From: Erythrobacter sp.
GTDB lineage: Bacteria; Pseudomonadota; Alphaproteobacteria; Sphingomonadales; Sphingomonadaceae
Assembly (NCBI GenBank): GCA_019739335.1
Contig: CP073261.1
Coordinates: forward strand, 248,001-312,000
DNA: 64,000 nucleotides
Direction of reading: 5' to 3'
A model generated the notes under the pieces. The model made no database searches. It was not told the DNA's origin and saw nothing but the letters and a program-made list of their open reading frames with translations. Below are positions 1 through 64,000 of this stretch, one piece after another (position 1 is the first letter of the stretch; every line of letters starts with the position of its first letter). A program made the translations under genes and the position numbers.

Positions 1-356
1 ACGCGCTCAACCGCGAATGGCGGAACCGCGACAAGCCCACCAATGTCCTCAGTTTCCCGATGCTCGAACGCACCGATCTGGTGCATCTCGACCCAGCGGA
101 AGGCCCGCCGGAAATGCTCGGCGACATAGCCCTCGCCTACGAAACCTGCGCCCGCGAAGCCGCCGAGAAATGTGTGCCCCTCGCCCATCACGCCACCCAC
201 TTGATCGTCCACGGCCTGCTTCACCTGGCAGGCTACGATCACGAAACCGGCGAGGCCAATGCAGAGGAAATGGAAGCGCTGGAAGTGAAGATGCTTGCAC
301 TTCTGGGCATTGCCGACCCATATACGCCGCCATTGCCCGGCAGCGGGCCACATTAG
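1..356 (+). CDS. ybeY: YbeY endoribonuclease / rRNA maturation factor (5' end outside window)
   Basis: The reading frame is open from base 3 and ends at a TAG at 354-356, so the start lies off the left edge. The visible part carries the YbeY signature LNREWRNRDKPTNVLSFP followed by the metal-binding HGLLHLAGYDH motif (H-x3-H-x5-H). Family knowledge: YbeY is a single-strand-specific zinc endoribonuclease acting in 16S rRNA 3'-end maturation and ribosome quality control. It is followed 17 nt later by a CorC-like gene, as in the usual phoH-ybeY-corC order. The annotated coding part is about 117 residues. Confidence 0.95.
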   Translation, partial: ALNREWRNRDKPTNVLSFPMLERTDLVHLDPAEGPPEMLGDIALAYETCAREAAEKCVPLAHHATHLIVHGLLHLAGYDHETGEANAEEMEALEVKMLALLGIADPYTPPLPGSGPH

Positions 357-373
357 GGGAAAGAGACAGGGCA

Positions 374-1345
374 ATGCCCGAAAGTGACAAACCGGACGGC
401 TCCGCAAATGGAGACGCGGACAGTAGCAGCTCCAGCCAGAACAATGCTGGCAGCGGATCGGGCGGCGGACTTTGGAGCGTAATACGCGGCCTGTTCGATG
501 GCGAGAGCGAAACCACGCTGCGCGAACAGCTCGAAGAAGCCATCGACGAGCACGAGGACGAGGCCAGCCGCAACGGCGGGGACGAGAAGGCCAAGGGCGA
601 TCTCTCGCCCTTCGAACTCACCATGTTGCGCAACCTGCTGCATTTCAGCGAGCACGATGCCGACGACATGGCGATTCCGCGCGGCGAGATCATCGCGGTG
701 GATGCCAATGCCTCGTGGGAAGAAATGGTCGAAGCCTTCGCCGAACACGGCATTTCGCGGATGCCGGTCTATCGCGGGCAACTGGATGACGTGATCGGGA
801 TGATGCACATCAAGGATGTGTTCGTCTATCTCGCGCGCGGACAGCAACCGCCGGAGGACTGGTCCACGCTGATGCGCCAGCCGCTCTACGTGCCGCAGGC
901 GCGCGGTGCGCTGGACGTGCTGGCCGACATGCGCCAGCGCCGCACACACCTCGCCATCGTGGTCGACGAGTTTTCCGGCACCGACGGGATCATCACTATC
1001 GAAGACCTGGTCGAGGAAATCATTGGCGAAATCGAGGACGAGCACGACGAGGAACCGATTGAGCAGGTGATCGAGATCAGCCCCGGTATGTGGGACGCCG
1101 ATGCCCGCGCCGAGCTGGATGACGTCGCCGAAAAGGTGGGCGATCCGGCGCTGGCAGAGATCGACGAAGCGGTCGATACGCTGGGCGGGCTGGCTTTCGT
1201 CCTGGCGGGTGAAGTGCCCCAACCCGGCACCATGCTGGATCATCCTGCAGGGTGGCGGATCGAGGTGACAGAAGGCGACGAAACTCATGTTACCCGTCTG
1301 CGCCTGCACCGGCCGGAACGGGAGGAAGTAACCGACGACGGCTGA
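374..1345 (+). CDS. CorC/HlyC-family CBS-domain protein
   Basis: A 323-residue protein starting at ATG 374, chosen because the purine-rich stretch at 357-370 (GGGGAAAGAGACAGG) supplies a Shine-Dalgarno and the start falls just after the ybeY stop. The order is an acidic, Ser/Gly-rich N-terminus (about 1-60), a tandem CBS pair (about 85-215, with MPVYRGQLDDVIGMMHIKD and the second half ending in DGIITIEDLVEEIIGEIEDE), then a CorC_HlyC C-terminal domain. There is no membrane segment, so this is the soluble CorC type rather than the DUF21 membrane type. CorC-like proteins are linked to Mg2+/Co2+ efflux. The lnt gene that often follows is absent here; a LysR gene comes next. Confidence 0.9.
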   Translation: MPESDKPDGSANGDADSSSSSQNNAGSGSGGGLWSVIRGLFDGESETTLREQLEEAIDEHEDEASRNGGDEKAKGDLSPFELTMLRNLLHFSEHDADDMAIPRGEIIAVDANASWEEMVEAFAEHGISRMPVYRGQLDDVIGMMHIKDVFVYLARGQQPPEDWSTLMRQPLYVPQARGALDVLADMRQRRTHLAIVVDEFSGTDGIITIEDLVEEIIGEIEDEHDEEPIEQVIEISPGMWDADARAELDDVAEKVGDPALAEIDEAVDTLGGLAFVLAGEVPQPGTMLDHPAGWRIEVTEGDETHVTRLRLHRPEREEVTDDG

Positions 1346-1446
1346 ACCCGTTCGGGGGACCAGCCGTTGGTGCGGTGCAGCAGAAAATTGCTACGTCGCG
1401 GCAATTGCCTCTCGACAGGCGGCTTCACTGTGGCGACATATGGTCG

Positions 1447-2325
1447 ATGCGCCGCCTCCCCCCTCTGCGCGCCCTCGAGGCGTTCATCCGCGTGGTGCGG
1501 CTGGGATCGGCGCGCTCGGCGGCAAATGAACTCGGGCTAAGCCCTTCGGCCTTGTCCCGCCGAATCAGCAATTTGGAAAGCTTTACCGGGCGGAAGCTTT
1601 TCTCCCGCTCAGGGCAGACGATGCGACTGACCGACGAGGGCCGGGCCTTTTACGAAATGGTGGCCCCGCACCTCGAAGCGTTGGCAGCGGCGGTCGAATC
1701 GCAGAGCGAGAACCTGCAACTGATGCGGCTGCGGCTCGGCGTGATGCCGCTGTTCGGCACCCAGAGGCTTTTTCCGCGACTGGTCGAACTGCGTGAACGG
1801 CACCCGCGCCTGCATCTCGACATCGACACCGGGCCGCATCTGATCGACCGGGTGGGCGATACGCTCGACGCCGCGATCACGCTGACAACGAAGCCACCCG
1901 AAGGGCTTTACGGCGTGCAGTTGGACCAGAACACCATTCACGCCATCGCCAATGTCGATGTCGCCAAGGCGCTGGGGCCGAAGCCCGATGCGGCGGCGCT
2001 CGAGAAGCAGACCTTTCTTGTCCACACCGACATGCCTTTGAGCTTCGAAGCATGGAAGGCGGCGTTGGGTCTCGAACGACTCCAGCCCTCCGCCATCGAT
2101 CACTACGATTCTGGCCAGCTCATCATGGAAGCCGCCGCCCAGCGTATTGGTATCGCCATCATGCACGACGACCACTTGGCACGAAACAAGGATCCCAGAC
2201 TGGCGCGGCTTTTCGAGGTGAAAGTGGCCAGCCCCTATTCCTACTGGTTCATGTGCCGCCCGGCCGATCTGGAAGCGCGGCCGGTGAAGATATTTCACGA
2301 ATGGCTGGTGAACGCCGGGCTCTAA
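1447..2325 (+). CDS. LysR-family transcriptional regulator (GcvA-like)
   Basis: A 292-residue protein. ATG 1447 opens directly onto the winged-helix domain (MRRLPPLRALEAFIRV, then SARSAANELGLSPSALSRRI), typical of LysR starts; a longer frame upstream overlaps corC and has no matching sequence. The C-terminal two-thirds is a periplasmic-binding-protein-like effector domain. The N-terminus resembles GcvA/AmpR-type regulators. It is not divergent from an obvious target: the flanking genes corC and the SnoaL-like gene run the same way, so the regulon cannot be inferred from position. Confidence 0.9.
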   Translation: MRRLPPLRALEAFIRVVRLGSARSAANELGLSPSALSRRISNLESFTGRKLFSRSGQTMRLTDEGRAFYEMVAPHLEALAAAVESQSENLQLMRLRLGVMPLFGTQRLFPRLVELRERHPRLHLDIDTGPHLIDRVGDTLDAAITLTTKPPEGLYGVQLDQNTIHAIANVDVAKALGPKPDAAALEKQTFLVHTDMPLSFEAWKAALGLERLQPSAIDHYDSGQLIMEAAAQRIGIAIMHDDHLARNKDPRLARLFEVKVASPYSYWFMCRPADLEARPVKIFHEWLVNAGL

Positions 2326-2395
2326 TGCGCACCCCCTAGCCATACGCAGCGAAATGCGGCACAATCGGGCAAAGTCAATCTGGGAGGACTGCCTG

Positions 2396-3370
2396 ATGAA
2401 ATTCGCCGCCGCTCTGTTCGCCGCTACCGCCACGCTTGCCTTCTCCACACCCGCCGCTGCACAGATGCGGGCCTTGAACGATCCGGTGGTTGCCCATCCC
2501 GATCCCGAAAGCCTGTTTACCAGCGACGATCCCGAGCTGCATCGCAACAAGCAGGCGGCGCTGCACATCATGCGCGAACTGCTCCAGTGCAACCAGTGGG
2601 ACCGCGCCGGGGAATGGCTGACCGATCGTTATATCCAGCACAACCCGCTCGCGGCCTCAGGGCTGGAAGGTGTGGTCTATTACTTCACCGAGATTGCGCA
2701 GGTACGGCGGGATGACGACTGCGGAGAGTTGACTAGCCCGATTGTCGCTGTCGTGGCCGAAGGCGATCTGGTGACAGTGCTGATCCGTCGCGAGATTCCC
2801 TATACCGACAATCCGGCGGAGAGCTACACCACCACCTGGTTTGACACCTGGCGGTTTGTCGACGGCAAGGCCGATGTCCACTGGGATCCGGCCACACTGC
2901 CGGTGCGCACGCCGCCGCAGGCCGCCGCGCCCTCCCCCGCTTCGGCCCCAGAACAGCAGATGGCGGACCGCGTGGCAATCGAAAGCCTGATGTGGCGCTA
3001 CGTCCGCGCCGCCGACACGCTCGATCCCGAGGCCTATGCGAGCGTGTTCACCGAGGACGGGCGGTTTAACAATGTCGCCGGGCGCGAGGCGCTGCACGGG
3101 ATGATCGCAGGGATGGCCGAAGGCCAAGCGCAGCGCCGCGCCGAGGGGACGCTGAGCGGCAACATGTACCATGTGATGGCCAACCAGACGATCGAGTTCG
3201 TCACTGCCGATCACGCGCGGGTGCATTATTACTGGCAGACGATGTTCGCGGGCAACGATCTCGCCAACCCCCCGAGGATTGCCGCCGGCGGCCGCGGGGT
3301 GGACGATGTGGTGCGGGTGGATGGGGATTGGCTGATCCAGAGCCGCAACGTGGTGCCAACCGAAGGGTAG
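2396..3370 (+). CDS. Secreted protein with two SnoaL-like (NTF2-fold) domains
   Basis: A 324-residue protein. ATG 2396 is chosen because GGGAGG lies 7 nt upstream and residues 1-23 form a signal peptide (MKFAAALFAATATLAFSTPAAAQ). Domain 1 (about 45-175) resembles SnoaL-like proteins (FTSDDPELHRNKQAAL, RYIQHNPLAASGLEG). A Pro/Ala linker (about 180-195) leads to a second SnoaL_4-like domain (DRVAIESLMWRYVRAAD, then VFTEDGRFNNVAGREAL). NTF2-fold domains include polyketide cyclases, dehydratases and binding proteins, so the substrate is unknown. Two copies joined behind one signal peptide suggest a pseudo-dimer. It converges on the cyclophilin gene across a shared hairpin. Confidence 0.75.
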   Translation: MKFAAALFAATATLAFSTPAAAQMRALNDPVVAHPDPESLFTSDDPELHRNKQAALHIMRELLQCNQWDRAGEWLTDRYIQHNPLAASGLEGVVYYFTEIAQVRRDDDCGELTSPIVAVVAEGDLVTVLIRREIPYTDNPAESYTTTWFDTWRFVDGKADVHWDPATLPVRTPPQAAAPSPASAPEQQMADRVAIESLMWRYVRAADTLDPEAYASVFTEDGRFNNVAGREALHGMIAGMAEGQAQRRAEGTLSGNMYHVMANQTIEFVTADHARVHYYWQTMFAGNDLANPPRIAAGGRGVDDVVRVDGDWLIQSRNVVPTEG

Positions 3371-3380
3371 GGACTACAAA

Positions 3381-3415
3381 CGAAAAAGGGGCACCGTTGC
3401 GAGTGCCCCTTTTCG
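3381..3415. terminator. Bidirectional hairpin terminator between convergent genes
   Basis: AAAAGGGGCAC (3384-3394) and GTGCCCCTTTT (3403-3413) form an 11-bp perfect stem around an 8-nt loop. The A-rich and T-rich ends give a U-tail in both directions. It lies in the 66-bp gap between the SnoaL-like gene and the cyclophilin gene. Confidence 0.85.
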
Positions 3416-3436
3416 ATCTGCTGGGCGGGGTCTTGC

Positions 3437-3901
3437 TTAAGCCACCGTCGCCTTGACGATCTTGCCGGGGCTTGCGGGCGGTTCGCCCTTGGGCAGTGCG
3501 TCGACATGTTCCATGCCGCTCTCGACTTCGCCCCAGGCGGTATACTGCCGGTCGAGGAAGCGTGCGTCATCGAGGCAGATGAAGAACTGGCTGTTCGCCG
3601 TATCCGGATTCTGCGTCCGCGCCATCGAGCAGACGCCGCGAACGTGCGGAAGGTCGTTGAATTCCTGCTTCAGGTTCGGCTTGTCGGAACCGCTCATGCC
3701 GGTGCCGGTAGGATCGCCGCCCTGCGCCATGAAGCCGGGGATCACGCGGTGAAACACCACGCCATCGTAAAAGCCGTCCTTCGCCAGTTCGGTGATCCTG
3801 GCCACGTGGCCGGGGGCGAGATCGGGGCGCAGCTTGATCACCACATCCCCGCCCTTCCCGTCGCCGCAATCGAGGGTGAAGGTGAGCTTTTCGTCGGCCA
3901 T
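3437..3901 (-). CDS. Cyclophilin-type peptidyl-prolyl cis-trans isomerase
   Basis: A 154-residue cytoplasmic protein with no signal peptide. It carries the cyclophilin core: FYDGVVFHRVIPGFMAQGGDPTGTG with the catalytic Arg in FHRV, FNDLPHVRGVCSMART, and NSQFFICLDDARFLD. The length matches single-domain bacterial cyclophilins (PpiB type). It catalyses proline isomerisation during folding. It is monocistronic, ending at the bidirectional hairpin and divergent from mgtE across about 110 bp. Confidence 0.95.
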   Translation of the reverse strand: MADEKLTFTLDCGDGKGGDVVIKLRPDLAPGHVARITELAKDGFYDGVVFHRVIPGFMAQGGDPTGTGMSGSDKPNLKQEFNDLPHVRGVCSMARTQNPDTANSQFFICLDDARFLDRQYTAWGEVESGMEHVDALPKGEPPASPGKIVKATVA

Positions 3902-4014
3902 TTGGTTAGTCTCCTAGGATTGGTTCGCGCCCATATAGGGGTAACGCACGGATTGTCACCCTTGGCGGGGCAGGCGCGCTTGCTTTTGCAGCACAGCGCA
4001 ATAGACCGGCGCGC

Positions 4015-5433
4015 ATGGCCGAGACCGATCTTCGCGAACATGAAACCGAAACCCCGGTGCAGGGTGAAGGCGAGCAGTTTGACGAGGAAAACCGGCTGAC
4101 TCCGCAGTTCGTCCGAAAGGTGCGCGACGCGCTGTATGACGACATAGAAGACAGCGTCTACGATCTCGTCGAACCGCTCCACCCCGCCGACATCGCCGAC
4201 CTGCTCGAGCTGCTGGAGCGGGACGAACGCCGCGATCTGGCCGCCGCCATCACCGATCTGATGAGCAGCGAGGTGATCGCCGAGCTCAACGATTACGTGC
4301 GCGAGGACATGGTCGAAGACCTGCCCGCCGCATTGGTGGCCGAAATCGTCGAACAGCTCGACACCGACGATGCGGTGCAGCTGATCGAGGATCTCGATCT
4401 CGACGACCGCCGGGCTATCCTCGCGGAGATCGAACCCGAAGATCGCGCGGCCATCGAAAGTGCGCTGGCTTACGACGAGGAGACCGCCGGGCGGCTGATG
4501 CAGCGCGAGCTGGTGGCCGTGCCTGAAAGCATGACCGTCGGCGATCTGATCGATTACCTGCGCAGCAACGACGAATTGCCGACCGAGTTCTGGGAAGTGT
4601 TCGTTGTCGACCACCGCTACCACCCGGTCGGTTCGTGCCAGCTTAGCTGGATACTGCGCACTCCGCGCAGCATTGCCCTTTCCGATGTGATGAAGCGCGA
4701 CCAGACGCTGATCCCGGTCGATATGGACCAGGAAGAAGTGGCGCTACGGTTCCAGAAATACGCGCTGATCTCTGCCGCCGTAGTCGATGATGACGGGCGG
4801 CTGGTGGGCCAGTTGACGGTCGACGATATCGTCCACATCATCCAGGAAGAAGCGGGCGAGGACGCGTTGCTGATGAGCGGGGCGGGCGATGGCGACATCA
4901 ACGAACCGCTGCGCGATGCCTATTCGGCGCGAGTGCGCTGGCTGATCGCCAATCTGGGCACGGCCGTGGTGGCCAGCGCAATCATTGCCGCGTTCGGGGC
5001 GGCGATCGAGCAACTGGTGGCGCTCGCCATCCTCATGCCCATCGTCGCCAGCATCGGCGGCAATGCCGGCACGCAAACGATGGCCGTCACGGTGCGCGCC
5101 ATCGCGATGAACCAGCTTACCCGTTCCAACACGAAGCGCATTCTCATCCGCGAGTTGAAAGTGGCGCTGATGAACGGGGCGACTATCGCCGTGCTGATCG
5201 GCATTGCGACGGCGTTGCTGTTCAGCCCGCAGCTCGGCGGCGTGATTGCCGCGGCGATGATCGTCAACATCATCGTTTCGGGAATGGCGGGGGTCCTGGT
5301 GCCGGTCGCCTTCGAGCGGCTGAATCAGGACCCGGCAGTCGCATCGAGCGTGTTCGTCACCATGATTACCGATTCAATGGGCTTTTTCGCCTTCCTCGGG
5401 CTGGCCGTGGCGGCAGGCCTCGCCACGATGTGA
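4015..5433 (+). CDS. mgtE: Magnesium transporter MgtE
   Basis: 472 residues, the normal length for MgtE. The cytoplasmic N domain (about 30-145) has the repetitive acidic helices (LHPADIADLLELLERDE, LDTDDAVQLIEDLDLDD). The CBS pair follows (about 150-270: VPESMTVGDLIDYLRS, LVGQLTVDDIVHIIQEE). Five hydrophobic helices at about 295-470 include PIVASIGGNAGTQTMAVTVRA, the conserved GGNAGTQ pore region. MgtE is a Mg2+-gated channel in the inner membrane whose N/CBS domains sense intracellular Mg2+. ATG 4015 is the first in-frame start, with no strong Shine-Dalgarno. Confidence 0.97.
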   Translation: MAETDLREHETETPVQGEGEQFDEENRLTPQFVRKVRDALYDDIEDSVYDLVEPLHPADIADLLELLERDERRDLAAAITDLMSSEVIAELNDYVREDMVEDLPAALVAEIVEQLDTDDAVQLIEDLDLDDRRAILAEIEPEDRAAIESALAYDEETAGRLMQRELVAVPESMTVGDLIDYLRSNDELPTEFWEVFVVDHRYHPVGSCQLSWILRTPRSIALSDVMKRDQTLIPVDMDQEEVALRFQKYALISAAVVDDDGRLVGQLTVDDIVHIIQEEAGEDALLMSGAGDGDINEPLRDAYSARVRWLIANLGTAVVASAIIAAFGAAIEQLVALAILMPIVASIGGNAGTQTMAVTVRAIAMNQLTRSNTKRILIRELKVALMNGATIAVLIGIATALLFSPQLGGVIAAAMIVNIIVSGMAGVLVPVAFERLNQDPAVASSVFVTMITDSMGFFAFLGLAVAAGLATM

Positions 5434-5698
5434 GGTGACGAGGCGCGCGAGCCTCGCTTCGCTTCGTCGCACAACGCGCCCCGATCATCCGGACAATCGG
5501 ATTTGCCGGCGATTCCGTTCATCAGCGCGAAAGATTGGCGGGAACACTCGGTTCGCGGGGGCGTCCAGGAAATCCTGCACGTCGAACAGATCAGCGGGGG
5601 AATGTTTATCGGGTTTAACCGGTTCGCCAGTCGCTGGCGGCCGGACAATCGGTCGTGCGCCGCGCGGCCTTGCGAAATGGGACTGAAGGAGCAGATTT
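5434..5698. other. Intergenic region, no gene seen
   Basis: The 265 bp between mgtE and the OmpA-like gene show no ORF with family resemblance on either strand. The 3' end holds the Shine-Dalgarno TGAAGGAG about 7 nt before the next ATG and presumably that gene's promoter. Confidence 0.5.
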
Positions 5699-6607
5699 AT
5701 GCGTAAGATTTCGAACCGGCCGCTGGCCGCCATTCTGTTTGCCGCCATGGCCGTGCCGGCGTGGAGCGCGGGCATTGCGCAGGAATTGCCCGATGCAAGC
5801 GCCACGAGCGAGACTGACATCAATGTCTATGGCACACCGCCGGGCGACCTCTCCGAACTGACCGAAGGTCCGGACATCGAAGGCTTCATTTCCGCACGCA
5901 ACGGCAGCGAAGTGGAAATCACCGCCACCGATGGCACCGTCTCCACCATTGCGCTGGCCCCCGCCACCGAAATCCGCGCTCGCGGTGGCTTCCTTGGCCT
6001 CAACCGCACCACGTTGGCAGCAAACCAGCTGCTCAATGGCCTGCCGGTGACGGTGGAAACGGTGCAATGGGAGAACGGCTTGCTCGCGCGGCGCATTCGC
6101 CTAAGCGATAACGATCTCGAAACCGCCACGATGATCCGCACTGGCACTGAACAGCGCTTCGGCATGAACGAAGCGGCCATCGAAGTGAACGCTGCCGCAA
6201 CCGAGGCCCTGCGCGGGCGGGTGGCCAATATCGACCAGTACAATGTGCTGGCCAGCACCAATGCCTATTTCGATACCGGACGCTGGGAATTGTCCCCCGC
6301 CGCGCGAAGCGAACTGTGCGCCACGGCGGCACAGGCCGAAGCGACCGACAACGCGCTGCTGCTGGTGGTCGGCTACACTGATTCCGTCGGAGATCAGGAA
6401 TACAACCAGACCCTTAGCGAACGCCGCGCAGGCCGCGTGGTCAACCATCTGCAGCAGGAATGCGGCTGGGCGCCTTGGCGGATGCTGACCCCCACCGGCA
6501 TGGCCGAAGCCGATCCGGCAGCGGATAACGAAAGCGCCGCCGGCCGGGCGCAGAACCGGCGCGTTTCGGTGAACATCCTCGTCAGCAAGGCTGTCGAAGG
6601 AATGTGA
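5699..6607 (+). CDS. OmpA-family cell-envelope protein
   Basis: 302 residues, with a signal peptide (about 1-28, cleavage near AGIAQE) and GAAGGAG upstream of ATG 5699. The middle (about 55-160) is a beta-rich domain (GFISARNGSEVEITATDGTV) resembling sphingomonad envelope proteins that precede OmpA domains. The C-terminal third is an OmpA/MotB-like peptidoglycan-binding domain: FDTGRWELSPAARSEL, GYTDSVGDQEYNQTLSERRA and AQNRRVSVNI. It probably anchors the outer membrane or periplasm to the wall. Convergent with the cyclase gene. Confidence 0.88.
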   Translation: MRKISNRPLAAILFAAMAVPAWSAGIAQELPDASATSETDINVYGTPPGDLSELTEGPDIEGFISARNGSEVEITATDGTVSTIALAPATEIRARGGFLGLNRTTLAANQLLNGLPVTVETVQWENGLLARRIRLSDNDLETATMIRTGTEQRFGMNEAAIEVNAAATEALRGRVANIDQYNVLASTNAYFDTGRWELSPAARSELCATAAQAEATDNALLLVVGYTDSVGDQEYNQTLSERRAGRVVNHLQQECGWAPWRMLTPTGMAEADPAADNESAAGRAQNRRVSVNILVSKAVEGM

Positions 6608-6616
6608 TCGACAAGA

Positions 6617-6638
6617 GGGGCGGGCAATCGCTCGCCCC
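6617..6638. terminator. Short GC-rich inverted repeat, possible terminator
   Basis: GGGGCGGGC (6617-6625) pairs with GCTCGCCCC (6630-6638) through one G-U pair around a 4-nt loop, in the 37-bp gap between two convergent genes. There is no U-tract, so termination is plausible but unproven. Confidence 0.45.
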
Positions 6639-6644
6639 CCAACG

Positions 6645-7574
6645 TCAGCGGATCGCCACCGGATTGACGATCGCCTGCACGTTGCCCTCGAGTCTCGGCG
6701 CACCGAGCACAAACAGGAATTCGTGCACCCCGTCCGCCGCCAGTTCGCGGGTGTCCACCGTCTCCAATATATACACCCCGTGCTGCGCGATTAGCAGCGC
6801 GTGGACGGTCAGTATGCGCCCGTCCGGTGACGGGGCGTTGGTTTCGCCCGAGGCCGTGTCATGCCCGACGGCGACAACGCCCTGCTCCACGAGCCATTGC
6901 GCGCCATTCTCGTTGAGGCCGGGAGCCTGGTTGACGAAGACCTCGCGCTCGCCGATGCGGCTCAGCCAGCCGGTGTGGAACAGCACCACGTCACCGCGCC
7001 GCACCGTCACGCCCTGCGCCGCTGCCGCTGCCTGGATCTCCGCCGCGCCGAAGCTCGCCAGCGGTTCGAGAACCTCCACCCCGGCGTGGGCCGCCATGTT
7101 TATCAGCACCCCGCGGGTGACGATCGGCGGCAGGTTCTCCGCACCGTAGCGCACCAGCCCGTCCGGCCGCATGATCTCGCTGGCGGGGACGCCGCCGTAA
7201 TGCACGCCGTCCAGCCCGATATGGCCCAGCCCGTCGATCTGGGTGCCGATGCCCATGTGGGTGCTGACCCGGTCGTCATGGCCGGTCACCCGGTTGGGGC
7301 CGTTGACCCCCAGATCGATAATCTCGATATCGTATTCGCGCGGGCCCCACACCGGCGTGTCGCGCCCGCTGACGATCCCGAGGCGATAGACCTTGCCTTC
7401 GGTCACTAGCTCCGCCGCGCCGCGCACCATCTCCGGGGTGATATTGGCGATGGAGCCGACATCGGGGGTGTCCGCGAACTGCGACGCTTCGGTTTCGGAC
7501 TCGGCCGCTTCCTGCGCCCAAACTGGCTGGCAAGGCGCCAGCGCCAATGCAGTGATGGCAATCCATTTCCGCAT
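6645..7574 (-). CDS. Exported cyclase-family (kynurenine-formamidase-like) hydrolase
   Basis: 309 residues from the ATG at 7574, which begins a signal peptide (MRKWIAITALALAPCQPVWAQ). The longer open frame upstream runs into the divergent DUF1489 gene and is discarded. The metal-binding motif of the family (HxGTHxDxxxH type) appears as H106 M G I G T Q I D G L G H118, so the second His is Gln here. Later motifs include GDVVLFHTGW and VGHDTASGE. Family members hydrolyse amides or esters such as N-formylkynurenine. A periplasmic location and the substrate are inferred or unknown. Confidence 0.85.
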   Translation of the reverse strand: MRKWIAITALALAPCQPVWAQEAAESETEASQFADTPDVGSIANITPEMVRGAAELVTEGKVYRLGIVSGRDTPVWGPREYDIEIIDLGVNGPNRVTGHDDRVSTHMGIGTQIDGLGHIGLDGVHYGGVPASEIMRPDGLVRYGAENLPPIVTRGVLINMAAHAGVEVLEPLASFGAAEIQAAAAAQGVTVRRGDVVLFHTGWLSRIGEREVFVNQAPGLNENGAQWLVEQGVVAVGHDTASGETNAPSPDGRILTVHALLIAQHGVYILETVDTRELAADGVHEFLFVLGAPRLEGNVQAIVNPVAIR

Positions 7575-7664
7575 AAATTCTCCCCTTGTCTCTTTGGCCG
7601 CAGACTGCGCCGGGGATGGCGGGCTGGCAAGCCTTGAGAGGGGCTGGCGAAGGTCTATCTTGGC

Positions 7665-8069
7665 ATGATGGCTGCCAAACAACCGCTCAATCTCACCAAG
7701 ATCGCTTTCGGCGCGAAGTCGTTCGCCGATATTGCCGAGTGGTACGCCAACCGCACCCATTTCGGCGTCCACACCCGCTATCGCCCGACGCGGTGGGAGG
7801 AAACCATCGGCGGTTCGCTGTACTGGATTCACGAACACAACATTGTCGCCCGTTCGCAGATCCTCTCTTACGAACAACAGCCCGACGGGCGCTGGTGGAT
7901 CATGATCGAACCCAAGCTGGTGGCGGTCATGCCGCGCCCAAAGCGCGCGCATCAAGGATGGCGCTACCTCAAGGGCACGCCGCCGCGCGACTTGGACGAG
8001 GGCGAGGACATCGGCGAGATCATTCCCGGCAAGCTGGCGGGCAAGCTGACCCGGCTGGGGCTGATCTAG
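7665..8069 (+). CDS. DUF1489 family protein
   Basis: A 134-residue protein matching DUF1489, a family of unknown function typical of alphaproteobacteria: LNLTKIAFGAKSFADIAEWY, TRYRPTRWEETIGGSLYWI and KRAHQGWRYLKG. It is rich in Trp, Tyr and Arg, suggesting a nucleic-acid or ligand-binding surface, but nothing proves this. ATG 7665 is followed by a second ATG, so either could be used. Its stop overlaps the stop of the convergent minus-strand gene within one CTAG. Confidence 0.85.
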   Translation: MMAAKQPLNLTKIAFGAKSFADIAEWYANRTHFGVHTRYRPTRWEETIGGSLYWIHEHNIVARSQILSYEQQPDGRWWIMIEPKLVAVMPRPKRAHQGWRYLKGTPPRDLDEGEDIGEIIPGKLAGKLTRLGLI

Positions 8070-8986
8070 CCTGCTGGCGGCTGTGGCGGGCACATCAGGG
8101 TGAGCGTCTCTGCCGCGAAGTCATAGGTGAGGCTGGCGCAGTGGCCGATCGTGTCCATGCCGAGATAGAGTCGCTGGCGGGGCATATCGCCGGTGTTGGC
8201 GGTAACGACGATTTCGTCCGGATCGCCCTGCTGCGGGGCAGCCTCGTCGATCCCTTCGGCATTGCCGTGGTCACCCACCCGCACCGCCAGATTGCGGACT
8301 TCGAGTTCGCCGAGCATCAGCGGCTGCCGCAGCGCCAGCGGGCGCACCGGGCGGCTGACGCGATAGAGCACGGTCATATCCCGCGCCTCGCCGGTGAAGT
8401 AACCGCCGAGATCGTCGGCGATCATCCGGCCGCCGGTGGCGGTGACAAGGCTTTCGGGCCGGTCGAAGCTGAAGGCGACATGGATCGGCACACCGCCGAC
8501 ATCGAGCACTGTGCCGACGAGGCTACGCCCCATCCGTTCCAGCGGGAAGACCAGCGCCCGGTCTTCGGGCGCACCGGCCCGCAAGTTGAGCACCACACGC
8601 TGCTGCGGCAGGTGCCCCGGTGCCACCACCCCGTCCGCGCCATCGACGATTTGCGCATCGCTATAGGCCGTGCGGCGGCGGAAGCTGCCGCCATGCATCT
8701 GATAGCGGACCGTATCGGTATTGAACGGCAAGCGAGTGCTGCCGATCACGAAGATGAAGCCGACCATGCTCGGCTCCAGCCCCAGCCGCGCCGCCGTATC
8801 GGCATTTACCGCGACGGCCGACACGGCATCTGGCGCAATCAGGAGGCGCACCGGGTGATCGTTGATTGTCACGCCCACCGGTCCGCCCGCGTTGACGACC
8901 AGTTCGGTCTCTTCAAGATCGACCCGTTGCGCCTGCGCTGCAGCAGGAAGGGCGAACATGGCGGCGAGGGTGAAGAGGCGGCGCAT
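8066..8986 (-). CDS. Exported protein, possible retropepsin-like fold
   Basis: 306 residues from the ATG at 8986, which begins a signal peptide (MRRLFTLAAMFALPAAAQAQ). The N-terminal half has strands like an aspartyl-protease-like domain (NDHPVRLLIAPDAVSAVAVN, then AARLGL), but the usual catalytic D-[TS]-G is replaced by IAPDAV. A second similar segment follows (GGVPIHVAFSFDRPESLV). The C-terminus has a Cys pair (GHCASLTYD, LTLMCPP) that could form a disulfide. The fold is a weak inference and the function unknown. It may be a sphingomonad-specific periplasmic protein. Confidence 0.6.
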   Translation of the reverse strand: MRRLFTLAAMFALPAAAQAQRVDLEETELVVNAGGPVGVTINDHPVRLLIAPDAVSAVAVNADTAARLGLEPSMVGFIFVIGSTRLPFNTDTVRYQMHGGSFRRRTAYSDAQIVDGADGVVAPGHLPQQRVVLNLRAGAPEDRALVFPLERMGRSLVGTVLDVGGVPIHVAFSFDRPESLVTATGGRMIADDLGGYFTGEARDMTVLYRVSRPVRPLALRQPLMLGELEVRNLAVRVGDHGNAEGIDEAAPQQGDPDEIVVTANTGDMPRQRLYLGMDTIGHCASLTYDFAAETLTLMCPPQPPAG

Positions 8987-9104
8987 GAGCCTTGAATCCC
9001 GTCTTGTTGCGATGCGCAACTTTGGACGGCAGCAGAGATGAACGCGAAATGTATGCGGAACGACTGGCCCTGCTTGCCCGTTGGCAAGGAAAGGAGACAA
9101 TCAG

Positions 9105-9353
9105 ATGCCCGAACGCCAGAGCCGCCATCCCGATAACAAGTTGATCGATGAAATGCAGGACGGTTCCACGCCCAGCCAGCAGAGCCGCGGCGGCGGGAAC
9201 GTTGCGCGAGACGTCGGCACGCGCGGCGAACTGAACCGTGCGACCGACCCCGATAACCGCGAACCCGTCATCGGCAGCGACAATCCGGAAGAGGATGCGA
9301 AAAAGGGGCCGAAAACCCGCGCCGAAATCCAGGACAAGCGAAACAAGTCCTGA
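9105..9353 (+). CDS. Small hydrophilic conserved hypothetical protein
   Basis: 82 residues from ATG 9105, chosen over the upstream TTG because AAAGGAG sits about 9 nt before it. The product is highly charged and Gly/Asn/Ser-rich (SQQSRGGGNVARDVGTRGEL, NREPVIGSDNPEEDAKKG), has no hydrophobic core or Cys, and is probably disordered. I do not recognise a family. Its codon use fits the surrounding genome. Confidence 0.65.
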   Translation: MPERQSRHPDNKLIDEMQDGSTPSQQSRGGGNVARDVGTRGELNRATDPDNREPVIGSDNPEEDAKKGPKTRAEIQDKRNKS

Positions 9354-9368
9354 GCCTTAGGCCGCCGC

Positions 9369-10037
9369 TTACAGCTGCGCGATCTGCACCAGCGCCTTGG
9401 CAAATTGCTCAGGCTCCTGCGCGCCTTGCAGCACGTACTTGTTCGCCACTACGAACGTCGGCACGGCGTTGACACCGCTGTCGCGCCCGCGCTTTTCCTC
9501 GAACTTCACTGCCATGGTGAGGGTTTCGTCGGCCAGCGCATCCAGCGCGCCCTCGGCCCAGAGTTCGGGGATCGACCCGGCGATCTCGGCCAGCACGGCT
9601 GGATCGGAAATGTTGCGGCGGTGGCGGAAATGCGCGTCGAACAGCGCCAGCTTGAGCGCGGTCTGCACTTCCGGGCCTTTCCACGCCAGCGCCCAGCGCA
9701 GCAGCCGGTGCGCGGCGTTGGTGTTCCACATCATCGCAGTAGGCAACTCGTCATCGCCTGCGAAGGCGAGCGGGGATCCTGCCGCCTCTGCCTTCGCCTC
9801 GATCTCCTCGCGCACTGCCGCCACCTCTTCGGGCGTGCGACCGTAGACTTCACCCAGATGCTCTGCCTGCGAACGACCTTCGGGCGGCAGGTCGGGTGCG
9901 AGTTCGAACGGCATCCACCGCACCGTCACCGCCACATCGTCCGCCACCAGTTCGAGCGCCCTGGCGAACTGGGCGTAGCCGATGGCGCACCACGGGCACG
10001 AAACATCGGACCAGATATCCACATCGAGCGTGTTCAC
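9369..10037 (-). CDS. DsbA-family oxidoreductase, FrnE type
   Basis: 222 residues from a GTG at 10037. The start is fixed by GGAGGAGG just upstream and by the four-base GTGA overlap with the nudC stop, implying translational coupling. The thioredoxin motif C14-P-W-C17 opens the domain (DVDIWSDVSCPWCAIGY). The helical insert and NAVPTFVVANKYVLQGAQ, with the cis-Pro of NAVPTF, are typical of FrnE/2-hydroxychromene-isomerase-like proteins. There is no signal peptide, so it is cytoplasmic. It probably acts in thiol redox control. Confidence 0.9.
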   Translation of the reverse strand: MNTLDVDIWSDVSCPWCAIGYAQFARALELVADDVAVTVRWMPFELAPDLPPEGRSQAEHLGEVYGRTPEEVAAVREEIEAKAEAAGSPLAFAGDDELPTAMMWNTNAAHRLLRWALAWKGPEVQTALKLALFDAHFRHRRNISDPAVLAEIAGSIPELWAEGALDALADETLTMAVKFEEKRGRDSGVNAVPTFVVANKYVLQGAQEPEQFAKALVQIAQL

Positions 10038-10918
10038 TGTCCCTCCTCCAGCCACCATGCCAGCAAGGTATGCGCGATAGCCTCGGGCGGCGGGGCGACG
10101 AAGCTTTCCGCGTCGCGCCCCTTGGCCAGCGCCTCGGCCACTTCGGCGCGGCTGAACCAGCGCGCGTCTTCCAGTTCGGTCGTATCGATCGCCAGCTCGC
10201 GGCTGTCCGCAATCGCGTGGCAACCCAGCATCAATTGCGATGGGAACGGCCATGGCTGGCTGGCGACATAGCGCACATCGCGCACCACCACGCCCGCTTC
10301 CTCCAGCACTTCGCGCGCCACCGCTTCCTCCACGCTTTCGCCGGGCTCGATAAACCCCGCCAGCGCGGAATAGCTGCGCGGCGGAAAGCGGTTGCTCCGG
10401 CCAAGCAAGAGCGCGCCCTCATGTTCGACCAGCATGATCGCCACCGGATCGGTGCGCGGGAAGTGCTGCGCCTTGCAGGAACCGCAATCGCGCTGCCAGC
10501 CGCCCTTGCTCATCGCGGTCGGCTGGCCGCAATTGGCGCAGAAGCGGTGCCGCGCGTGCCAATCGACCAGACTGCGCGCGCCTGCGTAGATTGCCAGATC
10601 GCGCGGGGCGAGCGACATGATGATCGCCCGCCCTTCGCGCATTTCATAGGCGGGTCGCAGATCGCCTTCGGGCGCGACCGGGGCGAACAGCGGCGCGCCG
10701 TCTCGCAGGCCGAGGAACACCAGTTCGGCATCCTGCGCCAGCGTGTCGAGCGGTGCGAAGGTCAGGGCATTGCCCTCCACCACCGGCACCAGCCCGTCGA
10801 GCCGCATCACCCGTGCATCGGCACGCGCGCGCATCGCGGCGAGCAGCATGGGATCTGCACGGGTGCGATCATCCCGGTCCATCCCGTGGCCGGTGATCGC
10901 CGCTATGGGGAATGCCAT
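10034..10918 (-). CDS. nudC: NAD+ diphosphatase / RNA decapping Nudix enzyme NudC
   Basis: 294 residues. The order is an N-terminal domain, a zinc ribbon (FCANCGQPTAMSKGG ... CGSCKAQHFPR), the Nudix box (GFIEPGESVEEAVAREVLEEAG) and the NudC-diagnostic SQPWPFPSQLMLG. It hydrolyses NAD(H) to NMN and AMP and removes NAD caps from RNA. It sits in the middle of a coupled trio: its ATG shares one base with the stop of the upstream serine hydrolase, and its stop overlaps the GTG of the FrnE-like gene. Confidence 0.96.
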   Translation of the reverse strand: MAFPIAAITGHGMDRDDRTRADPMLLAAMRARADARVMRLDGLVPVVEGNALTFAPLDTLAQDAELVFLGLRDGAPLFAPVAPEGDLRPAYEMREGRAIIMSLAPRDLAIYAGARSLVDWHARHRFCANCGQPTAMSKGGWQRDCGSCKAQHFPRTDPVAIMLVEHEGALLLGRSNRFPPRSYSALAGFIEPGESVEEAVAREVLEEAGVVVRDVRYVASQPWPFPSQLMLGCHAIADSRELAIDTTELEDARWFSRAEVAEALAKGRDAESFVAPPPEAIAHTLLAWWLEEGQ

Positions 10919-12255
10919 CAGTTCGCCAGCATCCGCACCGCATCCTGCGCCACCACCAGCGGGAAGCGGCCCTGCACGTCGTACTCCTGCGCGGGCATAT
11001 ATTGCGTCATCAGCGTGTGCCTCAGGCCGTAATTGGTGTTCACCAGCCCCGCCGTGCCCGCTGCGCCGAACCAGCCGAACAGCCCCGCCGCATCGCCCTG
11101 TCCCACCAGACCGCCCGCGCCATAGCCGAACGCGCGCTCGCCGAAGGAAAAGGCACCATCGGCCGCCAGCGTATCGGGCATCAGATCGGAGGTACCGAGC
11201 CGCACCGCCGCCTCGCTCATCACCTGCTGCCCGTCGATCGCGCCCGAACCTGCAAGCATTTGCAGGAAGCGGTCATAATCGCGCGCCGAGGAAACCAGCC
11301 CCGCCCCACCGAACGGGAACGCTGGCTCATCGAGGAACACCGAACTGTTGGGCAGGTCGACCGGCACCGGCACTCCGCCGAGCAGGAAGTAATTCGCCGC
11401 AAGCCGCCCGGCATCCTCCCGCGCCACGCGGAAGCCGGTGGAGGCCATGCCGCAGGGATCGAAAATCCGGCTTTGCAGGAACGCATCGAAGGCCTGCCCG
11501 CTCGCTACTTCAATCACCCGGCCCAGCAGGTCGAGGCTGACCGAATAGCTCCAGCGGGTGCCCGGCTGGTAGACCAGCGGCATTTCCGCGAGGCCGTCGG
11601 CGAAATCTTCCAGGCTGTGCGTCGCCTCACCGCCGAAAATCGTCTGCGCCATTTCCAGTCGGCTGATCGCGCCGGGGATCAATCCGCGCGCTTCGTAGGC
11701 GGCTTTGAGCGGCCCCTGCTGGACGATGGAATAACCCAAACCTGCGGTGTGCGTCAGCAGGTGGCGGATGGTGATCGGGCGGACGGCGGGTTCCAGATTG
11801 TCCGCCGTGATCGCCCCGTCATAGGTCTTCTGCACCTGCATGTTGCGGAAGGCCGGGAGAATTTCGTGCAACGGCTGGTCGAGCGCGATCAGCCCCTCAT
11901 CGATGCACATCATCGTCGCCATGCCGGTGATCGGCTTGGTCATCGAATAGATGCGGTACAGCGTATCCGGCCCGACCGCGCTGGCCCCGCCGAAAGTACG
12001 ATCCCCGGCGGCGAGGAAATCGGGCGCGTTCTGCCCCCAGCCGAGCGCGGCGACCATGCCGGAAACCTTGCGCTCATCGACGTAGGAACGAACGAACTGT
12101 GCGACTCCCGGCCAGCGACTGGCAGTATCGGCGCTCTGGCCGAAAGCGAAGGAGGAGAACGGCAGCCCCGCAAAGGCAGCGCCCGCGCCGAGCATGGCTC
12201 CGCCGCGCAGGGCAGCCCGGCGGGAGAAGGTGGAAAACAGGATTTCGCTGGTCAT
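10918..12255 (-). CDS. Tat-exported serine hydrolase of the class C beta-lactamase family
   Basis: 445 residues. The N-terminus has a twin-arginine signal (SRRAALRG, 11-18, followed by a hydrophobic Ala/Gly run). The catalytic S104-M-T-K107 lies in RIYSMTKPITGMATM. A Tyr-containing YSVSLDLLGR segment corresponds to the Y-x-N/S motif. The family includes class C beta-lactamases, DD-peptidases and esterases (EstB type); the sequence resembles the esterase-like members, so resistance cannot be claimed. First gene of the minus-strand run hydrolase-nudC-frnE. Confidence 0.9.
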   Translation of the reverse strand: MTSEILFSTFSRRAALRGGAMLGAGAAFAGLPFSSFAFGQSADTASRWPGVAQFVRSYVDERKVSGMVAALGWGQNAPDFLAAGDRTFGGASAVGPDTLYRIYSMTKPITGMATMMCIDEGLIALDQPLHEILPAFRNMQVQKTYDGAITADNLEPAVRPITIRHLLTHTAGLGYSIVQQGPLKAAYEARGLIPGAISRLEMAQTIFGGEATHSLEDFADGLAEMPLVYQPGTRWSYSVSLDLLGRVIEVASGQAFDAFLQSRIFDPCGMASTGFRVAREDAGRLAANYFLLGGVPVPVDLPNSSVFLDEPAFPFGGAGLVSSARDYDRFLQMLAGSGAIDGQQVMSEAAVRLGTSDLMPDTLAADGAFSFGERAFGYGAGGLVGQGDAAGLFGWFGAAGTAGLVNTNYGLRHTLMTQYMPAQEYDVQGRFPLVVAQDAVRMLAN

Positions 12256-12350
12256 GGTGTACTCGCCAATGAGGATTCGGGGGTGAACCTAGCGGCAGAA
12301 ACCGGCACGGCAAGGTTGCAATGGCGAGGTGTATTGTCTATCTATAACGC

Positions 12351-12570
12351 ATGCTGAACATCGCCTCGATCCTGAGGCCTGCTCTCGCTGATCATCGTCA
12401 TCCCCGCACAAATTCCCCTGCTCGGCTGGGCCAACTGGATCGCCCTCCCCTTCGTGGTGGTGGGCATCATTCTGGGCCAGCTGTCGAGCAGCAACGGCGG
12501 GCGGAATTTCTGCCTGGTGGTCTTCGCCATTGCAGTGATCCGGCTGATGCTGGGCGGCGGGTTGCTGTAG
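12351..12570 (+). pseudogene. Small membrane protein gene interrupted by a +1 frameshift
   Basis: ATG 12351 opens MLNIASIL through 12374. From 12376 a different frame reads GLLSLIIVIPAQIPLLGW and on to a TAG at 12568-12570. Omitting the single A at 12375 joins the two into a continuous protein of about 72 residues with two hydrophobic helices separated by LSSSNGGRN. As written, the first frame continues into hydrophilic Arg/Pro-rich sequence and the second is closed by a TGA just upstream, so no single frame encodes the product. There is no slippery heptamer at the junction. This is either a real inactivation or a base-call error; unknown family. Confidence 0.6.
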
Positions 12571-12587
12571 CCGATCCGACGCGCGGC

Positions 12588-13853
12588 TCAGCCGCTGCTG
12601 TGTGCGCCGAGGAACAGCACTTCTCGCAGACGTTCCTGCGCTTCCAGATCGAGCCCCGATAGATCGGCAATATCAACGATTTCGTCTTCCTCGTCACTAT
12701 CGGCGAGGATAATTCGCAGCGGCTTCATTTTCTTGCCTGTGGCGAGCGAATAGAAGGCCTGCACGACGGGTTTGGCATTGGCCTCCTTGTCTTCGTCTAT
12801 CACCATTGCGATCCGTTCGCTGCGCAACCGCACGAACGAACCCACCGGATAGAGTCCGACCGATTCGATGAACTGGCGGAGAATCACAGGATCGAACGCG
12901 CCCTCCATCTCGACCAGCTTACGCACGGCCTGCGCCGGGTCGAGCGGGCTGGAACCGGCGCTGTCGGTGAGCATGTAATCGAAGCTGTCACAGAGCGCCG
13001 CCATACGGGCGAGCTGGCCGATATCGTCGGCCTTCAGCCCCTTCGGAAAGCCAGTGCCGTCCATCCGCTCGTGATGGTGCAGGCAGGCCTCCAGCACCGG
13101 GCGCGGGACTGTGCCTTCGTTTTCCAGTGCCCTGTGACCCAGGACGACGTGCTGCTCCCAGATCTTGGCACCCGCATTGCGGTAGTCGCCATTGGCAGGC
13201 GCGATTTCCTTCGGCAGGTAATTGGTACCGATATCGAGGAACAGCCCGGCCATTCCGGCCTGATAGGTTTCGTGATCGGACAGCTTCATTCTCGCCGCGA
13301 GCGAGACCATCAGCGCGCTGACGGCCAGCGCATGCCGATAGACGAACTCGTTGCTCAGCTTGCAGCGCATCAGCCCGCTGAATGCCTGCGGATTGCGGCG
13401 GACCGAATCGTAGACATCCCGGACTACCGGTTCCACCGCGCGCACGTTTAGGGCCTTGCCGAGCCGCGCTGCGAGGAATGCGCGAGAGAGCGATTTCTGC
13501 GCCGCGCCCGCAATATGCTCCGCCGCCTGCACTTCCTGCGCGGTGCTGGTCGGCATGATCGGCGGCGGCTCGATCGACTTGCGCTGCCGGAGCGCGCCGA
13601 TCCTGCCGGGCGCGGCCTTCGAGCCAGTGCGCACTGCCGCCGCAGGCGTCGCTTCGTCTGCGAGCCTTATGTCCTTGCCCTTCGCCGTGTCGATGATGAC
13701 GCCTTCGAGCCTGCTCGCGCGAAGCGTCTCAAGCCGGTTGGCGTCGCCAATCAGGAATTTGGCTTTCCAGAATGGATGATCCAGCCAGCCGCCCAGCATC
13801 TTGTGGACGTACATGCCGGTTTCCAGCTCGGAGAGTGCGACCCGTTTCAACAT
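12588..13853 (-). CDS. DUF3391 / HD-GYP-type protein with degenerate active site
   Basis: 421 residues from the ATG at 13853 (MLKRVALSELETGMYV, the DUF3391 start). The HD-GYP-like domain covers about 125-340. Visible ligands are H174, H235, H259-H261 with E262 and D265, and D289. The HD dyad, normally L-H-D-I-G-K, is L206-D207-I208-G209-T210, so the metal-binding His and the following Lys are missing; GYP is GFP (268-270). HD-GYP proteins hydrolyse cyclic di-GMP, but this one may be altered or inactive. The C-terminus (about 350-421) holds an extra acidic domain. It converges on the broken small gene. Confidence 0.85.
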   Translation of the reverse strand: MLKRVALSELETGMYVHKMLGGWLDHPFWKAKFLIGDANRLETLRASRLEGVIIDTAKGKDIRLADEATPAAAVRTGSKAAPGRIGALRQRKSIEPPPIMPTSTAQEVQAAEHIAGAAQKSLSRAFLAARLGKALNVRAVEPVVRDVYDSVRRNPQAFSGLMRCKLSNEFVYRHALAVSALMVSLAARMKLSDHETYQAGMAGLFLDIGTNYLPKEIAPANGDYRNAGAKIWEQHVVLGHRALENEGTVPRPVLEACLHHHERMDGTGFPKGLKADDIGQLARMAALCDSFDYMLTDSAGSSPLDPAQAVRKLVEMEGAFDPVILRQFIESVGLYPVGSFVRLRSERIAMVIDEDKEANAKPVVQAFYSLATGKKMKPLRIILADSDEEDEIVDIADLSGLDLEAQERLREVLFLGAHSSG

Positions 13854-13943
13854 TGTCAAACCAGTGCCTTCCACATGGGACCTTTCCGTCCACATGCCCG
13901 AAGCACCGGTGCAAAAGCCTCAGGACCGAATAGGTACTTTCAC

Positions 13944-14987
13944 CTAGTCAGGCCGATGGGCGAGCACCTGTCGCGCCGCTTTCGCAAACAGCGTCGGCAG
14001 GCCTGCCTCCTCCAGCCGGTCCAGCGGCCACCATTCGCCCTGGCCTTCCGGCGCAGCAGCAGCGCCGGCGAAGACCGCCACTCCCAGTTCGAGATCGAAG
14101 TGGGTGAAGCTGTGGCGTACCACGCCCGCGCCTTTCCAGCCGCCGCTCAGGGGCGCATCGCCGTGGCCGTCGCCTCGGGCAGACCAGCCGTCATCTGGCA
14201 GGGCGCGCATTCCGCCGAGCATTCCCTTGCCTGCCCGCTGCACCAGCCAGACCTTGCCATCGCGCTCGATCCAGAAGGCGGTGCCGACCCGGCTTGGCTT
14301 GGCCTTTTTCGCGGCCTTCACCGGCAGGCACAGCGGATCGCCGCTCGCCCGCCCCCGGCAGTGGGTGCTCACGGGGCACAGCAGGCACCTCGCGTCGCGC
14401 GCGGTGCAGATGGTTGCGCCGAGATCCATCATGGCCTGGGCAAAATCGCCCGCGCGGGTCTCCGGCGTGATCGAATCGGCTTTCGCGCGGATCGCCTTGC
14501 GCGCGCCGGGCAACGGCTCGGCAATGGCGAACAATCGCGCGACCACCCGCTCGACATTGGCGTCCACCACCACCGCGCGCTGGCCGAAGGCAATCGCGGC
14601 CACCGCCGCCGCCGTGTAATCGCCCAGACCTGGCAGCTTGCGCAGTTCCGCCTCACTGGATGGAAATCCCCCCAGATCCACCACCTCGCGCGCACAGCGC
14701 ACAAGGTTTCGCGCCCGCGAATAGTAGCCCAGCCCCGCCCAGGCGGCCATCACCTCTTCCTCCGGCGCCGCAGCGAGCGTCTGAACGGTCGGCCAGCGTC
14801 CCACGAATGTGCCAAAGTAGGGCGCAACCGCAGCCACGGTGGTCTGTTGCAGCATCACTTCGGACAGCCACACGCGGTAGGGATCGGGCAGCGCTGCCCC
14901 CGGCGCAGCCCGCCACGGCAAGCGGCGCGCATGGGCGTCGTACCATTCCAGCAGCAATGACGAGATTGAAGACTCTGTGGCGGACAC
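13944..14987 (-). CDS. mutY: A/G-specific adenine DNA glycosylase MutY
   Basis: 347 residues from the GTG at 14987; an ATG at 15035 would add 16 residues but overlaps the divergent DUF721 start. Signatures: LPWRAAPG, EVMLQQTTVAAVAPYF, the helix-hairpin-helix LPGLGDYTAAAVAAIAFG, and the catalytic Asp in VVVDANVERV. A [4Fe-4S] loop C-x6-C-x2-C-x5-C follows (CTARDARCLLCPVSTHC). The C-terminal third is the Nudix-like domain that reads 8-oxoG (HSFTHFDLELGV). It removes A mispaired with 8-oxoguanine. Divergent from DUF721 across a very short promoter region. Confidence 0.96.
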   Translation of the reverse strand: MSATESSISSLLLEWYDAHARRLPWRAAPGAALPDPYRVWLSEVMLQQTTVAAVAPYFGTFVGRWPTVQTLAAAPEEEVMAAWAGLGYYSRARNLVRCAREVVDLGGFPSSEAELRKLPGLGDYTAAAVAAIAFGQRAVVVDANVERVVARLFAIAEPLPGARKAIRAKADSITPETRAGDFAQAMMDLGATICTARDARCLLCPVSTHCRGRASGDPLCLPVKAAKKAKPSRVGTAFWIERDGKVWLVQRAGKGMLGGMRALPDDGWSARGDGHGDAPLSGGWKGAGVVRHSFTHFDLELGVAVFAGAAAAPEGQGEWWPLDRLEEAGLPTLFAKAARQVLAHRPD

Positions 14988-15016
14988 GCCCCGCCTATGG
15001 CATGGAGCGTCCTCCC

Positions 15017-15571
15017 ATGCCACGCGATGACACACCGAAACCGGGGAACAGCAGCCCCGCCCGCCCGCGCCGCACTGCCAAACCTTACGAGCGCCCCCGC
15101 GGTGGTCCGGCGAAGGCGGTGGCGGACCTCGTGCCGCAGATCGGCCGTGCCGCTTTCCGCCGCTTCGGCTTCGTGCAGTCGAGCGTCGTCACCCGCTGGC
15201 CCGAGATCGTCGGCCCGCACCACGCCAAGGTCTGCGCGCCCGAATGCATCCGCTTCCCGATGGGCGAAAAGACCGACGGCATTCTCGAACTGGTAGTGCT
15301 GCCGGCCCACGCGCCGCTGATCCAGCACGTGATCCCCGAAATCATCGAGCGGGTGAACCGCTTTTTCGGCTACAAGGCCGTGGCGAAAATCAAGATGCGG
15401 CAAGGCGCGGTTAAGCCACCCCCTGCTGGAGAGAAGCGCGGCATTCCGCCCTCGCTCAAGCCCATTCCGATGGACCTTGGCGAAGGCTTGCGCGATATCG
15501 GCGATCCGGAATTGCGCGCGGTGCTGGAATCGCTCGCCCGCAGCGTGGCGAACAAGGAGGAAAACGAGTGA
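15017..15571 (+). CDS. DUF721 (DciA-like) protein
   Basis: 184 residues from ATG 15017, selected because GGAG lies 9 nt upstream; an ATG at 15002 is possible. A basic, Pro-rich N-terminal tail (about 1-35) precedes the DUF721 core (LVPQIGRAAFRRFGFVQSS, VVTRWPEIVGPHHAKVCAPE, HVIPEIIERVNRFFGY). DciA-type DUF721 proteins load the replicative helicase in bacteria lacking DnaC; that role here is inference from the family. The stop shares a base with the ATG of the following dsbA-like gene (TGATG), indicating coupling. Confidence 0.88.
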   Translation: MPRDDTPKPGNSSPARPRRTAKPYERPRGGPAKAVADLVPQIGRAAFRRFGFVQSSVVTRWPEIVGPHHAKVCAPECIRFPMGEKTDGILELVVLPAHAPLIQHVIPEIIERVNRFFGYKAVAKIKMRQGAVKPPPAGEKRGIPPSLKPIPMDLGEGLRDIGDPELRAVLESLARSVANKEENE

Positions 15572-16269
15572 TGAAACGACTGGCTTTGGCTGCTGCGCTC
15601 GCCGCACTCGCCCTGCCCATTGCGCCCGCCCTGGCACAGGACTGGAACGCCGAATATGTCGCCACCGAAAGCGGCCACCGCGTCGGCAATCCCGAAGCAC
15701 CGCTGCAACTGATTGAATTCATCAGCTACACCTGCCCGCATTGCGCCCATTTCGAGCAGGAGGCCGAGGCCGAGCTGCGCTACGTCTACGTCCATGAAGG
15801 CCGCGCCGCACGCGAAGTGCGACCGTTCATCCGCAACATAGTCGATATCGCCGCAACGCTGGTGGCCGAATGCGGGCCGGAGGAGAACTTCTTCGCCAAC
15901 CACCGCGTGCTGCTGCATTCGCAGGACACCTGGCTCACCCGCGCGCAGGAAATGTCGCCCGAGCAGCAGGCGCGCTGGAACGCCGGGGGGATACCCCAGC
16001 GGCTGCGCGCCATTGCCAGCGATCTCGACTTTTACGAGCTGATGGAGCCGCAGGGCTATTCGGTCACCGAACTCGACGCCTGCCTTTCCGATCAGGCGCG
16101 CGCCGAGGCGATTGTCGCCGCTTCCAACGCCAGCGGACAGGAATTCGGCGTGCCGGGCACGCCCAGCTTCGCGCTCAACGGCGCGCTGCTGCCGGAAGTG
16201 CACAGCTGGTCTGCACTGCAGCCGATCCTATCCGCCGCGCGGGAAATGCCCGTCGAGTCCACACAATAG
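15571..16269 (+). CDS. Periplasmic DsbA-like thiol:disulfide oxidoreductase
   Basis: 232 residues, from ATG 15571; a GTG directly before it is also open, but AGGAGG at 15555-15560 is better placed for the ATG. A signal peptide (about 1-23, APALAQ) precedes a thioredoxin-like domain with the active site CPHC in FISYTCPHCAHFEQE. The helical insertion has RPFIRNIVDIAATLVAECG, and the cis-Pro loop is VPGTPSFALNG. It resembles alphaproteobacterial DsbA-like proteins. Coupled to DUF721, with a second paralogue 117 bp downstream. Confidence 0.9.
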   Translation: MKRLALAAALAALALPIAPALAQDWNAEYVATESGHRVGNPEAPLQLIEFISYTCPHCAHFEQEAEAELRYVYVHEGRAAREVRPFIRNIVDIAATLVAECGPEENFFANHRVLLHSQDTWLTRAQEMSPEQQARWNAGGIPQRLRAIASDLDFYELMEPQGYSVTELDACLSDQARAEAIVAASNASGQEFGVPGTPSFALNGALLPEVHSWSALQPILSAAREMPVESTQ

Positions 16270-16386
16270 GGGGCCAATAGGGGGAAAGCCTGTGCAAAAG
16301 CGCCGTTTCGCGAACCCCGGCGCTTTGCCCGCTCCCCCACACACGTCTAACCTCGGGTTTCGCCTTCTACCGGGAATCTTGCTGAC

Positions 16387-17130
16387 ATGACCATTTCGCC
16401 CCGCCTCGCTCTTTTCGCTCTCGCCGCGCCGCTGGCGCTTGCCGCCTGCAACGGCGGGGAAGGCGAAGTCGCTGAAAGCGAACCGATCGCCGCGATCGCT
16501 GCGCCCGAAGGCAGCAGCTGGACCGAGACGGTCGCCGTCAGCGAGTATGACGGCTACGTGCTCGGCAATCCCGAAGCGCCGATCAAGGTGGTCGAATATG
16601 CCTCGCTCACCTGCCCTGCCTGCGCGGCATTTGCGCAGACCGGTGCCGATCCGCTGAAGGAAGAATATGTCAGCACCGGCGTCGTCTCCTTCGAGCTGCG
16701 TAACCAGGTGCACAACGTGTTCGACCTCACGCTAGCGCGGCTGGTGCGCTGCGGTGCCCCCGAAAGCTTCCACCCGTTATCGCAGCAGGTGTGGCTGAAC
16801 CTCGCCCCGTTGCAGCAGCAGATGCAGGCTGGCAGTCAGGCCTTGCAAGGGGCGGAGGGCCTGCCGCCCGAACAGCTCTATCCGCTGGTGGCCGAGGCAT
16901 CCGGCTTCTACGATTTCTTCGCCGCGCGCGGGATTAGCCGCGATCAGGCCGCCACTTGCCTTGCGGATGCCGCTTCGGTCGATGCGATCGGCGACCGTTC
17001 GGACCAGCAAAGTGAGGAATTCGAGGTTACCGGGACGCCCACCTTCTTCGTCAACGGCACCAAAGTGGACGGGATCAACTGGGAAGATCTCGAACCGGTG
17101 CTGCAACGCGCCGGCGCGCGGACCGAGTAA
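16387..17130 (+). CDS. DsbA-like thioredoxin-fold lipoprotein
   Basis: 247 residues. The N-terminus is a lipoprotein signal with lipobox LAAC (Cys21) and Gly/Asn after it. The thioredoxin-like domain carries CPAC in VEYASLTCPACAAFAQTG and the cis-Pro loop VTGTPTFFVNG; NQVHNVFDLTLARLVRCG lies in the helical insert. It probably shuttles disulfides while membrane anchored. Paralogue of the preceding gene with a different active-site dipeptide (PA versus PH). The smc start lies 24 nt downstream, so the two may be cotranscribed. Confidence 0.9.
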   Translation: MTISPRLALFALAAPLALAACNGGEGEVAESEPIAAIAAPEGSSWTETVAVSEYDGYVLGNPEAPIKVVEYASLTCPACAAFAQTGADPLKEEYVSTGVVSFELRNQVHNVFDLTLARLVRCGAPESFHPLSQQVWLNLAPLQQQMQAGSQALQGAEGLPPEQLYPLVAEASGFYDFFAARGISRDQAATCLADAASVDAIGDRSDQQSEEFEVTGTPTFFVNGTKVDGINWEDLEPVLQRAGARTE

Positions 17131-17154
17131 AGTCAGGGCTGGGGGCGAGGCAGA

Positions 17155-20100
17155 ATGGAGTTTCGCAAGCTCAGGCTGAGCGGCTTCAAGAGCTTCGTCG
17201 AGCCAAGCGAACTGCGCATTGAGCCGGGGCTGACGGGTGTTGTCGGCCCCAACGGCTGCGGCAAGAGCAACCTGCTCGAAGCGATCCGCTGGGTGATGGG
17301 CGAAAACTCGCCCAAATCGATGCGTTCGGGCGGGATGGAGGACGTGATCTTCGCGGGCACCGCCACCCGCCCGCCGCGCGACTTCGCCGAAGTGGTGCTC
17401 TACGCCCGCGATGACGAGGGCGAGGAGCTCGATGTCGTCCGCCGGATCGAGCGCGGCGCGGGCAGTGCCTACCGCCTGAACGGTCGCGATGTGCGCGCGA
17501 AGGACGTCTCGCTGATCTTCGCCGATGCCGCCACCGGCGCTCATTCGCCCGCATTGGTGAGCCAGGGCAAGATCGCGCAGGTAATCGCTGCCCGCCCCAC
17601 CGAGAGGCGGATGATGCTGGAGGAAGCGGCGGGGATCGCGGGCCTGCACGTCCGTCGCCGGGATGCCGAGGCAAAGCTGCGCTCGACCGAGAAGAACCTC
17701 GAACGGTTGCAGGACCTGATGGCGGGGCTCGATACGCAGATCGCCAGCCTGCGGCGGCAGGCCAAGCAGGCCGAACGGTATCGCGCGCTGTCCGACCAGA
17801 TTCGTGTCGCCGAAGCGCGGCTGCTGTTTGCCCGCTGGCGCGATGCGGCGGCGGCGGCGGAGAAGGCGCGCGAGGAGGCCAAGGTGGCCGACGCTCAGGT
17901 CGGCGCGGCGCAGGAAGCAGCCAGGCTGGCACAGAAGGCGCAGCACGAACTGGCCGCCAAGCTTGCTGAACTGCGCGATGACCTCGCCGACCGGCGCGAC
18001 GATGCCAGCGCGCATGGCCACCGCATGGCCTCGCTCGCCACCCAGCTTGAAGCGGCAGAGCAAAGGCTGCGCGATCTCGACCGGCAGAAGGCGCGGCTGG
18101 AAGAGGATCGCTTCGAAGCCGACCGGATGACGCAGGACGCGGCAAAGGCCTTGCAGGACCTCGAAAGCGCGCTTGCGTCTGGTGAGAAGGCACTGGCGGC
18201 GGACGAAGCGGCGCGGCCTGCGCTCCACGCCCGCACGGAGGATGCCGAACGTGCCGGTCGCGCGGCGGAACTGGCACTGGCGCGGGCGACGGCGGACCAT
18301 GCCGGGGTGGAAGCCGACTGGCGCGTGGCGCAGTCCGAAATAGCGCAGGCGCAGGCGCGGCTGGAGCGGTTGGAGGGCGAGGCGCGGCGGACCGTGGCGG
18401 CGCAGGCGGCTCTGGTGGGAGAGAGCGATCCCGAGACGGATGTGCTGGCGGCACAGGCGGCGGTTGGCGCGGCGCAGTCGCGGCTGGCTGAGCTTCGCGC
18501 CGCGCTGGACTCCGAACGCGCGCGTAAGGATGCGCTGGCCGAAGCGCGCGATGCGGCTGCGGCGGCGCATTCCACCGCCAAGGCCGAGCTCGCCGGAGTG
18601 GAACGCGAGTTCCTCGCGCTCGACCGCGACCGGCAGGCGCGCGCGCGGCAACAGGCGAACAAGCACGGCCTGCCCGCCGCGCTCGACCGGGTGGCGGCGG
18701 AACCGGGGTACGAGCGCGCGCTGGCAGCGGTGCTGGGGCGCGATGCCAAGTCCCCCTTGGGTGCGCCGGAAGGCAAGGCGGAGGGACGGTTCTGGACCGG
18801 ATCACCCGCCCCCTCCCCTGTGGCGGACAGTCTGGGAAAGCACGTGCGCGATTGCCCGCCGCAATTGGCCGCTCGGCTGGCGCTGGTGCACGTTGCCGAT
18901 GCCGATGACGGGCGGGCGCTGGCTCCGGGCGAATGGCTGGTGACGCGCGAGGGCTTCCTGCGCCGGTGGGACGGTTTCGTTGCTCGCGGCGAAGGCGCGG
19001 CGGAAGCGGCGCGGCTGGAGGCGGATAACCGGCTGAAGGAACTGGAGACTTCGCTCCCTGCCTTGCGTGCAGCTTCGGCAGCGGCGGAGAACGAACAGGG
19101 CGTGGCGCAGGAAGCACTCGGGGCGCTGCAACGCGATCTGGTGGCGCGCGAGCGGGCCTTGGGCGAAGCGTCGGAGCTAGAGCGTGCAGCATTGCGGGCG
19201 CTTGATCAGGCCGAGGCGCGGCGCGAGCGGCTGGCGACGCGGCACGAGGAACTGGCGGCGTCGCTGGCGGATCAGTCCAGGCAGCGCGAACTGGCGGCGG
19301 GCGAACTCAAGGCGGCGCAGGCGCGGCTGGCGGCGTTGCCCGATCCCGAAGTGGGGCGCGCGGCGCTTGAAGCATCGCGGGCGCGGCATGAAGCAGCGCG
19401 CACCGCCTTGCAGGCCGCGACTGCCGGGCTCGCCGCGCACGACCAGTCGCTGGCGGTGCTGCGCGAGCGGGTGGCGACCCAGCGCGCCGATATCCGCGGC
19501 TGGCAGGCGCGCGCGGGCGATGCCGCCAATCGCCTCGCCGGGATGGAATCGCGCTTCGCCGAAATTGCCGAGGAACGCGCGGTGATCGCCGCGAAGCCAG
19601 CGGGCCTGCTGCGCGAGATCGAAGGCGGCGAAGCGGTGCGCGCGCGATTGGGGGCCGAACTGGCCTTGGCGGAAGCGGCGGTGGCTGAGACCGGGGACGA
19701 AGCGCGGCGTGCCGATTCCGCCCTGGCTGAGGTAAACGAGGCTCTCGCCACGATCCGTGAGGCGCGGGCGACTCTTGCCGCGCGGGCCGAAAACGAGGAG
19801 CAGCGGCGCGAGGAAATGGCGCGCATTTCGGGCGAACGGTTCCAGTGCCCGCCGGTCCTGTTGCCCTCGCGATTCGAATTCGATGCCGAGGGCGTGCGCA
19901 ATGCGGGGCTGGAATCCGAGGCGATGGACGCGCTCACCGCCAGCCGCGAGCGGATCGGCCCGGTCAATCTGGTTGCCGCCGATGAACTGGCGAAAATGGA
20001 GGCCGACCACGGCACCAGCGCGGCGGAGCAGGCCGAACTGGCAGAAGCCGTGCACCGGCTGCGGGGATCGATCGGCAACCTCAATCGCGAAGGCCGCGAA

Positions 20101-20577
20101 CGGCTGCGCGCGGCGTTCGAGGAAGTCGACGGGCATTTCCGGCGGCTGTTCACCCGGCTGTTCGAAGGCGGGCAGGCGCATCTGGCGCTGGTCGATTCGG
20201 ACGATCCGCTGGAAGCCGGACTGGAGATTTACGCGCAGCCGCCCGGGAAGAGGTTGCAGTCGCTGAGCTTGCTGTCTGGGGGCGAACAGGCATTAACCGC
20301 AACAGCACTTATCTTCGCGCTGTTCCTAACGAATCCGGCACCCATTTGCGTGCTCGACGAAGTGGATGCGCCGCTCGACGATGCCAATATCGAGCGCTTC
20401 TGCGACCTGCTCGATTCAATGGTCCGCGAAACCCAGACCCGCTACCTCATCGTCACCCACAATGCCGTCACCATGAGCCGGATGCACCGCCTGTTCGGCG
20501 TAACGATGGTGGAGAAGGGGATCTCACGGCTGGTGAGCGTGGACCTGGGCGAGGCTGAGGCGCTGGCGGCGGAGTGA
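17155..20577 (+). CDS. smc: Chromosome segregation ATPase SMC
   Basis: 1140 residues. Walker A GPNGCGKSN is at 31-39, followed by the N-terminal ATPase (EAIRWVMGENSPKSMRSGG). Two long Ala/Glu/Arg-rich coiled coils (about 165-500 and 620-920) flank a short hinge near 500-615, smaller than in Bacillus SMC but as seen in sphingomonads. The C-terminal ATPase has the signature LLSGGEQALTATALIFALFL (near 1040) and Walker B ICVLDEVDAPLDD (near 1065). It entraps DNA for chromosome organisation with ScpA/ScpB, which are not in this window. Confidence 0.97.
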   Translation: MEFRKLRLSGFKSFVEPSELRIEPGLTGVVGPNGCGKSNLLEAIRWVMGENSPKSMRSGGMEDVIFAGTATRPPRDFAEVVLYARDDEGEELDVVRRIERGAGSAYRLNGRDVRAKDVSLIFADAATGAHSPALVSQGKIAQVIAARPTERRMMLEEAAGIAGLHVRRRDAEAKLRSTEKNLERLQDLMAGLDTQIASLRRQAKQAERYRALSDQIRVAEARLLFARWRDAAAAAEKAREEAKVADAQVGAAQEAARLAQKAQHELAAKLAELRDDLADRRDDASAHGHRMASLATQLEAAEQRLRDLDRQKARLEEDRFEADRMTQDAAKALQDLESALASGEKALAADEAARPALHARTEDAERAGRAAELALARATADHAGVEADWRVAQSEIAQAQARLERLEGEARRTVAAQAALVGESDPETDVLAAQAAVGAAQSRLAELRAALDSERARKDALAEARDAAAAAHSTAKAELAGVEREFLALDRDRQARARQQANKHGLPAALDRVAAEPGYERALAAVLGRDAKSPLGAPEGKAEGRFWTGSPAPSPVADSLGKHVRDCPPQLAARLALVHVADADDGRALAPGEWLVTREGFLRRWDGFVARGEGAAEAARLEADNRLKELETSLPALRAASAAAENEQGVAQEALGALQRDLVARERALGEASELERAALRALDQAEARRERLATRHEELAASLADQSRQRELAAGELKAAQARLAALPDPEVGRAALEASRARHEAARTALQAATAGLAAHDQSLAVLRERVATQRADIRGWQARAGDAANRLAGMESRFAEIAEERAVIAAKPAGLLREIEGGEAVRARLGAELALAEAAVAETGDEARRADSALAEVNEALATIREARATLAARAENEEQRREEMARISGERFQCPPVLLPSRFEFDAEGVRNAGLESEAMDALTASRERIGPVNLVAADELAKMEADHGTSAAEQAELAEAVHRLRGSIGNLNREGRERLRAAFEEVDGHFRRLFTRLFEGGQAHLALVDSDDPLEAGLEIYAQPPGKRLQSLSLLSGGEQALTATALIFALFLTNPAPICVLDEVDAPLDDANIERFCDLLDSMVRETQTRYLIVTHNAVTMSRMHRLFGVTMVEKGISRLVSVDLGEAEALAAE

Positions 20578-20629
20578 TACGTTCTGTGGCGGAGTGAAAG
20601 GAGCGTCCGATTGGAGTGGGGAGTGGACC

Positions 20630-20953
20630 TCAACTCCTCTTCTTCGGTATGCGCGCCAGCATTCCACTCACGATCGGAAGATACGCTTGGTTGTCGAGGA
20701 GCCCTGAAGCACTGCCTATGACAGTCGGCTGCTCGCACCTTGGGCACTTTGCGGTCCACCGCTTCAATCGGTTCTGCTTCTCTGGTTCAGTCCATTCGTC
20801 CCGCCAATTTACAATCTCATTGGCTTCAAACGTAGCGCAACATGAGAGGCAACCGGCATACCGGCTCACCTCTATTTCGTGACGATTACCTATAGAATGA
20901 CGCTCTGCCTCGGAAAGTGCTTCGGCTTCGGTGATCTGTTTCATACGAGGCAT
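20630..20953 (-). CDS. Orphan CxxC/CPxC protein of a widespread uncharacterised family
   Basis: 107 residues from the ATG at 20953 (another ATG at 20944; neither has a good Shine-Dalgarno). It follows the pattern of a common bacterial 'cytoplasmic protein' family: HSIGNRHEIE, a Cys cluster GCLSCCATF, EIVNWRDEW, then CPRCEQPTVIGSASGLLDN. The Cys pairs probably bind zinc. Function is unknown. Base composition is lower in GC than its neighbours (three sampled 60-base lines of the gene and its upstream edge had about 48-53% GC, a fourth 63%), and it stands alone between smc and soxR, suggesting acquisition by transfer. Confidence 0.75.
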   Translation of the reverse strand: MPRMKQITEAEALSEAERHSIGNRHEIEVSRYAGCLSCCATFEANEIVNWRDEWTEPEKQNRLKRWTAKCPRCEQPTVIGSASGLLDNQAYLPIVSGMLARIPKKRS

Positions 20954-21002
20954 TTTCAACCAATTCGCCAATGTTCGCAAATTCGACGCCAGCCGCTTTC
21001 GA

Positions 21003-21443
21003 TCAATCCAGCACCGCCCTCGGCCCCGGCCCTTTCAACCCAAGCTTGTCGTCCTTGTTGTAGAGCTGGCACTTGGTCAGCGACAGGCAGCCGCAGCCGA
21101 TGCACTGGTCGAGCTGGTTGCGGGTGCGGTTGAGCAGCTTGATCTTCGCGTCGATCGAGGCGCGCATCGAGCGGCTGATCTTTTGCCAGTCAGCCAGCGT
21201 CGGATTTCGGCCGTGCGGCAGGCCGGCGAGCTGTTCCTCGATTTCGGCCAGCCCCAGCCCCAGTTTCTGCGCGATCAGAATGAAGCTGACCCGGCGGATA
21301 TCGCCGCGCAGGAAGCGCCGCTGGTTGCCCCCGGTGCGGACCGGATCGAGCAGGCCCTTCTCCTCGTAGAACCGCAGCGCCGAGACCGCGACTCCGGTGC
21401 GGCGGGACAATTCGCCAATAGTAACAAAGCGGGCCTCGGTCAT
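21003..21443 (-). CDS. soxR: Redox-sensitive transcriptional activator SoxR
   Basis: 146 residues from the ATG at 21443; a GTG at 21452 is too close to its purine stretch. MerR-type winged helix (VTIGELSRRTGVAVSALRFYEEKGLL, in pieces) and a long dimerisation helix precede the [2Fe-2S] ligands C114-x2-C117-x-C119-x5-C125 (CIGCGCLSLTKCQLY), the exact SoxR spacing. It activates promoters with an overlong spacer when the cluster is oxidised by redox-active compounds. It is divergent from a VOC gene, with a recognisable SoxR box between them. Confidence 0.96.
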   Translation of the reverse strand: MTEARFVTIGELSRRTGVAVSALRFYEEKGLLDPVRTGGNQRRFLRGDIRRVSFILIAQKLGLGLAEIEEQLAGLPHGRNPTLADWQKISRSMRASIDAKIKLLNRTRNQLDQCIGCGCLSLTKCQLYNKDDKLGLKGPGPRAVLD

Positions 21444-21503
21444 GCTCGCCACTTCCCCACGGCCAATCCCCTACCTGTGAACAGTTTTTCCCAAATTGCT
21501 TGA

Positions 21504-21521
21504 CCTCAACTTAGCTTGAGG
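21504..21521. promoter_or_regulatory. SoxR operator (SoxR box)
   Basis: CCTCAACTTAGCTTGAGG is an 18-bp near-palindrome with perfect CCTCAA/TTGAGG arms, matching the known SoxR box CCTCAAGTTAACTTGAGG except at the centre. A -35-like TTGACC at 21500-21505 overlaps its left end on the + strand, as SoxR-controlled promoters require. It lies 60 bp from the soxR start and 76 bp from the VOC gene start. Confidence 0.88.
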
Positions 21522-21597
21522 TTGCACAAGGGGCAAGCGTGTTGATTCGCGGGCGACTGGCCGAGCGAGCAAATGCGCATTGAAACAGGAGCTTGGA

Positions 21598-21987
21598 ATG
21601 CAAAATTCAGGAACACTCGAACACGCCAACTTGTCGGTCACGCAGATCGATCGGCTGGCGAAACTGCTGTGCGAAATGCTCGGCTGGCAGGTGCGTTGGC
21701 GCGGGCCGCACCATCTGGGCGGAGAAACCGCGCATGTCGGTTCAGCCCATTGCTACGTCTCGCTCTATTCGCGCGAGGATGTGGCGGGGGATTACAGCAA
21801 GGGCCAGCCGCTCAATCACCTGGGGCTGCAGGTCGCCGATCTCGATGCGGCGGAAGCGGTGGTGAAGGCGCATGGCCTCGAACCGTTTAGCCACGGCACC
21901 TACGAACCCGGCCCGCGCACCTTCTACTTTTTCGACTGGGATGGGATCGAGTTCGAAGTGGTCAGCTACACGCTAGTCGGGGCCTAG
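21598..21987 (+). CDS. VOC-family (glyoxalase/bleomycin-resistance fold) protein
   Basis: 129 residues from ATG 21598, with CAGGAG about 9 nt upstream; an earlier in-frame start at 21580 is unsupported. It shows the paired beta-alpha-beta-beta-beta pattern: LEHANLSVTQIDRLAKLLCEMLGW, then LNHLGLQVADLDAAEAVVKAHG and FYFFDWDGIEFEVVSY. Possible metal ligands are H (EHANLSV), H (NHLGLQV) and E (IEFEVV). The substrate is unknown. Its promoter region holds the SoxR box, so redox-stress induction is likely. Its stop overlaps the gshA stop in CTAG. Confidence 0.85.
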   Translation: MQNSGTLEHANLSVTQIDRLAKLLCEMLGWQVRWRGPHHLGGETAHVGSAHCYVSLYSREDVAGDYSKGQPLNHLGLQVADLDAAEAVVKAHGLEPFSHGTYEPGPRTFYFFDWDGIEFEVVSYTLVGA

Positions 21988-23369
21988 AAGCTCTCTTCAT
22001 AGACCCGCGAAATGTCTCCGGCCCATTCGCCGTGATACTTGTCGAGCAGAACTTGCGCGGGAACCTTGCCGCTCTCGACAATCTGTCGCAGCGGGTTGAG
22101 GAAGCCCGTCTCGTTGTCGCCCATGCTGTTAAGCCGCCCGCGCGCGACCAAGCCGGCGTGAGCGACATCGAGCACTTCGCGCGCCAGATCGCGCAGCGTC
22201 CCGCCGCCGGGGATCGGCGCGGCGAGCGCCTGCGCAGGCACGGCATCGCGCAGCGCCTCGCGCTCTTCCATCGTCCAGTGCTTCACCAGGTCCCAAGCCG
22301 CATCGAGCGCGGTCTGATCGTAGAGCAGGCCCACCCACAGCGCGGGCAGCGCGCAGATGCGGTTCCACGGCCCGCCATCGGCACCGCGCATTTCGAGAAA
22401 GCTCTTGAGCCGCACTTCGGGGAAGGCGGTGGAGAGGTGATCCTGCCAGTCGCTCGCCGTGGGCAGTTCGCCGGGGAGCGCGGGCAGTTCCCCGCGCATG
22501 AAATCGCGGAAGCTCTGCCCGGCGGCGTCGATGTACAAGCCGTCGCGATAGACGAAGTACATCGGCACATCGAGCATGTAGTCGACATAGCGTTCGTAGC
22601 CGAACTCCCCGTCGAACACGAAGGGCAGCATCCCGGTGCGCTGCGGATCGGTGTCCGACCAGATGTGGCTGCGATAGGAGAGGAAGCCGTTGGGCTTGCC
22701 CTCGGTAAACGGAGAATTGGCGAACAGCGCAGTCGCGAGCGGCTGCAGCGCGAGGCCGGTACGGAACTTCTTCACCATATCCGCTTGAGATGAGTAATCG
22801 AGATTAACCTGGATGGTACAAGTCCGCAGCATCATGTCCAGCCCCATCGTGCCGACGCGCGGCATATGCCGCATCATGATCGCATAGCGCTGCTTGGGCA
22901 TCACTGGCAGTTCGGCGCGGGTCTTGTCCGGCCACATGCCGAGGCCGAGGAAGCCTACATCGCAGCTCTCGCCCACGGTCTTGCACTGCGTCAGATGCCG
23001 CCCGGTTTCGGCGCAGGTCTGGTGCAGGGTTTCCACCGCCGCGCCCGAAAGCTCCAGCTGCCCCGCGGGTTCGAGGCTGATCGTGCCGTCCTCGCCCGAC
23101 ATCGCGATCACGTCCACCAGGCCGTCCGGGCCTGCCTCTTCGACGGGTTCCCAGCCGAACTGGCGCATCGCCATCAGGATGTCACGGATGCCGCCTTCTT
23201 CGTGATACGACGGAGCGCGGTGATCGTCGGTCTTGTAGACCAGCTTTTCGTGCTCGGTGCCGATGCGCCACTGGCTCTCCGGCTTTTCGCCGCGCTGCAT
23301 CGGCTCGACCAGCTGGTCGCGACTCTCGATGCGGATCAGGTCTGCCGCCGATGCCTTGCGCGTGCTCAT
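21984..23369 (-). CDS. gshA: Glutamate-cysteine ligase (plant/alphaproteobacterial type)
   Basis: 461 residues, family length. It has the class 3 GCL features: WRIGTEHEKLVYKTDDHRAP, EDGTISLEPAGQLELSGA, LPVMPKQRYAIMMRHMP and the core around TCTIQVNLDYSSQADM, followed by FANSPFTEGKPNGFLSYRSH. It catalyses the ATP-dependent first step of glutathione synthesis. It follows rsmE on the same strand after 92 bp, the pair being divergent from ubiA. A perfect hexamer palindrome lies upstream of the start. Confidence 0.96.
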   Translation of the reverse strand: MSTRKASAADLIRIESRDQLVEPMQRGEKPESQWRIGTEHEKLVYKTDDHRAPSYHEEGGIRDILMAMRQFGWEPVEEAGPDGLVDVIAMSGEDGTISLEPAGQLELSGAAVETLHQTCAETGRHLTQCKTVGESCDVGFLGLGMWPDKTRAELPVMPKQRYAIMMRHMPRVGTMGLDMMLRTCTIQVNLDYSSQADMVKKFRTGLALQPLATALFANSPFTEGKPNGFLSYRSHIWSDTDPQRTGMLPFVFDGEFGYERYVDYMLDVPMYFVYRDGLYIDAAGQSFRDFMRGELPALPGELPTASDWQDHLSTAFPEVRLKSFLEMRGADGGPWNRICALPALWVGLLYDQTALDAAWDLVKHWTMEEREALRDAVPAQALAAPIPGGGTLRDLAREVLDVAHAGLVARGRLNSMGDNETGFLNPLRQIVESGKVPAQVLLDKYHGEWAGDISRVYEESF

Positions 23370-23443
23370 AGTCTCTCCCTTAGTCGCCGCGCTTTAGCCG
23401 ATGGGTTGCAAGCTGCCACCTGTAAAAAAGCTTGTGCCCCCAT

Positions 23444-23457
23444 CACCATAAATGGTG
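23444..23457. promoter_or_regulatory. Small perfect palindrome upstream of gshA
   Basis: CACCAT-AA-ATGGTG forms 6-bp arms in the 92-bp rsmE-gshA gap, next to an A-tract at 23424-23429. It could be an operator or a weak hairpin; nothing else supports function. Confidence 0.3.
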
Positions 23458-23461
23458 CGGA

Positions 23462-24217
23462 TCAATCTTGTTTGCGCCAATCGCCTGCCGTGCCCATCCA
23501 TAGCGCCAGTGCGGCCACGGCGGCGGTCTCTCCGCGCAGGATTCGCGGGCCGAGGGTGACCGGTTTCGCCGCCGGGTGTGCGCGGATCAGTTCGCGTTCG
23601 CTGTCGTCGAAGCCGCCTTCGGGGCCGATCAGGATCGCGGCGGGCGGCGGATGGGCGGTGAAGGCCTGCGCGGCGGGCTCTCCGCCCAGTTCGTCGGCGA
23701 AGAACAGGGTGCGGTCTGCGGGCCAGTCGCGCAGCAGGGTGTCGAGTTTCGCCGGCTCGGCCACTTCAGGCAGCGCGGTGCGGGCGCATTGTTCGGCGGC
23801 TTCGGTGACAATGCTCCGGGCGCGTTCGGCATTCAGCTTGTCGGCCACGCAGCGGCGGGTGATGACGGGGGCGATCCGCGCCGCGCCAAGTTCGGTCGCC
23901 TTTTCCAGCACCCAGTCGAAGCGGTCCTTCTTGAGCAACGCGGGGACCAGCCAGAGATCGGGCACCTGCTCGCGCGGGCGCAGGTGCTCGACCACGCGCA
24001 ACACGACGGACCGCTTGCCCGCTTCGACCACCTCGGCGGCCCATTCGCCGGTCAGGTCATCACAGAGCAGGACCACATCGCCCTGCCCTGCCCGCATCAC
24101 CCGGCCGAGATAGTGCGCCTGCGGGCCTTCAAGGACGATCTGCGCCTCGGCTGAAAGCTCCTGCTCGACAAACAGGCGCGGGGCGGAGCGCGGGGGCCAG
24201 GCGGGGGTTGCGGGCAT
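23462..24217 (-). CDS. rsmE: 16S rRNA (uracil-1498-N3)-methyltransferase RsmE
   Basis: 251 residues. An N-terminal PUA-like domain (APRLFVEQELS, QAHYLGRVMRAGQGD) is followed by a SPOUT methyltransferase domain with the conserved KKDRFDWVLEKATELGAARI, the SAM-binding ILIGPEGGFDDSE and the knot motif LGPRILRGETAAVAALA. It methylates U1498 of 16S rRNA. Followed by gshA on the same strand and divergent from ubiA by about 40 bp, so the promoters overlap. Confidence 0.96.
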   Translation of the reverse strand: MPATPAWPPRSAPRLFVEQELSAEAQIVLEGPQAHYLGRVMRAGQGDVVLLCDDLTGEWAAEVVEAGKRSVVLRVVEHLRPREQVPDLWLVPALLKKDRFDWVLEKATELGAARIAPVITRRCVADKLNAERARSIVTEAAEQCARTALPEVAEPAKLDTLLRDWPADRTLFFADELGGEPAAQAFTAHPPPAAILIGPEGGFDDSERELIRAHPAAKPVTLGPRILRGETAAVAALALWMGTAGDWRKQD

Positions 24218-24256
24218 GGCTTTCCACTAGGGCCAGTGGAGGCTAACAGGCAAGTC

Positions 24257-25171
24257 ATGACCGCCGAAACGCTTACCCCGGACACCGAACACCGCAGCCT
24301 CGCCGAACGCCTGCCGCAACCGCTGCGCGACTATGCGCTGCTGGCGCGGTTCGATCGGCCCATCGGCTGGTGGCTGCTGTTCTGGCCCTGCGCCTGGGGC
24401 GTCTGGCTGACCGGCGCGGGATTGCAGTGGCAACTGGTCCTGCTGCTGCTGCTCGGCAGCGTGGCGATGCGCGGCGCGGGATGCGTTTACAACGACATCG
24501 TCGATGCCGATCTGGATCGGAAGGTGGCGCGCACCGCGGCGCGCCCGGTCGCCAGCGGGCGGGTGAGCCGCACGGCGGCGTGGGTGTGGCTGGTGCTGCT
24601 GTGCCTCGCCGGGCTGGCAGTGCTGCTCGCGCTGCCTTCGCGCCTCTCGCAATATGTGGCGCTAGGGAGCCTCGGGCTGGTGGCCGCCTACCCCTTCATG
24701 AAGCGGATCACCTGGTGGCCGCAGGCGTGGCTGGGGCTGGTGTTCACCTGGGGCGCGCTGGTGGGGTGGACGGCGCTGCGGCCCGACAATCTCGACGTGA
24801 TGTTCGCGCTGTGGGGCGGGGCGTTCTTCTGGTGCATGGGCTACGACACGATCTATGCGCTGCAGGACCGCGAGGATGACGCGCTGGTCGGCATCAAGAG
24901 TTCCGCGCTGCGGCTCGGCAGCCATGTGCGCGGCGGGGTGGCGCTGTTCTATGCGCTGGCAGTGGCGCTGTGGGCGCTGGCCTTCTGGCTGCTGCGGAGC
25001 GACCTGCTGGCGCTGCTGGCGCTGGTTCCGGCGGCGCTGCATCTGGCCTGGCAGGTGGTGAGCCTCGATCCGGCCGATGGAGCCAATCCGCTGGCGCGGT
25101 TCCGTTCGAACCGCTTTGCCGGGGCGCTGGTGGCGGCGGCGTGCTTTATTGTGGGGAATGCGGGGAGTTGA
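24257..25171 (+). CDS. ubiA: 4-hydroxybenzoate polyprenyltransferase UbiA
   Basis: 304 residues from ATG 24257; a GTG at 24236 would add seven residues. It is an integral inner-membrane protein with about nine hydrophobic helices. The first Asp-rich motif is YNDIVDADLDRKVARTAARP and the second YDTIYALQDREDDALVG, the Mg2+-diphosphate binding pair. DRPIGWWLLFWPCAWG is the UbiA N-terminal signature. It prenylates 4-hydroxybenzoate in ubiquinone synthesis. Confidence 0.95.
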   Translation: MTAETLTPDTEHRSLAERLPQPLRDYALLARFDRPIGWWLLFWPCAWGVWLTGAGLQWQLVLLLLLGSVAMRGAGCVYNDIVDADLDRKVARTAARPVASGRVSRTAAWVWLVLLCLAGLAVLLALPSRLSQYVALGSLGLVAAYPFMKRITWWPQAWLGLVFTWGALVGWTALRPDNLDVMFALWGGAFFWCMGYDTIYALQDREDDALVGIKSSALRLGSHVRGGVALFYALAVALWALAFWLLRSDLLALLALVPAALHLAWQVVSLDPADGANPLARFRSNRFAGALVAAACFIVGNAGS

Positions 25172-25448
25172 GGGTCGGGAAGCTGGGGGTGGCTGGCGGC
25201 GGTGCAGGGTGAAAGTTTACACAAAGGTGACACCAAAATCGCGTTCGCCGTTTTGCGCCCTTGCTGGACAGGGAGTTCTCAGGCCGTCGAAAAATTGGGC
25301 AATTTCTCGCTGTGCAGACGCGATGGCCGTAAAATCCTGAGGCAGCTATGGTGGTTTCGGCGGTAAAAGCCGCCATTCGGCTAGCGACCCCCTACTTGCC
25401 GTTCACACCACCTGCAAAGCAGGACGCAGGCGCAGCCATACTGATAAG
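25172..25448. other. Intergenic region with lower GC, no gene seen
   Basis: 277 bp between ubiA and the ktrA stop. A short hairpin GGCGG-TAAAAG-CCGCC lies near 25360-25375. A stretch near 25410-25425 resembles a tRNA anticodon arm on the minus strand but no acceptor or T arm can be completed. Neither strand holds an ORF I can support. Confidence 0.5.
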
Positions 25449-26108
25449 TCAGATAGCCGAGAACTTCTCAATATCGGCAATCCGTCCAGACACCACCAGC
25501 TCGTCGTTCGGGAAAATGATCGTGTCGGGCACCGCATGAATAAAATCCTCGCCCTCACGCTTCACTCCGACAACGGTCACGCTGAACTTTCTGCGGCACT
25601 CGCTTGTTACCAATGGTAGCCCAACAATTACCTCCGGGGCCGCCAATCGAGCGATGGCAAATTCGTCGCCAAAGGAGATGAAATCGAGCAACCGCTCATT
25701 GAGCATGTGCGCGACACGTTCACCCATTCGCTGTTCGGGAAAGACGACATGGTGCGCACCAGTGCGCTCAAGGATTCGCGCGTGTTTCTCGTTTGTCGCT
25801 TTGGCCCAAATATTCGTAATTCCAAGATCGGCCAAAGCCAGCACAGTCAAAACGCTGGCTTCAATATCTGTGCCGATCGCAACCACGGCAGCTTCAAAGT
25901 CGGCTATCCCCAACTTCTCAAGGGTCGTTGTGTCTGTGCAATCAGCTTCAACCACTCTGGTAAGGCCCGGGGCAAATTCATGGACTATTCGGGGATCGGT
26001 ATCGGCACCAAGCACTTCATGGCCCATGCGCTCGAGCGTGTGGGCTATGGCACCGCCGAAGCGACCGAGGCCAATGACGATTACGGGCCTGCGTTTCTTA
26101 GCCGACAA
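25449..26108 (-). CDS. KtrA/TrkA-type K+ uptake regulatory subunit
   Basis: 219 residues from a TTG at 26108. This start is preferred because GAGGAG lies about 7 nt upstream and it gives the usual length; a GTG at 26150 would lengthen the overlap with the channel gene. RCK_N Rossmann domain: VIVIGLGRFGGAIAHTLER with Asp in LGADTDPRIV, then ADCTDTTTLEKLGI and THE variable ATNEKHARILERTGAHHVV. The RCK_C domain is at about 135-219 (VVGVKREGEDFIHAVPD). It gates the membrane subunit in response to nucleotides. Overlaps the ktrB end by 11 nt. Confidence 0.9.
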   Translation of the reverse strand: MSAKKRRPVIVIGLGRFGGAIAHTLERMGHEVLGADTDPRIVHEFAPGLTRVVEADCTDTTTLEKLGIADFEAAVVAIGTDIEASVLTVLALADLGITNIWAKATNEKHARILERTGAHHVVFPEQRMGERVAHMLNERLLDFISFGDEFAIARLAAPEVIVGLPLVTSECRRKFSVTVVGVKREGEDFIHAVPDTIIFPNDELVVSGRIADIEKFSAI

Positions 26109-27426
26109 TGAGGTTCTCCTCTGGATAGCGATAAGGTCGCTCGCGACCACCTAATGCAAGTGCAGTGGCAACGGTTATCGTTCCGACCCGCCCGACGAAC
26201 ATCAACGCGACGATAACGAGTTGACCGGTAGGGGGCAGATCGGCGGTAATGCCGGTCGAAAGACCAACGGTCGAAAACGCAGAAATCGTCTCGAAGAGAA
26301 TTTCTTCAAGCGGCAAGGTCGTTATCGACGCGATATACATGGTTGCCACAATGATCATCGTCGCAGCCAGCACTGCAACCGACAACGCCTGTCGTTCGAC
26401 TGCACGACCAAACCGCCTCTGGAAAAGCCCTGCGTCGCGACGCCCCAGAATTTCGGAAAGAACGATGGCGAACAGGACGAAAAAGGTGGTTACCTTGATT
26501 CCTCCGGCAGTTCCCGCGCTGCCGCCGCCGATGAACATGAGTATATAATTCGTCATCAGCGTCTGATCGTGGAATGCTCCTACGTCCAGACTGTTAAAGC
26601 CCGCCGTGCGAGGCATCACTGAATGGAAAGCGGCATTGAGAAGTTTGGCCCCAAAATCCATAGGTCCAAGCGTTGCCGGGTTCTGCCACTCCATGGCCAG
26701 CATTGCGAAGAAGCCAACCATTAGCAGCCCGCCGGTGCCGCCCAGCGTTACCTTCGTGTGGAGAGACCATCGTCGCCAGCGTAAGCGATTGGCGCGAATA
26801 TCCTGCATGACCGGAAACCCAAGCGCCGTAAGGATCACTGCCAGCATGATCGGGATGAGAATTACCGGATCGGTCTGGTATCCCATTACGCTGTCAGAAT
26901 GAGACGAAAAGCCTGCATTGTTGAAAGCGCTGACCGCGTGGAAAACTCCATGCCAAATCGCTTCTCCCGGCGGCATATCGTAGAAGGTCATCATACGGAC
27001 TGTGAGCACAAGTGCGACTACCACTTCCACTGCAATGGTGATTTTCAGAACCAGCTTGAGGACCGAGGCCGCATCACCTGTTTCCAACCTGCTGCGTTCG
27101 ACCTGGGTCGCCATCCGCTCACGAAGGCCGAAGCCGCGCCCCGCCATCAAGCCGAACAACGTGGCGGCAGTCATGATCCCGAAGCCGCCGATCTGAAACA
27201 GCAACAGGATCGTGACTTGTCCAAAAAAAGACCAGTAGGTGGGGGTGTCAACGACAATCAGGCCGGTGACCGATACAGCAGACGCCGAGGTGAAAAGCGC
27301 GGTAAGGACGGGCGCGCGAACCCCCTCCGCTGTCGCAATTGGCAAGCTCAGGAAAAGGGTGCCAATCCCGATCGCACACAAGAACAGGACCGGTATCAGA
27401 CGAATCGGATCGCGCAGGCCATTCAT
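26098..27426 (-). CDS. KtrB/TrkH-type K+ transporter membrane subunit
   Basis: 442 residues with eight membrane helices in four M1-P-M2 repeats. The four selectivity-filter loops are visible as SVTGL (52-56), NNAGF (around 170), TAGFN (around 290) and STVGLS (around 400), each with the essential Gly. The length and the partner gene favour KtrB over TrkH. It imports K+, often with Na+ coupling. The pair has lower GC than its neighbours (three sampled 60-base lines gave 43%, 55% and 58%), hinting at transfer. Confidence 0.92.
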   Translation of the reverse strand: MNGLRDPIRLIPVLFLCAIGIGTLFLSLPIATAEGVRAPVLTALFTSASAVSVTGLIVVDTPTYWSFFGQVTILLLFQIGGFGIMTAATLFGLMAGRGFGLRERMATQVERSRLETGDAASVLKLVLKITIAVEVVVALVLTVRMMTFYDMPPGEAIWHGVFHAVSAFNNAGFSSHSDSVMGYQTDPVILIPIMLAVILTALGFPVMQDIRANRLRWRRWSLHTKVTLGGTGGLLMVGFFAMLAMEWQNPATLGPMDFGAKLLNAAFHSVMPRTAGFNSLDVGAFHDQTLMTNYILMFIGGGSAGTAGGIKVTTFFVLFAIVLSEILGRRDAGLFQRRFGRAVERQALSVAVLAATMIIVATMYIASITTLPLEEILFETISAFSTVGLSTGITADLPPTGQLVIVALMFVGRVGTITVATALALGGRERPYRYPEENLIVG

Positions 27427-27946
27427 GCAGGAAGCTCTGGGCGGGTTCCCGTGTCGAGTAAAGCGTAACGCCGGAGATCAACAATGCGCAATCCTCGGAG
27501 AGCTGCGCTTTCCTCAACGCAGCGGATCTAGCGTCTTACTTAGACGTTCAAAGTCTGTAACCGCCGAGTCAGCTTTCCACCCCAAAGTCGGCCATTGGCG
27601 GAATGCGAATGTTATCCCGAAAGCTGACGCAACAAGGCGATTTCCCCGTAGCCCACTGGCAAGCGAAGGAAATCTCGGATTGCGTTTTTGGCCACCAACT
27701 ATCGCCTGTTGCAGGCGGAGATCGACGAGGAGAAAGAGCAGGCCCGAACCACCGAGCGGACAGGCGCAGCAGCGCTAGGCCAAGGCTGGTGCAGTAGGAA
27801 AGCGGGAAGTCGAACCCCCCTCCTTTTCAAGGGAGGGGTTGGGGGTGGTATTGCGACCGGTAGGTCGCACCTGCCCGACAGAGTGAGGCTCGCTTCGCTC
27901 GCCCACCACCCCCGGCCCCTCCTCTGAAGAGGAGGGGAGAAGTGAC
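27427..27946. other. 520-bp gene-poor region with palindromic element
   Basis: No supported gene. A frame from TTG 27688 encodes NYRLLQAEIDEEKEQARTTE before running into the palindromic element, and could be the remnant of a small coiled protein. The first half is lower in GC, like the adjacent ktr genes. The last part (27815-27937) is the palindromic repeat listed separately. Confidence 0.5.
27815..27937. repeat. Palindromic intergenic element with two terminal hairpins
   Basis: The left arm contains CCCTCC-TTTTCAA-GGGAGGGG followed by TGGGGGTGG. The right arm has CCACCCCCGGCCCC then CCCCTCCTCTGAAGAGGAGGGG, a perfect 9-bp hairpin. The outer parts also pair with each other around a centre holding CTCGCTTCGCTCGC. 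It ends 9 nt from the stop of the minus-strand membrane protein gene. Confidence 0.75.
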
Positions 27947-29299
27947 TTACTCCGCCGCTTGCGGTTCCATCGCCCGGCCCTTGCGCGGGTTCGCCCAACG
28001 CAGCAGGCGCGAGAGGCGCGATGTCAGCAGGCCGTGCTCTTCCATCCAGTCGTAGTATTCGCGATACTTCGCGTCCTCGGCCAGCAGGTGCGCTTCCTCG
28101 GTCCGCGCGCGCCAGTAGTAGATCGCGCTCACCACCCCCAGAAACGCCGTATTGCGGATCATGTCCACCGGCGAATGGCTGGTGACGAGGAACGGCAGGG
28201 TGGAGCACCACCAGAACAGGTTTTTCGCCACATAGGCCGGGTGGCGGGTGAAGCGGTACGGGCCGTTCGTCAGCACCCCGCGATAGGTGAGGTTGGAAAA
28301 GCGGATGCCGAAGGCCATGGTCGCCCAGGCGTAGATCGCGGTGAGGAACACCAGCCAGGCCGCCCAGAGCCACAGCAGCGCGGGAAAGTCGGCGAACCAG
28401 AAGGCCCAGTCGGCCGTGTTCACTTCGTATTGCAGGATATTGCCGAGCACGCCCCATGCCAGCGGCGGATAGCAGGCGAAGGCCGCCAGCCAGCCCGCGA
28501 GATAGGGATTACCGCTGCGGATATGCGCATCGAGCGGGCGCATGGTGAGCAGGTATCCCACCGTGCCCACCTGCACGTCGATCACGAACAGCACTTCGAA
28601 CAGGAACACGCCCAGCCGCACGGGGTCGTTCAGGATGTCAGTTACATCGGCATTCACCACGGTGGCGAAGCCGATCGGCAGGATCGAGATCATGAAGGCG
28701 GTGAAGAACCCCTTGATGATCCACGCGCGCCAGTGCTTCTTCACCTGCTCCAGATCATAGGCATCCCGCCCGATCAGCATTGCACCGAAGTGCCACGCCT
28801 GATCGCGCGGGTTGACCAGCACCCGGTCCAACCACAGCACATAGGGGACGGAAAGCACCACCAGCGGCACCGCGCAGGCGCCGAGCACCTGCATGGCGAA
28901 CAGGTAATTGCCGTCCCAGTACCAGCGCCCGAGGCAGTACAGCCCGCCGATCAGGAACCAGGTCGCCCAGAGGCCCGCCAGCTTGGTGATCGAGACATCG
29001 GTCATCTCGCCCCACTTGCGGGGCTTGTCCCAGTCGATCCCGGTGGTGGGATTGCGGTGAACCTTGTCCACCAGCACCGACCACGCCGCCATCGCCGCGC
29101 CGGTCAGCACCATTGCCAGCAAGGCGGAGTGCGGGCCGGAGAGGCGCCCGAAATCGTTGGGGTAGCCGAGCGCGGCGGAAAGCTCCGGAAAGGAACGCGC
29201 GAACAGCACGTAGGCGAGCAGGGTGACAAGGCCCACCACGCCTACCCACGGGGAAACGTCGCTGGCGGGGGGCCGCGACCGGATTTGATCGGCGCTCAT
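27947..29299 (-). CDS. Polytopic membrane protein with ICMT/phospholipid-methyltransferase-like C-terminus
   Basis: 450 residues from the ATG at 29299, which has AAGGAGGG just upstream; an earlier in-frame start lacks this. About ten hydrophobic helices span 20-400. The C-terminal part carries GVLTNGPYRFTRHPAYVAKN and, after a helix, RTEEAHLLAEDAKYREYYDW. These are the two halves of the isoprenylcysteine carboxyl methyltransferase-like SAM site (R-H-P-x-Y and R-x-x-x-E). The long N-terminal membrane part is unlike classical ICMT. The substrate is unknown; lipid or isoprenoid methylation is a guess. It follows bamB on the same strand. Confidence 0.75.
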   Translation of the reverse strand: MSADQIRSRPPASDVSPWVGVVGLVTLLAYVLFARSFPELSAALGYPNDFGRLSGPHSALLAMVLTGAAMAAWSVLVDKVHRNPTTGIDWDKPRKWGEMTDVSITKLAGLWATWFLIGGLYCLGRWYWDGNYLFAMQVLGACAVPLVVLSVPYVLWLDRVLVNPRDQAWHFGAMLIGRDAYDLEQVKKHWRAWIIKGFFTAFMISILPIGFATVVNADVTDILNDPVRLGVFLFEVLFVIDVQVGTVGYLLTMRPLDAHIRSGNPYLAGWLAAFACYPPLAWGVLGNILQYEVNTADWAFWFADFPALLWLWAAWLVFLTAIYAWATMAFGIRFSNLTYRGVLTNGPYRFTRHPAYVAKNLFWWCSTLPFLVTSHSPVDMIRNTAFLGVVSAIYYWRARTEEAHLLAEDAKYREYYDWMEEHGLLTSRLSRLLRWANPRKGRAMEPQAAE

Positions 29300-29360
29300 T
29301 GCCCTCCTTGCATAACCCTTGAGGGTTAAAGCCAAGGAAACGCGCGGCCCTCTCCCTCTT

Positions 29361-29447
29361 GTCAGCCCGGACTTGTTCCGGGCCCGGTGCTTTTCTTCTC
29401 AGTGGAAGGAAAAAGGAAGCACTGGCCCGGAACAGGTCCGGGCTGAC
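29361..29447. repeat. Dispersed palindromic repeat, copy 1
   Basis: An 87-bp inverted repeat: the arm starting GTCAGCCCGGACTTGTTCC pairs with the arm ending GGAACAGGTCCGGGCTGAC, with GGTGCTTTT/AAGCACT continuing inward. It ends 15 nt from the bamB stop. A second copy lies at 51093-51177. Confidence 0.88.
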
Positions 29448-29462
29448 TGAAGTGGAAAGTTG

Positions 29463-30827
29463 TTAACGCCAGGCGGTCAGTTGTCCGCGATCGTCGAGGA
29501 TATACATGGTGTTGTTCGCCACCACCGGCGGCAGCGAGACACCTGCATCGAGCCGGGTGAAATCGGTCGCTTCACCGGTCATCACGTCAACCGAGCGCAC
29601 TGCTCCGCGCGAGCTGGCGATCCACAGCCGGTTGCTGGCGAGCACCGGGCCGGTCCAGAAGATCGGCCCTTCGCGGTCTTCCGGCTCACGCCATTGTTCG
29701 AGCTGGGTCATCCAGCGAATCCGCCCGGTGTTGCGCTGGATTGCCAGCAGGCGGGCATCGTCGGTCAGGGTAAAAATCCACTCGCCGGAAATTGTGGGGG
29801 AGGAAATCCCCGCCACCGTCAGTTCCCAGATGCGTTGGCCGGTGAGCAATTCGTAGGCGGCCATGCGCCCGCCCTGCCCCAGCGCATAGACGCGGCCCTG
29901 ATCGATGATCGGATCGGCGTCGACATCGTTCAGCGTGCCGACCTGCGTGGAGATCGAGGTGCGCGCGAGCGCGTCGGACCACAATTCGCGGCCGTTCTCA
30001 TAGCGATAGGCGACCAGCTCACCGCTGGAGAAGCCCGCCAGCACGGTGCCCTGCCCGGCTGCGGGAGCGGCCACGCCGAACACGCCCTGCTGGCCCGAAG
30101 CGGCGGCCTTCTGCCAGTTCACTTCGCCAGTGGCCGAATCGAGCGCGAAGATCTGGTTGTCCTGCGTCATCACGAACACGGTGTTGAAGGCCACGGTCGG
30201 CGCGCCGCGCAGCGGGCCTGCGGGGGTGACGCGCCAGATCTGGGTGCCGGTGGCAGCGTCGAGCGCGACGACATCGCCAACACCGTTGGTGGCATAGACG
30301 CGCCCCGCATCGAAGCTCACGCCGCCGCCGAAGGTCGCATCCTCAAGATTGCGCGAAACGGCAATGCGATGCTCCCACCGGCGCGCGCCGGTGGCGGCAT
30401 CGAAAGCGTGGATCACAGCAGAGGTATCGACCGCATAAACCAGCCCGTTGCCCACCACGGGTGCGGAAGCGAGGCGGCGGGTGTTTGTCGTCCCGGCGAT
30501 CGAAGCGGTCCAGACCTGCGACGGGGTGGCCGAAAGCGTGACGTGGCCGGAAACCTTGGCAGCGTTCCCGCCACCCTGCGGCCAGTCGGTATTGGGCTGC
30601 GCCGGAGGCACGACCACCGCGACATTGGCGAGCTGCGGATCGGCGACGATCTCGGTGGCAATGCGCGAGAGGATCGGCTGGCGATTGCCGACCGTAGGCG
30701 TCTCATCCTCGTCGCTGCCGCCGCCGCCTATGCCCAGCGTTTCGCATCCGGCCAGCGCCAGCGCGCCTGCAAGCAGGGTAGCGGCGAGGCGGAAGCGCGG
30801 TTTCATGCGGAAGTTGGTCTTGCTCAT
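29463..30827 (-). CDS. bamB: Outer membrane protein assembly factor BamB
   Basis: 454 residues from the ATG at 30827 (AAGG about 10 nt upstream); an ATG at 30848 overlapping the previous stop is possible. Lipobox LAGC with Cys28 marks an outer-membrane lipoprotein. The rest is a PQQ-type beta-propeller with repeats such as GLVYAVDTSAVIHAFDAATG, GDVVALDAATGTQIWRV, NQIFALDSATGEVNWQ and GRMAAYELLTGQRIWEL. It helps BamA fold beta-barrels. It follows its TPR partner; the usual downstream der gene is not here. Confidence 0.94.
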   Translation of the reverse strand: MSKTNFRMKPRFRLAATLLAGALALAGCETLGIGGGGSDEDETPTVGNRQPILSRIATEIVADPQLANVAVVVPPAQPNTDWPQGGGNAAKVSGHVTLSATPSQVWTASIAGTTNTRRLASAPVVGNGLVYAVDTSAVIHAFDAATGARRWEHRIAVSRNLEDATFGGGVSFDAGRVYATNGVGDVVALDAATGTQIWRVTPAGPLRGAPTVAFNTVFVMTQDNQIFALDSATGEVNWQKAAASGQQGVFGVAAPAAGQGTVLAGFSSGELVAYRYENGRELWSDALARTSISTQVGTLNDVDADPIIDQGRVYALGQGGRMAAYELLTGQRIWELTVAGISSPTISGEWIFTLTDDARLLAIQRNTGRIRWMTQLEQWREPEDREGPIFWTGPVLASNRLWIASSRGAVRSVDVMTGEATDFTRLDAGVSLPPVVANNTMYILDDRGQLTAWR

Positions 30828-30844
30828 ATTCGGTCCGTTCGCCT

Positions 30845-31636
30845 TCATTCCGCCAGCTCGACTGCCGCATCCTGCGGTTCTTCGCCGGTAATTTCCGCCA
30901 GCGCGGCGTCGACATCCTCGATCGCATCGAAACCGAGCAGCCCGGCCAGTTGCCGGGTGCGCCCGCGGATCGATTGCGGAACGTCCTCGCTGCGGGCGAT
31001 CGCCACCAGCAACGGCCCGGCCTGGTCGTTCTTGCCCTGCGCCAGGTAAGCGTGGGCCACGAGTTCGCCCGCGCTGCCGAAATAAGGGCTGTCCGCCTGC
31101 GCCAGCGGGCCAAGCCGATCAATCACCGCCTGCGGATCGAGATCGTCATATTGCGCGCTGACCGAGCGGATTGCGGCGACATCGCGCAGTTCCTGCGGTA
31201 GCTCGGCATTGTTCGCCACCCTGTCGAACAGAACGACGGCATCGGCCGGGCGATCCTGCTGTAAAGCGATCCCCGCACGGAGCATGGCCGCAACAGCAGC
31301 TGCGCCATCAGTGCCTTCCGAAAGCGCGGCCAGTTCCTCGTCAGCTGTGGTCACATTGCCCGCATCGAGTTCGTCCATCGCCTGCACCAGCGCTTCGGAC
31401 TGCTCTTCCAGCGCGTTCTCGCGACTTTCCTGCCACCAGAGAAATCCGCCGAATGCCGCCAATGCCAGCACAACCGCGCCGCCGATCGGCACGCCATAGC
31501 GCTTGGCGAAACTGGCAGCCTGGTCCTGCCGCACCGCCTCGTCCACTTCGCGCATGAGCATGTCCTGCTCGGCATCGCGGCGGGGGGCAACTTTGTCCGG
31601 TGCGGACGGGTCTATCGGAGTAGGAGGTAGGGCCAA
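30845..31636 (-). CDS. YfgM-like TPR protein, BamB partner
   Basis: 263 residues from a TTG at 31636 (LALPPTPIDPSAPDK); a later ATG at 31561 would cut off a conserved-looking N-tail. A cytoplasmic tail (1-45, EVDEAVRQDQAASFAKRYG) leads to one membrane helix (GVPIGGAVVLALAAFGGFLWW, in two runs) and a periplasmic TPR-like helical domain with a tetratricopeptide_2-like fold. YfgM interacts with SecYEG and periplasmic chaperones. It is just upstream of bamB, possibly overlapping it. Confidence 0.85.
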   Translation of the reverse strand: MALPPTPIDPSAPDKVAPRRDAEQDMLMREVDEAVRQDQAASFAKRYGVPIGGAVVLALAAFGGFLWWQESRENALEEQSEALVQAMDELDAGNVTTADEELAALSEGTDGAAAVAAMLRAGIALQQDRPADAVVLFDRVANNAELPQELRDVAAIRSVSAQYDDLDPQAVIDRLGPLAQADSPYFGSAGELVAHAYLAQGKNDQAGPLLVAIARSEDVPQSIRGRTRQLAGLLGFDAIEDVDAALAEITGEEPQDAAVELAE

Positions 31637-31757
31637 TGTCTATATCTTGTTTCTGGTTTCGATCGAACAGGCTGCGCTCTTAGGGCGCAAGCCTGCCCTT
31701 TTCAATCGAAGAGGCACACCTGTCCCCGTTGCGGTGAATGGTGGATGAAGCAGGTGA

Positions 31758-32906
31758 TTACGTGGCGGGGCGCGGATACTTCGCCATCAGGCCCCAGTAG
31801 AGCGCACGATAGCGTTCGATCATCTTTGCCTCGTCAAATTCCTCGCGCGCCTTCGCCTTGTTGGCGGTGCCGATCCGGTGGCGTTCCTCGGCGTCACCCG
31901 CGAGCCGGGCCAGCGACCGCGCCAGCCCGTCGGCGTCCCCCGCATCGACCAGCAGCGGCCCGTTGGCGCTTGCCACCATGCTGCCGACATCGCCCACGCG
32001 CGGGGCCACCACCGGCAGGCCCGCCGCCATCGCTTCTACCACCGAGATGGGAAACTGTTCGGACTGGCTGGACAGCGCGAAAATATCGAAATGGCCGATC
32101 AGCTTGTGCGGTTCGGCAACGAAGCCGGGCAGATGCACGCGGTCTTCCAGCCCCAGCCGTTCGGCTTCGGCCAGCAGGAATTCGCGTTCCGGCCCTTCGC
32201 CCGCGATCACCAGTTGCCACTCCTCCGGCAGCGAAGGCATGGCGCGGATCAGCACTTCGAGTTGCTTGACCTTGCGCAGACCGGCCAGCGAACCGATCCA
32301 GTATTCGCCCTTGTGCTTGAGCAGGCGCGGCAGGATGTCGCGCTTGGGCGGAGCGGCGCAGGCGCGGGTGTCGATACCGTTGGGAATGCGCCGCACGCGG
32401 GTGCGCGGCTGGTCCCAGACGTTGAGCGCGACATCCTCCAGCGTCGTGGACGGCACCACCAGCGCCGCCGCGCGACCGAGCGCAATGCGGCGATACCAAT
32501 TGCGGCGCTTCTTGAGCCGCTGTGCCTCGTCCTCGTTGAAGCCATCCTCATGGTGGACCAGCGGCGGCAGCTTGAAGGCATCGGCGAACACCGTGTGCGC
32601 TATCACCGCGTCGATCGCGCCCCAGTTGTAGGTGCAGATCAGGTCGTACCCCGCCATCGCCTTGGCCAGCTTGGCCAGCCGTCCGGGCGTGGGATTGCCC
32701 GAAAGCAGCGGGAACTTGGGCCAGCTAACGCGCGGCTTGCTGCCGATCAACCGCGCCGCGCCGCGCTTCTCCAGATCGCCCGAAACGATCGCATGATCGA
32801 CCTCGCGCCCCCAGGCGTTGATCAGGCGGACATTGCGCAGTTCCTTGCCGCCCGCATCGAAGGTCGAATGCAGGTGGAGTATCTTGGGCGGTTTCGCCTT
32901 GGTCAT
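31758..32906 (-). CDS. Family 4 glycosyltransferase
   Basis: 382 residues from the ATG at 32906, with GGGGAGGG upstream and an ATGA overlap with the hydrolase stop. GT-B fold: an N-terminal acceptor domain (ILHLHSTFDAGGKELRNVRL) and a C-terminal nucleotide-sugar domain with IPNGIDTRACAA, LVIAGEGPEREFL, VHLPGFVAEPHKLIG and the E-x7-E motif EQFPISVVEAMAAGLPVVAP (split). It probably adds a sugar to a cell-surface glycan or lipid. Translationally coupled to the hydrolase. Confidence 0.9.
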   Translation of the reverse strand: MTKAKPPKILHLHSTFDAGGKELRNVRLINAWGREVDHAIVSGDLEKRGAARLIGSKPRVSWPKFPLLSGNPTPGRLAKLAKAMAGYDLICTYNWGAIDAVIAHTVFADAFKLPPLVHHEDGFNEDEAQRLKKRRNWYRRIALGRAAALVVPSTTLEDVALNVWDQPRTRVRRIPNGIDTRACAAPPKRDILPRLLKHKGEYWIGSLAGLRKVKQLEVLIRAMPSLPEEWQLVIAGEGPEREFLLAEAERLGLEDRVHLPGFVAEPHKLIGHFDIFALSSQSEQFPISVVEAMAAGLPVVAPRVGDVGSMVASANGPLLVDAGDADGLARSLARLAGDAEERHRIGTANKAKAREEFDEAKMIERYRALYWGLMAKYPRPAT

Positions 32907-33778
32907 GCGACCCTCCCCAGCAGCCGGGCGATGGCTGACTGCGCTTCGGGCTCCTCCAGCGTCGGCGTGTGGCCCACGCGGGGCACGGTTACGGCTTCGC
33001 AGTCGGGCAAGGTAGCGGCCATCCGGCTGTGGGTGGCAGCAGAAAGAATATCCGACAGCTCGCCACGCAGAGCGAGCACCGGCCGGCCCGCCAGTGCTTC
33101 GAACGCAGGCCACATATTCGCCCCTGCCGCCTCGCCTTCCACCGGCCCGGCATGGGCAAAGGGATCTGCGATGTGCATGTCGTAGTCGAAGGCGATGCGC
33201 CCGCTGCCGCCCACCACCATCAGCCGCTTGGCGAGCCTGAGCCAGTCGGGCATCGTGAAATCGGGATAGGCAAGCGCACTGGTATCCTTGAGCGAGCGCG
33301 CGGCGTGCATCCAGGTCGGGAAGCTGCGCCCCTGCCCCACGTAATCGCGAATCCGCTCCAGCCCCGACTCCTCGATATCCGGGCCGATATCGTTCAGGAC
33401 CACTCCGGCGAACCGGCCTGGATCCTGCGCGGCGAGCAGCATCGTGACGATCCCGCCCAGCGACGTGCCCATCACCACCACTTTCTCCAGCCCAACCTGC
33501 TCGAACAGCGCAGCGATATCGCTGACATAGTTCGCAGGCGTATAGCTGGCGGAATCCTTGGCGTAGTCGCTGTCCCCCCGCCCGCGCAGGTCGGCGCAGA
33601 TCACCCGCCATTCGCCCGCGAAGGCATCAGCAACCGGTTCGAAATCGCGGGCGTTGCGGGTCAGGCCGGGTATGCACAGGATCGGCGGGCGATCATCGCG
33701 GCCTGCATAGTCACGATAATGCAGCGTCAAGCCGTCACCGCTTTTCCAGCTCCCGTCCCGATAGGGAATTGCGACCAC
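32903..33778 (-). CDS. Alpha/beta hydrolase
   Basis: 291 residues from the GTG at 33778, fixed by CAGGAG about 7 nt before it. Oxyanion and cap features: ILCIPGLTRNARDFEPVA. The nucleophile elbow is VVMGTSLGGIVTM (Ser in GTSLGG), the acid is probably Asp in GELSDILS, and the His lies in VGHTPTLEEPEA. This is a typical soluble esterase or lactonase-type hydrolase with unknown substrate. Coupled to the glycosyltransferase and divergent from selO by about 44 bp. Confidence 0.9.
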   Translation of the reverse strand: MVAIPYRDGSWKSGDGLTLHYRDYAGRDDRPPILCIPGLTRNARDFEPVADAFAGEWRVICADLRGRGDSDYAKDSASYTPANYVSDIAALFEQVGLEKVVVMGTSLGGIVTMLLAAQDPGRFAGVVLNDIGPDIEESGLERIRDYVGQGRSFPTWMHAARSLKDTSALAYPDFTMPDWLRLAKRLMVVGGSGRIAFDYDMHIADPFAHAGPVEGEAAGANMWPAFEALAGRPVLALRGELSDILSAATHSRMAATLPDCEAVTVPRVGHTPTLEEPEAQSAIARLLGRVA

Positions 33779-33822
33779 AGATGCTCCTGAAAATTGCCGT
33801 CACCTTGCGGTGAGCGGTGTCG

Positions 33823-35244
33823 ATGGCCACTAATGCTAGGATGCGCAACGAACCGCAACCTGCACCCTATCGCCCGGACCCGAAAATCGCCGAAATCGCG
33901 CATTTCATCGCCGATCCGGTGGTGGCAGCGGAGTTTCCGCGCCACGAATTGCGCTTCCGCAACCGCCGCTGGGACAAGGCGGTGGGGCTCGAAAGTCTCA
34001 CCGATGCGAAATGGGCGGAGCATTTCGGCCAGTTCCAGCCGCTGCCTGGCAACCTGCCGCAGCCGCTGGCGCTGCGCTATCACGGCCACCAGTTCCGGGT
34101 GTACAATCCGGAAATCGGCGACGGGCGCGGGTTCATGTTTGCGCAGTTGCGCGACGGAGCGGGTCGCCTGCTCGATTGCGGTACCAAGGGCAGCGGCACC
34201 ACGCCCTACAGCCGCACGGCGGACGGGCGGCTGACACTGAAGGGCGCGGTTCGGGAAATTCTTGCCACCGAAATGCTCGAGGCCCTAGGCGTTTACACCT
34301 CCAAGACATTCTCGGTGATCGAGACGGGCGAGGAACTGTGGCGCGGGGACGAACCTTCGCCCACCCGCTCTGCCGTGATGGTGCGATTGAGCCACGGCCA
34401 CATCCGCATCGGCAGCTTCCAGCGGTTGATGGCGCTGGAGGAACACGCCGCGCTGGCCCAGCTGGTCGATTACTGCCTCGCCACCTATCCCGGTCCGCCT
34501 CCGCCCCCAGATGCTCCGGGGCGGAATGAGCCGGCAGTGATCCTGCTGCATCAGGTGACCGAGCGGCTGGCCGATCTGGCCGCCAGCTACATGGTGGCCG
34601 GGTTCGTCCACGGCGTGCTCAACACCGACAACATCAATATCACCGGGGAAAGTTTCGATTACGGGCCATGGCGCTGGCTGCCCGAATGGGACCCGGCCTT
34701 CACCGCCGCCTATTTCGACCAGAACGGGCTCTATGCCTTCGGCCGCCAGCCTGAGGCGATCCGCTGGAACCTGGGGCAACTTGCCATTGCGCTGCGCCCG
34801 CTAGCCGATTCCGCTCCGCTGATCGCCGCGCTCGAACGGTTCGGGCCTCTCTACGGGGAAGCGATGATGCGGCGGTTCTGCTGGAGGCTGGGGGTGGAGC
34901 AGCGCGGGCCGGAAAGCGATTCGGCGCTGGTCGGCGCGGCGGAAGTGACCATGCGCGAAGCCGGCATCGGCCCTGATGCATTCTTTTACAGGCACCGTGG
35001 CGGCCGCGCGGCGGAGGGCAAGCTGGCCGAGGCGCTGGATGGCTTTGCGCCGACCGCCGGGGAGGACCCCTATTGGCAAGAGAGTCTGCCCGTAACCATG
35101 CTGATAGACGAGGTCGAAACGCTGTGGGATGCAATAGCCCAAGGTGACGACTGGCAGCCCCTCGAAGTGAAGATCACCGCGATCCGGAAGATGGGGCACG
35201 CCTTGGGCGAGCCGCCCACCCCGGCGGGCCATCGCGGCGACTGA
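33823..35244 (+). CDS. selO: Protein adenylyltransferase SelO (YdiU)
   Basis: 473 residues from ATG 33823; a GTG two codons earlier is equally open, and no strong Shine-Dalgarno decides. Pseudokinase fold with the SelO motifs: LALRYHGHQFRVYNPEIGDG, LLDCGTKGSGTTPYSRTADG with the ATP-binding Lys, MVRLSHGHIRIGSFQ, and FVHGVLNTDNINITGES followed by FDYGPW (metal-binding Asn and Asp). SelO transfers AMP to Ser/Thr/Tyr of proteins and is linked to oxidative stress. The length is normal. Confidence 0.95.
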   Translation: MATNARMRNEPQPAPYRPDPKIAEIAHFIADPVVAAEFPRHELRFRNRRWDKAVGLESLTDAKWAEHFGQFQPLPGNLPQPLALRYHGHQFRVYNPEIGDGRGFMFAQLRDGAGRLLDCGTKGSGTTPYSRTADGRLTLKGAVREILATEMLEALGVYTSKTFSVIETGEELWRGDEPSPTRSAVMVRLSHGHIRIGSFQRLMALEEHAALAQLVDYCLATYPGPPPPPDAPGRNEPAVILLHQVTERLADLAASYMVAGFVHGVLNTDNINITGESFDYGPWRWLPEWDPAFTAAYFDQNGLYAFGRQPEAIRWNLGQLAIALRPLADSAPLIAALERFGPLYGEAMMRRFCWRLGVEQRGPESDSALVGAAEVTMREAGIGPDAFFYRHRGGRAAEGKLAEALDGFAPTAGEDPYWQESLPVTMLIDEVETLWDAIAQGDDWQPLEVKITAIRKMGHALGEPPTPAGHRGD

Positions 35245-35328
35245 CGCGCATGGTCACAAACGTAACTTTGCACCCGCGCGCAACAGGCTCTAAGGAGCCG
35301 CAACCCATCTGACGAAAGCGGACTTACA

Positions 35329-36747
35329 TTGCCAGCCACGCAGGAACTGATCTCGTTCGAACCCGCGACCGGCGCCGAATTGTGGCGCGGAGCGCATGGT
35401 AGTGTGAACCGGATCGTGGCCCGCGCACGCGAAGCCTGGCCGCAATGGGCGGCCCTACCGCTCGCCAACCGGATGGAGCTGCTCCGACGCTTCGTCAACG
35501 AAGTGCGTGCCGATCAGGAAGACTTTGCGAAGCTGATCGCGCGCGAGACCGGCAAGCCGCTTTGGGAAGCGCGTACCGAGGTGGAAGCGGTAATGGCCAA
35601 GGTGGATATCTCCATCAGCGCCTATGCCGAACGCACCGGCCAGCGCAAGCTGGACAGCGCCCTCCAAGGAACGAGCGCATTGCGGCACAAGCCGCATGGG
35701 GTGATGGCCGTGCTTGGCCCTTACAATTTCCCCGCGCACCTGCCCAACGGCCACATGGTTCCGGCCCTGCTCGCAGGCAATGCGGTAATTCTCAAGCCAT
35801 CGGAAAAGACCCCGGCGGTGGGCGAACGGCTGGTGGAACTGTTCAACCGCGCGGGTATCCCCGAAGGTGTGGTCCAGTTGCTGATCGGCGGGCCGGAAGA
35901 AGGCAAGGCGCTGGTCGCGCACGACGACATCAACGGCGTGCTGTTCACCGGCTCGGCGCAGGTCGGCATTGCGATCAACAAGAAGCTGGCCAGCGATCCG
36001 GGCAAGATCCTGGCGCTGGAAATGGGCGGCAACAATCCGATCGTGGTGTGGGACACGCCGAGTATCGTCGATGCTGCCACATTGGTGGTGCAGAGCGCCT
36101 TCACCACCGCCGGGCAGCGTTGCACTGCCGCGCGGCGGATGATCGTCAAGGCGAGCATGTACGACGAAGTAGTCGCCGAAGTGCGCAAGCTGGCCGACCG
36201 CATCATCGTCGGCGCGCCGTTTGACGAGCCCGCCCCGTTCATGGGCCCGGTGATCGACAACCGCACCGCCGACCAGTTGACCGAAAGCTTCGTCTACCTG
36301 CTCTCGCATGGCGGCAAGGCGATCAAGCATATGCGCCGCTTGCAGGACGACCTGCCGTTCCTGACCCCGGCGATCATCGACACTACTGCCATGGCCGACC
36401 GCCCCGATGTCGAGCTGTTCGGACCGCTGTTGCAGGTCATCAAGGTGGACGATTTCGACGCCGCGATTGCCGAAGCCAATGCCACCCGGTTCGGCCTGTC
36501 GGCATCGCTGATCGGCGGCACGCCGCAGCAGTACAACCGCTTCTGGGCCAATATCCGCGCCGGGATCGTCAACTGGAACCGCCCGACCAATGGCGCATCT
36601 TCCGCCGCGCCGTTCGGCGGGATCGGTTATTCGGGCAACCATCGCCCGGCGGCCTTCTACGCGGCGGATTACTGCGCCTATCCGGTTACCAGCACCGAGG
36701 TGGTGCAACCGCGCGCGAGCGTGGGCGTTGGGTTTACGGGCAGTTAA
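35329..36747 (+). CDS. astD: Succinylglutamate-semialdehyde dehydrogenase AstD-like
   Basis: 472 residues from a TTG at 35329 (LPATQELISFEPATGAELW); TAAGGAG lies about 33 nt upstream and no ATG fits. Aldehyde dehydrogenase superfamily, closest in pattern to AstD: RHKPHGVMAVLGPYNFPAHL, PNGHMVPALLAGNAVILKP, catalytic Glu in LALEMGGNNP and catalytic Cys in TAGQRCTAARRM. It oxidises N-succinylglutamate semialdehyde in arginine catabolism. None of astABCE is in the window, so it may serve another pathway here. Confidence 0.88.
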   Translation: MPATQELISFEPATGAELWRGAHGSVNRIVARAREAWPQWAALPLANRMELLRRFVNEVRADQEDFAKLIARETGKPLWEARTEVEAVMAKVDISISAYAERTGQRKLDSALQGTSALRHKPHGVMAVLGPYNFPAHLPNGHMVPALLAGNAVILKPSEKTPAVGERLVELFNRAGIPEGVVQLLIGGPEEGKALVAHDDINGVLFTGSAQVGIAINKKLASDPGKILALEMGGNNPIVVWDTPSIVDAATLVVQSAFTTAGQRCTAARRMIVKASMYDEVVAEVRKLADRIIVGAPFDEPAPFMGPVIDNRTADQLTESFVYLLSHGGKAIKHMRRLQDDLPFLTPAIIDTTAMADRPDVELFGPLLQVIKVDDFDAAIAEANATRFGLSASLIGGTPQQYNRFWANIRAGIVNWNRPTNGASSAAPFGGIGYSGNHRPAAFYAADYCAYPVTSTEVVQPRASVGVGFTGS

Positions 36748-36753
36748 ACGTTT

Positions 36754-36787
36754 CAGGGCGTCCGTGCCGCTAAGCACGAACGCCCTG
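36754..36787. terminator. Inverted repeat downstream of astD
   Basis: CAGGGCGTCCGTG (36754-36766) pairs with CACGAACGCCCTG (36775-36787) with one mismatch around an 8-nt loop, seven bases after the astD stop. There is no U-tract. It is likely a terminator or transcript stabiliser. The remaining 200 bp up to rarD show no gene. Confidence 0.6.
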
Positions 36788-36986
36788 GCGCGACCCCTCA
36801 CTTACACGACCCGAAGGGGCCGCGCTGCCGTGGCGGCCCAACAGGGGGAGGCCGCCCGGAGCCGTAATTCGGCATTGTTTCTCTCTTCTGCGGAGATTTA
36901 CCCCTAGTTTAGCGCCGTCAGGCTGAACCCCGCACAACTGTTCCGAAAGCTTGCCGCTAAGCCGCCGAGCGACTAGCGGGGCCGGC

Positions 36987-37904
36987 ATGGATGGCAGGCA
37001 AACCGGGCGCGGCAGGGCGCTGCTTTATGCGCTGATGTGCCACTGCGTCTGGGGCTCGATGCCGCTCTACCTGATCCTGGTGGATAAGGTTCCGGCGCTG
37101 GAATATGTCGCCTGGCGCACGCTGTTCACGCTGCCGCTGTGCCTGTTGTTCATTTGGCGACTCGGCCAGTTCGACCAGCTCCGCGCATGCATGCGCAATC
37201 CGCGCGCCTTGCGCACCTTGGTGGCGAGTTCGGCGATGATCGCGATCAACTGGTATTTCTATGTCTGGGCGATCCAGAACGGCAATGTCTATGCCGCCAG
37301 CCTCGGCTATTACATCCTGCCGCTCAACATGATGCTGCTGGGGATGCTGTTCCTGGGCGAGCGGCTGACGCGGGTGCAGTGGCTGGCGGTGGGGCTGGCA
37401 GCTGTGGGGGTAGCGGCGCTGGCAACGGGGGCTTTCACGACGCTCTGGCTAAGCCTGCTGCTGGGAACGAGCTTCGGTATCTACGGCCTGCTGCGCAAGA
37501 CCGTGGAGGCCGGGCCGATCGTGGGACTGACAGTGGAGGGGTTCATCCTGCTGCCGCTCGTGGGGGGCTATTTGCTGTGGCTTGGCGCGGCGGGCGAAGG
37601 GCTGGCTTTCGGGCGCGACGGGCTTGAGACTTTCGCCATCGTAATGGGCGGGCCGATGACGGCGATTCCGCTGATCCTGTTCGCCAGTGCCGCGCGGGCG
37701 CTGCCCTATACGCTGATCGGCTTCCTGCAATTCATCTCGCCCACGGTGGTCTTCCTGATCGGCCTGTTCGTGTTCGGCCAGGAACTAAGCACGGAAAAGC
37801 TGGTGTGCTTCATTGCCATCTGGAGCGCGGTGGCGCTGTTCAGCTGGGATATGTGGCGCAATGCCCGCGCGGCGCGGGCAGCCGAGGCGGCGGTTCCGGT
37901 TTAG
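36987..37904 (+). CDS. rarD: EamA-family transporter RarD
   Basis: 305 residues from ATG 36987. Ten predicted membrane helices form two EamA repeats. RarD-type motifs: [57 protein letters not shown] (split) and [20 protein letters not shown]. RarD was named for chloramphenicol sensitivity but its substrate is uncertain. The stop overlaps that of pyrC by a few bases on the opposite strand. Confidence 0.9.
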
Positions 37905-38938
37905 TCCACAAAAGTCCAGCCGAGCGTTTCCCCGGCGTGGAAGGGCACGAGTTCGGTTCCGGCGGCGGGAATGCTGCCGGGGACGGTGCATTTGCGCTTC
38001 TCCAGCGTCACCGTGGTGTCGTTCACGGGCAAGCCGTAGAAGGCCGGGCCGTGGAGGCTGGCGAAATGTTCGAAATGCTCCAGCGCATCCTCCGCCTCGA
38101 ACACCGCGAGATAGCTTTCGAGCGCATAGGGCGCGTTGAAAATGCCCGCGCAGCCGCAGGCGCTTTCCTTGGCTTCGCGCGCGTGGGGTGCGCTGTCGGT
38201 GCCGAGGAAGAACTTGGCGCTGCCCGATGTGGCGGCGCGGCGCAGCGCCAGCCGGTGCTTTTCGCGCTTGGCGACGGGCAGGCAATAGGCGTGCGGGCGG
38301 ATGCCCCCGACCAGCATGGCGTTGCGGTTGATATGCAGGTGCTGTGGGGTGATGGTCGCGGCGACATTTGCAGGTGCTTCGGTCACGAAATCCACCGCTT
38401 CGCTGGTGGTGATGTGCTCGAACACCACCTTGAGCGTCGGCAACTCAGCCAGCAGTGGGCGCAGGACCCGCTCGATAAACACCGCCTCGCGGTCGAAAAT
38501 GTCGATCTCGGCATGGGTCACTTCGCCGTGGACGCACAGGACCATGCCGATCTCCGCCATCACTTCCAGCACGGCACGGATATTGGCGATATCGGTCACG
38601 CCGCTGTCCGAATTGGTCGTTGCACCGGCGGGGTAGAGCTTGGCGGCAGTGAACACGCCTTCGGCAAACCCACGCCGCACTTCTTCGGGGTCGATATTGT
38701 CGGTGAGATAGCAGGTCATCAGCGGAGTGAAGTCCATGTCCGCCGGCAGTGCCGCGATGATCCGTGTCCGATAGGCGCGCCCCGCCGCCACGGTTGTTAC
38801 CGGCGGCGAAAGATTGGGCATCACGATCGCGCGGGCGAACTGGCGCGCAGTGTGGCCAACCACCGCCTCCAGCATCGCGCCATCGCGCAGGTGCACGTGC
38901 CAGTCGTCGGGGCGGCGGATGGTGAGGCTCGTCGTCAT
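37901..38938 (-). CDS. pyrC: Dihydroorotase, homodimeric class II
   Basis: 345 residues from the ATG at 38938. Zinc ligands and the carboxylated Lys are all visible: [44 protein letters not shown] and [14 protein letters not shown]. This is the E. coli PyrC-type enzyme. It closes carbamoyl-aspartate to dihydroorotate in pyrimidine synthesis; pyrE lies at 58 kb. Divergent from ygfZ by about 38 bp. Confidence 0.97.
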
Positions 38939-38976
38939 GCCATTGCCTATGCCGCGCCCCGCCCTATCTGTCACCC

Positions 38977-39711
38977 ATGACAATGGGCCGATTGAACAGC
39001 CGCGCCGTGGTGCGCGTTTCCCCGACCGATGCAGGCGAGGATGCCGCCGCTTTCCTCCAGGGCCTTCTCACCAACGACGTGACCGGAGCCCTCCCCGTCT
39101 ATGCCGCGCTGCTGACTGCGCAGGGCAAGGCGATGTTCGACATGATCGTGTGGCGCGACGGCGAATCGATGCTGCTCGACTGCGAGGCGGATCAGGCAGA
39201 GGCGCTGGCGAGGCGGCTGTCGCTCTATCGCCTGCGCCGCAAGCTGGAGATTGCGGTCGATCCCTTGCTGGGGGTGTTCTGGAGTCTCGATCCGGTGGAT
39301 GGCTACACTCCCGATCCGCGCCTGGCTGCGATGGGTTTCCGGCGGGTGGCCGAGTACCTCGACGGCATCGAAGCCGTCGACGAACAATACCTTGCCCACC
39401 GGCTAACCCAAGGTGTCGCGGAAGGCGTGGCGGAACAGGGCGACATCCTGTGGCTCGAAACCAATGCCGCCGAACTGGGCGGCGTCAGCTTCACCAAGGG
39501 CTGCTATATCGGGCAGGAAAACACCGCGCGGATGAACTGGCGGGCGAAGATCAACCGGCGGCTGATGGTGGTCCCGCTCGACCGCTCGGACGCAAAGCGG
39601 CGCAGGGCTGAATATCCCTCACTGGGGCTGGCAGTCGATCACTTGCGGGTGGAAGATATTCCCGCCGATCTGGTGCCGGGGTGGATGAACCTCTTCAACA
39701 GCGCGGATTAA
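38977..39711 (+). CDS. ygfZ: YgfZ/GcvT-like folate-binding Fe-S cluster repair protein
   Basis: 244 residues from ATG 38977 (another ATG two codons later). No Shine-Dalgarno is visible, so translation may be leaderless. The YgfZ hallmark KGCYIGQE appears in [17 protein letters not shown] with the essential Cys. Folate-binding domain features are at about 10-90 ([10 protein letters not shown]). It supports assembly or repair of Fe-S enzymes such as MiaB. Stop overlaps that of the convergent tetR. Confidence 0.93.
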
Positions 39712-40295
39712 CCCGCTTCCACAAAAGCGGCCACCAGCATCGCTTCCGCCCTGTCCCGCGCGACAGAGCGTTTGACGGAAAGTGATTCGGCCAGCTGTTC
39801 TCCCAGCAGGGCATCGCCCAACGCCAGCAGCACCAGCGTGAAGGTCGTCTCGTGCATCCGCATGTCGGCGCCCGCGTGGGTTTCCTCGGGCTGCAGGTCA
39901 TGCACCAGCGCGTGGATCGTCTCGACAATCGGATCGAGCGCATCCTCGTTGCCCGAGGCGAGCATCCAGCTCGCCAACGGCCCCCCGCCCTCTCGCCCGA
40001 AGGCGTCGAAAGTCAGATCCACCACTTCGCGAGGGCTACCGATTCCGGCCCGCGTGGCACGCACGGCGTCGCCGATCGAATCGCAAACCGTGCGCGCAAG
40101 GTGCCCGGCCAATTCCTTCTGCAAACCGGAGGCACTGCCGAAATGGTGGAGCAGGTTGGCATGGGTGCGCCCGATTCGCGCTGCTACCGCCTTCAGCGTC
40201 ACCGCCTGCGGCCCCGCTTCGATCAGCAGCGCGCGCGCGGCGCCCAAGGCGGCAGAACGGCTCTCTTCGGGGCTCAGGCGCTTTCTTATTGACAT
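39708..40295 (-). CDS. TetR-family transcriptional regulator
   Basis: 195 residues from the ATG at 40295. The N-terminal helix-turn-helix reads ALGAARALLIEAGPQAVTLK then AAVARIGRTHANLLHHFGS-like sequence (VAARIGRTHANLLHHFG), a classic TetR domain. The ligand-binding C-terminus is unrecognised. A 14-bp palindrome overlaps its start codon, and the divergent diiron-type hydrolase gene starts 61 bp away, so it probably represses itself and perhaps that neighbour. Confidence 0.9.
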   Translation of the reverse strand: MSIRKRLSPEESRSAALGAARALLIEAGPQAVTLKAVAARIGRTHANLLHHFGSASGLQKELAGHLARTVCDSIGDAVRATRAGIGSPREVVDLTFDAFGREGGGPLASWMLASGNEDALDPIVETIHALVHDLQPEETHAGADMRMHETTFTLVLLALGDALLGEQLAESLSVKRSVARDRAEAMLVAAFVEAG

Positions 40296-40303
40296 GAGTG
40301 TCA
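40290..40303. promoter_or_regulatory. Candidate TetR operator palindrome
   Basis: TGACA-TGAG-TGTCA has perfect 5-bp arms and overlaps the tetR start codon, in the divergent region with the 40356 gene. Position and symmetry suggest autorepression; the sequence is otherwise unproven. Confidence 0.6.
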
Positions 40304-40355
40304 GTTCATCCCATCTTGCTGCCGTCGGACACACCACAGGCAATCGGACACGTCT

Positions 40356-41252
40356 ATGACCGCCCACCCCCACTGGCAAGCGAGCACCCCCGTCGATCAT
40401 GCGCTGACAGTGCGCGACCGCCGCTTTGCGCGAGACCAGCGCCGCCAGCGCGGAGTCGATCCCGTGGCTTCGGCGTGGTTCGCAGCCCTCTCCGCCAGCT
40501 TCCCTCGCGGGGAAGCGATGTTCATCGACGCAGTGAAGGCGCACCGCGAGGGTGTGCCCGAGCAACTGGCCACCGAGATCCGCGATTTCATCCGCCAGGA
40601 AGTGAACCATTCGCGCGAGCATATCGCATTTAATCGCGCGGTGGAGGAAGCCGGGTACGATCTCACCGAAATTGACGCGCGGGTGAAGGGTCTTGTCGCG
40701 GATACCCAGGCCGCGCCCGCCATTGTCCAGCTCGCGATCACCTGTGCGCTTGAACATTTCACCGCCATGTTCGCGCATCAGTTCCTCAAGAATCCCTCCT
40801 CGCTCGCCACCGCAGGCATGGGCGATCCGCAGCTATGGCTTTGGCACGCGGTCGAAGAAATCGAGCACAAGGCGGTCGCCTACGACACCTTCCTCCACGC
40901 CACCCGCAACTGGAGCGCGGCCAAGCGCTGGCGGATGCGCTCGATCATCATGGTGCTGGTCACTTTCCGCTTCCTGAAGAACCGCACCAGCGACGCGCTG
41001 GAACTGCTGGCGCAGGATGGCATTACCGGCTGGCGCGCCAAGCGGGGCGTGTTCGCCTACCTGTTCGGCAAGCCCGGCATCCTGCGCAAGATATTCCCCG
41101 CCTGGCTCGGCTACTTCCGCCCAGGCTTCCACCCGTGGGACCACGATGACCGCCACCTGATCGCGCATTGGGATGGCGAGCAGGCGGCGGTGGCGCATGG
41201 TCCGGTTCAGGCGGCCACCGGGCACTCCATGGTCGCAGCGCCGGGAAGCTGA
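40356..41252 (+). CDS. Putative metal-dependent hydrolase (PF10118-like)
   Basis: 298 residues. A four-helix, carboxylate/His-rich core resembling predicted metal-dependent hydrolases: FIRQEVNHSREHIAFN, CALEHFTAMFAHQFL and WHAVEEIEHKAVAYDTFL, giving repeated E-x-x-H pairs like a diiron site. Two hydrophobic stretches (about 190-215 and around 245) could touch the membrane. The substrate is unknown. Divergent from tetR across an operator-like palindrome. Its last 46 bases overlap the convergent acetyltransferase gene. Confidence 0.82.
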   Translation: MTAHPHWQASTPVDHALTVRDRRFARDQRRQRGVDPVASAWFAALSASFPRGEAMFIDAVKAHREGVPEQLATEIRDFIRQEVNHSREHIAFNRAVEEAGYDLTEIDARVKGLVADTQAAPAIVQLAITCALEHFTAMFAHQFLKNPSSLATAGMGDPQLWLWHAVEEIEHKAVAYDTFLHATRNWSAAKRWRMRSIIMVLVTFRFLKNRTSDALELLAQDGITGWRAKRGVFAYLFGKPGILRKIFPAWLGYFRPGFHPWDHDDRHLIAHWDGEQAAVAHGPVQAATGHSMVAAPGS

Positions 41253-41755
41253 CGCCGGTAGCGGCGAGCCAAAAGCACTTCGCCGTTGCGTGCCATGCAG
41301 CGCGTCGGGGAAAGCTCGCCCGTTGCAACAAAGCCCGCGCTGCGCAACACCTTGCCACTGGCAATATTTTCCAGGTAGTGACCTGATTCGATGCACGGAA
41401 TTCCAAGCGCATCGGCCAGTGCCACGATGCCGCGCACAGCTTCTGCTCCGTACCCGCGCCTATGCCACTCGCGCCCCAGCCAGAAGCCGAGTTGATGGAC
41501 ACCGGACGGGTTCGGTCGCAGTCCGATATTGCCGATGACAGGCGCGCCCAACTTTCCGGGCACGGTAATGGCCAGGCGGATTTCACCTTCGGCCAGAACC
41601 GACTGGCAATGCGCGCGGGCAAGTTCCTCAGTGTAGGGCCAAGGCGCATTCGCCAGCATCCGCACCACATCGAAATCGCCGAGGCAGGACAGGACCTCTG
41701 GCCAATCCTCCTCGAATATAGGCCGCAGGAACAGCCGCTGGGTACGCATGAACAT
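41207..41755 (-). CDS. GNAT-family N-acetyltransferase (RimJ/RimL-like)
   Basis: 182 residues from the ATG at 41755 (GGGAGAA upstream; a second ATG two codons in). It has the GNAT acetyl-CoA fold: TQRLFLRPIFEEDWPEVLSC, IGNIGLRPNPSGVHQLGFWL, GREWHRRGYGAEAVRGIV with the Q/R-x-x-G-x-G/A loop, and ENIASGKVLRSAGF. It resembles ribosomal-protein acetyltransferases but the target is unknown. It overlaps the 40356 gene by 46 bp tail to tail, unusual in this window. Confidence 0.88.
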   Translation of the reverse strand: MFMRTQRLFLRPIFEEDWPEVLSCLGDFDVVRMLANAPWPYTEELARAHCQSVLAEGEIRLAITVPGKLGAPVIGNIGLRPNPSGVHQLGFWLGREWHRRGYGAEAVRGIVALADALGIPCIESGHYLENIASGKVLRSAGFVATGELSPTRCMARNGEVLLARRYRRQLPGAATMECPVAA

Positions 41756-41827
41756 GGGTATTCTCCCTCATGCCGGGTGCCCGCCTCCAGTGGACAGCCG
41801 GTGTGTCAAAACAGCGAAAGGAGAATC

Positions 41828-41856
41828 AAAAAAGGAGACGGGGCGGGCCCATCTCC
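41828..41856 (-). terminator. Rho-independent terminator of rplU-rpmA
   Basis: Read on the minus strand, GGAGATGGGCCCGCCCCGTCTCC folds with GGAGA/TCTCC and inner G-C pairs and ends in TTTTTT. It lies 72 bp past the rpmA stop. A further AAGGGC/GCCCTT pairing with CCACC/GGTGG inside it lies nearer the stop (41888-41914). Confidence 0.75.
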
Positions 41857-41927
41857 TTCCAGCTTTCCGGACATCAGGTTCCGGAAGGGCCCACCACGGT
41901 GGATGAGCCCTTTATCGGTTCATCCGG

Positions 41928-42197
41928 TTATTCGGCAGCTTGCGCCATCGCGTCTACCGACACGTATTTGCGGCCTTGCTTCCCATCGTGGAATCGCACG
42001 AGGCCGGCTTCGAGCGCGAAAAGCGTGTGGTCCTTGCCCATGCCGACATTGACGCCGGGATAGAACTTGGTGCCGCGCTGGCGCACGATAATGTTGCCCG
42101 GAATCACTTCCTGGCTGCCGAACTTCTTCACACCAAGGCGACGACCGGCCGAATCGCGACCGTTGCGCGACGAACCGCCAGCTTTTTTATGTGCCAT
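41928..42197 (-). CDS. rpmA: 50S ribosomal protein L27
   Basis: 89 residues, full length. It has the L27 N-terminus [21 protein letters not shown] and [29 protein letters not shown] (conserved pieces). It sits near the peptidyl-transferase centre of the 50S subunit. It follows rplU by 42 bp, the universal L21-L27 pair. There is no N-terminal cleavage extension of the Firmicutes type. Confidence 0.99.
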
Positions 42198-42239
42198 TGT
42201 GTACTACTCCGTCTTCATCTGCTGCCGGACTGGCCGGGA

Positions 42240-42719
42240 TTATTCGCTGTCGGTAGCCTTGGCGGCCTTCTTGGCCGGGGCCTTCTTGGCGGCGGGCTTC
42301 TTGGCCGGAGCCTTTGCTTCCGCAGCGTCCTTCACCGGTGCCGCCTTGTGCGTTTCGGCAGCGGCAGGCTCTTCCGACGTGTCCTTCACCGCAGCGGCCT
42401 TTTTCGGGGCAGCCTTCTTGGCTTCACCAACGCCCACGATGCGCAGCAGGGTTAGCTGCTGGCGGTGGCCCGCCTTGCGGCGATAGTTGTGGCGGCGACG
42501 CTTCTTGAAAACGATCACCTTCTCGCTCTTGGCCTGGGCAATCACTTCGGCCGAAACCGTGATCTTGGAGGCATCGGCCAGATCGTCGCCTTCACCGGCG
42601 AGCAAAACATCGTTGAGCACGATCGTATCGCCGGCTTCACCCGCCAGCTTCTCGACCGCGATCTTGTCTCCTTCGGCGACGCGATATTGCTTGCCGCCCG
42701 TGCGCACTACTGCGAACAT
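42240..42719 (-). CDS. rplU: 50S ribosomal protein L21 with extended C-terminal tail
   Basis: 159 residues from the ATG at 42719 ([14 protein letters not shown], the canonical start); an ATG at 42734 would add METNT. The core is about 1-103 ([20 protein letters not shown]). A tail of about 55 residues, Lys/Ala/Pro-rich ([17 protein letters not shown]), follows, as in several sphingomonads and resembling histone-like tails; E. coli L21 has only 103 residues. It binds 23S rRNA early in 50S assembly. Its leader contains a terminator-like hairpin. Confidence 0.98.
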
Positions 42720-42774
42720 GGTGTTCGTTTCCATTTATCCGGTGTTCCCGCACCCGGAAAACCGGGGCAACAAC

Positions 42775-42800
42775 AAAAAAGGGCGCCCGAGGGGGGCACC
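42775..42800 (-). promoter_or_regulatory. Terminator-like hairpin in the rplU leader (possible attenuator)
   Basis: On the minus strand GGTGCCC pairs with GGGCGCC (one U-G) around a short loop and is followed by TTTTTT, 56 nt before the rplU ATG. The upstream gene is divergent, so the hairpin can only act on transcripts that start within the rplU leader. A second stem, CCCCGG-TTTT-CCGGG, lies between it and the start. Confidence 0.5.
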
Positions 42801-42915
42801 GTCAAGAACGCCGCCGTTAAGCCAAGCTCCCGTGGCTGTCAACTCCCCGATGCGTGGCAGAGTGTCCATTTGTGCGCTGGATTGCGCCGATGCCACGATG
42901 TAGGGCGAGCGGGTA

Positions 42916-43419
42916 ATGATCCAAGCGCGCTTGCCTCTCCTCGCCCTGCTGCTGCCTTTGGCAGCCTGCGCCAGCCCGAGTGCAGAATACCCTTCACTTG
43001 CGGTCCGCGATGCCGAGCGGTGGACCGGCACGATGGCAGCGGGCGAGGCAGAGCCTTACGTCCCCGTCCCGCCGGGCGTCCCGACGCTCGAACGCGCTGC
43101 ACAACTGGTGACGGAAGCCCGCAGCCTGCATGCCGAATTCCTCGCCGCCGCACCAAATGTGCGGAGCCGGGTATCAGCCGCGCAAGGAGCGAGCGTGGGA
43201 AGCGACAGTTGGGCCGTGGCGCAGGTGGCCGTGGCCGATCTCGAAGCGCGGCGCAGCCGGGTGATGGTGGCGCTGGCCGATCTGGACCTGATCTATGCCG
43301 AGACATCGAACGCGGGCGAGGCAATTGCCCCGGTGGCTGACGAGCGCGATGCCGTTGCGGCCATGGTGGAGGAAGAAAGCGCGCTGATCGCAGACTTGTT
43401 GGCCCGACTGGCGCGATAA
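42916..43419 (+). CDS. Conserved hypothetical lipoprotein
   Basis: 167 residues. Lipobox LAAC with Cys18 (MIQARLPLLALLLPLAAC). The mature protein is mostly helical and Ala/Glu-rich (ARSLHAEFLAAAPNVRSRVS, QVAVADLEARRSRVMVALAD), with no known domain. Probably periplasmic and membrane anchored. Monocistronic, divergent from rplU. Confidence 0.75.
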   Translation: MIQARLPLLALLLPLAACASPSAEYPSLAVRDAERWTGTMAAGEAEPYVPVPPGVPTLERAAQLVTEARSLHAEFLAAAPNVRSRVSAAQGASVGSDSWAVAQVAVADLEARRSRVMVALADLDLIYAETSNAGEAIAPVADERDAVAAMVEEESALIADLLARLAR

Positions 43420-43497
43420 ACGGCAACGCGCGGAACCCGTTTTACCGGACTCCGCGCGCGCGTGAGGGGAGCGGCTGAGGGGAGGATCGAGTTCCCG

Positions 43498-43929
43498 TCA
43501 GACCAGCGCGGCGATTACCACCACGACAATTCCCCAGACGAAGATGAGTGTCGGCAGGATCAGCACCTGGACCGTGGCGTCACGTGCAGTGGTGCGGCCA
43601 TAGGCGGTCATGATCCCGTTCTGCCGGAAGCGGTCCCAGGTGCTCGCCTTGCTCGTCGTAGGGGGTGCGAGCCGGGTCCAAACCAGCGGCAGGCCGAAAA
43701 AGCCGACGATGAACAGCGCAATCACCGCCAGCGGAATCGCCAGTTCGAGATGGGTAAAAGTCACCGCCATCAGTGCCACGAAGCCGAGGTAAAATCCCGC
43801 CGTGGCGACAAACAGACCGGTCGGCAGTTCGAATGTCCGGTCCGTCGGCGCCTGTCGTGTGACAGCAGGAAGCTGCACGTGAATATCGGCGCTAAGGGCA
43901 ATCTGCTCGCGGGTAAGTTGTTCGGCCAT
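43498..43929 (-). CDS. Small three-helix membrane protein
   Basis: 143 residues from the ATG at 43929, with AAGGAG about 8 nt upstream. The N-terminal 40 residues are soluble. Hydrophobic segments follow at about 42-62 (FVATAGFYLGFVALMAV), 66-88 (AIPLAVIALFIVGFFGLPLV) and 118-142 (VQVLILPTLIFVWGIVVVVI). A family is not recognised. It stands alone between a lipoprotein gene and moaE. Confidence 0.75.
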   Translation of the reverse strand: MAEQLTREQIALSADIHVQLPAVTRQAPTDRTFELPTGLFVATAGFYLGFVALMAVTFTHLELAIPLAVIALFIVGFFGLPLVWTRLAPPTTSKASTWDRFRQNGIMTAYGRTTARDATVQVLILPTLIFVWGIVVVVIAALV

Positions 43930-44001
43930 CGGAAAGCTCCTTCCAGTTGCAGAAGGATTGCCGCGAATCGACGGCGCGAACCTTGATCCCCGTCAAATGA
44001 G

Positions 44002-44451
44002 CTATTTTTCCCAGCGGGCGAGATCGCGGTGATCGTCCTCGCGCGGCTCGATCCAGTGCCAGCCGTCTCCCCGCTTCTCGCGCTTCCAGAACCAGCTGTC
44101 CGACTTCAGGTGATCCATGCAAAAGTCTACCGCATAGATCGCCCCGCGCCGATGCTTTGCGCAGGCCGATACCAGCACGATCGGCTCACCAGGGTGCATT
44201 ATCCCCGCTCGGTGGACAAGCAGCAGTCCCATCAGCGCGAATCGATCCACCGCTGCCATAGCTAGTCGCTCCATCGCGGGCAGTGTCATGCGTTCGTAGT
44301 GAATCAACTCGAGCGCCTCGACATCTGCGTCCCCGCGCACTTCGCCAACGAATGTGCAGACCCCACCAAGACCCGGATGGGCATTGGTGAATGGTCCGAC
44401 GAAGGCGCCCGGATTGAACGGCGAATCGAGCAGGCGGACGGTGATCGCCAT
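44002..44451 (-). CDS. moaE: Molybdopterin synthase catalytic subunit MoaE
   Basis: 149 residues from the ATG at 44451, one base after the moaD stop. MoaE motifs: VCTFVGEVRGDADVEALELIH, YERMTLPAMERLA, LLVHRAGIMHPGEPIVLVS, and the active-site region AKHRRGAIYAVDFCMDHLKS plus FWKREKRGDGWHWIE. With MoaD it converts cyclic pyranopterin monophosphate to molybdopterin. Last gene of the folB-to-moaE run. Confidence 0.96.
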   Translation of the reverse strand: MAITVRLLDSPFNPGAFVGPFTNAHPGLGGVCTFVGEVRGDADVEALELIHYERMTLPAMERLAMAAVDRFALMGLLLVHRAGIMHPGEPIVLVSACAKHRRGAIYAVDFCMDHLKSDSWFWKREKRGDGWHWIEPREDDHRDLARWEK

Positions 44452-44452
44452 G

Positions 44453-44695
44453 TCAGCCGCCGGAAACGGGCGGCAGCAGCGCGACTTCGGACCCGTCCAG
44501 CGCTGCCAGCGTGGTCTTGTCCGCCAGCAGTTCGCCGTCCACCGCCAGCCGGACCTTCTCACCCCCCACGGCTTCGGCCAGTTCATCATCCAATGCTGCC
44601 AGCAGACCGGGCCAGTCGAGCGGAGCAGGAAGCAGCCGCTCCCCCTGACCCGAGAGATCGGCAAGCTTGCCGAGGAAGACCACCGTCACCGTCAT
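44453..44695 (-). CDS. moaD: Molybdopterin synthase sulfur carrier MoaD
   Basis: 80 residues with a ubiquitin-like fold and a C-terminal Gly-Gly (LLPPVSGG) that is thiocarboxylated to deliver sulfur. The start shares a base with the moaA stop, and it is followed one base later by moaE. It forms the heterotetramer with MoaE. Confidence 0.94.
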   Translation of the reverse strand: MTVTVVFLGKLADLSGQGERLLPAPLDWPGLLAALDDELAEAVGGEKVRLAVDGELLADKTTLAALDGSEVALLPPVSGG

Positions 44696-45696
44696 CAGCC
44701 GCCCGTCACCGACATATGCCGTGGCTGCGCAGGCGCGGCGCCTTCGGCGATATGGAAATGGTGGCGTTCGGGCTTGATCCGCATGGCTTCGTCCAGCGCA
44801 GCGGAGAGTCGCTCGTCAGGCGAATCGGAGCGCAGCGCGGCGCGCAGATCGACCTGCTCCGCCCCGCCGAGGCAGGCATAGAGCTGGCCGGTCGCGGTCA
44901 CCCGGATACGATTGCACGTAGCGCAGAAATTGTTGCTGAGCGGGGTGATGAACCCCAGCCGCCCGCCGGTCTCCGCAACCCGCACATAACGCGCCGGGCC
45001 GCCGGTGTTGTCGCCGATCTCCTCCAGCGTGAAACGTTCTTCGAGCCGGTCCCGCACGGCGGGCAGCGGCAGGTAATGATCGACTCGCTCCCCATCGACT
45101 TCGCCCAGCGGCATCACCTCGATCAGCGTCAGGTCGTGGCCATTGGCGTGGGCCCATTCGACGAGGAAGGGGATTTCCTCCTCGTTCAGCCCTTTGAGCG
45201 CCACGGTGTTGATCTTGACCTTCAACCCCGCCGCCTTGGCCGCAGCGATTCCGCGCAGCACCTGCACCAGCCGGTCGCGCCGCGAAAGCTGTTCGAACAG
45301 CGCGCCGTCCATTGTATCGAGGCTGACATTGATCCGCCGCACGCCCGCCGCGAACAGCGGTTCCGCAAACTGCTCCAGCTGGGTGCCGTTGGTGGTGAGC
45401 GTGAGTTCGTCCAGCCCGTCACCCAGCTTGCGCCCCAGCGCCTGCACCAGTTCGATCACATCGCGCCGCACCAGCGGCTCGCCCCCGGTCAGGCGGATCT
45501 TGGTGATCCCGCGTTCGATGAAGGCGAGCCCGAGCTTGTGCAGCTCTTCCAGGCTCAGCACTTCCGCCTTGGGCAGGAAGGTCATCCGTTCGGGCATGCA
45601 GTACGAACAGCGCAGGTCGCAGCGATCGGTCACCGACAGCCGCAGATAGGATATGCGGCGCTGGAAGGCATCGACGAGGGGCTTGGCGCAGGACAT
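44695..45696 (-). CDS. moaA: GTP 3',8-cyclase MoaA
   Basis: 333 residues from the ATG at 45696. Radical-SAM cluster C-x3-C-x2-C in [26 protein letters not shown], and the second cluster near the C-terminus ([23 protein letters not shown], in pieces). The C-terminal Gly-Gly tail (SVTGG) is also present, as MoaA requires. It makes 3',8-cyclo-H2GTP in molybdenum cofactor synthesis. moaC is not in this window. Confidence 0.97.
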
Positions 45697-45744
45697 GACC
45701 CCCCTTCTATGGCGAGGGTGCCGGACAGAATCAATCAATGCTGC

Positions 45745-46056
45745 CTATGCGAGGGTAAAGACCTGCCCCGTCACCCCGTCCGCCGATTGCAGGTAAAAGA
45801 GCGTGTCCGACACTGCCGCCTCCTCCTCGCCTTCCACCGCGTTGACCCGGTTGGGCACCGCCTCGCGCGCCAGTTCCTGCACCGCCGCCAGCCGCCATGC
45901 GGAATGGGTGTGATCGGCGTGGGGGAGGATCACCACCACGCCACCGGTGGTCGCCATGGAGCGCACGCGCGGCACGAACACGGTATGGAAATGCGCCGCT
46001 GCGTCGAGCGGATGCTCGGGCAGGCCTTCCACCTCAATGATCCCCTGATTCGCCAT
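45745..46056 (-). CDS. Short Rossmann-fold (truncated SDR-like) protein
   Basis: 103 residues from the ATG at 46056, one base overlapping the folB stop (TGATG). It looks like the middle and end of a short-chain dehydrogenase: SMATTGGVVVILPHADHTHS, AAVQELAREAVPNRVNAVEG and a C-terminal ADGVTGQVFTLA. It lacks the N-terminal cofactor loop and the Y-x-x-x-K pair. It may act as a partner of FolB or be a remnant. Coupled to folB. Confidence 0.72.
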   Translation of the reverse strand: MANQGIIEVEGLPEHPLDAAAHFHTVFVPRVRSMATTGGVVVILPHADHTHSAWRLAAVQELAREAVPNRVNAVEGEEEAAVSDTLFYLQSADGVTGQVFTLA

Positions 46057-46424
46057 CAGCGCCGCTCGCGTGTGAGCGTAATGCCGATCTGCTCGTTCGC
46101 CTCGCTCAGCGCCAGCTTGACGATCTTCACCTGCACCTCTTCCACCCGTGCATCCTGCAGAAAAAGCGTTTCGCAGACGTGATCGGCCACCGCCTCGATC
46201 AGCTTGTAATGCGTGGTGCCCAGCGCTTGTGAGCAGGCGAATTTCAGGTCCATGTAGTTCTTGCTGGCATCCAACGGCGTATCGGCATCGAAGAACCGCT
46301 GTGCCTTCAGCCGCGCGCGGACGCTGAACCGCAGCGGCTGCGGGCGACCGGTTTCTTCCGAATAGATGCCGGTGTGGACATCGTGTTCGAAATCCACGAG
46401 TTCGAGATAGAGGCTGTCTGCCAT
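46056..46424 (-). CDS. folB: Dihydroneopterin aldolase FolB
   Basis: 122 residues from the ATG at 46424. FolB motifs: LELVDFEHDVHTGIYSEE (early Glu/His region), YMDLKFACSQALGTTHYKLI, EAVADHVCETLF. It cleaves dihydroneopterin to hydroxymethyldihydropterin in folate synthesis. Followed by the Rossmann protein and then moaA 48 bp later, so two pterin pathways share a transcript in inference. Confidence 0.9.
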   Translation of the reverse strand: MADSLYLELVDFEHDVHTGIYSEETGRPQPLRFSVRARLKAQRFFDADTPLDASKNYMDLKFACSQALGTTHYKLIEAVADHVCETLFLQDARVEEVQVKIVKLALSEANEQIGITLTRERR

Positions 46425-46564
46425 GATGGGCGCGGAAATGGCAGCGCACGCCTCACTTGGCAAGCGGGCTTGGCAGCGGGCGGAGTGGTGCCGGGAACCT
46501 CGGTCCTGGTTGACCTTTGCCTGCGGAGCGGTGCAAACCGCGCAAAACTTCGGGGAGTATCACC

Positions 46565-47353
46565 ATGGACGACCAGACACTTGCGGGCGAACCGGCCCCG
46601 GCCACCAGCCCTGCCACGCCGCAAGGATCGAAGCTGATTCGATGGACCGGCAATTTCGTTCTTGGTGGGGCGCTGATCCTGGTGACGATCGTACTGGTGG
46701 CAGCGACACTTGCGCGTTTCGACATAATCGACAAGCTGGCGGGGTTTGGTCCCTTTTACCTTTCGCTGAATCCGGCCCGCGCGCTCACCGTGATCGGCAT
46801 CGTCGCCTTGATTATCGCTTTCGTCCGCAAGACCGGCGGCGGCGGCAAGCTGGCGCTGGGCACGATCCTCGCGGGCGGATTGACCGTGGCGGTCTACGTT
46901 CTGCTGGTTATTCCGGCCGGCAAGGTGCCGCCGATTCACGACATCACCACCAACCTGAACACTCCACCGCAGTTCGTGGAACTGGATCGCCCGCCGGTCA
47001 GCACCGGGCCGTTCAGCCAGGAGGAATGGCGCGCGTTCCATGAAGGTGCCTATGCCGATATCCAGCCGATCCTGATCGACAAAGCGCCCGAAGTGGTGCT
47101 GGCCGATGCCCAGGCGCTGATGGAAGATCGCGGCTGGGAAGTAGCCGCCTACGATGCCGCAGCAGGTCGGCTCGAAGCGACGGCAACCGCCGGTTACGTG
47201 CGCTTTTATGACGATGTGGTGCTGATGGTAACGCCAGTCGCCGATGGCAGCACGCGGGTGGATATGCGCAGCGTCAGCCGCGTGGGCGTAAGCGATGTCG
47301 GCTACAACGCCGCGCGCATCCGTGAATTCCTTGCCGATTTGCAGGCGGTATAA
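46565..47353 (+). CDS. DUF1499 domain membrane protein
   Basis: 262 residues from ATG 46565 with GGGGAG about 8 nt upstream. Three or so hydrophobic segments occupy about 30-130 (GGALILVTIVLVAATLARF, ALTVIGIVALIIAFV, LTVAVYVLLVIPAG). The C-terminal half is a DUF1499 domain (VPPIHDITTNLNTPPQF, EVAAYDAAAGRLEATATA, VSRVGVSDVGYNAARIREFL). Function unknown. Divergent from folB. Confidence 0.88.
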   Translation: MDDQTLAGEPAPATSPATPQGSKLIRWTGNFVLGGALILVTIVLVAATLARFDIIDKLAGFGPFYLSLNPARALTVIGIVALIIAFVRKTGGGGKLALGTILAGGLTVAVYVLLVIPAGKVPPIHDITTNLNTPPQFVELDRPPVSTGPFSQEEWRAFHEGAYADIQPILIDKAPEVVLADAQALMEDRGWEVAAYDAAAGRLEATATAGYVRFYDDVVLMVTPVADGSTRVDMRSVSRVGVSDVGYNAARIREFLADLQAV

Positions 47354-47356
47354 GCA

Positions 47357-48583
47357 CTACTGGCATAAGCCCGCAGCGCGCTCGGCAAGGCCCCGCAAAC
47401 CACCACGGCAGCGCGGCAGGCCTGCCGGTTCAGCGGGGGTCTGCGCCTGTTCGCCGCCGCCTATTTCGCCGCCCATCCCCATGTCCATGCCGGGGATGAC
47501 CATCGCCATCGAGCGATACCGCACCCGCGCAATCCATTCGGGCCGCCACGTTGCGCGCGCGTCTGCGGGACGCGGCGGGTAGGCGAAATCGACCTGCGGA
47601 CCGTAGGCATAGACGCTGGTCACATAGCCTTCGCCCGCCGCTTCGGTGACTTCGGCGGGAATGGTGCAAGTGCTCTGCGTCGGCGGCAACAGCGTGCCCG
47701 CCTCGACGTAGCGGCGCGCGGTGGAGGGGGAAATCCAGTCGGCAAAAGGCCCGCCAAACTGCTGGCTGGAAGCCGAAGTCCACCACACCATGTCGCGCTC
47801 GTTGCGGCCCGCGCCGATGGTCCAGGCGTAGTATCCTGTCGCCCGTTCCAGCGCGTTCCAGCGCAGCGCCATCGCCCCGCTGGGCATGGCGCTGCCCGAT
47901 GGATTGAGCGCGGGCATGAAGTCTTCGGCCAGCGTGAAGTTGATCTCCGGCGCGTAGTTGGCGGCAATCCGGTGCTGGCCGAGCAGCGATGCCCCCGCGG
48001 GCACCGAGCGCCCATCCTCGCCATTGGGCCAGTGGCCATAGGTGGTCGAATTGTCCGGCCGCACGCTCCAGTCATCGGGCAGGTTGAGCCCCTGCGCATA
48101 GAGGCCCGGCGGGATCTCCCCACGCGCCAGACTGGCGAAGTCGATCACCACCGGCTGGCCCGGACCGGCATTCTCGCCGCAGCCCCAGAACAGCAGCAGC
48201 CGTCCGCGCGGCATTTCGGCCGTGCCCGGCGCACCGGGACTGCCCGACTGCGGACGATAGGTCAGCGGCACCGAGCGGCCAAGGCCCGCGCCTTCGGGCA
48301 TGAAGTGATCGGCATCCGCCTCGCCGCCCGATGGCGTGCGCAAGGAACCCAGCCGTAGCACCAGTTCGTGCGCCGACTGCCCGCCGCCGTTCATCATCGA
48401 CATCATCGAGCCGAGCCCGCCGCCGCCCTGCATCATCGCCGCCATGCCCGATAGGGTGCCCGCGTCCACGGTGTAGCGGGCGATCGGCGGTTCGCTTTGT
48501 TGTGCAGCCAGAGGCACAAAAGCGAGCAACGATGTGACGGATGCCAGCGAAAGGCCGGCCACGGTGCGGAATGCAAGGCGCAT
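47357..48583 (-). CDS. Secreted Met/Gly-rich protein of unknown function
   Basis: 408 residues from the ATG at 48583 (GGGGGGAAAG upstream), with a signal peptide (about 1-28, PLAAQ). After it comes MAAMMQGGGGLGSMMSMMNG, and near the end SMAMVIPGMDMGMGGEIGGG, both unusually rich in Met and Gly. The middle (about 75-340) is a beta-rich globular region with many Trp and Pro (LLLFWGCGE, ATGYYAWTIGAGRNERDMVW). Cys are few. I recognise no family; metal binding by Met is a guess. Convergent with DUF1499. Confidence 0.7.
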   Translation of the reverse strand: MRLAFRTVAGLSLASVTSLLAFVPLAAQQSEPPIARYTVDAGTLSGMAAMMQGGGGLGSMMSMMNGGGQSAHELVLRLGSLRTPSGGEADADHFMPEGAGLGRSVPLTYRPQSGSPGAPGTAEMPRGRLLLFWGCGENAGPGQPVVIDFASLARGEIPPGLYAQGLNLPDDWSVRPDNSTTYGHWPNGEDGRSVPAGASLLGQHRIAANYAPEINFTLAEDFMPALNPSGSAMPSGAMALRWNALERATGYYAWTIGAGRNERDMVWWTSASSQQFGGPFADWISPSTARRYVEAGTLLPPTQSTCTIPAEVTEAAGEGYVTSVYAYGPQVDFAYPPRPADARATWRPEWIARVRYRSMAMVIPGMDMGMGGEIGGGEQAQTPAEPAGLPRCRGGLRGLAERAAGLCQ

Positions 48584-48700
48584 GATCTTTCCCCCCATTT
48601 GCCAGGGAGCGCGCGTCAAACGGATCGCATCGCTCTCCGGAAACCGGGGCCAGTATAAGACCAGGCACGGAGTCGCTCAAAGCGGTAATGCATACCCCGC

Positions 48701-49603
48701 TCAGGCCTTCCCGTTGTTGCTCCAGCGGGCGAAAATGGCGGTGGGCAGCAACCGCCCGCCCTCGCCTTCCTCGCGGATCGCCAGTTCGCCGTGTTCGACC
48801 TTGCCGGGCAGGCCCGCGCAGGCTTCCGCCAGCAGCCCGCCGATAGCGAGCGAGGATATCCGCACGGCATAGACCGTCAGGAACAGGAAGCGGCTGTCCG
48901 TATCGAGCAACCGGCGGCAGTTGGTGATCAGTGGCGGCAGGCCTTCTTCCAGCCGCCAGACCTCGCCTTCCGGCCCGCGCCCGAACTTGGGCGGATCGAG
49001 GATGATTCCGTCATAGCGCTTTCCCCGCCGAACTTCGCGCGCGGAAAACTTCGCCGCATCGTCCACCAGCCAGCGGATCGGGCGATCGGCCATGCCCGAC
49101 AGCGCAGCGTTCTCGCGCGCCTGCGCCACCGACTTCTTGCTCGCATCGACGTGGGTAACGGGCCCGCATTCGCTCAGCGCCAGCGAGCCGACGCCGGTGT
49201 AGCCGAACAGGTTGAGTGCTGTCGCTTCGGCCCGGCCCGCGAGCTGCCCGCGCATCCATTCCCACACCGGGGCCATGTCAGGAAAGAAGCCGAGATGCCG
49301 GAACGGCGTGCATTGCGCGGTGAACTTGGCCTCATTCCAGGCCAGCGGCCAGCCTGCATCGGGCACCGCCTTGGTGAAATGCCAGCGCCCGCCGCCATCC
49401 TCGTCGCTGCCGGGAATGAACTCGCCGTGCGCCTGCCACTCGGCTTCGGACAATCGCGGCTGCCACATCGCCTGTGGTTCGGGGCGGATGAAGCGGAACG
49501 GCCCGTAGCGTTCGAGCTTGCGGCCATTGCCCGAGTCGATCAGCCCGTAATCGGACCACGCCTCGCCCGCCATGACGAGGGGTTGCCGGGCGAGGTCAGC
49601 CAT
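48701..49603 (-). CDS. SAM-dependent methyltransferase, RlmI-like
   Basis: 300 residues. Motif I is ALNLFGYTGVGSLALSECG, the acidic loop VTHVDASKKSVAQARENAAL, then WLVDDAAKFSAREVRRGKRY and the DPPKF catalytic motif IILDPPKFGRGPEGEV. This matches the class I RlmI/RlmK-type rRNA methyltransferases acting on 23S rRNA C5 or N2; the exact target is unsure. It lacks an N-terminal PUA domain. Starts 9 bp after the thrC stop, so they form an operon. Confidence 0.88.
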   Translation of the reverse strand: MADLARQPLVMAGEAWSDYGLIDSGNGRKLERYGPFRFIRPEPQAMWQPRLSEAEWQAHGEFIPGSDEDGGGRWHFTKAVPDAGWPLAWNEAKFTAQCTPFRHLGFFPDMAPVWEWMRGQLAGRAEATALNLFGYTGVGSLALSECGPVTHVDASKKSVAQARENAALSGMADRPIRWLVDDAAKFSAREVRRGKRYDGIILDPPKFGRGPEGEVWRLEEGLPPLITNCRRLLDTDSRFLFLTVYAVRISSLAIGGLLAEACAGLPGKVEHGELAIREEGEGGRLLPTAIFARWSNNGKA

Positions 49604-49612
49604 TTGGGCGCA

Positions 49613-51013
49613 TCACGACGAAAGAGTGGCGCGCTCCGCCACGTAGTCGCGCACCGCCTCGTAGGTGCCGGGCAAGCTGTCGTAACGCTCCTCGCGCTCA
49701 AACAGATCGCCCACACGCGTGGGGAGCGCGGGGCGGTGGCCGGTGGCGCGTTCCACCGCGTCGCAGAACTTGGCCGGGTGCGCGGTCGCCAGTGTCACAA
49801 CCGGCACTGCCGGATCGATCCCCGCAACCCGCGCGGCGTGGAGGCCGATGGCAGTGTGCGGATCGATGATCTCGCCGCACTTCTCCGCAGCCCATGCCAT
49901 CGCCCGCGCCATTTCATCGGCATCAGCCCGCGCGCTGGTGAACAGCGCCGCCGCACCCTGCCGCTGCGCATTGGTCAACTGCATCGCCTTGCTCGCCTCG
50001 AACCCGCGCATCTGCTCCGCCAAGGCCGCGCCATCGCGCCCGCCGAGATCGTAGAGCAGCCGTTCGAAATTGCTCGACACCTGGATGTCCATGCTCGGCG
50101 CGTCGGTGGGAGTGACCTGGCCCGCCGAATAGTCGCCGCTGGAAAGTGCGCGGTGGAGAATGTCGTTGATATTGGTCGCCACGATCAGCCGCTCGACCGG
50201 CAGGCCCATCGCGTGCGCGACATAGCCCGCGAAGACATCGCCGAAATTGCCGGTCGGCACGCTGAAGGCCACCCGCCGCTGCGGCGCACCCAGTTGCAGG
50301 GCGGCGGCGAAGTAATAGACCACCTGCGCCATCAGCCGCGCCCAGTTGATCGAATTGACCGCGCTGATGCGGTACTTGCCGGTCATCTCGGCATCGACGA
50401 ACATCCGCTTCACCGTGGCCTGCGCGTCGTCGAAGCTGCCGTCGATGGCGATATTGTGGACATTCGGTGCGAGCACCGTGGTCATCTGGCGGCGCTGCAC
50501 GTCGCTCACTCGGCCGTGTGGATGCAGCATGAAGATATCGACTTGGCTGCGCCCCGCTACTGCGTCGATCGCGGCGCTGCCGGTATCCCCGCTGGTCGCG
50601 CCGACGATGGTCAGGTGATCGTCGCTACCCTTCAGGAAATGCTCGAATAGCCGCCCGAGCAGTTGCAGCGCCACATCCTTGAACGCCAGCGTCGGGCCGT
50701 GGAACAGTTCGAGCAGCCAGTGCTGCTGGTCGAACTGGGTGAGCGGGGTGACGGCGGCGTGCGAAAAGCGGCCATAGGCGGCGGTGCACAGATCGCGCAG
50801 TTCGTCCTCGGTAAGACTGCCCGCAACGAAAGGGGTCATCACCCGCACTGCCAGTTCGGCATAGGGCAGGCCCGCCATTGCCGCGATCTGGGCCTCGGTA
50901 AAGCGCGGCCAGCGTTCGGGGACGTAAAGCCCACCGTCGCTGGCAAGGCCGGCAAGGGTGACGCCCTTGAAATCGAGCGCCGGGGCAGAGCCGCGGGTGG
51001 AGACGTATCGCAT
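49613..51013 (-). CDS. thrC: Threonine synthase
   Basis: 466 residues, normal for the long bacterial form. PLP Lys is in FHGPTLAFKDVALQLLG. Other signatures: MRYVSTRGSAPALDFKGV, VGATSGDTGSAAIDAVAG, FSVPTGNFGDVFAGYVAH and ATNINDILHR. It converts O-phosphohomoserine to threonine. Followed by the methyltransferase; preceded by the palindromic repeat copy 2. Confidence 0.97.
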   Translation of the reverse strand: MRYVSTRGSAPALDFKGVTLAGLASDGGLYVPERWPRFTEAQIAAMAGLPYAELAVRVMTPFVAGSLTEDELRDLCTAAYGRFSHAAVTPLTQFDQQHWLLELFHGPTLAFKDVALQLLGRLFEHFLKGSDDHLTIVGATSGDTGSAAIDAVAGRSQVDIFMLHPHGRVSDVQRRQMTTVLAPNVHNIAIDGSFDDAQATVKRMFVDAEMTGKYRISAVNSINWARLMAQVVYYFAAALQLGAPQRRVAFSVPTGNFGDVFAGYVAHAMGLPVERLIVATNINDILHRALSSGDYSAGQVTPTDAPSMDIQVSSNFERLLYDLGGRDGAALAEQMRGFEASKAMQLTNAQRQGAAALFTSARADADEMARAMAWAAEKCGEIIDPHTAIGLHAARVAGIDPAVPVVTLATAHPAKFCDAVERATGHRPALPTRVGDLFEREERYDSLPGTYEAVRDYVAERATLSS

Positions 51014-51092
51014 GGCGGTGCGCGTTAGCGGCCTAGGCCGCCTGCGGCAAGAAAGCTCGTGGCTGGCGACCCATTCAAGAGCTGGTATAAAT

Positions 51093-51177
51093 GTCAGCCC
51101 GGACCTGTTCCGGGCCCGGTGCTTTTCCTTTAACGGTGGAAAAGGGAAGCACTGGCCCGGAACAAGTCCGGGCTGAC
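51093..51177. repeat. Dispersed palindromic repeat, copy 2
   Basis: An 85-bp inverted repeat matching the 29361 copy almost base for base in both arms: GTCAGCCCGGACCTGTTCC pairs with GGAACAAGTCCGGGCTGAC. The centre differs slightly. It ends 5 nt from the SURF1 stop and lies between SURF1 and thrC. Confidence 0.9.
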
Positions 51178-51182
51178 AAGTG

Positions 51183-51800
51183 CTATTTGCTCTCCCGCCA
51201 GCGCCGCCGCAGCGCCAGCCAGTAGATCACCAGCGCAGTGAGCGCGAAGAAGAACCACTGCCCGGCGTAGGCGAGGTGGTTGTTGGGCAGGTCGTTGGGA
51301 TCGGGGACTGCCGCAGGCTCTAGTCCGGCCTGCGGCGTCGTGGCGACTACCTTGAATTGCTCCCCCATCGGCGCGAGAACGCCCACAAGTTCGCCCCCGT
51401 TCCAATCCACCCGCTGAGGCGATTGGGACCAGCCAATGACACCGTAAATCTCACGGAGTGGCCCTCCTTCACTGCGAGGCGGCATCGATTGCTGCAAACA
51501 AGTATAGCGGTGGACATACCCTGTCTGACCAGCCAAGTTCCGCCCAGCGACGGCTTGCCATTGGAATGGACGGCTACAGGAAATCGTCACATTGCGATAT
51601 AACAGCTCTTCGGTAGTCCGGAGGTTCTCCAGCCGCACCGGCGGCAATTGCTGCGCATCGGCAAAGCCCGCAATCATCACCGCCTTCTCGTCTGCCCGCC
51701 CAAGCTGCCAGAACCCCAGCATGACCATCACCGCCGCAGCGGCCACCACCACGACCGTCGGCACAATCGGCACCTTGCGCCCCGCGTTATTGGCACTCAC
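51183..51800 (-). CDS. SURF1-family cytochrome oxidase assembly protein
   Basis: 205 residues from the GTG at 51800, overlapping the DUF983 stop by GTGA. Two membrane helices at the ends (about 12-30 and 182-198) flank a periplasmic domain, the SURF1 topology. Motifs: LGFWQLGRADEKAVM, NVTISCSRPFQWQ, VIGWSQSPQRVDW, NNHLAYAGQWFFFALTALVIYW (split). It assists heme a insertion into subunit I. Terminal gene of the cox cluster. Confidence 0.9.
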   Translation of the reverse strand: MSANNAGRKVPIVPTVVVVAAAAVMVMLGFWQLGRADEKAVMIAGFADAQQLPPVRLENLRTTEELLYRNVTISCSRPFQWQAVAGRNLAGQTGYVHRYTCLQQSMPPRSEGGPLREIYGVIGWSQSPQRVDWNGGELVGVLAPMGEQFKVVATTPQAGLEPAAVPDPNDLPNNHLAYAGQWFFFALTALVIYWLALRRRWRESK

Positions 51801-52192
51801 GACAGATCACTCCCGTCATGCCGGTGTTCCGCCGCCCCGCGCCGATATTCGCTCACAAGCAGCCAGCCCTTGACCAGCCGCAGCCCGCCGATGACGCCGC
51901 CAATGGTCAAGGGCAGCCACAGTAGCACATGCACCCACCACGGCGGCGCGACGGTCAGTTGCAGCCAGATCGCCAGCGCGACAATCGGTGCGCCAATCAG
52001 GAAGGTCAGGAAGGCCGCCGGGCCATCTCCCACGTTGAACTTCGCATAGTCCAGCCCGCAGGCGGTGCAGCGGTCGGCGAATTTTACCCAGCCCGCAAAC
52101 AGGGTTCGCTCGCCGCAGCGCGGGCACAAACCGAAAAGGGCAGCCTGACCCGTGGGAGGCTGCCCCTTCTTTGCTGGCGTTTCAGCCGTCAC
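51797..52192 (-). CDS. DUF983 membrane protein
   Basis: 131 residues. An N-terminal zinc-ribbon-like pair CPRCGERTLF ... CTACGLDYAKF is followed by two membrane helices (FLTFLIGAPIVALAIWLQL, VLLWLPLTIGGVIGGLRLV). DUF983 is commonly found in alphaproteobacterial cox clusters and is presumed to help copper or subunit handling; that role is unproven. Coupled to SURF1 by a four-base overlap. Confidence 0.92.
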   Translation of the reverse strand: MTAETPAKKGQPPTGQAALFGLCPRCGERTLFAGWVKFADRCTACGLDYAKFNVGDGPAAFLTFLIGAPIVALAIWLQLTVAPPWWVHVLLWLPLTIGGVIGGLRLVKGWLLVSEYRRGAAEHRHDGSDLS

Positions 52193-52201
52193 CGGAAGTT
52201 C

Positions 52202-53083
52202 CTAGTGGATTTCGGCACCCCAGCCGCCCCAGACATAGACCGAGACGAAGAGGAACAGCCACACCACGTCGACGAAGTGCCAGTACCATGCTGCCGCTTC
52301 GAAGCCGAAGTGCTGGCGCGGGGTGAAGTGGCCCTTGTACACGCGGAACAGGCACACGGAGAGGAAGATGGTGCCGACCAGCACGTGGAAGCCGTGGAAC
52401 CCGGTCGCCATGTAGAAGGCGCTCGAATAGTTCACCCCGCCGAAGCCGAAGCTGGCGTGGCTGTATTCGTAGGCCTGGATCGCGGAGAACAGCACGCCCA
52501 GCGCGATGGTGAGCCACAGGCCCTTCTTCAGCCCGTCCCGATCACCGTGGATCAGCGCATGGTGCGCCCAGGTGACGGTGGTGCCGGAGCACAGCAGAAT
52601 GATGGTGTTGAGCAGCGGCAGCGCGAAGGGATCGAGCACGTGGATGCCCTGCGCGGGGAAAGTTGCCAGCGCGGCGGCGCCTTCCTGCCCGATGATGTTT
52701 TCCCAGATATTGTCACCCACTTCGCGCACCGGAGCGGGGAACAGCGCGAAATCGAACCAGGACCAGAACCAGCCGACGAAAAACATCACTTCCGAAGCGA
52801 TGAACAGGATCATGCCGTAACGCAGGTGCAGCTGCACTACCGGCGTGTGATCGCCGCGCTGCGCTTCCTTGACGATGTTGGTGAACCAGGCGAAGAACGT
52901 GGCGATCAGCCCGGCGATGCCAAGGCCGAGCACGATCCGCCAGCTGGTTTCGCCGAATTCGCCCGCATCGCCGTGCATGAACAGCACCATGCCGCTGGTG
53001 AAAACCAGCGCCGAAAGCGCGCCGATGAACGGCCAGATATCGGGCTCGAGAATATGGTAATCGTGGTTCTTGGCGCCGGCCAT
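52202..53083 (-). CDS. coxC: Cytochrome c oxidase subunit III
   Basis: 293 residues with seven membrane helices. Subunit III features: NHDYHILEPDIWPFIGALSA, SEVMFFVGWFWSWFDFALF with the conserved Glu, TGFHGFHVLVGTIFLSVC with HGxHV, and WYWHFVDVVWLFLFVSVYVWG (split). It supports the aa3-type proton-pumping oxidase. It follows ctaG after 64 bp. Confidence 0.97.
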   Translation of the reverse strand: MAGAKNHDYHILEPDIWPFIGALSALVFTSGMVLFMHGDAGEFGETSWRIVLGLGIAGLIATFFAWFTNIVKEAQRGDHTPVVQLHLRYGMILFIASEVMFFVGWFWSWFDFALFPAPVREVGDNIWENIIGQEGAAALATFPAQGIHVLDPFALPLLNTIILLCSGTTVTWAHHALIHGDRDGLKKGLWLTIALGVLFSAIQAYEYSHASFGFGGVNYSSAFYMATGFHGFHVLVGTIFLSVCLFRVYKGHFTPRQHFGFEAAAWYWHFVDVVWLFLFVSVYVWGGWGAEIH

Positions 53084-53147
53084 GATACAGTCCTGATCCT
53101 TGCGTTTGTCTGGCCCTTAATACCCGCCTTGCCGCGGGTCCAGAGGC

Positions 53148-53750
53148 TTAGCTTGCTTCTTCGGTGGGTTCGGGGTTGACTTCGGGTTGTTCGAGAGCGC
53201 GGTGGAAGGTGTAGCTCAGCGTGATCTGCTCCACCCCCTGCATGTTGGGATCGTCCAGCGCCGCCGGATCGACGAAATAGAGTACCGGCATCCGGACTTC
53301 CTCGCCCGGTTGCAGGGTCTGTTCGACAAAGCAGAAGCATTGGATCTTGTTGAAATAGCGCCCCGCCGCTTCCGGTTCGACATTGAAGGTGGCAGTGCCG
53401 GTGATCGCCACGCTGGAATTGTTGCGGGCGATATAGGTCGCCATGTCGCGCTGGCCGATGGAAACGGTGTCGGTCACCTGCACCGGGCGGAAGTGCCACG
53501 GCATATCCCGCGCGGTATTGGCATCGAAGCGGATCGAATAGGTCTGACCGCCGGAACTGAGCCCCAGCCGCTCGGCCAGGTTTGCCTCGGCTTCGGTCGC
53601 CACCTGGGTCGTTCCACCGAAGCCGGTGACGCGGCAGAACAGATCGTAAAGCGGGACTGCGGCAAAGCCGAGGCCGAGCATGGCCAACGCCCCGGCAAAG
53701 GCCATCAACATGGTGCGGCGATTGCGATCTTCGAGGGTAGCAGTCGTCAT
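53148..53750 (-). CDS. ctaG: Cytochrome c oxidase copper chaperone CtaG (Cox11)
   Basis: 200 residues. One N-terminal membrane helix (TMLMAFAGALAMLGLGFAAV), then FCRVTGFGGTTQ and the periplasmic Cu-binding domain with the Cys pair in FNKIQCFCFVEQTLQPGEE. MPVLYFVDPAALDDPNM is the conserved C-terminal part. It delivers CuB to subunit I. The ATG overlaps the stop of the small upstream ORF. Confidence 0.96.
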   Translation of the reverse strand: MTTATLEDRNRRTMLMAFAGALAMLGLGFAAVPLYDLFCRVTGFGGTTQVATEAEANLAERLGLSSGGQTYSIRFDANTARDMPWHFRPVQVTDTVSIGQRDMATYIARNNSSVAITGTATFNVEPEAAGRYFNKIQCFCFVEQTLQPGEEVRMPVLYFVDPAALDDPNMQGVEQITLSYTFHRALEQPEVNPEPTEEAS

Positions 53751-53875
53751 CAGTCACCCATCCTGACAATGGTAATGGCGTAGAACAGCGCCACGAAGCC
53801 GAACAGTACCAGCATGAACACGAGGTTCCTGGCCTTGCGGCGGCGCTTGAATTCTTCCTCGTCCTGCGGCGTCAT
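53750..53875 (-). CDS. Small single-helix protein of the cox cluster
   Basis: 41 residues, [19 protein letters not shown] then a hydrophobic helix ([18 protein letters not shown]) ending RMGD. A charged N-terminus is followed by one membrane span, like the small ORF found between ctaB and ctaG in other alphaproteobacteria. The ATG overlaps the ctaB stop and its stop overlaps the ctaG start, so all three are translationally coupled. Confidence 0.85.
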
Positions 53876-54837
53876 GCGAGCACCCAATTGTCGACCACCA
53901 GCGCCCCGAACAGCGCGAAGAGATAGAATATGGAATAGGCGAACAGGCGCTTTTCGGGCTTCATGCCATCGCCTTCCACCGCGCGGCGAAGACCGACGGG
54001 AACCGACAAGGCGAAGAATAGGCCCGTAAGCGCTAGCGCCGCCCCGCCGTAGATCGCGCCGGTCCCGCCGATATACCAGGGCACGGCAGCGAGCGGGAGC
54101 AGCAGCAGCGAATAGAGCAGTATCTGGCGGCGGGTGGAAACCTCACCCGCAGCCACTGGCATCATCGGAATACCCGCTTCGGCGTAGTCGATCTTGACCC
54201 AGAGCGCGAGCGCCCAGAAGTGCGGCGGCGTCCACATGAAGATGATCGCGAACAGCAGCACCGGCATCAGCGTGATCTCGCCCGTCACCGCGATCCAGCC
54301 GATCAGCGGCGGAAAGGCCCCGGCGGCTCCGCCGATCACGATGTTCTGCGGCGTGCGCGGCTTGAGCCACATGGTGTAGATCACCACGTAGAAAAAGATC
54401 GAGAAGGCCAGCACCGCGGCGGCGAGCCAGTGCACCGCCAGCCCCATCACCATTACCGACGCGCCCGATAGCAGCAGGCCGAAATCGCGCGCATCCTCGC
54501 GCCGGATCGCCCCGGTGGGGAGCGGGCGGCGCATGGTGCGCTTCATCTTGGCGTCGATATCGGCTTCCCACCACATGTTGAGCGCACCCGCGCCCCCCGC
54601 AGCCAACGCGATGCACAGGATGGCGGTGAAGCCGATTACCGGATGGATCGAGCCGGGTGCCGCCAGCAGGCCGCACAGGCCGGTAAACACCACCAGCCGC
54701 ATGACCTTGGGCTTGGTCAGCGCGAAGAAATCGCGCCAGTCCGCCGGCATCGTGGTCACCACCCCAGCGGCCACCGGACTCACGGCAACTGCGGTGCGGG
54801 AAACTTCGTCGGCTGAAGGGGCGGTAATGGTGGTCAT
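53872..54837 (-). CDS. ctaB: Heme O synthase (protoheme IX farnesyltransferase)
   Basis: 321 residues, polytopic UbiA-superfamily protein. The Asp-rich motif is [20 protein letters not shown] with N-x3-D-x-D spacing, and RPLPTG follows. [20 protein letters not shown] is the second conserved loop. It farnesylates heme b to heme O. It sits between coxA and the small ORF. Confidence 0.96.
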
Positions 54838-54930
54838 GGTCCTGTTACTGAAATTGCTTTTGGCAGAAGGGGCGCTCCGTTTCCGGCGCGCCCCTCCCCT
54901 TTGTCGTCTTTCAGGCGAGGGTCGCTGCCG

Positions 54931-56652
54931 TCAGGCGGTCGCGGGCCGCTCGCTGATGTGATCGTCGTGGCTGTGGTGATCCTCGATCACCGGCAGCGTT
55001 TCGAACTGGTGGAACGGCGGCGGGCTGGACAGGCTCCATTCGAGCGTGGTTGCACCTTCGCCCCAGTAGTTGCCCGCAGCGCGCTTGCCCACGGTAAAGG
55101 CATAGGCGAGGTTGATGAAGAACACCGCCACCGATGCCAGCACGATCAGGTAGCCGTAGCTCGCCACTTCGTTCCAGTGCGCATAGGCCGCCGGGAAGTC
55201 CGGATAGCGGCGCGCCATGCCTTGCATGCCGAGGAAGTGCATCGGGAAGAACACCACGTTCACCCCGATGAAGAACAGCCAGAAATGCACGTGGCTGAGC
55301 AGTTCGGAATGCCAGCGGCCGCTCATCTTCGGGAACCAGTAGTAAAAGCCCGCGAAGATCGAGAACACCGCACCCATCGACAGCACGTAGTGGAAGTGCG
55401 CCACCACGTAGTAGGTATCGTGCAGATTGTCGTCGATCCCGCCGTTGGCCAGCACGACGCCGGTTACGCCGCCTACGGTGAACAGGAAGATGAAGCCCAT
55501 CGCCCATACCATCGGCGATTTGAACTCGATTGAACCGCCCCACATCGTCGCAATCCAGCTGAAGATCTTGATGCCGGTCGGCACCGCGATCACCATGGTT
55601 GCGGCGGTGAAGTACATCTTCGTGTTCACGTCGAGGCCCACAGTGTACATGTGGTGCGCCCAGACGATGAAGCCGACCACACCGATGGCGACCATCGCAT
55701 AGGCCATGCCGAGGTAGCCGAACACCGGCTTGCGGCTGAAAGTCGCCACGATCTGGCTGATCATGCCGAAGCCCGGCAGGATCATGATGTAGACTTCCGG
55801 GTGGCCGAAGAACCAGAACAGGTGCTGGTACAGCACCGGATCGCCGCCACCCGCTGCGGTGAAGAAGGTGGTGCCGAAGTTGCGGTCGGTAATCAGCATG
55901 GTGATCGCCGCAGCCAGCACCGGCAGCGCGAGCAGCAGCAGGAAGGCCGTTACCAGCACCGACCAGACGAATAGCGGCATCTTGTGCAGGGTCATACCCG
56001 GCGCGCGCATGTTGAAGATGGTGGTGATGAAGTTGGTCGCCCCCAGGATCGAGCCTGCGCCCGCGAGGTGGAGCGAGAAGATCGCGAAGTCGACCGCCGG
56101 GCCTTGCGAGGCCGTGGTCGATAGCGGAGCATAGACCGTCCAGCCTACGCCCGCACCCATGCCCGTGCCGCCGGGCACGAACAGCGAGAACAGCAGCGAC
56201 ATGAAGCCCGCCACGGTCAGCCAGAACGAGATGTTGTTCATGCGCGGGAAGGCCATGTCCGGCGCGCCGATCATCAGCGGCACGAACCAGTTGCCGAAGC
56301 CGCCGATCATGGCGGGCATGACCATGAAGAACACCATGATCAGGCCGTGCGCGGTAATCAGCACGTTCCACATGTGGCCCTGCTGGTCGAAACTGGAGCC
56401 GTCCCCGCCCAGCCAGTCGACGAACATGCCCAGCCATTGCAGGCCCGGCTCTGCCAGTTCGAGCCGCATCGCGCCCGAAATGCCGCCGCCTACGATCCCG
56501 GCGATGATCGCGAAGATCAGATAAAGAGTGCCGATGTCCTTGTGGTTGGTGGACATGAACCAGCGGGCGAAGAAGCCCGGCTTGTGATCGGCACCATGGT
56601 GCGCGTCATGGGTATCGTTGTGAGCGACGAAGTTGTCGGCGGTGGTGGCCAT
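54931..56652 (-). CDS. coxA: Cytochrome c oxidase subunit I
   Basis: 573 residues with twelve membrane helices. Heme-copper oxidase motifs: [20 protein letters not shown] (HPEVY, CuB His-Tyr), [20 protein letters not shown] (His pair, CuB) and [18 protein letters not shown] (heme a3 and a His). It is the catalytic core of an aa3-type oxidase. It follows coxB with a 37-bp gap. Confidence 0.98.
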
Positions 56653-56689
56653 GTCGTATCGGACCTTGTTCTCTATTCGTCAGTCAAAA

Positions 56690-57796
56690 TCAGGCGGCAG
56701 GAGCGGGCGCAGCGGGATCGGCTGCGGGCGCTTCGGCATCGGTGGCGGCGGCAGGGGCCGGAGCAGGCGCAGCGGCAGCAGCTTCCGCCGCTTCGATCTG
56801 CGCGCGGGTCTGCCCGCCCGGCTGGCTCTGCACCCAGGCGTTGTAGTCTTCGAGTGAACGGGCTTCGATAGCGATCGGCATATAGCCGTGGCGCGCGCCG
56901 CACAGTTCCATGCACTGGCCGTAGTAGATGCCCTCTTCCTCGATCACGAGGATCTTCTCGTTGATGCGACCGGGCACCGCGTCGAGCTTGAACCACAGCG
57001 AGGGGATGCCGAACGAGTGGATCACGTCAGACCCGAAGGTCTGCAAGCGGATCGGCACGCCGACCGGCACAACCATGCGGTTGTCCACCGCCAACTGGAA
57101 CGGTTCACCGGCATCAAGCGAGGCACTTTCGTCGAGCATATTCGAAATCACTTCGAACCCGCCGTTGTCGACATATTCGTAGCCCCAGTACCACTGGTAG
57201 CCATTGGCCTTGATGGTGATCGCGTCTGCCGGGGGGGCCTGGTACTGGCGCGCCAGCAGGGTGATCGACGGCACGGCGATCACCACCAGGATGATGACAG
57301 GGACAACCGTCCAGACGATTTCGATCAGGGTGTTGTGGCTCGTGCGCGAAGGCACCTGGTTGCGGCGGCGGTTGTAGCGCACGATCACCCACAGCAGCAA
57401 CGCGAGGACGAACAGCGAAATTACCGTGATGATCGGCATCAGGATCGCGTCGTGCATCGACAAGGCATAGTCGCCGTTGGCGGTGTACTGATCCTGGAAG
57501 GTGAGCGACGCCATCGCATCTTCTTCATAGGGCGTGGGCTGGCCCTTGATCATGCCCGGGCCGAAGTATTCGAAGGCCGGAGCGGACTCGGTCACGGTCG
57601 CATCCGCTGTCACACTGGTGTCTGCACCGGGAGCGGCAGCGCCAGCCTGATCGGGAGCATTCGTTTCCACAAGCGAGGGATTGTCGTTCAGGTCCTGCGC
57701 GCCAGCCGAGGGCACCAGCGCAGCGGAAAGGCCTACTGCGGCCAGCGCCAGCGTGAGGAATTGCAGCTTCCTGCGGACAAGGTCGGCGAAATTCAT
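56690..57796 (-). CDS. coxB: Cytochrome c oxidase subunit II
   Basis: 368 residues from the ATG at 57796 (signal MNFADLVRRKLQFLTLALAA); ATGs at 57814 and 57829 would lengthen it. Two membrane helices (about 120-140 and 160-185) lead to the CuA domain: TFGSDVIHSFGIPSLWFKLD and YYGQCMELCGARHGYMPI, with the Cys-x3-Cys and Met of CuA. An Ala/Pro-rich tail (about 330-368) follows. It accepts electrons from cytochrome c. First gene of the cluster. Confidence 0.96.
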   Translation of the reverse strand: MNFADLVRRKLQFLTLALAAVGLSAALVPSAGAQDLNDNPSLVETNAPDQAGAAAPGADTSVTADATVTESAPAFEYFGPGMIKGQPTPYEEDAMASLTFQDQYTANGDYALSMHDAILMPIITVISLFVLALLLWVIVRYNRRRNQVPSRTSHNTLIEIVWTVVPVIILVVIAVPSITLLARQYQAPPADAITIKANGYQWYWGYEYVDNGGFEVISNMLDESASLDAGEPFQLAVDNRMVVPVGVPIRLQTFGSDVIHSFGIPSLWFKLDAVPGRINEKILVIEEEGIYYGQCMELCGARHGYMPIAIEARSLEDYNAWVQSQPGGQTRAQIEAAEAAAAAPAPAPAAATDAEAPAADPAAPAPAA

Positions 57797-57984
57797 TGCG
57801 ACGATACTTCCCATCTTGAACCCGGTCACGGGCGACCGCGCCGGCCCGGAGCCAGCGCCTTGCGCGGGCCTATACGCACGCTTGCTCCGTGTCTCAAGCG
57901 GCTCTAGGGACTTTTTTCCACCGGGTCCATGCGGCCCTTCGTCCCGTATCCCCCCAGCGTTGCAAAGGCCCTGCGCAGACCGCC

Positions 57985-58563
57985 ATGACCACCGACGAAG
58001 TTCTCGCCGAATTCCGCGCCAGCGGTGCGCTGCTCGAAGGACATTTCAAGCTCAGCTCGGGCCGCCATTCGGGGCATTACCTGCAATGCGCACGGGTGCT
58101 GATGAACCCGCACCGCGCGGCCATGCTGGCAGAAGCGCTGGCGGCGCGGATACCGGGGCACATTCTCGATTCGCTCGATGCCGTGGCCAGCCCGGCGATG
58201 GGCGGGATCATCATCGGCCACGAAATGGGCCGCGCGCTGCATCTCGATGCGATGTTCCTCGAACGGCCCGATGGAGAGTTCCACCTGCGCCGCGGCTTTG
58301 CACTGAAGCCGGGCGCGCGGGTGCTGATGGTGGAGGACGTCGTCACCACTGGCCTGTCGAGCCGCGAAGCGATCGCCGCCGTGGGTCGCGAGGGCGGCAA
58401 GGTGCTGGCCGAAGTCGCGCTCGTGGACCGTTCGAACGGCACGGTCGATCTGGGCGTGCCGTTCTTCCCGCTGATCGACATCGATTTCCCGACCTACGCG
58501 GAGGATGAAGTGCCGCCCGAACTGGCCGTGATCCCGGTGACCAAGCCGGGGAGTCGGAAGTAA
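57985..58563 (+). CDS. pyrE: Orotate phosphoribosyltransferase
   Basis: 192 residues from ATG 57985. The short alphaproteobacterial form with LEGHFKLSSGRHSGHYLQC, VASPAMGGIIIGHEMGRAL and the PRPP loop VLMVEDVVTTGLSSREAIA. It makes OMP from orotate. The first gene of pyrE-pdxJ-acpS-lepB, with pdxJ 4 bp downstream. Confidence 0.96.
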   Translation: MTTDEVLAEFRASGALLEGHFKLSSGRHSGHYLQCARVLMNPHRAAMLAEALAARIPGHILDSLDAVASPAMGGIIIGHEMGRALHLDAMFLERPDGEFHLRRGFALKPGARVLMVEDVVTTGLSSREAIAAVGREGGKVLAEVALVDRSNGTVDLGVPFFPLIDIDFPTYAEDEVPPELAVIPVTKPGSRK

Positions 58564-58567
58564 CGCC

Positions 58568-59296
58568 ATGACAAAGCACCTGAGGCTCGGCGTCAATATC
58601 GATCACGTCGCCACGATCCGCAATGCGCGCGGCGGGGATCATCCTGATCCGGTGCGCGCGGCGGAGATTGTCGCGCGCTGCGGCGGGGACGGGATCACTG
58701 CGCACCTGCGCGAAGACCGGCGGCATATCCGTGACGACGACCTGCGCCGCATCCAGGCAGCGACCGACCTGCCGCTCAACCTGGAAATGGCCGCGACCGA
58801 GGAAATGCTCGCCATCGCGCTGGCGCACATGCCGCACGCGGCCTGCATCGTCCCCGAAAAGCGCGAGGAGCGCACCACCGAAGGCGGGCTCGACGCGGCG
58901 GGGCTGCACAACCATCTCCAGCCGATCGTCACCCGGCTGAAGGACGCAGGCATCCGCGTGTCGCTGTTTATCGAGGCGAGTGAACTGCAACTCGATGCCG
59001 CGCTGCGGCTCGGCGTGCCGGTGGTGGAATTCCACACCGGCGAATATGCCCATGCGGAAGGCGAGCAGCGCGCGGTCGAACTCAAGCGCATCGCCGAAAT
59101 GGCCGCGCTCGCCGCCAAGAACGGCATCGAGCCGCACGCGGGTCATGGCCTCACCTACGAAAACGTCCAGCCGATCGCCGCGATCCCGCAACTGGCGGAG
59201 CTCAACATCGGCCACTACCTGATCGGAGAGGCGATTTTCGAAGGGCTGGAACCGGCCGTACTGAAAATGCGCGAACTGATGGATCTGGCGCGGTGA
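58568..59296 (+). CDS. pdxJ: Pyridoxine 5'-phosphate synthase
   Basis: 242 residues, canonical. [65 protein letters not shown] and [15 protein letters not shown] are diagnostic. It makes PNP from DXP and 3-amino-1-hydroxyacetone phosphate in vitamin B6 synthesis. Confidence 0.98.
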
Positions 59297-59306
59297 GAAC
59301 AGCGGC

Positions 59307-59708
59307 ATGATCGTCGGTCTCGGTTCGGACCTGTGCAATATCGAGCGGATCCAGAACTCGCTCGACCGCTGGGGCGAGCGGTTCCGGGCGCGTGTGTTCA
59401 CCGATGTCGAGAACGCCAAGGCCGCGCGCCGTCCGCACACGATGGCGGGTACCTATGCCAAGCGTTTCGCCGCCAAGGAAGCTTTCTCCAAGGCGGTCGG
59501 CACGGGGTTCAAGCGCGGGGTGTTCATGAAGGATATCGGCGTGGTCAACGCCCCCAGCGGCGCGCCCACGCTCGCGCTCACGGGCGGGGCGGCGGCGCGG
59601 CTGGCTGAACTGACGCCTGCCGGGCATGTGGCGACGATCCACGTCACGCTGACCGACGATCACCCGTGGGCCCAGGCCTTCGTGATTATCGAAGTGCACC
59701 CGGCATGA
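59307..59708 (+). CDS. acpS: Holo-[acyl-carrier-protein] synthase
   Basis: 133 residues. [20 protein letters not shown] carries the metal-binding Asp, and [19 protein letters not shown] the catalytic Glu/Lys. It transfers phosphopantetheine to ACP. The stop overlaps the lepB ATG (ATGA). Confidence 0.96.
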
Positions 59709-60580
59709 GCGGCACTCCGGCTCCGGACGGCAAGGAGCGCATCAACTGGTGGGCCGAGGCCCGCGGGCTGGCGCTGATGCTGCTCGCGGTGCTGGCCTTC
59801 CACACCTTCATTGCCAAGCCGTTCTACATCCCCAGCGCCAGCATGGTGCCCAACCTGCTGGTGGGGGACCGGCTGGTGGTGAGCAAATATCCCTACGGCT
59901 GGAGCTGGGTTTCGGCCAGTTTCCACGTGCTCCCGCGCGAAAGCTGGCGGATTGCCCCCGCTACCCCCGAATATGGCGACGTGGTGATCGTCGTGCCGCC
60001 GGACCGGGCGGAGGATTACATCAAGCGGGTAGTCGCCCTGCCCGGCGATACCATTGCCATGGTAGACGGCCAGATCGTCCTCAACGGCCAGCCCGTACCG
60101 CAGGATATGGAACCGCCGGTGCGCCTGCCCGCCGAAAACGACAACCTCTGCGCGCGCGGTGACGGGTTCGACAGCCCGTGCCTCGACGATTTCGAACCCT
60201 ACCGCGTTACGCTGGAAGACGGCACTCAGGTTTACGAGCCACCGACCTACCGGGAAACTCTTCCCAATGGCGCGAGTTACCTCATCATCGATCATCGCAA
60301 ACAGGGGCTTGATGACATGGAACCGGTAACCGTGCCCGATGGCCATGTCTTCCTGATGGGCGACAACCGCGACCATTCGGCAGACAGCCGCGCGGATGCC
60401 GCGCCGTTCGGCAATGGGCTTGGCGGCCCTGTGCCGCTGTCCAGTGTCGGCGGGCGAGCGGAATTCATTACTTTCTCGCTCGATGGCCGCTCCACCTTCA
60501 ACCCGCTGACATGGTGGGACGCGCTACGCGGTGGGCGCGCGTGGACGAGCCTGCGACCTGAAATCAGGCCGGTACCATGA
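59705..60580 (+). CDS. lepB: Signal peptidase I
   Basis: 291 residues from ATG 59705. One or two N-terminal helices ([19 protein letters not shown]), the catalytic Ser in [16 protein letters not shown], catalytic Lys in [16 protein letters not shown] and the box E motif [11 protein letters not shown]. It cleaves signal peptides on the periplasmic side. An insert of about 40 residues ([20 protein letters not shown]) with two Cys follows the core. Overlaps the next gene by ATGA. Confidence 0.96.
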
Positions 60581-61710
60581 GCACGAGCGATGACGCCGAC
60601 TTGAGCGACGAGGCGCTGGGCGCGAGCCCTACCCGCATTGCCAATCCGGCGTTACGGTTCGAAGCGTGGCGCGCGCTGGTGTGGGCCTCGGTAATCGGAC
60701 TAATCATCCTTGGGGTCTATATATCGCAAAGCTTGCTGGTGATTTTCGGTGCGCTGGTGTTCGCGTCGATGATCGACGGTGGGGCGCGATTACTGGGGCG
60801 GGTGCTACCTCTGGCTCGGGTGTGGCGCGTCAGCATCGTGCTTATCGCAACCACCGCATTCCTCGTCTGGCTCGGCATTTTCGCCGGGTCGAGCATTTCG
60901 CAGGAAGCTGCCCAGTTTCCCCAGATCGTGCAGGAGCAGGCGCAAAGCATCTTCGGGTGGATGCAGGCGCAAGGCTTCGAAATCGACATGGGCATGGTGC
61001 AATCGATGTTCAGCCAAGCCGCGAGCGGCTTCGGCACCGTGACGCGGGCGCTAGGCGGCCTGCTCGGCGGGCTGACCACCCTGCTGCTGATAACAATCAT
61101 CGGCATTTACGTCGCCTTCGAACCGCGGCTTTACGAACGGGGCGTTGCATGGATGCTGCCCACCGCGCGGCGGAGCGAATTCTACGAGACCGCCAGCCGC
61201 ATGGGCTTCACCATGCGCCGCCTGATGTTCGGGCGGATCGTCGGAATGGTGGTGGAAGGGATTTTCACTTACGCCGCACTCGTGGGCTACGGCCTCGTGA
61301 CCGGCGATGAAATCCCGATGGCTGCGCTGCTGGCGATCCTCACCGGCCTGCTCGCCTTCGTGCCGAACATCGGGGCGATCATCTCCGGCGTGCTGATGGT
61401 GCTGGTGGGCTTTTCAGGCGGGTCGCAGATGGGGATATACACCATCGTCGTCTATCTGCTGGTGCAGAATATCGATGGCTACATCGTGGTCCCGATGATC
61501 GCCCGCAAGACCGTCGACCTCGCCCCCGCGCTGGTGCTGGCAATGCAGCTGGTGATGGGCATCCTGTTCGGCATTCTCGGCCTGTTCCTTGCCGATCCGC
61601 TGCTGGCGATGATCAAGGTGGCGCTGGAACAGCGGGCGCGCCATAATGAGGAGGATGCCGGAAACGAGGAGGCATCCGGCAGTCCGGCAATGGAGAATTC
61701 CCCTGCGTAA
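60577..61710 (+). CDS. AI-2E family (PerM-like) transporter
   Basis: 377 residues with about seven membrane helices in the AI-2E pattern: ALVWASVIGLIILGVYISQ, VFASMIDGGARLLGRVLPL, TTLLLITIIGIYVAFEPR, FTMRRLMFGRIVGMVVEGIF (split), ILTGLLAFVPNIGAIISGVL and VQNIDGYIVVPMIARKTVDL. Substrates vary in the family, from autoinducer-2 to Na+/H+; unknown here. It starts in the lepB stop. Confidence 0.9.
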   Translation: MSTSDDADLSDEALGASPTRIANPALRFEAWRALVWASVIGLIILGVYISQSLLVIFGALVFASMIDGGARLLGRVLPLARVWRVSIVLIATTAFLVWLGIFAGSSISQEAAQFPQIVQEQAQSIFGWMQAQGFEIDMGMVQSMFSQAASGFGTVTRALGGLLGGLTTLLLITIIGIYVAFEPRLYERGVAWMLPTARRSEFYETASRMGFTMRRLMFGRIVGMVVEGIFTYAALVGYGLVTGDEIPMAALLAILTGLLAFVPNIGAIISGVLMVLVGFSGGSQMGIYTIVVYLLVQNIDGYIVVPMIARKTVDLAPALVLAMQLVMGILFGILGLFLADPLLAMIKVALEQRARHNEEDAGNEEASGSPAMENSPA

Positions 61711-62884
61711 GTTCCTTTACACCATCGTGTTCCTGATCGTGCTGGTGATCGCCGGCCTTTTCGCGCTGCGCACCTTCGGCGAGGAATTGACCGAGATCGC
61801 GCTGGTGCCGAGCGCCGAATTCGTCGAGCAGGACCCGCTCGACACCAATGCCTATCAGGACCCGGCGATGTGGTTCAGCAGGCCCGGCATCGGCGTGGCG
61901 AACGATCCGGCGCGCTGGCAACCGGCTTTCGCGGCGGAAGTGGCGCCGGTCGGGTCTGCCAGTGCGGCGACAGTTCCTGTTGAGGCAGCCGAGCCTGCTA
62001 CTACCGGAAACACCCCCCGATTCGCGGTGTTCTTCATTCACCCGACCAGCTTTTACGACGCGCGGCAATGGAACGCCCCGCTCGCCGACGAGGAATCGCA
62101 GAACCGCGCCCGGCTGATGGTGCGCGGCATGGCCAGCGCCTTCAACCGCGCGAGCGAGATCTGGGTGCCGCGCTACCGGCAGGCGACTTTCGGCGCTTTC
62201 ATCACCGACATGCCCGAAGCGACGCAGGCCTTGGACGCCGCCTACCGCGACATCGATCAGGCCTTCACCTTCTTCCTCGATTCGATCCCCGAAGACATGC
62301 CGATCGTGCTCGCCGGGCACAGCCAGGGTGGCTATCACGTCACCCGGCTGTTGCAGGAGCGGGTCGCGGGAACCCCGCTGGCAGAGCGGGTGGCGATGGC
62401 CTACCCGGTTGGCTGGCCGATCTCCATCGAACACGATCTGCCCGCCCTCGGTCTGCCCGCCTGCGGCTCGCCTCAGCAGGCAGGCTGCATTGTCAGCTGG
62501 GCCAGTTTTGCCGAACCCGCCGATCCCGGTCAGTTCCTGCGCCGCTATTCCGCGATTCCCGGCAACGACGGCGAGCCGCGGGGCGACGATGCCATCCTGT
62601 GCGTCAATCCGCTCAGCGGGGTGCTGAACGGCGAGGCGGATATGGCGCAGAACCTCGGCACGCTTGTGCCCGAAAACGACCTGTCGTCCGGCGAACTGGT
62701 GGCGGGGGCCGTCCCGGCGCGATGCAGCAGCAACGGCCTGCTGCTGGTGGGCGACCCGCCCGAGCTTGGCCAGTATGTGCTGCCGGGCAACAATTATCAC
62801 GTCTACGATATCCCGCTGTTCTGGCGGAACCTGCAGGAAGACGTCGTTCGCCGGGTGGAAGCATGGAACGCCAATCGTCAATAG
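61655..62884 (+). CDS. DUF3089 family membrane-anchored alpha/beta hydrolase-like protein
   Basis: 409 residues if started at ATG 61655; the start is uncertain. A CTG at 61703 has GGAG 7 nt upstream and would begin just before the membrane helix (LRKFLYTIVFLIVLVIAGLF), giving 393 residues. Upstream starts overlap the AI-2E gene in another frame. The DUF3089 domain has RFAVFFIHPTSFYDARQW, the nucleophile elbow VLAGHSQGGYHVTRLL and the C-terminal NNYHVYDIPLFWRNL. The substrate is unknown. It is periplasmic by inference. Ends 22 bp inside ruvX. Confidence 0.82.
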   Translation: MPETRRHPAVRQWRIPLRKFLYTIVFLIVLVIAGLFALRTFGEELTEIALVPSAEFVEQDPLDTNAYQDPAMWFSRPGIGVANDPARWQPAFAAEVAPVGSASAATVPVEAAEPATTGNTPRFAVFFIHPTSFYDARQWNAPLADEESQNRARLMVRGMASAFNRASEIWVPRYRQATFGAFITDMPEATQALDAAYRDIDQAFTFFLDSIPEDMPIVLAGHSQGGYHVTRLLQERVAGTPLAERVAMAYPVGWPISIEHDLPALGLPACGSPQQAGCIVSWASFAEPADPGQFLRRYSAIPGNDGEPRGDDAILCVNPLSGVLNGEADMAQNLGTLVPENDLSSGELVAGAVPARCSSNGLLLVGDPPELGQYVLPGNNYHVYDIPLFWRNLQEDVVRRVEAWNANRQ

Positions 62885-63357
62885 GGCCGCTCCTGACCGA
62901 GAATGCAGGGGAGTTCCGCGATGCGCTGCCGGATGGCGGCGTGCTGCTGGGGCTCGATCTCGGCACCAAGACCATCGGCATTGCCATAGCCGACGCCGGA
63001 TGGTCCTTCGCCACGGCAGGCAAGACGCTGGCGAAGAGCAAGTTCGGGGCCGACCGCTCCGCGCTCGAAGCGATCTGCAAGACACGCGGGGTCAAAGGGA
63101 TCGTTATCGGCCTGCCGCTCAACATGGACGGCACCAGCGGCCCGCGCGCGCAGGCGAGCCGCAGCTATGCGCGCAACCTGCTGCAACTGGGGTTGCCGGT
63201 GCTGCTGTGGGACGAACGCTGGTCCACCACCAGCGCCGAGCGGGACATGATCGCGCAGGATTTCAGCCGGGCCAAGCGCGCGACGATGATCGACAGTCAC
63301 GCCGCCGCCGTGATCCTGCAAGGCGCAATCGACCGGCTGGCGGGGGGGATTTTGTAA
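62863..63357 (+). CDS. ruvX: Holliday junction resolvase-like RuvX (YqgF)
   Basis: 164 residues from ATG 62863, overlapping DUF3089 by 22 nt. RNase H-like motifs: LLGLDLGTKTIGIAIADAG with the catalytic Asp, GIVIGLPLNMDGTSGPRA, LLWDERWSTTSAERDM with Glu, and MIDSHAAAVILQG with Asp. It is a putative resolvase implicated in 16S rRNA processing. Confidence 0.96.
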   Translation: MERQSSIGPLLTENAGEFRDALPDGGVLLGLDLGTKTIGIAIADAGWSFATAGKTLAKSKFGADRSALEAICKTRGVKGIVIGLPLNMDGTSGPRAQASRSYARNLLQLGLPVLLWDERWSTTSAERDMIAQDFSRAKRATMIDSHAAAVILQGAIDRLAGGIL

Positions 63358-63361
63358 CCTC

Positions 63362-63465
63362 TCGTCATTGCGAGCGAAGCGAAGCAATCCATTCCCTGAC
63401 GTAGGAATTTCAGCAAAGCGCAGGAGATGGATTGCCACGTCGCCTTCGGCTCCTCGCAATGACGA
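63362..63465. repeat. Palindromic intergenic repeat (TCGTCATTGCGAG family)
   Basis: TCGTCATTGCGAG (63362-63374) pairs with CTCGCAATGACGA (63453-63465), and CAATCCAT (63385-63392) with ATGGATTG (63427-63434) inside it. This matches a dispersed repeat type widely seen in alphaproteobacterial intergenic DNA. It fills the gap between ruvX and the convergent last gene, touching both stop codons. Confidence 0.85.
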
Positions 63466-63467
63466 AG

Positions 63468-64000
63468 TTATGAACTGAATTCGAGTATTCTCCTTTTTCG
63501 CGCCGCTTCCAACGCCACCAGCCTGCTGCTCGATGCTTCCGCGCGCCGCCACAGCGCATCCCGCTCCGCCAGCCCAAGCACCCCCGCCTGCGCTTCTAGC
63601 GCAGTCAGCCGCATCCGGTCGCTGGGGTGCGACCCGGCGAAGTGGTGCGCCAGATCGCGCGCCTCCTCGCCCCCCAGACCGACCGCCACCCGCAGGAACG
63701 TCTCGCTCCCGCCGGGGCTGATCACACCCGCAATTTCATTCTTCTCCACATCGAATCGGTACTGGTCGAGCCACCCTTGCGCCCCGCCAGCGTGCATCAC
63801 GTTGAGCGACACCGAGAGGCTTTCGGGCGGCAGCTGCGAATGCACGTCGAGATGCGCGCGGTAATGCATCAGCTTGCCCGGCGTCAGCGTCGAGCGTTCG
63901 ACAAACTGCAGCCCCGCCGCCTCGCCGATAGCGCCCGCCACCCGCTCGTAATCGTATTCCCAGTAGTCGCTGGCATAGCCCGGTCCGAAGTAACCCAAGG
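63468..64000 (-). CDS. Protein of unknown function (N-terminus outside window)
   Basis: 177 codons are visible to the right edge; the frame stays open and the TTG at 63998 is unlikely to be the true start. The fragment has alternating beta and polar segments (MHYRAHLDVHSQLPPESLSV, WLDQYRFDVEKNEIAGVISP, VAVGLGGEEARDLAHHFAGS) and a basic C-terminal helix (RAEASSSRLVALEAARKRR). HFAGSHPSDRMRLTALE loosely resembles the C-terminal part of M48 metallopeptidases, but no HExxH is visible, so I assign no function. Confidence 0.55.
   Translation of the reverse strand, partial: LGYFGPGYASDYWEYDYERVAGAIGEAAGLQFVERSTLTPGKLMHYRAHLDVHSQLPPESLSVSLNVMHAGGAQGWLDQYRFDVEKNEIAGVISPGGSETFLRVAVGLGGEEARDLAHHFAGSHPSDRMRLTALEAQAGVLGLAERDALWRRAEASSSRLVALEAARKRRILEFSS

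Follow-up and report, generated by a model that had tools for sequence, protein, structure and literature searches.

What happened to a small membrane-protein gene whose reading frame breaks after only eight codons? The question arises in the window, by which we mean the whole 64,000-nucleotide stretch of the Erythrobacter sp. contig CP073261.1 analysed here. On the forward strand, an ATG at 12351 opens eight codons encoding MLNIASIL (12351–12374), a single base follows at 12375, and a hydrophobic protein frame then continues in the +1 frame from 12376 to a TAG stop at 12568–12570 (64 codons and the stop). Both parts had been recognised in a first-pass annotation of the sequence, which was also right that the second has no start of its own: a TGA (12373–12375) closes it immediately upstream, and its earliest ATG, GTG or TTG is a GTG at 12454. 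As the sequence stands, the ORF read from ATG 12351 leaves the frame of the protein after codon 8 and ends at 12662, after 103 codons. The gene is present as a single copy in a genome assembled as one contig.

The break, its size and its direction can be read directly from a comparison with relatives. A 73-codon gene starts at the equivalent ATG in all 29 same-genus copies whose DNA was read (L002–L030, out of 34 matched) and in all 80 copies from named genomes (the best 80 of 213 confirmed loci); the two sets have 15 identical genes in common and together represent 94 distinct genes at 109 loci. In every relative read, the eight opening codons are followed by a complete ninth codon (ATC in 21 of the genus copies, GTC in 3, ACC in 2, and ACA, TTC and ATA in 1 each) and then by a glycine codon, whereas the window carries a lone A (12375) at this place and, when its DNA is aligned with that of eight relatives, shows a two-base gap at the ninth codon. 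With one base in the place of three, the window copy, judged against these relatives, lacks a net two bases of a 73-residue gene and is not one base too long. The extra base proposed by the first-pass annotation thus gives way to a net two-base loss; leaving out the A does open the 72-residue frame that it described, but not one of the 109 copies read has this length. Relatives with only one of the two frames, or homologues starting inside the second, were named there as observations that would speak against the split, and neither is present among these loci. The window copy has no uninterrupted 73-codon frame from its ATG.

The frame beyond the break belongs to a conserved protein. A chance open frame is ruled out, since the protein read from the second frame shares 94% identity with that of G016, the nearest relative, and, used alone as a query against 60 relatives, matched 34 of the 36 other genomes of the genus, in all cases without internal stops (E values 7.5e-35 to 2.9e-21), and none of the 24 genomes from the order's other families. 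Both genomes of the genus without a match are incomplete (87% and 70%); in G004, one of this pair, inspection by eye of the place beside the hydrolase gene shows no copy of the gene. A family profile matches the second frame at residues 10–73, which places it by similarity with the 73-residue protein encoded next to mutY, and it matches 161 of the 247 sampled genomes of the order, the organism's own included; the matches listed all came from the window's own family. In a 49-row alignment, P19, P23, G26, N29, W30, P34, G39, G43, G51, R65, G69 and G71 are invariant, among others. The structure predicted from this alignment for an intact relative (mean pLDDT 77, pTM 0.62) has three helices, at residues 2–17, 27–44 and 50–69, so that the two helices assigned in the first reading appear doubtful.

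No Pfam, NCBIfam or PDB family could be assigned to the protein at the thresholds used. The window's second frame had no Pfam match at E ≤ 1 and no NCBIfam match, and a Pfam search with 26 members returned three one-member matches only (E 0.03 to 0.68). NCBIfam matches among 49 members, the best of them to an OmpA-family lipoprotein model (E 0.0025, 9 members) and to PstA (E 0.0034, 1 member), were too weak to be retained. PDB sequences gave no match at E ≤ 1, and Foldseek none at E ≤ 0.001 with the predicted model. Our guess is that the product is an accessory or structural inner-membrane protein.

The neighbourhood of the gene is directly seen to be conserved. A divergent serine hydrolase gene on the reverse strand (10918–12255; Pfam Beta-lactamase, PF00144) adjoins the small gene at each of the 80 loci compared, with NudC beyond the hydrolase in 78, and a MutY-like adenine glycosylase gene (13944–15035, reverse strand; HhH-GPD, NUDIX_4) is the conserved downstream neighbour in all 80. 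The window copy also lies between serine hydrolase and MutY, with one extra gene before MutY: a reverse-strand DUF3391/HD-domain gene (12588–13895), HD-GYP-like by its domain make-up, which lies 17 bases past the stop of the small gene. It was matched in none of the 80 related loci and in 3 of the 37 genomes of the genus, the organism's own included, and is a probable recent gain, judging from this distribution. In G008, this HD-domain gene has a homologue (L202, G008:C3:474841-476118) that contains one in-frame TAA. At L044, L050, L053, L068, L073 and L082, MutY lies about 390 to 1600 bases from the start of the small gene, against 220–350 in most loci, so that this slot may be open to other DNA.

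Is the gene still equipped for expression? A generic promoter and terminator scan of 12250–12650 found none. An upstream profile of the 80 relatives L031–L110, numbered with the A of the ATG as +1, reveals strong conservation: TTG at −35 to −33 and A at −11 are invariant, and positions −10, −8, −7 and −4 to −1 are conserved in at least 95%. In the window, these positions coincide with a −35-like TTGCAA (12316–12321, forward strand), whose TTG lies at the same distance from the ATG in 80 of 80 relatives, and with a −10-like TATCTA (12339–12344, forward strand) 17 bases after it and 6 bases before the ATG, in a leaderless register. Because these elements are in the sigma-70 register for a transcription start on the ATG itself, the mRNA is likely leaderless. 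Zymomonas belongs to the same order as the window's organism. In Zymomonas mobilis, leaderless transcripts are documented for 119 of the 2,675 TSS-gene pairs counted in one report (PMC7566282).

An imperfect, operator-like inverted repeat of 22 bases (12329–12350, forward strand), recognised from the profile and from complementarity (65% complementary cells in the upstream profile), overlaps the −10 element. Its ends read GTGT ... ACGC in the window, against GTGT ... ACAC in most relatives (TGT-N14-ACA). In a scan of 21 genomes, the strict form of the pattern turned up a single time in each of 6, always at this small gene, and not in the organism's own genome. Most of 19 more distant or irregular gene copies that were read have other upstream sequences.

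Taken by sequence, neighbours, promoter and start codon, the window copy is like the Erythrobacteraceae genes for a 73-residue membrane protein that are flanked by a serine hydrolase gene and mutY, for example in Aurantiacibacter sp. 219JJ12-13 (L054), A. odishensis (L035) and A. zhengii (L037), and it differs from them in lacking a net two bases at codon 9. How old, then, is the break? Past constraint on the second frame is directly visible. Across its 64 codons, 32 synonymous and 5 nonsynonymous changes separate the window from G016, giving a pN/pS of 0.06 (0.07 against G018); the mean is 0.334 between the window and the 29 relatives and 0.368 among the relatives themselves (sd 0.129, 406 pairs), all rough figures, as synonymous sites are far apart between the sequences. 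Relaxed constraint was thus sought across 29 relatives and showed no sign, the values being like those of intact copies, which is also what a very recent break would give. Because the constraint matches that on intact genes, the break is, on these comparisons, either later than nearly all of the divergence or absent from the organism. Like an ordinary bacterial pseudogene made by a small indel, the window copy has a disabled frame where its orthologues are intact; it differs in having no decay so far, so that the lesion would be very recent or not real.

Two explanations share most of the probability. The one we favour, and regard as probable, is that the gene was recently inactivated by an ordinary net two-base deletion at codon 9 that is real in the organism. 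The main rival, which we hold to be clearly less probable and yet a serious possibility, is an error of assembly or consensus, with the organism's gene intact and two bases missing from the given sequence. An error would account for a second-frame constraint as strong as in intact copies, for conservation of the gene across the genus (34 of 36 other genomes) and for an intact promoter and start; indeed, undiminished constraint is equally expected from a sequence error, and retention of the gene by nearly all relatives in the genus counts against a real loss. On the other side, the place of the break is not a homopolymer, and broken copies occur in other genera too.

The quality of the surrounding assembly weighs on the same question. 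In a census of 59 window genes (48.6 kb) comparable with G016, the alignment covered 85% or more of the gene in 54 cases and no gene was flagged as broken, under a filter that can miss short breaks near gene ends and that listed the focal gene itself as partial (residues 10–67), unflagged. Against other relatives, 4 of 55 genes (G018) and 2 of 58 (G017) were flagged; we judged these six to be out-of-frame ORF extensions, with one of them examined closely. That one, at 38740–39324, has no gap against G016, and its mismatch pattern changes between one gene and the next, so it is not a break. The final census retained the best non-overlapping genes before flagging; an initial one made without that step flagged many pairs, most of which we took for out-of-frame ORFs of a G+C-rich genome, since a gene with a better score lay over most of these regions in a single frame. 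Within 168 kb of the organism's genome on either side, only 20 genes were comparable and one was flagged. Because the assembly looks locally good, the balance tilts to a real mutation, and it is the lack of another flagged frame break among the 59 genes compared with G016 that leads us to favour a recent loss over an assembly error.

Other readings fare far worse. The loss could have come about through remodelling of the locus, linked to the gain of the HD-GYP-like gene (a possible cyclic-di-GMP phosphodiesterase) rather than by accident, which we consider very unlikely. Still less credible is a shortened protein made from GTG 12454, which would open 38 codons of the second frame that take in part of helix 2 and, beyond it, helix 3: 12454 bears no mark of a start, many invariant residues precede it, and all copies read begin at the ATG equivalent to 12351. 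Least credible of all, to the point that we reject it, is programmed +1 ribosomal frameshifting joining the two frames, which would fit the conservation of both halves as protein and the clean +1 step at the junction but is disfavoured because a shift site, sought at the 109 loci read, was found at none of them, each being unsplit at this place, and which would moreover yield 72 residues against the 73 of all copies and would probably have the P-site CTG re-pair with TGA, a poor slip. Genes such as prfB are examples of programmed +1 frameshifting; the window copy is like them in having two frames joined by a +1 step and differs in that no shift site is conserved and no relative read is split.

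We thus return to a recent deletion in the organism's own DNA as the preferred account. An orthologue of a well conserved 73-residue protein, presumably of the inner membrane, would have lost a net two bases at codon 9, which falls within the first of the predicted helices. With start codon and promoter seemingly intact, an mRNA, probably leaderless, would still be made; translation from ATG 12351 would leave the frame of the protein after eight residues and yield a 103-residue product of unrelated sequence, from which we infer that the gene is inactive. The initial reading, recent loss or sequencing error with programmed shifting less likely, holds in outline, with intact homologues, retained constraint and no shift site, and fails on the direction and size of the event, while its helix count is doubtful.

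Disrupted copies of the gene occur in other genera as well. Among the 161 matched genomes, three were picked from irregular rows of the profile search: the G140 copy (L174) has a frameshift near residue 49, the G121 copy (L173) has an in-frame TAG at its fifth codon, and G069 (L197, L200) perhaps has a copy split by about 200 bases, the first part of which matches weakly. That a few further relatives carry breaks of independent origin suggests a dispensable gene.

The correction made here prevents a false candidate for frameshift decoding and an incorrect 72-residue model from entering the record. It also yields the outline of a small, conserved protein of the membrane that was matched in 161 of the 247 genomes sampled from the order and belongs to no Pfam family at the cut-offs used, together with a promoter that, in the copies read from Erythrobacteraceae, is very conserved and apparently leaderless.
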